From NCBI GenBank assembly GCA_016871775.1, contig VHCI01000024.1, forward strand, positions 1-34,474: 34,474 nucleotides of DNA, read 5' to 3'. This document shows positions 1 to 34,474 of the stretch, piece by piece; position 1 is the stretch's first letter; every line of letters starts with the position of its first letter. The translations under genes were made by a program, and so were the position numbers. Source of the stretch: Verrucomicrobiota bacterium. Lineage in GTDB: Bacteria > Verrucomicrobiota > Verrucomicrobiia > Opitutales > Opitutaceae. Below the pieces are notes generated by a model. That model was given only the letters and a program-made list of their open reading frames with translations, was not told where the DNA came from and searched no databases.

Positions 1-789
1 GGGCGCGGGTTTGGGGTACTTCTGGTCGTAAGTGACGGGACCGGTCGGAATCGGCTTGAAGAGGAATTGCGAGATGTAGGGGCCGGTGAGATTGCCACGG
101 CTGCTGGCGCGGAAAAGGGTGTCTGGCACCACCGTCGATCCGTGCTTTGGTCCGCGGAAATCGCTCAGCCGAGACAGGTCCGCGCATGCGTCGAGTGCCG
201 CACTGGACGTGGCATAGTCGGCGAACGGGAGGTCGCGCAATAAGGCGTGCCAGTAGCACTCCACCATCTCGCCGGCCGTCTCAGCCGAGGTAAAGGAGGG
301 GGCCGGGCGCATCGTCAGGCCGAATGTATCACAGCCCTCCATCAGGAAGCTCCAGCCAGCCTGCGGATTAGCGAGCTTCACCGCGCCCCCTAGCGGTACG
401 GTAGCAAAGTCGGCCTCAGCGCCGGTGCTGCACGCCTGCCGCAGGGCGGCGTAGGCGGAGGGCCGGACGCGGCCCTTCGGGTCGTGGGGGAGCGCTTTGG
501 AGAAGTTCCCAGGAAAGCCAGGAAGGTTCTCGTCAGCGTTGACCGGGTGCTCGACCAGCGCGCCACCGCCCAGCAATTCCTGCGCGGCCTTGATGCGGAC
601 CTTAAGCGCGTTGCCCCGCCGGGTCTTCGGTAGGCTGCGCAGCAGGTTCTGGAACGCGATTTTCTCCGGTTGGGACGCGACGACCTTCGTCGAAACTAGC
701 GAGTTCGCGGCCACCAGAGTTCCGATGCTGCCGAGAAAGGCGCGCCTTTTCAGAGCTGCGTTCACTGAGAAGGGAGGGCTTGAGTTCAT
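1..789 (-). CDS. Vanadium-dependent haloperoxidase-like protein, Tat-exported (5' part only)
   Basis: This reading frame is open from an ATG at 789 to the left edge of the window, giving the first 263 residues. The N-terminus carries a twin-arginine signal (KRRAFLGS, about residues 13-20) and a hydrophobic stretch ending near VVASQ, so export by Tat is likely. The body matches, by recall, the N-terminal helical region of bacterial vanadium haloperoxidases of the PAP2/acid-phosphatase superfamily. It has a GRVRPSAYAAL segment, an NPQAGWSFLMEG segment, an AGEMVECYWHALLRDLPFADY-like segment and GPYISQFLFKPIP. The vanadate-binding PAP2 residues lie in the C-terminal half, outside the window, so catalysis cannot be judged. 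An in-frame GTG at 834 is an alternative start, and no clear Shine-Dalgarno precedes either. The 208 bases between this gene and the aldo/keto reductase hold nothing else I recognise. Confidence 0.75.
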   Translation of the reverse strand, partial: MNSSPPFSVNAALKRRAFLGSIGTLVAANSLVSTKVVASQPEKIAFQNLLRSLPKTRRGNALKVRIKAAQELLGGGALVEHPVNADENLPGFPGNFSKALPHDPKGRVRPSAYAALRQACSTGAEADFATVPLGGAVKLANPQAGWSFLMEGCDTFGLTMRPAPSFTSAETAGEMVECYWHALLRDLPFADYATSSAALDACADLSRLSDFRGPKHGSTVVPDTLFRASSRGNLTGPYISQFLFKPIPTGPVTYDQKYPKPAP

Positions 790-997
790 CGGTGGGGAAG
801 ATGAGGCAGCGTTCGCGGCCGGGCGCTGCTTCACGTACGAAGCTGCGTTGTCTACCGTCGGGAGTGCGTAATGGCGGCCGCTCGTCGAGGGAAACGCCGG
901 CCGTGGGGGCCTTTGACAAGAAATTTACGAAGCCCGGGGGTCCGGTGAGAGCGGTTGCAGGATGCCTACTTAACGGAAGGATGAGCATCCGGGACGG

Positions 998-1960
998 TCA
1001 CTCCGGGTTGGCGGCGAGGAAGCGATCGATCTCCGCCCAGTCGGCGGAACCGAGGCGCAATTCGGCCGCCGGCGCCAGTTCGCGGATCTGCCCGGGCCGG
1101 CGGGCGCCGACAATCGCGGCGGTGACGGCGGGGTGACGCAGCGTCCATGCCAAAGCCACTTGTCCCGGGGTGGCGCCGTGGCGGCGGCCGATGTCGCGCA
1201 GGACGTCTACGCAGCGGAGATTGCGCGAGAACAGCGGTTCTTGGAAGTGACGGTTCTTTTCGTTGCGCCAGTCGTCGGCGGGCAGTGCCGCGAGCCGCTC
1301 GTGCGTCCACGCGCCGGTCAGCAGTCCGGACTGCATCGGGGAGTAGACCAGCGTGCCGATTCCCTCTTGTTGGCAGTGGGGCAGGATCTCGGGCTCGATA
1401 TCGCGGCGCAGAAGGGAATAGGGTGGCTGCAGGGAGCAGACGGGTGCGATCGCGGCCGCGCGGCGGAGCTGGGTAACGTTGAAGTTGGAGACGCCGATCC
1501 AGCGCACCTTGCCCTCCTGCCGCAGCTTCGCGACCTCCGCCAAGCCCTCCTCGATCTGGTCGTCCGGCTCGGGCCAGTGAATTTGGTATAAGTCGATGGT
1601 CGCAAGGCGCAGGCGCCGCAGGCTCGCCTCGCATTCGCGGCGCACGCTGTCGGCGCGTAGGCTCTTGCCGATCTCGCGTTTTTCGTTCCACACGCGTCCG
1701 CACTTGGTGAACACGTACGGCCGGTCCCGCACGCCATCTAGGGCGCGCGCGACCACCTCCTCCGAATGCCCGAGACCGTACACGGCGGCGGTGTCGATCC
1801 AGTTGATCCCAGCGTCGAGCGCTTCGTGGATCGCCGCGATGCTGTCGCGGTCGTCTTGGGTGCCCCAGCCGAACGCCCACCCTCCGCCGCCGATGGCCCA
1901 AGCGCCGAAGCCGAGCGGGGTGAGGTTCAGGTCGGAGATGCCGAGGGGACGAGTTTGCAT
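998..1960 (-). CDS. Aldo/keto reductase
   Basis: This 320-residue protein is a soluble NAD(P)H-dependent aldo/keto reductase with the usual (beta/alpha)8 fold. The catalytic tetrad is visible as Asp56 and Tyr61 (GINWIDTAAVYG), Lys86 (YVFTK) and His128 (DLYQIHWPEP). The length is normal for the family. The ATG at 1960 was chosen because homology begins there (MQTRPLGISDLNLTPLGFGAW). The frame is open for a further 50 residues upstream, but that stretch looks non-coding. It is the type often annotated IolS/YdhF-like, and the substrate cannot be read from sequence. It is transcribed divergently from the permease at 2060 across about 99 bases, which probably hold both promoters. Confidence 0.93.
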   Translation of the reverse strand: MQTRPLGISDLNLTPLGFGAWAIGGGGWAFGWGTQDDRDSIAAIHEALDAGINWIDTAAVYGLGHSEEVVARALDGVRDRPYVFTKCGRVWNEKREIGKSLRADSVRRECEASLRRLRLATIDLYQIHWPEPDDQIEEGLAEVAKLRQEGKVRWIGVSNFNVTQLRRAAAIAPVCSLQPPYSLLRRDIEPEILPHCQQEGIGTLVYSPMQSGLLTGAWTHERLAALPADDWRNEKNRHFQEPLFSRNLRCVDVLRDIGRRHGATPGQVALAWTLRHPAVTAAIVGARRPGQIRELAPAAELRLGSADWAEIDRFLAANPE

Positions 1961-2059
1961 CCTGGCAGTGAGGTGGCGCCTCGGGGCGGCGCCAACGCCA
2001 ATTGTGTCGGCCCGGAATTGGCCTTGAGCCCGGGGCCGCTGGCGGCAGGGTGCCGGTCG

Positions 2060-3397
2060 ATGGACCCCGCCCCGCCCACCGTCCCGGACCCGAGTCGCCT
2101 GCCCCGTCAACTGGGCGTCTGGAATGGGGCGCTGCTGCTCGTCACTTACACGATTGGCGTGGGCATTTTGCAGTCCCCTGGAGTGGTGCTGCGCAACACG
2201 GCTTCGGTCGCGCTGGCTTATACGGCCTGGCTGGTTGGCGCGGTGGTGGCGGTCTGTGGGGCGCTCGTGATGGCGGAACTAGCGGCGCGGACCCCGCGGT
2301 CAGGCGGGACCACGGTGTTCCTGCGGGAAGCCTACGGTCCGCGCGCGGCCTTCGTCTATGGTTGGACCGCGCTGTTCCTCGCCCCGCTTGCGACCGCGGC
2401 GATCACACTGGTCAGCATGCGGAACCTAGGGGTGATTTTGGGCTGGTCGTCCGGGGTGCAGACCGCGGTGGGCGTGTCCTGGGTGGGCGGCATTACGGTG
2501 CTGGCGATGCGTTCCGGGCGGGTGCTCGCGCGGATTGTCGGCGGCGTGGGAATCTTTAAGGTTATCGCCCTGGCCACGGTGGTTGTGCTCTGCTTCGCGG
2601 GCGACGGTGTCGCGGCCCCGGCTGCCGCGACAACCGCGCTGCCGGAGCCTGACTCGCTCTGGGTGGGCTTCGGCCTAGCGGTGGTGGCGACGATGTTCGC
2701 GTATGACGGTTGGGATGGCCTCGCGCTGGTAGCCGGAGAGGTCCGGGATCCGGGGCGCAACCTGCCGCGCGCCACGCTGCTCGGGATGGGCATCATCCTC
2801 GCGGTCTACCTCGCGGTGAACACCGGCTTCCTCCACGTGTTGTCCCCGGCTCAAGTGGCGACGAACCCCGCCTTGGCCGCGACGGCGATGGAGCGCGTGC
2901 TCGGGGCCGAGGCCAGCCGGGTGGTCACGGTCTTCGTCGCCTGCAGCGCCGCGAGCACGGTGTTCAGTTCAATGCTCTGTAACCCCCGGATCTTCTTCGC
3001 GCTCGCGGAGGAGGGGCAGTTCTTTCGCGTCGCGGCGCGCGTGCACCCGGCTTGGGCCACCCCTTGGGTCGCGACACTGGCGTACGGGGGGGTGACGGTG
3101 ACGTACATCGCCTCGGGTGGCGGCTTCGAGACCCTTACGCGCTTTATGATCCTCGGCTTCCTGCCGATCTACGGCCTGGTTGCGTTCGCGGCGATCCTGG
3201 CCCGCCGCCGCGGACGTCTTGCGGTGTTCGCGATGCCCCTCTATCCCTGGCCGGTGATCCTGATGCTGGTCTACGTCGTCGCGGGTCTGGCGAGTGGGTT
3301 CGCCGGCGACGCCACCGCGGCGGCCGGAGGGCTCTGCCTGATGGCTGCCGGGGTGGGGGTGCACGCGCTCTGGTCGCGCACCCGCGGAACGCATTAG
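2060..3397 (+). CDS. APC-superfamily amino acid permease
   Basis: This 445-residue membrane protein has about twelve hydrophobic segments. The first contains the APC-family glycine-rich unwound helix motif (YTIGVGILQSPG), and the middle holds FAYDGWDGLALVAGEVRDPGRNLPRA, the conserved segment of amino-acid/polyamine/organocation permeases. It should act in the inner membrane as a proton- or sodium-coupled amino acid transporter or exchanger. The substrate is not evident. The ATG at 2060 (MDPAPPTVPDPSRL) fits the normal short cytoplasmic N-terminus. Longer in-frame starts would run antisense through the divergent reductase. It is followed 59 bases later by the M48 peptidase on the same strand. 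Confidence 0.9.
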   Translation: MDPAPPTVPDPSRLPRQLGVWNGALLLVTYTIGVGILQSPGVVLRNTASVALAYTAWLVGAVVAVCGALVMAELAARTPRSGGTTVFLREAYGPRAAFVYGWTALFLAPLATAAITLVSMRNLGVILGWSSGVQTAVGVSWVGGITVLAMRSGRVLARIVGGVGIFKVIALATVVVLCFAGDGVAAPAAATTALPEPDSLWVGFGLAVVATMFAYDGWDGLALVAGEVRDPGRNLPRATLLGMGIILAVYLAVNTGFLHVLSPAQVATNPALAATAMERVLGAEASRVVTVFVACSAASTVFSSMLCNPRIFFALAEEGQFFRVAARVHPAWATPWVATLAYGGVTVTYIASGGGFETLTRFMILGFLPIYGLVAFAAILARRRGRLAVFAMPLYPWPVILMLVYVVAGLASGFAGDATAAAGGLCLMAAGVGVHALWSRTRGTH

Positions 3398-3456
3398 GCG
3401 TAGGCTGATTTGCGCCGCTGCTGCCTCCCGCCACGGTTCAGGTCGGATCAAACCCT

Positions 3457-4278
3457 ATGAACCCGCTCCTCAGCCTCCCGCTCCTCGCCGGTCTGCTGCT
3501 GCTCTCCGGCTGCTACACCAATCCCGTCACGGGCCGTCGGTCGCTGGTCCTGCTCTCCGAGGGCCGGGAGGCGCAGTTGGGCTCCGAGTCGTTCCAGCAG
3601 ATCCGCCGGAAGGAGAAGGTAGCCACCGATCCGGGCGCCAACGCGCGGGTCCAGCGGGTGGGGCAGAGAATCGCCGCCGTGGTGGGCGAGGCGCTGCCGG
3701 CTGCCCGCTGGGAGTTCGTGGTCTTTGAGTCGAAGGAACTCAACGCGTTCGCGCTCCCGGGCGGGAAAGTCGGAGTGTACACGGGGCTGCTGGAGCTGGC
3801 CGAGAGCGACGCGGAACTGGCGACGGTGATGGGACACGAGATCGGGCACGTGGTGGCGCGCCACGGCGCCGAGCGGATGTCCGAGGCGATGGTGATCGCC
3901 GGGGTCGGCATCGCCGGCTCGCTCGCGGTGGAAGCGAATAGCAATGACCCGCGGATGCGCGACCTCTTCGCCTTGGCGTACGGGGGCGGTACCACGCTGC
4001 TGCGGGTGCTCCCGCACTCTCGGGCCAACGAGGGCGAGGCCGACCGGATGGGAATGCTCTTCGCTGCGCGGGCGGGTTACGACCCGCGAGGAGCGGTATC
4101 CTTCTGGCGCAAGATGGCGGCGCGCAAGCAGGCGTCCGCCCCGGGGCCGCGGACGCCCACCTTCCTTTCCACGCACCCCGCCGACGAACGCCGCATCGCG
4201 GACCTGGAGGCCTTTCTCCCCGCCGTGCTCCCGGTCTGGGAGCAGGCACTCGGTGCCCGGCGGGCGGACGCCGACTGA
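3457..4278 (+). CDS. M48-family zinc metallopeptidase, lipoprotein
   Basis: This 273-residue protein starts with a lipoprotein signal peptide with lipobox LSGC (Cys19), followed by the YTNPVTGRRSLVLLS block common in secreted M48 peptidases. The zinc site is HEIGH at residues 127-131, and the third ligand is expected from the glutamates in NEGEADRMG (about 192-194). The length and order resemble periplasmic outer-membrane-associated proteases such as LoiP/YggG. It lacks the TPR tail of BepA. Family members trim or degrade misfolded envelope proteins, and that role is assumed here. The gene lies downstream of the permease on the same strand and may be cotranscribed with it. Confidence 0.92.
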   Translation: MNPLLSLPLLAGLLLLSGCYTNPVTGRRSLVLLSEGREAQLGSESFQQIRRKEKVATDPGANARVQRVGQRIAAVVGEALPAARWEFVVFESKELNAFALPGGKVGVYTGLLELAESDAELATVMGHEIGHVVARHGAERMSEAMVIAGVGIAGSLAVEANSNDPRMRDLFALAYGGGTTLLRVLPHSRANEGEADRMGMLFAARAGYDPRGAVSFWRKMAARKQASAPGPRTPTFLSTHPADERRIADLEAFLPAVLPVWEQALGARRADAD

Positions 4279-4287
4279 GCGGCTGCC

Positions 4288-4915
4288 CTAGTGCCAAACC
4301 GGGCTTGGCTCCGCTTTTTCAGCGTGGCGCTCGGCGATCAGGCGGCTGAGCCGAGCGAGGTAGAGGGGCTTCGGCAGCTAGGCGGAAGAGATCTCGGGTC
4401 CGGTGTCCTCAACGCGCAGACAAAGCCGTCCGCGGCCGCCGTTGCGCTGCGGCCTCTCTGAAGACATCTGGACCGATTCGGGGGCCGTGGCCGTGAACTT
4501 GACGGCGTTGTCCAGCAGCGTCCTGAGAATGCGGCGGTAACCGGCCTCGTCACCTTCGAGCTCAAGCGGCGCGTAGAATTGCGTCTCGAAGCGCAGTTCG
4601 AGGAGCTTGGACTCCGCGGCTCCCGCGGCCCCGCTGAGAGCGTGGTGCGCTGATTCCAAGGGGCAGAACGGGGCCCGGCGGGGCCCGAGGCGGCGGCCCT
4701 CAAAGCGGATGAAATCAAGCGGGTCGTCGATCAGCGCGGCGAGGCACGCTTCCTCCCGCGCGCAGCGCTGGGCTAGGTTTTACACCCCCGCCGGCTAACT
4801 GGCCTATCCCAACGCGCGCGGCAGGCCGCCGACTGCGGTGATGGGTTGCAGAGCTCGCGGCTGAAGAGGGAAAGGAATTTCGGCCTGTGCGGGCGGCGCT
4901 GGCGGCGGTGGCGCG
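4288..4915 (-). pseudogene. Decayed hybrid histidine kinase (HisKA-HATPase-receiver remnant)
   Basis: Read on the minus strand, this stretch still spells out a hybrid sensor kinase. Around 4843-4880 the H-box reads KFLSLFSRELCNP, with Arg (4857-4859) where the phospho-accepting His belongs. The Pro codon then has only two bases (4843-4844), so the frame shifts. It resumes as ITAVGGL, passes three stops and reaches LAALIDDPLDFIRFEGRRLG, the end of the HisKA hairpin. The spacing from ITAV to LIDD is what an intact kinase would have. The HATPase N-box (RILRTLLDNAVKFT) and G1 box (LRVEDTGPEIS) follow. A stop at 4378-4380 is then followed in the same frame by LPKPLYLARLSRLIAE, which looks like the Lys-Pro end of a receiver domain. 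About 150 residues are therefore missing. No functional product is expected. The remaining bases of 4279-5007 hold nothing recognisable beyond possible further kinase debris. Confidence 0.82.
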
Positions 4916-5007
4916 GGACTTCTCCAGCCCCCGGCGGGGCCGGTCGCGGGGAGACTACGTAGCGGCTAACTCGGGGCCGCGAACTCCCAAAAAACGGCCT
5001 GGCATCC

Positions 5008-5265
5008 TCAATCCGGATCGCCTGCCTCGCCGGAATCGGCGAAGGGATTCCCCACGTACTCGACCCCGAAGAAGTCGTCCGCCTCCAGCAACGCGAGGGT
5101 CCAGTCCGCGACTTGGGCACGCTCGGTGGCCCCCAGCGCGGGGTGTTCCACCTCGATCTCTGCCAGCAGCAGACGTTTCGCCCCGTTCCGGTCTGGGACG
5201 GGGCGCAGCAAGTCTCCGGCGCGCTGTGCCAGGTCCTGGGCCAGCAGTCGCAGATCGAAAATCAT
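5008..5265 (-). CDS. Small acidic hypothetical protein translationally coupled to alaS
   Basis: This 85-residue frame starts with an ATG (5265-5263) that overlaps the alaS TGA in an ATGA arrangement, a typical sign of translational coupling. It has no signal peptide or membrane segment. It is acidic, with about 17 Asp/Glu against 7 Lys/Arg, and its tail is FFGVEYVGNPFADSG. I do not recognise a family. The overlap, the lack of a competing frame and the open frame up to a natural stop argue that it is real. Its position at the end of a gene train carrying alaS suggests a housekeeping accessory, but this is only context. A run of T on the minus strand (4995-4990) follows the stop, without a convincing hairpin. 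Confidence 0.6.
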   Translation of the reverse strand: MIFDLRLLAQDLAQRAGDLLRPVPDRNGAKRLLLAEIEVEHPALGATERAQVADWTLALLEADDFFGVEYVGNPFADSGEAGDPD

Positions 5266-7976
5266 ACCCCGGTCCCGGCCAGGACCTCGGCCAGTCTGGC
5301 GGCGTCCTTGCCGCCGCCCATCGCGAAGTCAGGTTTGCCGCCGCCCTTACCGCCGATCCGCGTGGACAGCTGCGCGATGATCTTGCCGGCCTGATGGCCA
5401 GCGGCGATCGCGCGGGGCGAGCAGTAGGCGACGAGGCTGGCCTTGTCGTCGAGGATGGCGCCGAGTTGCACCACGCCTTCCCCGACGAGCCCGAGGACCT
5501 GGGAGCCCAGCGCCCGCAGCGCCTCTGGGCTTTCGGCCGGTACCACTGCCGAGACGTGGCGCAGGCCGTCGCGCTCCACGGCGCGTCCGGCCAGCTCCGC
5601 CGCGAGGGCTGCCGTGGCCCGCTGCTCGTGCGCGCGCAGTCGCTTTTCGAGCTCGCGCTGGTGGGCAAGCAGGGAATCGAGCTTCTGTGCGACGTCGTGC
5701 GTGCCTGCTTTCAGGCGGGCGTTGACGGCGCCGAGCGCCGCCTCGCGGGCCGCCAGCAGGTCCAGCGCCGGGGAGCCGGCCACCGCCTCGATGCGCCGGG
5801 TACCGGCCGCGATCGCCATCTCTGCCACGACCTTGATCAGGCCGATCTCACCAGTGGCGGCAATGTGGGTGCCGCCGCAGAGCTCGCGGCTGTAGCCGCC
5901 GATGTCCACCACGCGGACGACCTTCCCGTACTTTTCCCCGAAGAAGGCGAGCGTCCCCTCGGGCTTGCGGTCAAAGTCGGTCTCGTAGGATTCGACCTTC
6001 GCGTTCTCGATCACGCGCTCATTGACCAGCCGTTCGACCTCGCGCAGCTGCTCCGGGGTCAGCGCCTCGAAGTGGGAAAAGTCGAACCGCATCCGGTCCG
6101 GCGTCTTGGAGGTGCCAGCCTGCCGGACATGAGTGCCGATCGTGCGCCGTAGCGCCCAGTGGATCAGGTGCGCCGCCGAGTGGTGCCGGCTGATCGCGCG
6201 CCGGCGCGCCGAGTCGACCACGAGTTCCACCTCCGCCCCAGGACTCAGGGCGGCGGCGGCCTTGGCGGGCACCTTGTGCAGGTGGCGACCAGCCTTGTCC
6301 TTCACGCAGTCGGAGACCGGGATGACGGTGCCGGCGATGGTGAGCGTGCCCGCGTCCCCGGTCTGTCCGCCCATCTCGGCGTAGAAGGGGGTGCAGTCAC
6401 ACGCGATAAACGCATCGTCGCCAAAGCGGATTGCCTCCAGCACCCGCGCGTTTTCCTGCAGTGAGGTGTAGCCGGTGAACCGGGTTGGAGCGGCCGCGGG
6501 GGCGTCGGCACCCTCGGTTGCGGCGACGATCACTTCGCGACGGTGCGCGGCCCGGCCGCGCTCGCGCTGGCGGTTCATCTCGGCTTCAAATCCGTCGACG
6601 TCGACGCTGAGCCCGCGTTCCGTCGCGAGCAGCTGGGTCATATCCAGTGGGAAGCCGTAGGTGTCGTAGAGCACGAACGCCTCGTGCCCGGGAAACACCT
6701 GGCCCGCGGTCTGGGCGGCGGCGTCTTGGAAGCGCCCGAGGCCCTTGTCCAGCGTGCGGCCGAAGCTGTCCTCCTCAGCCCGGATGACCCGGCGGACGAT
6801 TTCCTGTTGCTGGGTCAGCTCCGGGAAGACGGTCCCGAGGGAGGTCACGACCGGGGCGACGAGCTGTTCGAAGAAGCCGCCCGTAAGGCCCAGCTTGCGG
6901 CCGTAGAGGATGCCGCGGCGGAGGATGCGGCGGATGACGTAGTTGCGGCCCTCGTTGCCGGGCAAAATGCCATCGGCGATGGCGCAGCTGACGCAGCGCG
7001 CGTGGTCGGCGAGCACGCGGAACGCGACGTCGGTGCGCTCCTGCTCGGTCAGGCCCTCGCGCGCGGCGGGCACGGTGCCCTGGTAGGTGCGGCCGGACAA
7101 AGCGGCCACCTTAGCGAGCAGCGGGGCGAAGACGTCGGCCGCGTAGTTGGAGGGATCGCGGCTGAAATCGCGGAAGCCGCCCGTGGTGGCGTGGATTCCG
7201 GCGACGCGCTCGAAGCCCATCCCGGTGTCGACGTGCTTGGCCGCGAGCGGCGAGAAGGTGCCGTCCGCGTTGGCGTTGAACTGGATGAAAACGTGGTTCC
7301 AAATCTCGATGCAGCGAGGGCTGCCTGCATTCACGAGTCGGCGTCCGGGGGCCTCCTCGTCCGCGGGTAAGAGGTTAAAGTGGATCTCAGAGCAGGGGCC
7401 GCAGGGCCCGGTGTCGCCCATCATCCAGAAATTGTCTTTCTTGTTGCCGTTGACGATGTGGACGGCCGGGTTGAGGCCCTCGCGGCGGAAGATCGCGGCC
7501 CAGATGTCGTGCGCCTCCTGGTCGAAGTCGGCTGGGTCGCCCTTGGCCTTGTCCGGCGCGTAGACGGTGGCGAACAGGCGCTTCGGCGGGATCCCCCACA
7601 CGCGGGTGAGCAGCTCCCAGCCCCACTCGATCGACTCGTGCTTGAAGTAATCGCCGAAGGACCAGTTCCCTAGCATCTCGAACATCGTGTGGTGGTACGT
7701 GTCGAAGCCAACGTCCTCGAGGTCGTTGTGCTTCCCGCCCGCGCGGATGCACTTCTGGGTGTCGGCGGCGCGGGTGTCGCGGCCGGGGCGCACGCCCGCC
7801 CAGCGGGAGACGTCCGGCGCCCGGTCCCCGAGGAAGATGGGCACGAACTGGTTCATCCCCGCATTAGTGAAGAGGAGCCCCGGGGAGTCCGGGAGCAGCG
7901 GTGACGACGGGACGATCGTGTGCGCCTGGCGCGCGAAGAAATCGAGGAAGCTCAGGCGGATCTCGGCGGAAGTCAT
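5262..7976 (-). CDS. alaS: Alanine--tRNA ligase
   Basis: AlaRS charges tRNA-Ala in the cytoplasm. The 904-residue product has every expected part in order. The class II motif 1 region comes first (LLFTNAGMNQFVPIFLG), then FDTYHHTMFEMLGNWSFGDYF and motif 3 (GMGFERVAG). The editing domain has HSAAH and the zinc ligands of ELCGGTHIAATGEIG. The C-Ala domain is glycine-rich (GGKGGGKPDFAMGGGKD). The start is set at 7976 (MTSAEIRLSFLDFF) because homology begins there. An in-frame ATG 63 bases upstream would extend into the end of leuB. Length is slightly above the usual 870-880. The gene begins 37 bases after leuB and ends in a 4-base overlap with the small downstream gene. Confidence 0.98.
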   Translation of the reverse strand: MTSAEIRLSFLDFFARQAHTIVPSSPLLPDSPGLLFTNAGMNQFVPIFLGDRAPDVSRWAGVRPGRDTRAADTQKCIRAGGKHNDLEDVGFDTYHHTMFEMLGNWSFGDYFKHESIEWGWELLTRVWGIPPKRLFATVYAPDKAKGDPADFDQEAHDIWAAIFRREGLNPAVHIVNGNKKDNFWMMGDTGPCGPCSEIHFNLLPADEEAPGRRLVNAGSPRCIEIWNHVFIQFNANADGTFSPLAAKHVDTGMGFERVAGIHATTGGFRDFSRDPSNYAADVFAPLLAKVAALSGRTYQGTVPAAREGLTEQERTDVAFRVLADHARCVSCAIADGILPGNEGRNYVIRRILRRGILYGRKLGLTGGFFEQLVAPVVTSLGTVFPELTQQQEIVRRVIRAEEDSFGRTLDKGLGRFQDAAAQTAGQVFPGHEAFVLYDTYGFPLDMTQLLATERGLSVDVDGFEAEMNRQRERGRAAHRREVIVAATEGADAPAAAPTRFTGYTSLQENARVLEAIRFGDDAFIACDCTPFYAEMGGQTGDAGTLTIAGTVIPVSDCVKDKAGRHLHKVPAKAAAALSPGAEVELVVDSARRRAISRHHSAAHLIHWALRRTIGTHVRQAGTSKTPDRMRFDFSHFEALTPEQLREVERLVNERVIENAKVESYETDFDRKPEGTLAFFGEKYGKVVRVVDIGGYSRELCGGTHIAATGEIGLIKVVAEMAIAAGTRRIEAVAGSPALDLLAAREAALGAVNARLKAGTHDVAQKLDSLLAHQRELEKRLRAHEQRATAALAAELAGRAVERDGLRHVSAVVPAESPEALRALGSQVLGLVGEGVVQLGAILDDKASLVAYCSPRAIAAGHQAGKIIAQLSTRIGGKGGGKPDFAMGGGKDAARLAEVLAGTGV

Positions 7977-8013
7977 AACGAGGGCGGGAGAGGTTTGGGG
8001 GGGCCGGCGCGGG

Positions 8014-9207
<1,194 letters not shown>

Positions 9208-10041
9208 TCAGGCGGGTCGCCCGCCGCCCGCGGCCGGGCGCCGGCTGCGCAGGATCAGGAAGCCCCCGGCGAGGACGAGGAAGAGGGAATAGAACGTGCC
9301 GCGGCTCAGGCCGAGGAGCAGCGGGGCATCGGGCTCGCGGAATCGTTCCCCGATGATCCGCGCGAGGGCGTAGCCGAGCAGGAATTCCCCGCTCAGCCGG
9401 CCGGGGCCGAGGGTTTCGGGCCGCCCCCGCCAGAAACGCCACTGGAGGTACAGGAACAGCAGCAGCCCCTCGAGCGCGGCCTGGTAGAGCTGAGAGGGGT
9501 GGCGCGGAAACGGGCGCAGTAGCTGCCGGTCGAACTCGTTGCCGGGGAAGATCACCGCCCACGGCACGTGGCTGATCCGGCCAACCAGCTCGCCGTTGAT
9601 GAAATTCGCGATCCGGCCGAGGCAGAGTCCGGCGGGTACGGTCGTGACGACGAGGTCGGCCACGCCGAGCAGCGGGCCGCGGTGCCGCCGGCTCCACCAT
9701 ACGAGCGCGAGGAGCACGCCGACGAAGGCGCCGTGGCTCGCCATCCCACCCTCCCAGAGTCGGAGCAGGTCGGCCGGGCTATGACGCAGCACCTCGGGCC
9801 GGTAGAGCACGAAGTACCCCAAGCGCCCGCCCAGCAGCACGCCGAGCACGAGGGCGGTGATCAGGTCGGAGATGGCCCCGGGGCCGTAGGGGGAGCGACC
9901 GCAGCGATGGTACAGGAGCAGCAGGCCGGCGGCGGCCGCGAAGCCGAGCAGGTAGGCGAGCCCGTAGTAGCGGACTCCGAAGTGCTCCGAGAACCGGATC
10001 AGGAACGGATCCAGGTTGTGGACCCAGTACGCGAGCGGCAT
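9208..10041 (-). CDS. lgt: Prolipoprotein diacylglyceryl transferase
   Basis: Lgt transfers diacylglyceryl from phosphatidylglycerol to the lipobox cysteine of prolipoproteins in the inner membrane. The 277-residue product has about seven membrane segments. The family's key residues fall at nearly the same numbers as in the E. coli enzyme: Tyr26, His103 in GGMASHGAF, and Arg143/Asn146/Gly154 in GRIANFINGELVGR. HPSQLYQAALEG follows. The ATG at 10041 gives a normal periplasmic N-terminus (MPLAYWVHNLDPFLIRF), while the frame upstream is low in credibility. It would serve lipoproteins such as the M48 peptidase nearby. The 70-base gap to the upstream exporter gene allows cotranscription. Confidence 0.97.
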   Translation of the reverse strand: MPLAYWVHNLDPFLIRFSEHFGVRYYGLAYLLGFAAAAGLLLLYHRCGRSPYGPGAISDLITALVLGVLLGGRLGYFVLYRPEVLRHSPADLLRLWEGGMASHGAFVGVLLALVWWSRRHRGPLLGVADLVVTTVPAGLCLGRIANFINGELVGRISHVPWAVIFPGNEFDRQLLRPFPRHPSQLYQAALEGLLLFLYLQWRFWRGRPETLGPGRLSGEFLLGYALARIIGERFREPDAPLLLGLSRGTFYSLFLVLAGGFLILRSRRPAAGGGRPA

Positions 10042-10111
10042 CCCGTCATCTGGGCCCGGGCGCGCGGGCGAGGCGATGCGAAAACGAGGCCCGGTGCGGG
10101 AGGCTCGAGGC

Positions 10112-11398
10112 TCAACGGAGCACGGGCGCCGCGAACCAGACGCCGCCGAAGAGCAGCCAGGCGAGCAGCAGGGTCCAGACCACGTTGAAGGCCTGCCCCC
10201 CGAGGAAGGCGACGGCGGGCCGGCCCCCGCCAAGCCCCACCAGGTCGCGGAAGCGGGATTCCAGGCCGATGGACACGAACGCGAGCGCGAACCACGCGTT
10301 GCGCAGGCCGGACAGCGCGCCCTTCGCCTCCTTCACCCGCGCCGGCTCCAGCAGGAACGAGAAGACCAGCGAGGCGGCGATGAACCCGAGCAGGAACTTG
10401 GGAAACCGCTCCCAGATGATGGACACCCCCACCCTCGGGTTCGCCCCGTCCGCCTGACCGCGCAGGCTCCACCACACGGAGAGAAAAAACGCGGCGACGC
10501 CGAGCAGCACGTTCTGCGAGAACTTCACGATGACGCCCACCTTCATCGCCGGCTCGCTGATCAGGGCGCCCGCCGCCACCACGGAGCCGCTCGTGTCGAG
10601 GGTGCCGCCCAGCCAGGCCCCCGCCACCAGTTCGTCCATCCCCCAGTGCTTCGCCGCCCAGGGCATCAGCACCATCATCGGCACCGCGCAGAGCAGCACA
10701 AGGGTGGTGATGTAGGAAAGCTTCCGCCGGTCGCCCTGGATCGCCCCGCAGGCCGCGATCGCGGCGGAGACCCCGCAGATGGAAACGGCGGTCGACAACA
10801 TCGCCGCGAACTCGTCGTCCACCCGCAATCGTCGCGCCAGCCAGAACGCGAACGCCCACACCGCGGCCACCACCAGCACCGCCTGCACTAACCCGAGCGC
10901 CCCCGCCTGCAGGATTTCCTGGAACAGCAGGGAGGAGCCCAGGATTACGAGCCCCGTCTTGATGTAAAACTCGGTCCGGACCGCCGGTGAGAGCCACTTG
11001 GGGACGCCGACGGTATTGCTCACCAAGAGCCCGAGGAGCAGGCTGAAGATGACGTGCTCGAGCCCCAGCGCCTCGATCGCGGCGTGCCCCGCGAAGACCT
11101 GCGCGGCCATCGCCAGGCCGAACACCGCGGCGAAGCCGGGCAGGAGCCGGCGGTAGGTGAGGCCGGTGCCGGTCAAGGCGATCGCGGTGCAGCCCAGCAG
11201 CAGGGCACCCAGCGTCGCGAGCTTCAGGAGATTCGCCTCGGCCAGCAGTTTCTCCGCACCGGCGGCCCCGCCCCACTTGAGCAACGGCAAGGCCGGGCGC
11301 CACAGCAGCGCGACGACGGCGAGGAGCGCGCCGCCGGTGACGACGGCCAGCCAGTCCTCGTTCGCCCACCAGGGGCGGCGGTTGGGGAAGGCGGACAT
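10112..11398 (-). CDS. YeiH/PF03601-family putative sulfate exporter
   Basis: This 428-residue polytopic protein has about ten hydrophobic helices and the family's recognisable blocks: IFSLLLGLLVSNTVGVP, KTGLVILGSSLLFQEIL, STAVSICGVSAAIAACGAI and KFSQNVLLGVAAF. The family is named putative sulfate exporter. Experimental evidence for substrate is thin, so this is a family-level call. The start codon lies only 4 bases beyond the stop of the HEAT/F5-8C gene, so translation is probably coupled. That links a putative anion exporter to an exported carbohydrate-type accessory protein. It is somewhat longer than E. coli YeiH, with an N-terminal Trp-rich cytoplasmic extension (RRPWWANEDW). Confidence 0.88.
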   Translation of the reverse strand: MSAFPNRRPWWANEDWLAVVTGGALLAVVALLWRPALPLLKWGGAAGAEKLLAEANLLKLATLGALLLGCTAIALTGTGLTYRRLLPGFAAVFGLAMAAQVFAGHAAIEALGLEHVIFSLLLGLLVSNTVGVPKWLSPAVRTEFYIKTGLVILGSSLLFQEILQAGALGLVQAVLVVAAVWAFAFWLARRLRVDDEFAAMLSTAVSICGVSAAIAACGAIQGDRRKLSYITTLVLLCAVPMMVLMPWAAKHWGMDELVAGAWLGGTLDTSGSVVAAGALISEPAMKVGVIVKFSQNVLLGVAAFFLSVWWSLRGQADGANPRVGVSIIWERFPKFLLGFIAASLVFSFLLEPARVKEAKGALSGLRNAWFALAFVSIGLESRFRDLVGLGGGRPAVAFLGGQAFNVVWTLLLAWLLFGGVWFAAPVLR

Positions 11399-11402
11399 CC
11401 CG

Positions 11403-13685
11403 TCAGTCCACCAGCACCTCGCAGATGGTCCACGGGGTCTCCGCCCGGGCCGCGACGTTGCGCACGATCACGTAGCGCCCGCGGGTGCCCGAGGGAAACT
11501 TCAGCACCGTGCGGTTACGCTGACCCTTGCCGGAAAGCACGATCGGACCGGGGACGGCGGGATCGTTGGTGACGTGGACCTCGTACTGCTCCGGGAATTC
11601 CGCCGCCCGCCCGGATTGGTCGAACGTCAGCTCGCGCAGCGGCCGAGCGACGCCGAAATCGAGCTCAAGCCATTCCTCTCCCAGCGCTTGCGTGCTCCAC
11701 CGGGTGTTGGTTTTGCCGTCGAACAGGTTGCCAAGGCCGGAGCCCTCAGAGGCGCGGGCGCGGGGGCGACCGGCGAGATTGGCCTTGACCGCCTCGGTTA
11801 CGTAGGCGGCCTCCGCGCCAAGGAACGGATCGGAGCGCAGTCCCTCTGCGTACTTGAGGGCGGTGGGGTCGTTCGCGCGCGCCAGCACGTGCAGCAACTG
11901 CAGGTCATCCTCCTTGGAGCCCGCCTCCATAAAGCGGCAGAACAACGCCGTGGTGCCGGGAGTCCACGCGGTGCGATCCCGTTCCAACGCTTGGCGGCCG
12001 GCCGCCACGGCGGCGGCCCGGATCTCCGGGGTGCGCGCGTTCTCGGCCGCGGCGGCGAGCCCCGCCAGATTGTTGGTGTCGGTCCAACGTCCTAGCGTCT
12101 CGACCGCCGCATTCGCCAGGGTCGCATCTGCGGCCGCCGCGAGGCGTCCCGCGACGGCCGCGGCTTCGGGCGTTCCCAGCCTGACGAGGGCAGGCAGCAG
12201 GCGCTGCGCGACGTCCGGTGGGGTCTGTTCCAGCCGGGCGAAGAAGGTGCCGGCGAGCCCCGGATCCGCCCGGTGGCGCTGGAGGAGCGTGACCACGGCG
12301 CGCAGGGTGCGGCCCTGTTCCGCCTCGTCCCGGGCCTGCGCGGCCCAGTCGGTGAGCAGGGCGAGGTCCGTCAGCGGGCCGATGTCGCCGAGGGCGGCGG
12401 CGGCGACCCCGCGGATCGCCGCAGACGGGTCGGCGCGGAGCTGCCGGAGCACGGTCAGACCTTCGGTCTGACGGCGCAGGGCGAATTGCTCCAGGCAGGC
12501 GAGTCGCCGCGGCTCGGGCCCGCGTTCGGCGCCTTCCAGCAGGATCGCGGCGACCTCCGCGCCCTTCAGGCGGCTGAGGCTTTGCCGCGCCTCCCGCAGG
12601 CTCGGAGCGAGTTCGAGGAGCTTGTCGACGACGGCGCGGGAACCGGGCAACGAGCCCAGCGCGCTGACCGCCTCCGTGCGCACTTCCGCGTCCGCGTGGC
12701 CCGTGGCCGCGAGCACCGCAGGGACGGCGTCGGCGAGTTCCGAGCGTCCGAGCGCAGCGACGGCCCCGGCCGCCGTCACCGGATCTAAGTGCGGCAGCAG
12801 CGGCGCGACCGCCAGAAGGTGGGTGGCGTCGCGACGGTCCGCGAGCGCTTCGATGGCCGCCGCGCGGCGGGGCGCGACGGGGCCAATCAGCGCCTCGCGG
12901 ATGCGTTCCGGAGCGAGGGCGGGCTCGCGATCGAGCAGGAGCCGGAACGCGCCGGTGCGAACCGGCACGGGCAACTGAGTGTCGTCCTCGAGCGCCCTCA
13001 GTAGGGGGAGGGCCTCTGTCGCCGGTAGGTGTGTGGCCGCTTCCAAGCGGGCCGCGCCGATGATGGCGAGCGGCACCGTGCCGGCGCCGCGCAGCGCGGC
13101 CTCCGCGGCCGCGGTTCCGATCCGGCCCAAGGCGGTCGCCGCGGCCTTCACCGTCGCGAGATCGGCGTCCGCGAGGAGCAAGGCGAGCGCGTTAACCGCC
13201 CCCGCATCGCGGCGGCGCCCCAGGGAATCTATGAGGCCGAGGCGCAGGTGACCGGTCGTTTTCGTCAGGGCGTCGAGCAACAGGCGCTCCGCCGCCGGGC
13301 CGGGAACCACTTCCAGCAGTTGGCGGGCGAGATCGGTGTCCCGGTCCTCCGTGAGCATTGCCGCGAGGGTCCGGGCGGTCGCGGGCCGCAACGGGCCCCC
13401 GGGGCCGCTGGCCAGGACGAGGGCAAGACGCTGGGAGGCGGCCTGGCGGGCGGCGAAGGTCGGGGCGGGCTGGCGGAGCAGGGCGACGAGGCGGTCCTCG
13501 AGTGCGGCGAGTTTCCGGGCGTTCCGCCCGGCTTCGCGCACCTCCCGGTCCAGCGCCTCGAGGGCGGACTGGTCGCCGGAGTAGGTGAGGGACTCCAGCG
13601 CGGCGGCGGCTGGTTCGGCGCCGGCGGTGGGGATGCCGTATAGGCCCAGCAGGGCAAGGAGCGTCAGGAAGGAAGAGGCGCGCAT
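11403..13685 (-). CDS. Secreted HEAT-repeat protein with C-terminal F5/8 type C (discoidin-like) domain
   Basis: The 760-residue product begins with a Sec signal peptide (MRASSFLTLLALLGLYGIPTAGA). A long Ala/Leu-rich array of helical repeats of about 30-40 residues follows, of HEAT/PBS type, with units such as AVNALALLLADADLATVKAAATALGRIG and VPAVLAATGHADAEVRTEAVSALG. From about residue 645 a beta-rich domain starts with LFDGKTNTRWSTQALGEEWLELDFG and runs to the C-terminus. This is the hallmark of F5/8 type C carbohydrate- or ligand-binding domains. It probably acts in the periplasm or at the cell surface as a binding scaffold. The start at 13685 is supported by the signal peptide. It lies 17 bases from the upstream oxidoreductase and 4 bases from the downstream exporter. 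Confidence 0.85.
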   Translation of the reverse strand: MRASSFLTLLALLGLYGIPTAGAEPAAAALESLTYSGDQSALEALDREVREAGRNARKLAALEDRLVALLRQPAPTFAARQAASQRLALVLASGPGGPLRPATARTLAAMLTEDRDTDLARQLLEVVPGPAAERLLLDALTKTTGHLRLGLIDSLGRRRDAGAVNALALLLADADLATVKAAATALGRIGTAAAEAALRGAGTVPLAIIGAARLEAATHLPATEALPLLRALEDDTQLPVPVRTGAFRLLLDREPALAPERIREALIGPVAPRRAAAIEALADRRDATHLLAVAPLLPHLDPVTAAGAVAALGRSELADAVPAVLAATGHADAEVRTEAVSALGSLPGSRAVVDKLLELAPSLREARQSLSRLKGAEVAAILLEGAERGPEPRRLACLEQFALRRQTEGLTVLRQLRADPSAAIRGVAAAALGDIGPLTDLALLTDWAAQARDEAEQGRTLRAVVTLLQRHRADPGLAGTFFARLEQTPPDVAQRLLPALVRLGTPEAAAVAGRLAAAADATLANAAVETLGRWTDTNNLAGLAAAAENARTPEIRAAAVAAGRQALERDRTAWTPGTTALFCRFMEAGSKEDDLQLLHVLARANDPTALKYAEGLRSDPFLGAEAAYVTEAVKANLAGRPRARASEGSGLGNLFDGKTNTRWSTQALGEEWLELDFGVARPLRELTFDQSGRAAEFPEQYEVHVTNDPAVPGPIVLSGKGQRNRTVLKFPSGTRGRYVIVRNVAARAETPWTICEVLVD

Positions 13686-13702
13686 AGTGGGAGCTGGGCT
13701 TT

Positions 13703-14971
13703 TTAAAGGGCGTAACCAGCGCGGCGGGGGCGATCGAGAAGCGTGTTGGCGGCGGGGTCGTTGGGCACGGCCTCGGCGCTGGGGTCCCAGCGGACGGGGC
13801 GGCCGAGCTGGGCCGCGATCACATTCAGGTGGCAGACGGTCGCGCTGCGGTGCCCGATCTCGACGTCGGCGATCGGCCGCTGGCGGGTGCGCACGCACCG
13901 GAAGAAGTCGAGGTGATGGTGGTCGCTCGCGTAGAGGTGCACATCCTCGCCGCGCAGCGGCTGCGCGGCCAGTGCAGGGGGGATCGTCTCTAGGAAGTCG
14001 TCGCGCGAGACCCACACGGTTCCCTCAGTGCCCTGGAACTCGATCATCGACTTCTGGAGGTTGTCGTCGCGCTCGACTCGGATGCCGTTGGCGTAGACGT
14101 GCGTCTGGAAGCGGCAGCCCTCGTAGCCCTTGGGGATAAACTCGACGGGCCCGGAGTGGTCCATCCCGAGCGCGTTCTGGATGATATCGAAGTGGTGGGC
14201 GCCCCAGTCTCCGTTCTTGCGGCCGCCGTACTCGAGGAAGCAGCGCCAGCCGCCGCCATAGTCGCCCTTGACGCGCCGCTCATTGTACGGGCGCCACGGG
14301 GTGGGGCCGAGCCAGCGGTCGTAGTCGAAGCCCGTGGGGACGGGCTCCTCCGGCAGGGGCAGGGCTGGCGGGAACTGGCCGAGGCGGGTGCGCACCCGTT
14401 TGATCTGGCCGATCCAACCGTTGCGGACGATCTCCGCGGCCTTGCGGAAGGACTTATTCGAACGCTGCTGGGTGCCCGTCTGCAGGATGCGCCCGTGGCG
14501 CCGGGCGAGGTCGGTGAGGACGCGCCCCTCGCGCACCGTGAGCGTCAGCGGCTTCTCGCAGTAGACATCCTTGCCCGCCCGCAGCGCGGCGGCGGACACG
14601 GCGGCGTGCCAGTGGTCCGGCGTGCACACGAACACGACGTCGATCCCCGGGTGGGCGAGCAGTTCCTCGTGGGTGCCGTAGACGGCGACGCTGCCCTTGG
14701 CCTCCGCCCCGTAGGCCGTCTCGATGCGGGCGCGCACCTTCTCGGCCTTCGCGCGGTTGACGTCGCAGGTGGCGAGGATCCGGCAGTCGTCGGTCAGGCC
14801 TAGCAGGGTGCCGAGGTGGCTGGAGCAGATGAGGCCGTTGCCGACGAGGCCCACGCCCAGCCGGTTGGAGGGTGCCGCGGCCCCGAACAGCCTCCGGGGG
14901 AGCAGCAGCGGGGCGACGCCGGAGGCGAGCGCGGACTTTAGGAGGGTGCGACGGGAGCGCGCGGGGAACAT
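13703..14971 (-). CDS. Gfo/Idh/MocA-family oxidoreductase, Tat-exported
   Basis: The 422-residue protein starts with a twin-arginine signal (SRRTLLKSALASG, Arg7-Arg8) that ends near LFGAAAP. A Rossmann fold follows with GLVGNGLI (about 41-48), CDVNRAKAEKVRAR, CTPDHWHAAV and the lysine-containing EKPLT motif (Lys140). The C-terminal domain has GDWGAHHFDIIQNAL, typical of exported verrucomicrobial and planctomycete members. These bind NAD(P) tightly and act on sugars or cyclitols, but the substrate here is unknown. The ATG at 14971 gives the best Tat signal; an in-frame start at 15007 adds 12 residues. It heads the minus-strand train and is divergent from the DUF1549/1553 gene over about 125 bases. 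Confidence 0.92.
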   Translation of the reverse strand: MFPARSRRTLLKSALASGVAPLLLPRRLFGAAAPSNRLGVGLVGNGLICSSHLGTLLGLTDDCRILATCDVNRAKAEKVRARIETAYGAEAKGSVAVYGTHEELLAHPGIDVVFVCTPDHWHAAVSAAALRAGKDVYCEKPLTLTVREGRVLTDLARRHGRILQTGTQQRSNKSFRKAAEIVRNGWIGQIKRVRTRLGQFPPALPLPEEPVPTGFDYDRWLGPTPWRPYNERRVKGDYGGGWRCFLEYGGRKNGDWGAHHFDIIQNALGMDHSGPVEFIPKGYEGCRFQTHVYANGIRVERDDNLQKSMIEFQGTEGTVWVSRDDFLETIPPALAAQPLRGEDVHLYASDHHHLDFFRCVRTRQRPIADVEIGHRSATVCHLNVIAAQLGRPVRWDPSAEAVPNDPAANTLLDRPRRAGYAL

Positions 14972-15096
14972 AAAGGAGCGGCGGCGGGTAAGAGCGCGGA
15001 GCTTCACCGCGCTTTGGAATGGTGCCGAGCCGATTCTGCGCGACGCGTACCGGGTGAGTTTGACTCCGGGCCAGTGGGCGCCTGACTTTCAGGCTC

Positions 15097-17649
15097 ATGT
15101 TGCTTCGCCGTCCCCGCGCGCTTCGCTGGCTGCACGCCCTGCTCGGCGCGGCCTCGCCTGCAGTAGCCGCGGAGCCGATCGATTTTAACCGGCAAATCCG
15201 TCCGATTCTTGCGGACGCCTGCTTCCATTGCCACGGCCCCGACGCCGCGTCGCGCGAGGCCAAGCTCCGCCTCGACGAGCGGGAGGGACTTTACCGGGTC
15301 CGCGAGGGCGTCGCGGTCGTGGTCCCAGGCAAACCGGAAGAGAGTGAACTCCTCCACCGGATTGTCAGCCCGCACGAGGACGAGGTGATGCCGCCTCCGC
15401 GGGCCGCCCGCCAACTCAAGCTCGAGGAGAAGGATCTGCTCCGTCGCTGGGTCGCCGCGGGGGCGCCGTGGGATCGCCATTGGTCGTTCACGCCGCCCGT
15501 CGCGTCGGCCGTGCCGGAGGTGCCGGAACGCCGGGGTTGGCGGTCGACGCCGCAGGTTCGCAACCCGGTGGACGCATTTGTGGTCGCGCGCCTGCAGCGC
15601 GAGGGCCTCACGCCCTCCCCGGAGGCGCCGCGCGCCGCCCTTCTGCGCCGGGTCAGCCTCGACCTCACCGGCCTGCCCCCCGCGCCGGAGGAGGTGGACG
15701 CCTTCCTGGCGGATTCGCGGCCCGACGCCTACGAGCTTCAGGTGGACCGCCTGCTCGCCTCGCCCCGCTACGGGGAGCGCTGGGCCTGGGACTGGCTGGA
15801 CGCGGCGCGCTACGCGGATACGAACGGTTTCCAAGGGGATCCGGAGCGCACGATGTGGCCGTGGCGGGACTGGGTCGTGAACGCGCTGAACACGAACCAG
15901 CCCTTCGACTGTTTTTCGATCGAGCAGCTGGCGGGCGACCTGCTGCCGGGGGCGACGCGCGAGCAGAAGATCGCAAGCGGCTTCCACCGGAACAATATGT
16001 TCAACGGCGAGGGCGGACGCATCCCGGAGGAGACCCGGGTGGAGAACGTCTTCGACCGGGTCGAGACCACCGGGGCCATCTGGATGGGCCTCACGCTATC
16101 CTGCGCCCGGTGCCACGACCACAAGTATGACCCCGTCACGCAGGGCGACTACTACGCGCTCTACGATATCTTCAATCAGATGTCCGAGCAGGGCCGGGCG
16201 GCGGGTGGCCGCAGTGGAGCGATCGCGCCGGTCATCGACCTGTCGACGCCGGCTGAGGCGGAGGCGGTGCGGAAGGCGCAGGCCGCGATCGACGCGCTGG
16301 TGCCGGAGATTGAGCGCTTCGAGCTGGCGAAGTTCCCGCGGCCCGAGGGCAAGCCGGTCATCGATTCCCCCGCGGCGCAGCGGCTCCCCGGCAACCTGCC
16401 TGCCACCCACGCCCGCACCGAGGTGCGGCAGCGCGGCCTCGACGGCCTGCTCGAGGCGCTGCCGTTTTTCCGCGACACCGAGCCGGACCCGGCCTACGTG
16501 AAGCTGCTGCAGCGGCACATCGCGGCTATCCGCGCCCGCGACCGGGCGAACGACAACATCACCCGGGTGATGATAATGGACCAACGGGGGGAGCTGCGGG
16601 ACACCTTCATCCTCAATCGCGGGAGTTACGAGGCGAAGACGGAAACCCGCGCCTTCGGGGCCGTGCCCGCGCTGTTCCGCGCCGCCGGGCCCGAGCCGGG
16701 TCCGGCCAACCGCCTCAACCGCCTCGACTTCGCGCGTTGGCTCGTCTCGCCGGGGAATCCGCTCGCCGCCCGCACGTCCGTGAACCGCGCGTGGCAGGCC
16801 TTCTTCGGCCACGGCTTCGTCAAGACCGCGGAGGACTTCGGCGTGCAGGGCGATCCGCCGTCCCATCCGGAACTGCTGGACTGGCTCGCGGCCGACTTCG
16901 TGGCCCACGGCTGGGACGTGAAGCGTTTGCACCGGCAGATTGTGACCAGCGCCACCTATCGCCAGTCCTCGCGCGGGAGCGCCGCGCTGCGGGAGCGGGA
17001 TCCGGAGAACCGGCTCCTCGCGCGGGGGCCGCGGCACCGGATGCCCTCGTGGATGATCCGCGACCAGGCGCTCGCCGCGGCCGGATTGGTAAATCTCGCC
17101 CTCGGGGGGCCCTCCGTGCGGCCCTACCAACCGGCGGGCATCTGGGAGGAGGCCACCTTCGGCAAGAAGACCTACGTGGAGGACCAAGGCGACGCCCTGC
17201 ACCGGCGCAGCCTCTACGTTTTCTGGCGGCGGATCGTGGGCCCGACGACTTTTTTCGACGCTGGCGCGAGGCAGGTCTGCACGCTCAAGGTGCCGATCAC
17301 CAATACGCCCCTGCACGCGCTGGTCACGCTCAACGATCCCGCGTTTGTCGAGGCCGCGCGCGTGATGGCGCAGCGGGTCCTCGCCGGTGCGGCGGGCGAT
17401 TCGGCGCGGCTGCGGTTCGCCTTCCGGCTGGTGACTGCCCGGTCCCCCTCCGCGGCCGAGGAGGGGGTCTTGTCCGCGCGGCTCTCCCGCTTGCGGGCGA
17501 ATTTCGCGCGGGACGGCGAGGCCGCCCGCCTGCTTTCCGCCGCCGGCGCCTCGCCGCGCCCGGCCGGCCTCGCCGCGAGCGAGCACGCCGCGTGGACCGC
17601 GCTCTGTTCCCTGTTGCTCAACCTCGACGAAACCCTGTGCAAGGAATGA
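15097..17649 (+). CDS. PSCyt1 / DUF1549 / DUF1553 (planctomycete-type cytochrome) protein
   Basis: This 850-residue secreted protein has an N-terminal export signal and a planctomycete-type cytochrome c domain with a CxxCH haem motif at Cys42-Cys45-His46 (ACFHCHGPDA). The DUF1549 domain follows (NPVDAFVVARLQREGLTPSP, LTGLPPAPEEVDAFL), with a second CxxCH at Cys336-Cys339-His340 (LSCARCHDHKYDP). The DUF1553 domain (FARWLVSPGNPLAARTSVNR) occupies roughly residues 545-840. This architecture is abundant in Planctomycetota and Verrucomicrobiota. It is often linked by context to polysaccharide catabolism, but its biochemical role is not settled. The TGA overlaps the ATG of the DUF1501 gene by 4 bases. 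Confidence 0.95.
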   Translation: MLLRRPRALRWLHALLGAASPAVAAEPIDFNRQIRPILADACFHCHGPDAASREAKLRLDEREGLYRVREGVAVVVPGKPEESELLHRIVSPHEDEVMPPPRAARQLKLEEKDLLRRWVAAGAPWDRHWSFTPPVASAVPEVPERRGWRSTPQVRNPVDAFVVARLQREGLTPSPEAPRAALLRRVSLDLTGLPPAPEEVDAFLADSRPDAYELQVDRLLASPRYGERWAWDWLDAARYADTNGFQGDPERTMWPWRDWVVNALNTNQPFDCFSIEQLAGDLLPGATREQKIASGFHRNNMFNGEGGRIPEETRVENVFDRVETTGAIWMGLTLSCARCHDHKYDPVTQGDYYALYDIFNQMSEQGRAAGGRSGAIAPVIDLSTPAEAEAVRKAQAAIDALVPEIERFELAKFPRPEGKPVIDSPAAQRLPGNLPATHARTEVRQRGLDGLLEALPFFRDTEPDPAYVKLLQRHIAAIRARDRANDNITRVMIMDQRGELRDTFILNRGSYEAKTETRAFGAVPALFRAAGPEPGPANRLNRLDFARWLVSPGNPLAARTSVNRAWQAFFGHGFVKTAEDFGVQGDPPSHPELLDWLAADFVAHGWDVKRLHRQIVTSATYRQSSRGSAALRERDPENRLLARGPRHRMPSWMIRDQALAAAGLVNLALGGPSVRPYQPAGIWEEATFGKKTYVEDQGDALHRRSLYVFWRRIVGPTTFFDAGARQVCTLKVPITNTPLHALVTLNDPAFVEAARVMAQRVLAGAAGDSARLRFAFRLVTARSPSAAEEGVLSARLSRLRANFARDGEAARLLSAAGASPRPAGLAASEHAAWTALCSLLLNLDETLCKE

Positions 17650-19124
17650 AACCGTTGGCCCCGCTGGAACCCCTCCTCGACGCGCGCGCGCTGCACACGC
17701 GGCGACAGTTCTTCGGCCGCTCTGCCCTCGGCATCGGCACCGCGGCCTTCGCTTCGCTGCTGGGGCGCGACGCGCGGGCCGGGGCGGCGCCCCGCGGCCA
17801 GCCCGGGATCGCCGGCCTGCCGCACTTCGCGCCCCGGGCGAAGCGCGTGATCTACTTGTTCCAGAACGGCGCGCCCTCGCACGTCGACCTCTTCGACTAC
17901 AAGCCGATGCTGCGCCAGTGGCACGGCAAGCAGATCCCCGACGAGGTGGTGGGCGGGCGGCGTTTCTCCACGATGACCGGCGGCCAGACCGCGCGGCCGG
18001 TGCTCGGGGAGATCACCAAGTTCGCCCAGCACGGGCGCAGCGGGGCCTGGGTTTCGGATTTCCTGCCCCGGACCGCGGCGATCGCCGACGACCTCTGTTT
18101 CGTGAAGTCGATGCACACCGAGGCGGTCAACCACGCCCCGGCGATCACCTACTTCCTCACCGGCGCGGAGATGGCCGGGCGGCCCTCGATGGGCGCCTGG
18201 CTCAGCTATGGCCTTGGCAGCGAGAGCGAGGACCTCCCGGCCTTCGTGGTGATGACCTCCCGCGACAAGGAGGCCAGCTGCGGCCAGATCTTTTACGACT
18301 TCTATTGGGGCAGCGGTTTCCTGCCCTCGAAGTATCAGGGCGTGGCCTTCCGCGGCCGTGGGGATCCGGTGCTGTACCTGTCGAATCCCGCGGGGATGAG
18401 CCGGGAGATGCGCCGCGGCCTGCTCGACGACCTTGCCGCGCTGAACGAGGCGAAGCGGCGGGACTTCGGCGATCCCGAGATCGCCACCCGCATCGCTCAG
18501 TACGAGATGGCCTACAAGATGCAGACCAGCGTGCCGGAGCTGACCGACTTCTCGCGCGAGTCGCCGGCGACGCTCGCGCTTTACGGCCCGGACGTCGCCA
18601 AGCAGGGCTCCTTCGCCTACAACTGTTTGATGGCGCGCCGCCTTGCCGAGCGCGGGGTCCGCTTCATCCAGGTGATGCACGCCGGCTGGGACCAGCATCG
18701 CAACCTGAACAGCCAGCTCAAGATCCAGTGTCAGGACGTGGATGCCCCCTCGGCGGGCCTGATCCAGGACCTGAAGCAGCGCGGGCTGCTCGACGACACC
18801 CTCGTCATTTGGGGCGGCGAGTTCGGCCGCACGCCCTTCCTGCAGGGCAAGATCGAGGAGACCAAGCAGTGGGGCCGGGACCACCATCCGTACGTGTTCA
18901 CGATCTGGATGGCCGGCGCCGGAGTGAAGCCCGGGCTCACCTACGGCGCCTCGGACGACTTCGGGTTCAATCCCGCCGAGCGCAAGGTCCACGTTCACGA
19001 CTTCCAGGCCACGGTGCTCCACCTGCTGGGCATCAACCACGAGCGCCTCACCTACAAGTTTCAGGGCCGCAACTATCGGTTGACTGACGTGCACGGGCAC
19101 GTCGTGCGGGACCTGCTGGCGTGA
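17646..19124 (+). CDS. DUF1501 family protein (sulfatase/alkaline-phosphatase fold), Tat-exported
   Basis: This 492-residue protein carries a twin-arginine signal (TRRQFFGRSALGIG, Arg19-Arg20). The DUF1501 body contains KRVIYLFQNGAPSHVDLFDYKP, FVKSMHTEAVNHAPA, DTLVIWGGEFGRTPF and the RDHHPYVFTIWMAG block near the C-terminus. DUF1501 is distantly related to sulfatases and alkaline phosphatases by fold, and the activity is unproven. It forms the usual pair with the upstream DUF1549/DUF1553 protein, and the ATGA overlap at 17646 indicates translational coupling. The two are probably co-exported partners in the periplasm. Its TGA in turn overlaps the GTG of trmO. Confidence 0.93.
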   Translation: MKPLAPLEPLLDARALHTRRQFFGRSALGIGTAAFASLLGRDARAGAAPRGQPGIAGLPHFAPRAKRVIYLFQNGAPSHVDLFDYKPMLRQWHGKQIPDEVVGGRRFSTMTGGQTARPVLGEITKFAQHGRSGAWVSDFLPRTAAIADDLCFVKSMHTEAVNHAPAITYFLTGAEMAGRPSMGAWLSYGLGSESEDLPAFVVMTSRDKEASCGQIFYDFYWGSGFLPSKYQGVAFRGRGDPVLYLSNPAGMSREMRRGLLDDLAALNEAKRRDFGDPEIATRIAQYEMAYKMQTSVPELTDFSRESPATLALYGPDVAKQGSFAYNCLMARRLAERGVRFIQVMHAGWDQHRNLNSQLKIQCQDVDAPSAGLIQDLKQRGLLDDTLVIWGGEFGRTPFLQGKIEETKQWGRDHHPYVFTIWMAGAGVKPGLTYGASDDFGFNPAERKVHVHDFQATVLHLLGINHERLTYKFQGRNYRLTDVHGHVVRDLLA

Positions 19125-19810
19125 GCGGGGCTGCGCTCGCGCCGGTCGCGGTGCTCCGAACGCCGTTCGCCGGCAAGTTCGGCGTGCCGCGGCAGGCCGG
19201 GCTAGTGCCCGCCGCCGAGGGCCGAGTGGAATTCCTGCCCGCCTACGCCGCGTCGGAGTTCACCCGCGGCCTCGAGGCGTTCTCCCACCTGTGGCTGCTG
19301 ACCGGCTTCCATCTGAACCCCCCATGGAGCGGCAGCGCCGTGGTGCGGCCGCCGCGCTTGGGCGGTAACGCGCGGGTGGGCGTCTTCGCGTCCCGCTCGC
19401 CCAACCGGCCCAACGGGCTCGGCCTCTCGCTCGTGCGGCTGCTGGGGCAGGAGCCGGGGGCCCTGCGGGTGGGCGGGGTCGACGCCGCCGACGGCACCCC
19501 CGTTTTCGACGTGAAGCCTTACCTCCCATGGGCTGAGGCGGTTCCCAACGCGCGCGCCGAATGGGCCGAGGGTGCCCCGCAGCGGCGGGCGGTGGAGGAC
19601 ATCGCTGTCCCGGCGGAGCTTGCGGTCCGCCTTGGGCCGGAACGGCTGGCGCTGGTGCGGGAGCTGCTGCGCCTAGAGGTGCGCCCGGCCTACCAGGCGG
19701 CGGACGAGCGGACCTACGGGATGACCGTCGCGGGCTGGAATGTCCGCTGGCGCGCGACGGCCGAAGGCGGGCTCGCTGTGGTGGAGGCAGACCCCGTCCG
19801 GGGAGACTGA
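19121..19810 (+). CDS. trmO: tRNA (N6-threonylcarbamoyladenosine(37)-N6)-methyltransferase TrmO
   Basis: TrmO (TsaA/YaeB) methylates t6A37 of ANN-decoding tRNAs using S-adenosylmethionine, through an unusual beta-barrel fold. The 229-residue protein shows the family signature SPNRPNGLGLS (residues 93-103), FSHLWLLTGFH and the GTPVFDVKPYLPW segment. The C-terminal YGMTVAGWNVRWR region matches the small domain. The start is GTG at 19121, inside the upstream stop in a GTGA overlap. A tRNA modification enzyme coupled to a DUF1549/DUF1553-DUF1501 pair is functionally unexpected. The stop lies 10 bases from the convergent pyruvate carboxylase stop. Confidence 0.93.
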   Translation: MSGAALAPVAVLRTPFAGKFGVPRQAGLVPAAEGRVEFLPAYAASEFTRGLEAFSHLWLLTGFHLNPPWSGSAVVRPPRLGGNARVGVFASRSPNRPNGLGLSLVRLLGQEPGALRVGGVDAADGTPVFDVKPYLPWAEAVPNARAEWAEGAPQRRAVEDIAVPAELAVRLGPERLALVRELLRLEVRPAYQAADERTYGMTVAGWNVRWRATAEGGLAVVEADPVRGD

Positions 19811-19820
19811 CGCCGCCCGC

Positions 19821-22800
19821 TCAGGCCGTGGCGGCGCGGATCCGCAGGAGGAGATCCTTGGCCTCAACCGTGTCGCCGAGTGCGACGTGCAACTCCGCCA
19901 CGACCCCGTCGCAGGGGGCGTAAACGGAGTTCTGCATTTTCATTGCCTCCATCATCAGCAGCTTGTCGCCCTTGGCGACCTTCGAGCCGACGGACACCGA
20001 GAGCTGGGCGACGAGGCCCGGGATCGGCGCGCCCACCTGCGTGGCATCCGCGAGGTCCGCCTTCGGCCGAGCCTTGGACTTCGGGGCCACCGACTTGTCG
20101 AGGATGAGGGTCTCGCGGGCGATGCCGTTGAGCTCGTAGCTGATCGCGCGGCGGCCGTCCTTGTCGGGTTGGCCGACGGAAATCAGCCGGATGATGAGCA
20201 CCTTACCCTCCTCGATGTTCACCGAGATCTCCTCGCCGGGCCGCAGGCCGTAGAAGAAGGCCGGGGTCGGCAGCACGGAGACGTCGCTGTAGGTGGTGAG
20301 GTGCTTCGCGAGTTCCGCGAAGACCTGCGGGTACATCAGGTGCGAGTACAGGTCGTCGTCGGAGGCGGGGCGACGCAGCTTTTCCGCTAGCTCGGCGCGG
20401 GTGCGGTCGAGGTCGAGGGGCGCGGCCGCGCTGTGGCCCGGCTTTCGGCGCGCGGCGGCGTGGCGGGCACGGGCCTCGCGGTGGCGCTTATCGCCGAGCA
20501 CGACGAGGGAGACGCGTTCCGGCCAGCCGCCCTGGGGCCAGCCGAGGCCGCCCTGCATCATATCGATCACGCTTTCGGGGAAGGGGAGCGAACCGGGCTC
20601 AAGGTTTACGACGTCCGCGGGCTTGATGCCCCGGCTGAAGAGGAACAGCGCGAGGTCGCCGACGACCTTTGAGCTGGGCGTCACCTTCACGATGTCGCCC
20701 AGCAGCTGGTTCACCTCGGCGTAGGTGCGGGCGATCTCCGGCCAGCGGTGGCCGACGCCCATCGAGGCGGCCTGCTCCTTGAGGTTCGTGTACTGCCCGC
20801 CCGGCATCTCGTGGAGGTAGACCTCGGCCGAGCCGCTGCGGGGCGCGGTGTCGAACGGCCGGTAGTAATCGCGCACGACCTCCCAGTAGTCCGAGAACTG
20901 GTTGAGGGCGTCGAGGTCAAGCCCGGTGTCGCGCGGCGTGTGCTGGAGGGCGGCGACCACCGAGTTGAGATTCGGCTGGGAGGTGCTGCCGCTCATCGCG
21001 GCGAGGGCGAGGTCGACGACGTCCACCCCGGCGTCCGCGGCCCGGAGCACGCTGGCGGCGGCGATGCCGCTGGTATCGTGCGTGTGGAAGTGGATCGGGA
21101 GATCGACGGCCTCCTTCAGCGCCTTCACCAGCTTGTGGGCGGCGTAGGGGCGGCACAGGCCGGCCATATCTTTGATCGCGAGGACGTGGGCGCCCATCTT
21201 CTTAAGTTCGCGCGCGAGCCGGGCGTAGTACTTCAGGGAAAACTTGTCCCGGCGTTCGTCGAGGATGTCGCCGGTGTAGCAGAGCGCGGCCTCGCACACG
21301 CCGTGCGTCTCCTGCACCGCTTCCATCGCAACGCGAAGGTTGGGCAGATAGTTGAGCGAGTCGAAGACGCGGAAGATGTCCATCCCGCTGGCCGCGGCGT
21401 GGCGAACGAAGCCGGCGACGACGTTGTCCGGGTAGCTGGTGTAGCCAACCGCGTTGGCCCCGCGGAACAGCATCTGGAAGCAGATGTTGGGCACGCGGGC
21501 GCGGAGCTGCCGGAGGCGCTCCCACGGGTCCTCGCTGAGAAAGCGCATCGCGGTGTCGAACGTCGCCCCGCCCCACATCTCGAGCGAGTAGAGGCCGGGG
21601 GCGCGCCGGGCGAGGGCGTCGGCGCAGGCGAGCATATCGAAGCTGCGCACGCGCGTCGCCATCAGCGACTGGTGGGCGTCGCGCCAAGTGGTGTCGGTGA
21701 CGAGCAGCCGCTTCTGGCGGGCGGTCCAGCGGGCGAACTCGCGGGGGCCTAGTTCGAGTAGCAGCTGCCGGGTGCCCGGGGGAGGGGAGACGCGGAGGTC
21801 GGCCGCGGGGGACGGCGCGGCAGGCAGCGGGCGCTCGGGGCGGTAGCCTTTGGCGTGGGGGTTGCCGTTGACGAGGACCTGGCCGAGGAAGTTGAGCAGC
21901 TTGGTCGCGCGGTCGCGGCGCGGCTTGAAGGCGAAGAGCTCGGGGGTGGTATCGATGAGCGTCGTGGTGGCCTGCCCGGCCTGGAATTGCGGGTGGGCGA
22001 TCACGTTTTCGAGGAACGGGATGTTCGTCTTCACGCCGCGGATGCGGAACTCGCTCAGCGTCCGGTGCGCGCGCCGCAACGCGATGTCGTAGGTCTGCCC
22101 GCTGGTGATGCTCTTCACCAGCATCGAATCGTAGAAGGGCGTGATGACCGCGCCCGCGTAGCCCATCCCGCCGTCGAGGCGCACGCCGAAGCCGCCCGGC
22201 GAGCGGTAGGCCACGATGCGGCCGTAGTCGGGGACGAACTTGTTTTCTGGGTCCTCGGTGGTGATCCGGCACTGGATCGCGTAGCCGTTGCGCGGGATGT
22301 CGGCCTGGCGCGGCATCCCCACCTCCGGCGAGTGCAGCGAGTGGCCCTGGGCGATCAGGATCTGGGCGCGCACCAGGTCGAGGCCGGTAATGACCTCGGT
22401 CACGGTGTGCTCCACCTGAATGCGGGGGTTCATCTCGATGAAGAACCACTCGTGGCGGTCGAGGTCGTAGAGGAATTCCACCGTGCCCGCGTTGTCATAG
22501 CGGATCTCGCGGGCGATCCGGGCCGCGGCGTCGCAGAGCTCGTTGACGATCTTATCTGGCAGCCCGAACGACGGCGCGACCTCGATCACCTTCTGGTGGC
22601 GCCGCTGGACCGAGCAGTCGCGCTCGTGGAGGTGGAGCACGTTGCCGTGCTGGTCGCCGAGCACCTGCACCTCGATGTGCTTGGCCCGCGGGATGTACTT
22701 CTCGAGGAAGACGGCGGGGTTGCCGAACGCGCGGCCAGCCTCCGCCTGCGCCTCATCGAGGAGGTTGGCGAGGTCTGTGGCGCGGTGCACGACCCGCATC

Positions 22801-23354
22801 CCGCGGCCTCCGCCGCCAAAGGCCGCCTTGATGATCAGCGGGAAACCGATGGTGCGGGCGGTGGTGAGGGCCTCCTCGCGGTCGGTCAGCGGATTCTCCG
22901 TGCCCGGCAGCGTCGGCACGTTGATCCCTTGCGCGAGCGCGCGCGCCGTGGTCTTGTCCCCCATCATCTCCAGCAGCTCGGGCCGGGGACCGACAAAGAT
23001 GATCCCCGCCCGGGCGCAGGCGCGGGCGAATTCGGGGTTCTCGGAAAGGAAGCCGTAGCCGGGGTGGATGGCGTCGACCCCCTTTTCCCGCGCCACCGCG
23101 ATGATGCCCTCGATGTCGAGGTAGGCCGCGACCGGGCCGCGACCGGCGCCGACCACGTAAGCCTCATCCGCCTTGTAGCGGTGGATGCATAGCCGGTCCT
23201 CCTGCGCGAACACGGCCACCGTGCGGAGGTTGAGCTCGGTGCCGGCGCGAAAGATGCGGACCGCAATCTCGCTCCGGTTGGCGGCCATCAGCTTCCGAAT
23301 CGGGCGGAGCGGGACGGCGGGGGCGGGCGGGGAGGTCTTGGCGGAGGAGGGCAT
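19821..23354 (-). CDS. pyc: Pyruvate carboxylase
   Basis: PYC makes oxaloacetate from pyruvate and bicarbonate with ATP and biotin, an anaplerotic step. The 1177-residue single chain has all domains. The biotin carboxylase domain covers about 17-480, with GGGGRGM at 180-186 and EMNPRIQVEHTVTE at 307-320. The carboxyltransferase barrel begins near 548, with TTWRDAHQS at 555-563 and the HTHDTSG metal site. The PYC tetramerisation/OADA region follows. The biotinyl domain has the acceptor Lys1139 in MEAMKMQ. The linker at about 505-530 is Pro/Ala-rich. The ATG at 23354 gives a normal N-terminus. It stands alone between convergent trmO and an upstream intrinsic terminator. Confidence 0.98.
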   Translation of the reverse strand: MPSSAKTSPPAPAVPLRPIRKLMAANRSEIAVRIFRAGTELNLRTVAVFAQEDRLCIHRYKADEAYVVGAGRGPVAAYLDIEGIIAVAREKGVDAIHPGYGFLSENPEFARACARAGIIFVGPRPELLEMMGDKTTARALAQGINVPTLPGTENPLTDREEALTTARTIGFPLIIKAAFGGGGRGMRVVHRATDLANLLDEAQAEAGRAFGNPAVFLEKYIPRAKHIEVQVLGDQHGNVLHLHERDCSVQRRHQKVIEVAPSFGLPDKIVNELCDAAARIAREIRYDNAGTVEFLYDLDRHEWFFIEMNPRIQVEHTVTEVITGLDLVRAQILIAQGHSLHSPEVGMPRQADIPRNGYAIQCRITTEDPENKFVPDYGRIVAYRSPGGFGVRLDGGMGYAGAVITPFYDSMLVKSITSGQTYDIALRRAHRTLSEFRIRGVKTNIPFLENVIAHPQFQAGQATTTLIDTTPELFAFKPRRDRATKLLNFLGQVLVNGNPHAKGYRPERPLPAAPSPAADLRVSPPPGTRQLLLELGPREFARWTARQKRLLVTDTTWRDAHQSLMATRVRSFDMLACADALARRAPGLYSLEMWGGATFDTAMRFLSEDPWERLRQLRARVPNICFQMLFRGANAVGYTSYPDNVVAGFVRHAAASGMDIFRVFDSLNYLPNLRVAMEAVQETHGVCEAALCYTGDILDERRDKFSLKYYARLARELKKMGAHVLAIKDMAGLCRPYAAHKLVKALKEAVDLPIHFHTHDTSGIAAASVLRAADAGVDVVDLALAAMSGSTSQPNLNSVVAALQHTPRDTGLDLDALNQFSDYWEVVRDYYRPFDTAPRSGSAEVYLHEMPGGQYTNLKEQAASMGVGHRWPEIARTYAEVNQLLGDIVKVTPSSKVVGDLALFLFSRGIKPADVVNLEPGSLPFPESVIDMMQGGLGWPQGGWPERVSLVVLGDKRHREARARHAAARRKPGHSAAAPLDLDRTRAELAEKLRRPASDDDLYSHLMYPQVFAELAKHLTTYSDVSVLPTPAFFYGLRPGEEISVNIEEGKVLIIRLISVGQPDKDGRRAISYELNGIARETLILDKSVAPKSKARPKADLADATQVGAPIPGLVAQLSVSVGSKVAKGDKLLMMEAMKMQNSVYAPCDGVVAELHVALGDTVEAKDLLLRIRAATA

Positions 23355-23420
23355 AGCGCGGGAGAAAAGGGTTTAAGGCCACGGTGCTCGGCTTGGGAAG
23401 CGCGAAGCACGCCAGCCCGC

Positions 23421-23443
23421 AAAAAAGCGCCCGGGGAGGGCGC
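23421..23443 (-). terminator. Intrinsic terminator of the TonB-dependent receptor gene
   Basis: On the minus strand a GC stem (GCGCCC, loop TCCCC, GGGCGC) is followed directly by six T residues, 32 bases past the receptor's stop. This is a textbook Rho-independent terminator and separates the receptor from pyc. Confidence 0.85.
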
Positions 23444-23475
23444 CTTGAAGAGTGCGGGGAGGAAGTAAAGGCGGC

Positions 23476-25866
23476 TCAGCGGCCGCGCCCGGTCCGCCCC
23501 AGCGTGTAGGTGAAGAAGACCGCGCGCTCCTCGCCCCGCAGGCGATTAGCGCGGCGGTAGGCCTGGTCCAGCGCGTTGTTCACGTTGATCGCGAACGTGT
23601 GGTCAAGGGCCGAGCCCCGACCCTGGAGCCGGTAGCGGACGCCAAGGTTCCACAGGGTGTAGCCGGGTACGCGGAGCCGCCACTGGTAGGTGGTCCGGGT
23701 AAGTACCCGCTCACCGGTCCGGGTCGTGGTGTAGACGTCGCCTGCGTTGGGGGCCTCGGTGGGCGTCGGACCGACGTGGGTGACGCCGAGGTTGGCGGAG
23801 AAGCCCTTCAGCGAGCCGGTCGTGGGGGCCCACTTCAGGTAGGCGCCGCCGTTGACCGGAGCCACGCCCTGCACCCGGCGGCCCACTGCCAGGGGGAAAG
23901 CCGCGCCGTAGTCGGTGTAAACAGAGTAAACGTGACCCCAGCTGCCGCCGGCGGAAAGCGCGTCGGTGAGGCGCCAGTTGGCGTCAAACTCGAAGCCGCG
24001 GACCAGTTGGTTGCCTTCGCGGCGGGAAACCTCGAGGTAGTTGCCGGAGCCCGGCGGGGTCTCCTGCAGGTCGGTCACCTGCACGTTTTCGCGGACCGCG
24101 TAGAAACCGGAGACGGTGAAATTGAGGCGGTCGTTGAAGTAGGATCCCTTGAACCCGTAGTCCCAGCCGTTCGCGATCTCGGACTTGTACTCCGGGCTGT
24201 TGACCGTGGCGGTCGCCTCAGACTGCGGGACGAAGTAGCTTTCACTGTAATTGACGAAGAACCGGAGGCTGTTGGTGAGCTTGTAGTTCACCCCGGCGTT
24301 GGGCTTCAGCGCGGACAGCTTCTTGTCGATCATCTGGCCCACGGCGAAGTTGGCCGGGACGGGGATGAACTCGCGGTGCCGAAAGCGCACCGTGTCGTAG
24401 CGGGCGCCTGCGTAGGCGAGGAGACGCCCATTGAACAGCGCCGCCTGGTGGCGGAGCAGGCCGCCGACGACGGTCACGCGCTGCTTGCGGATGCGGGTGG
24501 CGACCTCCTGGCCCCACTGGAACCACTTCGGGAAGTAGTTGACTTGGCCAGTCGGCGTGAGCGTCGCGGGGTCGAGGCGTACGGTGCGCACGGCATTCCA
24601 AGCGACGATGTCGGGGTTGGAGGCGTTAGCGAATTGGCGGGTCGGGTCCCAGCGGTAGTAATCGTTGATGTCGATCGTCGCGAGGGTGCGGTGCTCGATC
24701 GCGCGGTTGCCGGTGGAATAGCGCGCGAGGACGTCGCCCTGCAAGCCACCGCCATCCTCGAAGATGAGCCCCTTCTGCGGCGTCGCGCCGCGGGCCGACT
24801 GGACAGGGTTGGTGGTCACTGCCGGATTGACCGTGATCCCGCCCCAGCCGGTGTTCTGATTGTAGTCCCAGCGCCGCACGAGGTAGTAGTTCGCCGAGGC
24901 GCGGAAGCTCCAGACCTCGTCGATCCGCTTGTCGTAGTTGGCGGTCAGCCCCGAGTAGCCGCGGTTCAGCTCGGAGTTGGGGCCGAACGGGTTGATGGGC
25001 GCGAGGTTCCAAGCGTAGCCCACGACCTCGTCGTCTAGGTTGGACGCCGTGCCCTTCTGGTCCGTGACCAGCGGCGCGCCGTTCAGGGGCGCGTGGCGCA
25101 TCTGCAGGAGGTATTCGGCGGCCACCAGCAAGTTAGAGGAGTCGGGGAAGGTGTGTTTGATCGCACCGTAGTATTCGTAGTTGCGGTTCCGCGCGTACTC
25201 CTGGCCGAAGTCGCGCTGGTAATGGCTGCCGGTAACGATGTACGAGGTGGTGCCGAGCGAGGACTTGGCCAACGGCCCGGTGGCCTCGAGGGTCACGCGC
25301 TCGGTCCCGTAAGAGCCATAGTTAAAGGTAACCTTCTGGCCTTCTCGGGTCTTGGGCCCTTTGGAGATCATATTAACCATCCCACCAGGGGAGGAACGCC
25401 CGTAAATGGCGGCGTTCGAGCCCTTGATGATCTCCATGCGGTCGATGTTGGAGGAGCCGTAGCGGCCGAGGCGGAAGAAGCCGTCGCGCAGCTGGAAGCT
25501 GGAGCTGAAGCCGCGGAGGTTGAAGTTCCCGCCGATGTCCAGGCCGGTGAAGCTGCCGATGTGCACGATGTTGTCGGCGAATTCGAAGATCCCGAAATCC
25601 TCAAAGAACTCGGCGGTCAGCACGTTCACCGTGTAGGGCAGGTCGATGATCTTGGTCGCGACGCGGGTGCCGGTCATCGTCTCTGCCGGCGCGTAGCCAC
25701 GGTCACCGCTGGCGGACACGCTGAACTCGGACAGGCGGACCACGTCGTCGCCCGCGGGCGGCGAGGACTGGGCCGGGGCCGCCGCCCGCAGGGGCAGCGC
25801 GAGGGCGAGGGCCAAGAGCGCGCCTGCGCGCTGGCGAGGATCAAGGATGGTTCGGGTCAGGGTCAT
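23476..25866 (-). CDS. TonB-dependent outer-membrane receptor (siderophore type)
   Basis: This 796-residue outer-membrane protein has a signal peptide with a hydrophobic core (ALLALALALPLRAAA). A short TonB-box-like segment (VVRLSEFSVSA, about 42-52) follows, then a plug domain (about 65-170) with NFNLRGFSSSFQLRDGFFR and RMEIIKGSNAAIYGRSSPGGMVN. The rest is an approximately 22-strand barrel. The plug sequence resembles ferric-siderophore receptors. There is no SusD partner or regulator beside it, so the ligand is undetermined. The last strand reads AVFFTYTLGRTGRGR, so the protein does not end in the usual aromatic residue. The ATG at 25866 is preceded by a weak AGGA. The gene ends at a strong terminator. 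Confidence 0.94.
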   Translation of the reverse strand: MTLTRTILDPRQRAGALLALALALPLRAAAPAQSSPPAGDDVVRLSEFSVSASGDRGYAPAETMTGTRVATKIIDLPYTVNVLTAEFFEDFGIFEFADNIVHIGSFTGLDIGGNFNLRGFSSSFQLRDGFFRLGRYGSSNIDRMEIIKGSNAAIYGRSSPGGMVNMISKGPKTREGQKVTFNYGSYGTERVTLEATGPLAKSSLGTTSYIVTGSHYQRDFGQEYARNRNYEYYGAIKHTFPDSSNLLVAAEYLLQMRHAPLNGAPLVTDQKGTASNLDDEVVGYAWNLAPINPFGPNSELNRGYSGLTANYDKRIDEVWSFRASANYYLVRRWDYNQNTGWGGITVNPAVTTNPVQSARGATPQKGLIFEDGGGLQGDVLARYSTGNRAIEHRTLATIDINDYYRWDPTRQFANASNPDIVAWNAVRTVRLDPATLTPTGQVNYFPKWFQWGQEVATRIRKQRVTVVGGLLRHQAALFNGRLLAYAGARYDTVRFRHREFIPVPANFAVGQMIDKKLSALKPNAGVNYKLTNSLRFFVNYSESYFVPQSEATATVNSPEYKSEIANGWDYGFKGSYFNDRLNFTVSGFYAVRENVQVTDLQETPPGSGNYLEVSRREGNQLVRGFEFDANWRLTDALSAGGSWGHVYSVYTDYGAAFPLAVGRRVQGVAPVNGGAYLKWAPTTGSLKGFSANLGVTHVGPTPTEAPNAGDVYTTTRTGERVLTRTTYQWRLRVPGYTLWNLGVRYRLQGRGSALDHTFAINVNNALDQAYRRANRLRGEERAVFFTYTLGRTGRGR

Positions 25867-25932
25867 GGTTTTACGGGGTTCCTAGAGAGGCCGGCTATCA
25901 GCCCGCCGGTCAAGGCTCCGGACGGAGGCACG

Positions 25933-26355
25933 TCAGCCGAGAATCCGCGCCTGCTCTTCCGGGCGAAAAACTACCGTCGTCGCCGCGTCCCCCCGCCTCC
26001 GGCGCGCGGCCGCGACCGCGCGGTAGGCGGTGTCCAGCCACGCTGGCGGCACCCAGCGCAGGGCGCAGACCGCCCAGCCGGCGCCGGGCAGCAGCGCGAG
26101 GGCCCGGAGGGCACCGTCCGCGCGCAGGAACCACGGGCCCTCGAGCCGGCGCGACCATTCGGGGACAAAAATGAGCGAATCCGGGGCGTTCCGCCCGTCG
26201 CCCAGCGCGGCGCGTACCGCCCGCCCTTCCGTGCCACCAAGGTCCGCGTAGCACAGGCGCGCGTGCCGGTCGCGTCGGATTAGCCACCGCACGCTCCGCC
26301 GGCAGAGGGGGCACTCGGCATCGAAAAGCAGCACGGGTTGCGGGTCGCGGAGCAT
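25933..26355 (-). CDS. DCC-family (DUF393) thiol-disulfide oxidoreductase-like protein
   Basis: This 140-residue protein begins with the DUF393 signature, in which the usual DGxCxLC reads DAECPLC (Cys15, Cys18) in VLLFDAECPLCRRSVRWL. The conserved later blocks are ADGALRALALLPGAGWAV and DTAYRAVAAARRR. Members are thioredoxin-like by fold prediction, and the function is poorly established. The ATG at 26355 places the motif at the normal distance; an upstream in-frame ATG at 26493 would overlap the start of the divergent uvrA gene. It lies 66 bases upstream of the TonB receptor on the same strand and may be cotranscribed with it. Confidence 0.85.
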   Translation of the reverse strand: MLRDPQPVLLFDAECPLCRRSVRWLIRRDRHARLCYADLGGTEGRAVRAALGDGRNAPDSLIFVPEWSRRLEGPWFLRADGALRALALLPGAGWAVCALRWVPPAWLDTAYRAVAAARRRRGDAATTVVFRPEEQARILG

Positions 26356-26448
26356 TCTGGGCAGATTGCGCCTTCGCGCGCGCGTCGCAACTGCGAGGGC
26401 GACCTGCGGCTTTGACGCGTTGGGATTTCTGCCCACGCTGCGCCCGCG

Positions 26449-29322
26449 ATGCACGCTGCCACGCACATCCACATCAAGGGAGCCCGCGAGCACAACCTGC
26501 GGAACCTCGAGGTGCGGCTGACCCGCGGGAAACTCATCGTGATCACGGGCCCGAGTGGCTCGGGCAAGTCTTCGCTCGCTTTCGACACCCTTTATGCGGA
26601 GGGCTACCGGAAATACATCGAGTCGCTCAGCGCCGCGGCCCGCGCCGCGCTCGACCAGTTAAAGCGCCCCGAGGTCGACTTCATCCATGGGCTCTCGCCC
26701 GTGCTCGCGATCGAGCAGCGCACCGGCGTCGGCGGACCCCGCACCACCATCGCCACCGCCACTGAGATCGCCGATTACGCGCAACTGCTCTGGTCGCTCG
26801 CTGGCGAGCAGCGTTGTCCGGCCGATGGCGGACGCGTGCTGCAACGCTCCCTCGACGACAACGTGCAGCACGTGCTCACGGCCTGCGCGGGCGAGCGGGT
26901 CCTCGTGCTCGCCCCCTGCCTCCGCGCCCGTCCCAGCGTCCTCCGCGACGAACTCCCGCGCCTGCGGCAACGGGGTTTCCAGCGCGTCCGGATCGCGGGC
27001 GAGGTCAAGTCGCTCGACGATCCCGGGCTGATTCCGGCCGGTTCCGGTACCCGGCAGCTCGAGGTGGAGTTGGTGGTCGACCGGCTCGTCGCCACGGCGG
27101 AGCAGCGCAGCCGACTGGCGGACTCCCTCGAACTCGCATTCCGGGAAGGCCGGGACCGGGCGATGGTCCTCGCGCAACCAGAGGCCGACGCGCCCTGGCG
27201 CGAGGTGCCGCTGAGCCAGTCGCTCGCCTGCGAGACCTGCGGCGCAGTCTTCCCCCGGCTGACCACCCGGCACTTCTCCTTCAGCCACCGCGACGGCGCC
27301 TGCCCCGAGTGCGACGGCATCGGGCGCCGGCTGCGGTTCGCCCCGGAACTGCTGGTACCGGACCCCGCCAAATCTGTCGACGGCGGCGCGATCAAGGCGT
27401 GGCGCATTGGCGGCAAGAATCTGATCATCCGCCACAACGCGCTCCTCCGCCAGTTGGCGGAGCAGATCCCGTTTGATGCAGACCAGCCGTGGGCGGAGCT
27501 GCCCGCTGAGGTGCGCCGGACCTTGTTGGACGGCGCCGGCGAGCGCCAGTTCGCCTTTAAGCTCCGGCGGATGCGCGAGGCGCGCGCGATGCCGTTCCCC
27601 GGCGTGATCGCCGACCTCGAGCAGAGTTTCCGCGAGACGGACAGCGACGGCTTCCGCGCCCGCCTCGCGACCTATATGGTCAGCGGCGAATGCCCCTCCT
27701 GCCGCGGGGCCCGCCTCAACCCGCGCAGCGCCGCCGTGCGCCTCGGCGGGCTGTCTTTCCCCGAGTTCATGCGCCTCGACGTAGCCGCCGCGGCGGCTGC
27801 GGCCGAAGCCCTTGCGTCCGGACCCGCGGCGGATCCCACCCTCAAGGAGGTCATCGGCGGGGTGCGCGAGCGGCTCCGCTTCCTGCTCGAGACGGGCCTC
27901 GGCTACCTGACGCTCGACCGCGACTACGCCACGCTTTCCGGCGGCGAGGCCCAGCGGGTGCGCCTCGCAACCCAGCTCGGGATGGGCCTGATGGGGGTGA
28001 TCTACGTCCTCGACGAACCCAGCATCGGCCTCCACCCCCACGACAACCAGAAGCTTCTCGACACTCTCACCGCCCTGCGCGACCGGGGGAACACCGTCGT
28101 CGTGGTGGAGCACGACGAGGACACGATGCGCCTCGCCGACGAGTTGCTCGAGCTCGGCCCTGGCGCGGGGGTCGAGGGTGGACAGCTCCTGTTCCAGGGC
28201 AGCCCGGCGGACTGCCAACGCCGCCCCGCGCGGGAATCCCTCACCGGCGCCTACCTCGGCCGGCGCCTGCAGGTCACCCGGGAGGCCGCACCCAAGGCCC
28301 CGGATGGCGCCTGGCTTTCCGTGCGCGGGGCGCGGGCCAACAACCTCAAGGAGATCGACGCCCGCTTTCCCGTGGGCCTGCTAACCTGCGTCACCGGCGT
28401 CAGCGGCTCCGGCAAGAGCACCCTCGTGCTCGACATTCTCGCCGCGGAGGCCGCCCGGCGGCTCAACGGCGCGCGGACCATTCCCGGCGCACATCGGCGG
28501 ATCGAGAACCTCGAGTTCTTCGAGAAGCTCGTGCAGGTGGACCAGGAACCCATCGGCCGTAGTCCCCGCTCTAACCCGGCGAGCTACGTTGACCTCCTCC
28601 CGCTCCTGCGCGACCTCTACGCCCAGCTTCCGCTGGCGCGCGTGCGGGGCTACCGCGCGAGCCGCTTTTCCTTCAACGTCCGCGGCGGCCGCTGTGAGCG
28701 CTGCCAGGGCGACGGTGCCATCCAGCTGGATATGCAGTTCATGCCGGACGCCTTTGCCCCCTGCCCGAGTTGCGGGGGCCAGCGGTTCAACCGCGAGACC
28801 CTCGAGGTGCTGTTCCACGGCCACTCGATCGCGGACGTGCTCAACCTTTCGGTGAGGGAGGCGCTCAAGCTCTTCCGCCACGTGTCCCGAGTGGTCGACA
28901 AGTTGGCCACCCTTGATGCTGTCGGCCTCGGTTATCTCGCCCTCGGGCAATCCGCCACGACTCTGTCAGGCGGGGAGGCGCAGCGCATCAAACTGGCGCT
29001 TGAGCTCAGCCGGCGCCAGCAGGGTGCCTCCCTGTACATCCTCGACGAACCGACTACCGGGCTCCACTGGACCGACATCCAGCGGCTGATGGATCTGCTC
29101 TTCCGCCTGCGGGACGCGGGCAACACGGTCATCGTGATCGAGCACAATCTCGACGTGATCCACCTCGCGGACTGGCTCATCGACCTTGGCCCGGGAGGTG
29201 GTTCCGGGGGTGGGCATCTGGTCTACGCGGGGGATCGCGGCGGGATCGAGGCCTGTAGCGAATCACTCACGGGCCGAGCCCTCCGCCGGTGGCGGGAGGC
29301 GGTTCCGTCCGCCCGAGCCTGA
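26449..29322 (+). CDS. uvrA: UvrA-type excinuclease ABC ATPase subunit, possibly a paralogue
   Basis: UvrA finds DNA damage and loads UvrB in nucleotide excision repair. The 957-residue chain has two ABC modules. The Walker A motifs are GPSGSGKSS (34-42) and GVSGSGKST (650-658). The signatures are [12 protein letters not shown] (497-508) and [12 protein letters not shown] (839-850), and the Walker B segments end in [10 protein letters not shown] and [10 protein letters not shown]. Zinc ligands are CETC/CPEC (261-264, 285-288) and CERC/CPSC (749-752, 772-775). A UvrB-binding-domain-like stretch is present at about 120-255. The region after the first Walker A differs from classical UvrA, however: AARAAL replaces YARQFL, and [11 protein letters not shown] (93-103) replaces SHNPRSTVGT. 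It may be the main UvrA of this lineage or a second copy. Confidence 0.93.
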
Positions 29323-29374
29323 GCCGGGGTCGGGTCCGGCCGGCGGTCGCTCGACTTCGGGGCACGAGAAGAGT

Positions 29375-29405
29375 CCGGCGCCGCGGGTCGGCCCCGCGGC
29401 GCCGG
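29375..29405. terminator. Hairpin between convergent uvrA and EF-hand gene
   Basis: A perfect 13-base inverted repeat (CCGGCGCCGCGGG / CCCGCGGCGCCGG) with a 5-base loop lies 53 bases past the uvrA stop and 6 bases past the stop of the convergent EF-hand gene. There is no T-run on either side, so it would be a strong but non-canonical bidirectional terminator or a 3'-end stabilising hairpin. Confidence 0.55.
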
Positions 29406-29411
29406 GGGTGT

Positions 29412-29705
29412 TCAGTTGGCCTCGGGGGTGCGCTTCTGGCGCGCGCCCTTCCGCGGGGCCACGGCGGCGTACTCGTCGCTCGCGAGGGCACCGTCCTGGT
29501 TCTTGTCCAGTTCCTTGAACCGGGTCTTGGCGGCGGCCGCGGACAGCGTGCCCTTCATCGCGGTGGCGAACTCCCGCGACGTCACCTTGCCGTCGCTGTT
29601 GGCGTCGGCGGTGGCGAATGGCGGCGGGGTGGGGGCGCTGGCGGCCGCGCGGACGGTGCCGGCGGCGAGCAGGAGGGCCAAGAGGGCGGGGAGCATCGGG
29701 ATCAT
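29412..29705 (-). CDS. Secreted EF-hand calcium-binding protein
   Basis: This 97-residue protein has a Sec signal peptide (MIPMLPALLALLLAAGTVRA) and two EF-hand loops. Loop one starts at Asp34 (DANSDGKVTSRE) and loop two at Asp67 (DKNQDGALASDE). Both carry acidic or Asn ligands at positions 1, 3 and 5 and Glu at position 12, so calcium binding is likely. A basic tail (RKGARQKR) follows. The ATG at 29705 was chosen for the clean signal peptide; in-frame ATGs at 29735 and 29795 would add polar residues before it. The role is unknown. It is divergent from the secreted rhodanese gene across 163 bases. Confidence 0.85.
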   Translation of the reverse strand: MIPMLPALLALLLAAGTVRAAASAPTPPPFATADANSDGKVTSREFATAMKGTLSAAAAKTRFKELDKNQDGALASDEYAAVAPRKGARQKRTPEAN

Positions 29706-29868
29706 CGGGTTATTTTCTCTTTCAGGTTTGGCCATCGGCCGGGATGGCCGGTTGGGCGGGACGGAGGCTGGGGGCCGCGGCCGGCTCGCCGCCATCCGCG
29801 CTTGTCCCGGAAATTGAGGTCATCGCGATCCGCTTGCGCGCCGGCGGCTTACCCCTAAGGTCCCTTCG

Positions 29869-30258
29869 ATGAAACTCGTAACCCTGCTCTGCTGCCTCCT
29901 CGGCCTCGCCGCCACGGCGTGGGCCGCTTCGTCCAAGGTCCCCGCCATTTCCCATGCGGACCTGTCCGCGGCCATCGCCGCCAAATCGGTCACGATCCTC
30001 GACGTGAACGGGACCAGATCCTTCAAGGAGGCCCGAATCCCCGGGGCGCTGGACTACGCCGCGCAGAAGGCCCAGCTGGCGGCGCTGCTGCCGAAGGACA
30101 AGAATGCGCTGGTCGTGGCGTACTGCGGGAATGAGCGGTGCTCTGCCTACCTCTCGGCGGCGACCGCCGCGCAGCAGTTGGGGTACACGAACGTGCGCCA
30201 TTACGCGCCGGGCATCGACGGTTGGAAGCAGAGCGGCTCGAAGCTGGACCGCGGCTGA
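29869..30258 (+). CDS. Periplasmic rhodanese-like protein
   Basis: This 129-residue protein has a signal peptide (MKLVTLLCCLLGLAATAWA) and a single rhodanese domain. The catalytic loop is VVAYCGNERCSAY, with Cys86 as the expected active-site cysteine and Cys91 five residues on. The CDC25-type features LDVNGTRSFKEARIPGA and NVRHYAPGIDGWK frame it. The usual Arg and His of LDVR...GHIPGA are Asn and Arg here, so activity may be altered. It could handle sulfane sulfur or thiols in the periplasm. It is closed off from the downstream operon by a terminator-like hairpin. Confidence 0.88.
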   Translation: MKLVTLLCCLLGLAATAWAASSKVPAISHADLSAAIAAKSVTILDVNGTRSFKEARIPGALDYAAQKAQLAALLPKDKNALVVAYCGNERCSAYLSAATAAQQLGYTNVRHYAPGIDGWKQSGSKLDRG

Positions 30259-30279
30259 TCCCGCCACGGTTTTTTTCCC

Positions 30280-30311
30280 GGGCGGTCTCTCTGCGGGGGG
30301 CCGCCCTTTTT
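30280..30311 (+). terminator. Intrinsic terminator after the rhodanese gene
   Basis: GGGCGG (30280-30285) can pair with CCGCCC (30301-30306), or more locally GCGG with CCGC across a GGGG loop, followed by TTTTT (30307-30311). It lies 21 bases past the rhodanese stop and upstream of the glycolipid operon. Confidence 0.6.
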
Positions 30312-30321
30312 GTTGTCCACG

Positions 30322-30350
30322 TTGGCGGCGCATCTTCGCGCAATTGTAAC
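30322..30350 (+). promoter_or_regulatory. Possible sigma70-type promoter of the glycolipid operon
   Basis: TTGGCG (30322-30327), a 17-base spacer and TGTAAC (30345-30350) each match four of six consensus bases. The pair sits between the terminator and the GTG start at 30403. I see no obvious Pho-box repeat (CTGTCAT type) in this 145-base gap. This is a weak prediction by eye. Confidence 0.3.
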
Positions 30351-30402
30351 CGCAGCGCCACGGTTTCGCGACACGGGGTCCTCACGTTCGCGTCGCGCAA
30401 TC

Positions 30403-31557
30403 GTGAATCTCGCCCTCGTCACCGAAACCTTTCCGCCGGAGGTTAATGGCGTCGCGATGACGTTCGGGGTGATCGCGCGGGAGCTGGGCCGGCGGGGTCA
30501 CGGGTTGACGGTGTACCGGCCGCGCCGGGCCGATCTCGCCCCGTTGCCCGCGTCGTCCGACTACGCGGTGGTTCCCCTCCCGGGCTTCGCGGTTCCGGGC
30601 TACCCGCTGATCCGGCTCGGGCTGCCCGCGGGCGGCCGGCTGCGCGCCGCGTGGACGCGTGCCCGACCTGATCTGGTGCACGTCGCCACCGAGGGCCCCC
30701 TCGGCGCCTCGGCGGTGGCGGCGGCCCGCTCGCTTGGCATCCCGGTGACCTCGAGTTTCCACACCAACTTCCACGCCTACACCCGCCATTACGGCGCCGG
30801 CCCGCTCCGGGGTCTCGTGCTCGCGTGGCTCCGGCGACTGCACAACCGCACCCGCCGGACCTTCGCGCCGACCCGCGAGCTGATCGCGGAGCTGGGCGGC
30901 GCCGGTTTCCGCGACCTGGCGCTGATGTCGCGCGGCGTCGACACGCTCTGCTTCCACCCGCTGCGGCGGTCCGCGGACCTGCGCCGCGCCTGGAGGGCGG
31001 ACGACGAGCATCCCGTCGTGCTCCACGTCGGCCGGATGGCGCCGGAGAAGGACTACGACCTCCTCTTCCGCTGCTACGCCGCGATGCGCGCGGTCAATCC
31101 GGGATTGCGCTTCGTGCTGGCGGGGGAAGGCCCCCTGCGCGCGGGGCTGGAGCGGGCGCATCCCGAGTGCCACTTCGCGGGCTTCCTCTCCCGGCCGGAG
31201 ATCGGCGCCTACTACGCCTCCGCCGACATCTACATCCACGCGAGCCGCACGGAGACCTTCGGCAACGTGCTCACCGAGGCGATGGCCAGCGGGCTCGCCG
31301 TGGCGGGCTTCGACTACGCGGCCGCGCGGCAGTTCGCCCGGCACGGCGAGAGCGGACTGCTGGCCCCGTTGGACGCCCCGGAGGCCCTGGTCGCGGCGGC
31401 TGAGCTGCTGGCCGGGGATCCCTTCCTCCGCGCGCAACTGGGCCGGGCGGCCCGCCGTGCGGTGGATGAACACTCCTGGGAGCGGGTGATCGGGGATTTT
31501 GAGCGGGACCTGCTGCAGGCCGCGGGCCCGCTGCCCGCGGGGGGAGGTGCGGGATGA
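30403..31557 (+). CDS. GT4-family glycosyltransferase (first gene of glycolipid operon)
   Basis: This 384-residue GT-B glycosyltransferase has the N-terminal acceptor fold NLALVTETFPPEVNGVA and the SSFHTNFHAYTRHYG segment. The C-terminal donor-binding domain has LHVGRMAPEKDYDLL and an EX7E-type motif in ETFGNVLTEAMASG. This is the subgroup often annotated as alpha-mannosyl- or alpha-glycosyl-diacylglycerol transferases (MgtA-like), and the donor sugar cannot be told. GTG at 30403 is preferred because homology begins at once; an in-frame ATG at 30310 would start inside the terminator. Its TGA overlaps the next ATG (ATGA at 31554), so the operon is translationally coupled. Confidence 0.9.
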   Translation: MNLALVTETFPPEVNGVAMTFGVIARELGRRGHGLTVYRPRRADLAPLPASSDYAVVPLPGFAVPGYPLIRLGLPAGGRLRAAWTRARPDLVHVATEGPLGASAVAAARSLGIPVTSSFHTNFHAYTRHYGAGPLRGLVLAWLRRLHNRTRRTFAPTRELIAELGGAGFRDLALMSRGVDTLCFHPLRRSADLRRAWRADDEHPVVLHVGRMAPEKDYDLLFRCYAAMRAVNPGLRFVLAGEGPLRAGLERAHPECHFAGFLSRPEIGAYYASADIYIHASRTETFGNVLTEAMASGLAVAGFDYAAARQFARHGESGLLAPLDAPEALVAAAELLAGDPFLRAQLGRAARRAVDEHSWERVIGDFERDLLQAAGPLPAGGGAG

Positions 31558-32690
31558 ACCGGAGGCTGCTGATACTCACGGCGGGCTTTGGCGAAGGTCA
31601 CAATGCCGCGGCCCGGGCCTTAGCCCAGACGTGGGACGAGCGGGAGGGGGAAGGGGCGGCGGTGGTGGCCGATCCCTTCGCCGAGGCCCATCCCGCGAGC
31701 AACACCTTCCTGCGTTGGGCCTACCTGGGCGCGATCAACCGGCTACCCTGGGCGTGGCGGGCGCTCTACGGCTGGATGGACCGGTCCCGGCTGCTGCCGC
31801 GGCTGCTCGGCCGGCTTCCTGGGGACACCCAGTCGATGATTCGACTGCTCGAACGCCACCGGCCCCTCGCCGTCGTCTCCACGTTTCCCGGGCACAACTT
31901 CACGCTCCGCGAGATCGGCCGGCGCGGCGGCGCAGTGCCCCCACGTTTCACGGTGGTGACCGACTCCATCAGCCTAAATTCACTCTGGTGGACCGGTGAC
32001 TCCGCCGCGTGGTTCGTGCCCAACGAGGACTCAGCCGCCGTGCTGCGGACGGCCGGGGTTGACCGCGGGCGCATCGATGTGACCGGTTTCCCCGTACCCC
32101 CGGTCTTCGCTCGCCTCGGCGGCACCGTCGCCCCGCCGGCGTTGTCCGGGGGAAATCGGCCCCGGATCCTAGTGATGATCCATTCCGGCCGGCGTGGGGC
32201 CGAGGGCACGGCGCGGCTGCTGCTCCGGGAGTTGGGCTGGGATCTCACCTTTGCGGTGGGGCGCGACGAGGGCCTCCGCCGCCGGCTCACGGCGCTGGCG
32301 GCGGATCGTACTGGCGTCACGGTGCTGGGTTGGACGCGCGAGATCCCGCGGTTGCTCCTGACGCACCACGTGGTGGTGAGCAAGGCGGGCGGGGCCACGA
32401 CGCAGGAGGCGCTCGCCGCGGGCTGCCCGATGATCGTCAGCCAGATCGTGCCCGGGCAGGAGGAGGGCAACTACGAGTTGCTGCGCCGCCACGGGATCGG
32501 AACCTTGGCGACGGAACCGACCGCGTTGGTGGCGGCTTTGCGGGAGGCCTTTGCCCGTGACGGAGAGGGTTGGGCGCAGTGGCGGGCGGGGGTGGCGGGG
32601 CTGCGCCGTCCCCACGCCGCAGCGGAAATTCTGGATCGGGTGGAGGCGCGCGTCCGCGGGGAGCAGGACGTGGTGGGGGCAGCCCGATGA
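31554..32690 (+). CDS. MGDG-synthase/UgtP-like GT28 glycosyltransferase
   Basis: This 378-residue protein matches the monogalactosyldiacylglycerol synthase / processive diacylglycerol glucosyltransferase family related to MurG. The diagnostic N-terminal loop is GFGEGHNAAARAL (residues 11-23). The C-terminal donor site reads VVSKAGGATTQEALAAGCP and is followed by PGQEEGNYELL. Such enzymes add a hexose from a UDP-sugar to diacylglycerol at the inner membrane face. The ATG overlaps the preceding stop, and the TGA overlaps the next ATG at 32687. Placed next to a GT4 enzyme, a lipid kinase and a phosphoesterase, it points to membrane glycolipid synthesis. Confidence 0.9.
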   Translation: MNRRLLILTAGFGEGHNAAARALAQTWDEREGEGAAVVADPFAEAHPASNTFLRWAYLGAINRLPWAWRALYGWMDRSRLLPRLLGRLPGDTQSMIRLLERHRPLAVVSTFPGHNFTLREIGRRGGAVPPRFTVVTDSISLNSLWWTGDSAAWFVPNEDSAAVLRTAGVDRGRIDVTGFPVPPVFARLGGTVAPPALSGGNRPRILVMIHSGRRGAEGTARLLLRELGWDLTFAVGRDEGLRRRLTALAADRTGVTVLGWTREIPRLLLTHHVVVSKAGGATTQEALAAGCPMIVSQIVPGQEEGNYELLRRHGIGTLATEPTALVAALREAFARDGEGWAQWRAGVAGLRRPHAAAEILDRVEARVRGEQDVVGAAR

Positions 32691-33634
32691 GAACGGTCTT
32701 CATCCTCAACCCGCACGCCGGGCACAACCGGCGGCGTCCCGAGCTGCGGCAGCAGTTGCGGGAATTCGCCACCGCCTGTCCAAGCGAGGCGGTCGTGGAG
32801 GTGACGGAGGGTCCGGGGCACGCCCGGGAGCTGGCGACAGCGGCGGTGCAGGCCGGAGCGGAGGTCGTCGCGGCGGTCGGGGGCGACGGGACGATGAACG
32901 AGGTTGCGCAGGGCCTGCTGGGTGCGCCCGCGGCGCTGGCCCTCGTGCCCTGTGGCTCGGGCAACGGGTTGGCCCTGCACCTGCGGATCCCGCGGTCCCT
33001 CACTGGCGCGCTGCGGCTCGCGGCCGATCCGGACGCCGCCGTGCGTGAGATCGATTCCGGGGAGGTGGCGGGGCTGCCGTTCTTCAATGCGATGGGCATC
33101 GGCCTGGATGCGGAGATCAGCCGCCGCTTCAACCGCCTCACCCGCCGCGGCCTGCCCGCGTACCTCCGCGCGGGCTGGGGTGCCTGGCAGGAACGCCGGC
33201 CAGTGCAGTGCACGCTGGAGGTCGGGTCGGAGCGGCGCGCACTCTCGGCGCTGCTGGTCTCGGTGCTTAATTCCGACCAGTACGGCAACCACGCGCGCGT
33301 CGCGCCCGGGGCGGAGGTCGACGACGGGGAGCTCGATTTAGTGGCGGTGACCGCCACCGGTCTCCTCCGTGTGGCCCGGCTGATGCCACACCTTTTCCTG
33401 GGCTCGCTCGACTCCTCCGTCCCCGGCCTGCTGCGCCGTTCCGCGCGTCGCTTCGCGCTGGTGCGGCCCGCGCCCGGTCCGCTGCACACGGACGGCGAGG
33501 TGCATCCCGGCCCCGCGCGGCTCGAGGTCGTCATCCGCCCCCGCAGCCTGCGCGTGCTCGTGCCCGGCGTGCCCGGGCGCCTCGCCGCGCCCATCGACCA
33601 GGCGGCCCGCTCCTTCGCCCTGCTGATCCCATGA
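32687..33634 (+). CDS. Diacylglycerol-kinase-family (DagK/YegS-like) lipid kinase
   Basis: This 315-residue protein has the DAGK catalytic fold: FILNPHAGHN at the N-terminus, the nucleotide-binding GGDGTMNEVAQGL (Gly65 onward) and PCGSGNGLALHL (about 88-99). The C-terminal beta-sandwich contains NAMGIGLDAEI and LVSVLNSDQYGNH. It should phosphorylate diacylglycerol or a related lipid with ATP. The ATG at 32687 gives the canonical start; the long upstream in-frame extension would overlap the previous gene and is low-complexity. It is coupled by ATGA overlaps on both sides. Together with a glycolipid synthase it could return surplus diacylglycerol to phosphatidate. Confidence 0.93.
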   Translation: MRTVFILNPHAGHNRRRPELRQQLREFATACPSEAVVEVTEGPGHARELATAAVQAGAEVVAAVGGDGTMNEVAQGLLGAPAALALVPCGSGNGLALHLRIPRSLTGALRLAADPDAAVREIDSGEVAGLPFFNAMGIGLDAEISRRFNRLTRRGLPAYLRAGWGAWQERRPVQCTLEVGSERRALSALLVSVLNSDQYGNHARVAPGAEVDDGELDLVAVTATGLLRVARLMPHLFLGSLDSSVPGLLRRSARRFALVRPAPGPLHTDGEVHPGPARLEVVIRPRSLRVLVPGVPGRLAAPIDQAARSFALLIP

Positions 33635-34431
33635 AGCTCAACGTCCGCACCGTGATCCTCTCGGACCTGCACCTGGGCACGACCGACTCCAAGGTCGAGG
33701 AGGTGAATCATTTCCTGCGCCACATCCACTGCGCAAAGCTCATCCTCAACGGGGACATTATCGACGGCTGGCAGCTGCGCCGCGGCGGGCGCTGGACCAA
33801 GGCGCACACCCGCTTCGTGCGGATCGTCCTCAAGAAGCTGGAGAAGCGCGACACGCAGGTCATCTACCTGCGCGGCAACCACGACGATGTCCTCGCCTCC
33901 TTCCTGCCGCTGGAGTTCGAGGGGCTCGCCGTGGTCGAGGAGCACATCCACGAGGCCGCCGGCGGCCGCTACCTGGTCCTGCACGGGGACATCTTCGACA
34001 CAGTGACCAAGAATTTCGTCTTCCTGGCCCATTTGGGCGACTGGGGCTACAGCCTCCTGCTCGGCCTTAACCGCTTGTACAACCGCTGGCGCGCGTGGCG
34101 GGGGCTCGAGTACTGGTCGCTGAGCAAGGCCATCAAGGCGCGGGTGAAGGAGGCGGTGAACCACATCTCTAATTTTGAGCAGCACATCGCCCAGCTCGCG
34201 CGAGAGAGGGGGTGCCAGGGGGTGATGTGCGGCCACATCCACACCGCGGCGGACAAGCGCATCGGGGACATCCATTACCTCAATTCCGGCGACTGGGTGG
34301 AGTCGCTCACCGCGATCGTCGAGCACTGGGACGGCCGTTTCGAGCTGATGGACTTCGCCTCTTTCGTGCGGCGTTTCCCGCTGCCGGATCGTGACGGGGT
34401 CGAGCCCGGGGCGGAGCTCGCCGAGGCCTGA
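33631..34431 (+). CDS. LpxH-superfamily metallophosphoesterase resembling PlcP phospholipase C
   Basis: This 266-residue calcineurin-type phosphoesterase has all metal-binding blocks: SDLHLG (Asp12, His14), GDIIDGW (Asp42), RGNHDD (Asn83, His84), LHGDIFD (His118) and CGHIHT (His202, His204). A C-terminal LNSGDWVESLTAI follows. Family databases tend to label it UDP-2,3-diacylglucosamine diphosphatase. E. coli LpxH, however, has GNRDF and GHTHRP, whereas GNHDD, HGDxFD, GHIH and NSGDWVES are the pattern I recall for Sinorhizobium PlcP, which releases diacylglycerol from phospholipids under phosphate limitation. Both are possible. It is the last gene of the coupled operon, and the 43 bases left in the window contain only a possible inverted repeat. 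Confidence 0.88.
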   Translation: MKLNVRTVILSDLHLGTTDSKVEEVNHFLRHIHCAKLILNGDIIDGWQLRRGGRWTKAHTRFVRIVLKKLEKRDTQVIYLRGNHDDVLASFLPLEFEGLAVVEEHIHEAAGGRYLVLHGDIFDTVTKNFVFLAHLGDWGYSLLLGLNRLYNRWRAWRGLEYWSLSKAIKARVKEAVNHISNFEQHIAQLARERGCQGVMCGHIHTAADKRIGDIHYLNSGDWVESLTAIVEHWDGRFELMDFASFVRRFPLPDRDGVEPGAELAEA

Positions 34432-34474
34432 CCGGCCGGTCCGGGAGCGGGTGACAATTGCGTTACGGCCGGTT

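Follow-up and report, generated by a model that had tools for sequence, protein, structure and literature searches.

The window analysed here, by which is meant the whole stretch of 34,474 nucleotides from an Opitutaceae contig, contains four genes joined by three junctions, each of which is a 4-base ATGA (Table 1). All four open reading frames were found where an earlier note on this DNA had placed them, and its family calls (GT4, MGDG-synthase-like GT28, a kinase of diacylglycerol kinase type and a phosphoesterase) are borne out by Pfam profile searches, which return Glycos_transf_1/Glyco_transf_4, MGDG_synth, DAGK_cat with YegS_C, and Metallophos respectively. Its guess that the genome is verrucomicrobial was also right, the nearest loci (among the best 80 of at least 555 relatives) being titled Opitutaceae or Opitutae.

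Table 1 Features of the operon and its flanks; functions in brackets are proposals.
Feature	Position	Strand	Remarks
Hairpin resembling an intrinsic terminator, lying past the upstream rhodanese-like gene and ahead of the operon	30280..30306	+	12-pair stem, then TTTTTGTTGT
Degenerate Pho-box-like 11-bp direct repeat, upstream of the operon	30344..30361	+	TTGTAAC-N4-GCGCCAC
GT4 glycosyltransferase, Agt2 type (proposed diacylglycerol glucuronosyl/glycosyltransferase)	30403..31557	+	GTG start
GT28 glycosyltransferase, resembling MGDG synthase and UgtP (proposed second glycolipid synthase)	31554..32690	+	
YegS/BmrU/DgkB-type lipid kinase (proposed diacylglycerol kinase)	32687..33634	+	
PlcP-type metallophosphoesterase (proposed phospholipase C releasing diacylglycerol)	33631..34431	+	
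Second Pho-box-like repeat, between plcP and ppk1	34451..34468	-	CCGTAACGCAATTGTCAC; p 0.005; same site in locus L114

Gene order, junctions and upstream repeats

The four-gene order, on the conservation of which the earlier note had made its reading depend, is indeed conserved, occurring in 19 of 80 plcP loci; since these 80 are the best of at least 555 confirmed relatives, the sample leans to close relatives. In 18 of the same 80, some of them short-flanked, no GT4, GT28 or kinase exceeds the bit limits, and all such counts of gene order and neighbours depend on limits of our own setting and miss genes lying past short contig ends. The cultured Opitutaceae relative Geminisphaera colitermitum TAV2 has a GT4-GT28-plcP arrangement. 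Within the window's order, 62 of 132 genomes possess the plcP gene itself. The other 19 loci with this gene order largely keep the overlaps: GT28 and kinase are joined by ATGA in all 19, the kinase/phosphoesterase junction is a 4-base overlap in 18 (15 ATGA, 3 GTGA; in L133 the nearest phosphoesterase start picked by the script differed from the overlapping one), and the GT4/GT28 junction is a 4-base overlap in 13 (11 ATGA, 2 GTGA; that of L130 was unreadable). Overlap at these junctions is more than chance.

Upstream of the operon, the hairpin region contains three overlapping terminator-like sites, against a mean of 0.4 in shuffled sequences, and no match to a sigma-70-type promoter was found in 30200-30460. 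An E. coli-type Pho-box matrix scored 7 out of 24 stretches at p < 0.05 and yielded no significant site in the window (p 0.493); because of this failure, a repeat-spacing test and then a matrix trained on plcP loci were used instead. Among 28 spacings tried upstream of plcP operons there is a peak at 11 bp, with 11-bp-spaced repeat pairs in 30 of 118 upstream stretches compared with a shuffle mean of 1.3 (3 of 121 stretches having been dropped for a bad slice or length). Using the matrix trained on other plcP loci, the window's best site is the upstream repeat of Table 1, at -59 (p 0.010), which is itself absent from the one-mismatch repeat pairs. The same matrix picks out the P. aeruginosa promoters of plcP (p 0.005) and agt2 (p 0.010). 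Of 29 pstS upstream stretches, intended as a positive control, just 2 reached p < 0.05; we suspect that another gene often precedes pstS.

These p values should be read knowing that the repeat was sought after the first scan had been seen, and that they are uncorrected for the several scans made. Training excluded the tested loci and 13 further near relatives and kept L145 and L149, both titled Opitutaceae; L157, a cut locus without a true upstream, is counted among the 27, and L136 has no usable upstream. The earlier note had reported no Pho-box, and this has to be corrected, in that a degenerate one is present, visible only by comparison with relatives.

Assignment of the phosphoesterase

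Public records label phosphoesterases of this kind UDP-2,3-diacylglucosamine diphosphatase, and it is necessary to ask whether the protein might be the lipid A enzyme LpxH, with the operon serving outer-membrane lipid synthesis. In favour of this, profile and fold comparisons both have LpxH as the nearest solved structures, and NCBI LpxH models give a weak match (41.5 bits of the 134 needed). The fold match is non-discriminating, however, because every solved chain matched by profile is LpxH and none is PlcP; similarly, the predicted structure (mean pLDDT 78, with residues 124-136 and 169-178 poor) confirms the fold only. Against it, a tree places the protein among 29 PlcP-type rows, separated from 5 LpxH rows with split support of 100/99. 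The motif GNHD is present in the window's protein and in all 19 other verrucomicrobial rows, whereas all four proteobacterial LpxH rows have GNRD (a Bacteroides LpxH-like row has GNHD). Finally, LpxI is found in the same genome (LpxI_C, 131 bits, contig C4), so that LpxH would not be its sole UDP-diacylglucosamine hydrolase. The two findings that the earlier note thought would together count against its reading, clustering with LpxH and the lack of another such enzyme, are thus both absent, and on the combined weight of tree, motif and LpxI match the LpxH assignment was rejected as highly improbable.

Residues D12, H14, D42, N83, H118, H202 and H204, which we take to be the dinuclear metal ligands of a calcineurin-like fold, are invariant in 32 of 32 rows. 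Identity is 48-49% to a P. aeruginosa PlcP and 44% to S. meliloti PlcP; for both references we used copies from plasmid-collection records, recognised by their neighbours, and the mutual identity of the two, 46.6%, agrees with the 46% printed in PMC8528852. The protein is accordingly a predicted PlcP, for which phospholipase C action on phosphatidylethanolamine and phosphatidylglycerol is proposed. Next to the proteobacterial PlcPs, the verrucomicrobial phosphoesterases and one from Parabacteroides make up a separate branch (99/96), so that a shift of substrate is possible.

Two glycosyltransferases and a lipid kinase

The GT4 protein falls in a clade with P. aeruginosa Agt2 and an Acinetobacter protein (99/98), and not with Agt1, although GT4 and Agt2 by themselves form a clade in 38% of bootstrap trees. 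Across 380 residues it shares 44% identity with P. aeruginosa Agt2, whose gene lies next to plcR, and all 26 aligned rows keep its E-x7-E motif (E284/E292) unchanged. In 57 of 80 loci (best 80 of at least 555 relatives) a GT4 of the same type is in or adjoining the plcP operon. In E. coli, Agt2, a glucuronosyl-diacylglycerol synthase, suffices on its own to produce glucuronosyl-diacylglycerol (PMC8528852). The window's genome encodes a nucleotide-sugar dehydrogenase, and the sugar added is most likely glucuronate, i.e. the product would be an acidic lipid replacing phosphatidylglycerol.

The GT28 protein matches MGDG_synth (PF06925) at 54.2 bits (cut-off 25), and among solved structures it matches only MGD1 and a processive diacylglycerol beta-glucosyltransferase. 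All nine strong GT28 orthologues among the 132 genomes of the window's order are plcP-linked. Its product, the putative second glycolipid, could be a neutral hexosyl lipid made alongside that of GT4, or could arise by addition of a second sugar to the GT4 product. The latter, in which the two enzymes act in series to give a diglycosyl-diacylglycerol as the earlier note suggested, derives some support from the best-scoring model, diglucosyl-diacylglycerol synthase NF010135 (134 bits, below the equivalog cut-off of 500), from the processive nature of the nearest structure and from the co-occurrence of GT4 and GT28 in 28 of 80 loci (best 80 of at least 555 relatives). However, 4 loci of the same 80 have plcP-GT28 with no GT4 of at least 150 bits, and plcP-GT28 also occurs in five genomes of another family, f19, in two of which the neighbourhood was scanned without finding a window-type GT4 near plcP. 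At such loci GT28 probably uses diacylglycerol itself, and given the f19 genomes there are two options, of which diglycosyl-diacylglycerol is just one. P. aeruginosa, moreover, keeps Agt1 and Agt2 as two parallel enzymes (PMC8528852). On balance we would put the chances of action in series, as opposed to two parallel monoglycosyl lipids, a little below even.

For the kinase, DAGK_cat, YegS_C and TIGR00147 all score over cut-off, and GGDGT is invariant in 9 of 9 rows. Of the 49 genomes of the family that have plcP, 26 carry the kinase gene directly 5' of it, and a second copy (41% identity) is present elsewhere in the window's genome. A role as the return arm, converting diacylglycerol to phosphatidate, is plausible, but spending ATP on rebuilding phosphatidate seems to clash with saving phosphate.

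Linkage to pst/phoU genes and comparison with known systems

Of 120 plcP loci, 28 have Pst/PhoU genes in their flanks, compared with none of 40 control stretches. The 120 comprise 40 of the 62 plcP-bearing order genomes plus the best 80 of at least 555 relatives, and some represent one contig twice (e.g. L139 and L047, on the same 152,958-base contig); the Fisher's test applied ignores kinship, and the 40 control positions were chosen by hand. In locus L170 pstCAB lies on one side of a GT4-plcP pair and phoU on the other; its genus also shows another arrangement, plcP-porin-pstSCAB-phoU-PhoB-like. Counting pstS rows of at least 290 bits only, 28 genomes of the family have both pstS and plcP, and in 9 of these the distance between the two is no more than 15 kb. 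Two genomes that are single contigs (G114 and G141) have them megabases apart. The window's genome has a pst-phoU cluster, together with genes for a PhoB-like regulator and a histidine kinase, on a contig other than that of the operon.

It might be argued that the operon is a constitutive one for glycolipid synthesis and phospholipid turnover, with no special tie to phosphate, given that the window's box is degenerate, that the E. coli-type matrix has no match here and that the pstS control failed. The Pst/PhoU linkage, the excess of 11-bp pairs and the adjoining ppk1 make this unlikely. The earlier note's proposal of PlcP and a glycosyltransferase exchanging phospholipids for glycolipids under phosphate stress has good support (from the PlcP and Agt2 clades, LpxI, pst linkage and repeats), except for its remark that control may differ, which on present sequence evidence is contradicted by the Pho-box-like repeats and the pst/phoU linkage in relatives. 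In our view the operon probably represents phosphate-controlled lipid remodelling of the PlcP-Agt kind, enlarged by a further glycolipid synthase and by a diacylglycerol kinase.

With the PlcP-Agt pathway of Sinorhizobium, Roseobacter, SAR11, Pseudomonas and Methylosinus it shares PlcP with an adjacent GT4 and, judging from relatives, probably a Pho-box-like promoter and Pho-regulon linkage; it differs in having its GT4 ahead of plcP and of Agt2 type, in the added GT28 and lipid kinase, in the 4-base overlaps joining four genes, and in belonging to Verrucomicrobiota. As in P. aeruginosa (PlcP, PA3219; Agt1, PA3218; Agt2, PA0842), one PlcP is predicted to feed two glycolipid synthases, but there the two glycosyltransferases are in separate operons (PMC8528852) and both group with GT4 enzymes, whereas here GT4 and GT28 share one operon with a kinase. 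GT28 has the MGDG_synth domain in common with UgtP (Bacillus) and MGD1 (plant), differing from them in its sub-equivalog score and plcP linkage, while the kinase matches the models of the soluble YegS/BmrU/DgkB enzymes and differs in being operonic with plcP. In the literature found, PlcP-Agt remodelling was worked out in proteobacteria, and no enzyme activity for a verrucomicrobial member was encountered there; an ISME J. survey notes PlcP in one verrucomicrobial single-cell genome (PMC4796936), and a methanotroph study reports no PlcP in verrucomicrobial methanotrophs (PMC9239053).

If this is correct, scarcity of phosphate would lead PhoB to bind the upstream direct repeats, causing the four coupled genes to be made together; PlcP would then remove phospholipid head groups, and the diacylglycerol left would receive a sugar, most likely glucuronate, from the Agt2-type GT4, giving an acidic lipid in place of phosphatidylglycerol. 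The UgtP/MGD-like GT28 would make a neutral glycolipid by transferring hexose to diacylglycerol, or else would extend the GT4 product by one more sugar, while the kinase would turn surplus diacylglycerol into phosphatidate, limiting its build-up and permitting return to phospholipids. More tentatively, and with rather less than even expectation that all its parts hold, Opitutaceae may possess a PhoB-controlled, self-contained reversible lipid cycle on one coupled transcript, in which diacylglycerol from PlcP is stored as acidic and neutral glycolipid by two unrelated glycosyltransferases and a dedicated kinase returns it to phosphatidate once phosphate is restored, GT4-plcP having moved into the pst-phoU operon in some Verrucomicrobiota.

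In Opitutaceae plcP belongs to a larger operon with overlapping genes, and in part of the loci examined it lies near pst/phoU; taken together with its presence across the order, these lead us to predict phosphorus-sparing glycolipids in Verrucomicrobiota. The added kinase opens to direct test the question of how bacteria reverse lipid remodelling.

Contig C193, which continues the window past plcP (268-base overlap, 1 mismatch), shows ppk1 to be the next gene after plcP in this genome. General conservation of a plcP-ppk1 pair was looked for and not found, as beyond the window's genome ppk1 is near plcP in only 2 of 120 loci, and on the same strand only in L114. The pair plcP-ppk1 is also seen on a Mitsuaria plasmid.

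Family placement and the predicted pathway

The best-supported account of the operon is phosphate-controlled lipid remodelling of the PlcP-Agt kind, in which the phosphoesterase would free diacylglycerol, the GT4 and GT28 enzymes would glycosylate it, and the kinase could convert diacylglycerol back to phosphatidate; these activities, like the sugars and the kinase's purpose, are predicted from sequence. What the sequences show directly is conservation, linkage and placement in families. The window phosphoesterase has 48-49% identity to a protein of P. aeruginosa that is encoded next to an Agt1-type glycosyltransferase. Its identity to a protein of S. meliloti, whose gene has LuxR-type and acyl-homoserine-lactone synthase genes in its vicinity, is 44%. 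Judging by these gene neighbours, we take the two to be PA3219 and SMc00171 respectively. They share 46.6% identity, in line with the 46% given in PMC8528852 for PA3219 against the S. meliloti PlcP; PMC3596328 lists SMc00171 under the Pho-regulon genes and names it a phospholipase C.

The earlier note had named clustering with LpxH, in a genome having no other such enzyme, as fatal to its reading, and had asked for the alignment. In a 34-row tree the window phosphoesterase falls on the PlcP side, separated with branch support of 100/99 from five LpxH rows that include a distant one from Bacteroides, and LpxI is present in the window's genome. Residues presumed to be metal ligands are invariant in 32/32 relatives. 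Searches of solved structures by sequence and by fold both gave LpxH as first match. By tree and by identity to the reference proteins the enzyme is PlcP-like. Within the PlcP side, the verrucomicrobial rows and one Parabacteroides row form their own branch (99/96). In Parabacteroides (L088:4977-6898), downstream of a PlcP relative 50% identical to that of the window, comes a glycosyltransferase for which BLAST gave no similarity to the compared GT4s and which may be a further PlcP partner.

The window GT4 has 44% identity over 380 residues to the product of a P. aeruginosa gene that is preceded by cerN, a phospholipase C gene and plcR; from this neighbourhood we take that product to be PA0842 (Agt2). 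Twenty verrucomicrobial GT4s, the window's included, group with Agt2 and an Acinetobacter protein (99/98), Agt1-type proteins being placed elsewhere, so that the enzyme is, by its clade, Agt2-like, a placement that does not prove sugar specificity. According to PMC8528852, E. coli expressing Agt2 makes glucuronosyl-diacylglycerol and E. coli expressing Agt1 monoglucosyl-diacylglycerol; a nucleotide-sugar dehydrogenase belonging to the UDP-glucuronate-making family is encoded in the window's genome.

GT28 matches MGDG_synth above the cut-off, and the only solved structures matched were processive diacylglycerol beta-glucosyltransferase and plant MGD1. Strong orthologues (at least 386 bits) occur in 9/132 genomes of the order, all nine adjoining plcP or within its operon, the next-best match (170 bits) lying away from it. 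In five of these nine genomes, belonging to another family (f19), the order is plcP-GT28, and scanning the plcP neighbourhood in two of them (G019 and G128) turned up no window-type GT4, which argues that GT28 may use PlcP-derived diacylglycerol directly. The two glycosyltransferases could together make one diglycosyl lipid or could each make a glycolipid of its own, as the two P. aeruginosa enzymes do; because plcP-GT28 pairs exist, which counts against a single diglycosyl product, the parallel arrangement is somewhat likelier. The kinase is of YegS/BmrU type, with GGDGT invariant in 9/9; its gene is immediately 5' of plcP in 26 of the 49 family genomes having plcP, and a second copy, 41% identical, lies elsewhere in the window's genome.

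Gene order and precedent

The survey of gene order proposed in the earlier note covered the 80 best named loci among 555 confirmed relatives, of which GT4-GT28-kinase-plcP occurs in 19/80 (by title, 16 are Opitutaceae, Opitutae or Opitutus, and three Verrucomicrobia only). The same 80 include GT4-plcP (28), GT4-GT28-plcP (5), GT4-plcP-GT28 (4), plcP-GT28 (4), GT4-kinase-plcP (1) and GT28-kinase-plcP (1, interrupted by a contig end), together with 18 where no GT4, GT28 or kinase exceeded our own bit limits. From these counts GT4-plcP looks like the core, with GT28 and kinase added in more than one arrangement. plcP itself is present in 62/132 order genomes and 49/61 family genomes. One order genome has two tandem GT4 genes (GT4-GT4-kinase-plcP, L058:718-4807).

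PlcP-Agt pathways are described in several proteobacteria (PMC8231724, PMC8528852, PMC9239053, PMC4796936), a verrucomicrobial PlcP is mentioned in a single-cell genome (PMC4796936), and PlcP is reported to be absent from verrucomicrobial methanotrophs (PMC9239053). Since no description of the four-gene form turned up in the literature searched on plcP and its operon partners, on lipid remodelling, glycolipids or Pho control in Verrucomicrobiota and on Opitutaceae polar lipids, which included few subscription papers, this form with GT28 and kinase appears, to that extent, new within a known pathway.

Surroundings and phosphate linkage

The four overlapping ORFs described in the earlier note were borne out, and no sigma-70-type promoter was found between the rhodanese-like gene and the operon.

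Features of the operon and its flanks (window coordinates)
Feature	Position	Strand	Remarks
Small EF-hand protein	29412-29795	-	just 5' of operon
Rhodanese-like protein	29869-30258	+	just 5' of operon
Terminator-like hairpin	30280-30306		between rhodanese-like gene (upstream) and operon
Pho-box-like site	30344-30361		upstream of operon; trained matrix, per-scan p 0.010
Four-ORF operon	30403-34431	+	three ATGA overlaps join the ORFs
Pho-box-like site	34451-34468	-	between plcP and ppk1; trained matrix, per-scan p 0.005

Only 43 bases separate the fourth gene from the end of the window, and the neighbourhood continues on contig C193 of the same genome, which overlaps 34207-34474 (268 bases, one mismatch) and carries, beyond plcP, polyphosphate kinase 1 (ppk1) and then, on the opposite strand, a purple-acid-phosphatase-like gene. 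L114, a metagenome assembly titled Opitutaceae whose phosphoesterase is 95% identical, is the closest of the named relatives and keeps this gene order through ppk1. A Mitsuaria (betaproteobacterial) plasmid has a similar pairing, with plcP, then ppk1, then a Ppx/GppA phosphatase encoded on the opposite strand (L085:4920-9703).

The pst-pho cluster of the window's own genome (PstS and PhoU above NCBIfam cut-offs, two permeases, an ATPase, a histidine kinase, and a PhoB-like regulator at 248 bits against a cut-off of 296) supplied, with ppk1, the queries for linkage. Some homologue occurs in the available flanks of 37/120 plcP loci; a narrower count, limited to PstS/C/A/B or PhoU, gives 28/120 against 0/40 control stretches (13 kb each, drawn from 20 of the genomes that contain these loci; Fisher p 0.0002). 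PhoB and PhoR occur together at 13/120 loci against 1/40 controls; a lone match to either is a weak sign, as two further controls have one. In a Verrucomicrobiia assembly (L170:432-7614) the order is pstC-pstA-pstB-GT4-plcP-phoU, every pst/pho gene scoring above the NCBIfam cut-off for its family, with a 4-base overlap between the GT4 and plcP ORFs; by homology, L154 and L163 have the same order. phoU lies 3' of plcP on the same strand at 11/120 loci, L170 among them. In G013, a genome of the window's genus, plcP precedes a porin gene, pstS, pstC, pstA, pstB (identified through homology, 84%), phoU and the gene for a PhoB-like regulator (249 bits against 296). Of 28 family genomes having both genes, pstS is within 15 kb of plcP in nine, on a different contig in 16, and 0.17 to 4.8 Mb away on the same contig in three.

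Pho-box-like repeats

In the stretches upstream of plcP operons, pairs of TGTMAC (one mismatch each, spacings 6 to 33) are commonest at a spacing of 11 bp (31/121 stretches, two L178 sites there coming from a bad slice). With three stretches dropped, the 11-bp pair occurs on the operon's strand in 30/118, against a mean of 1.3 and maximum of 6 in 200 rounds of shuffling; random slices averaged 0.8. The earlier note saw no Pho-box; training a matrix on 30 further plcP loci gives the upstream site tabulated here, where PhoB may bind. Against such a box count the lack of a one-mismatch pair in the stretch upstream of the window's operon and the failure of an E. coli matrix to pick out the site. 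The trained matrix finds a site at p < 0.05 in 23/27 Opitutaceae-type upstream stretches, p values being per scan with several scans run, and stretches of close relatives being non-independent. Upstream stretches of pstS did not respond to the scan (2/29), which also counts against it. The trained matrix scores sites in two P. aeruginosa promoters as well, those of plcP and agt2, where PMC8528852 prints predicted Pho boxes.
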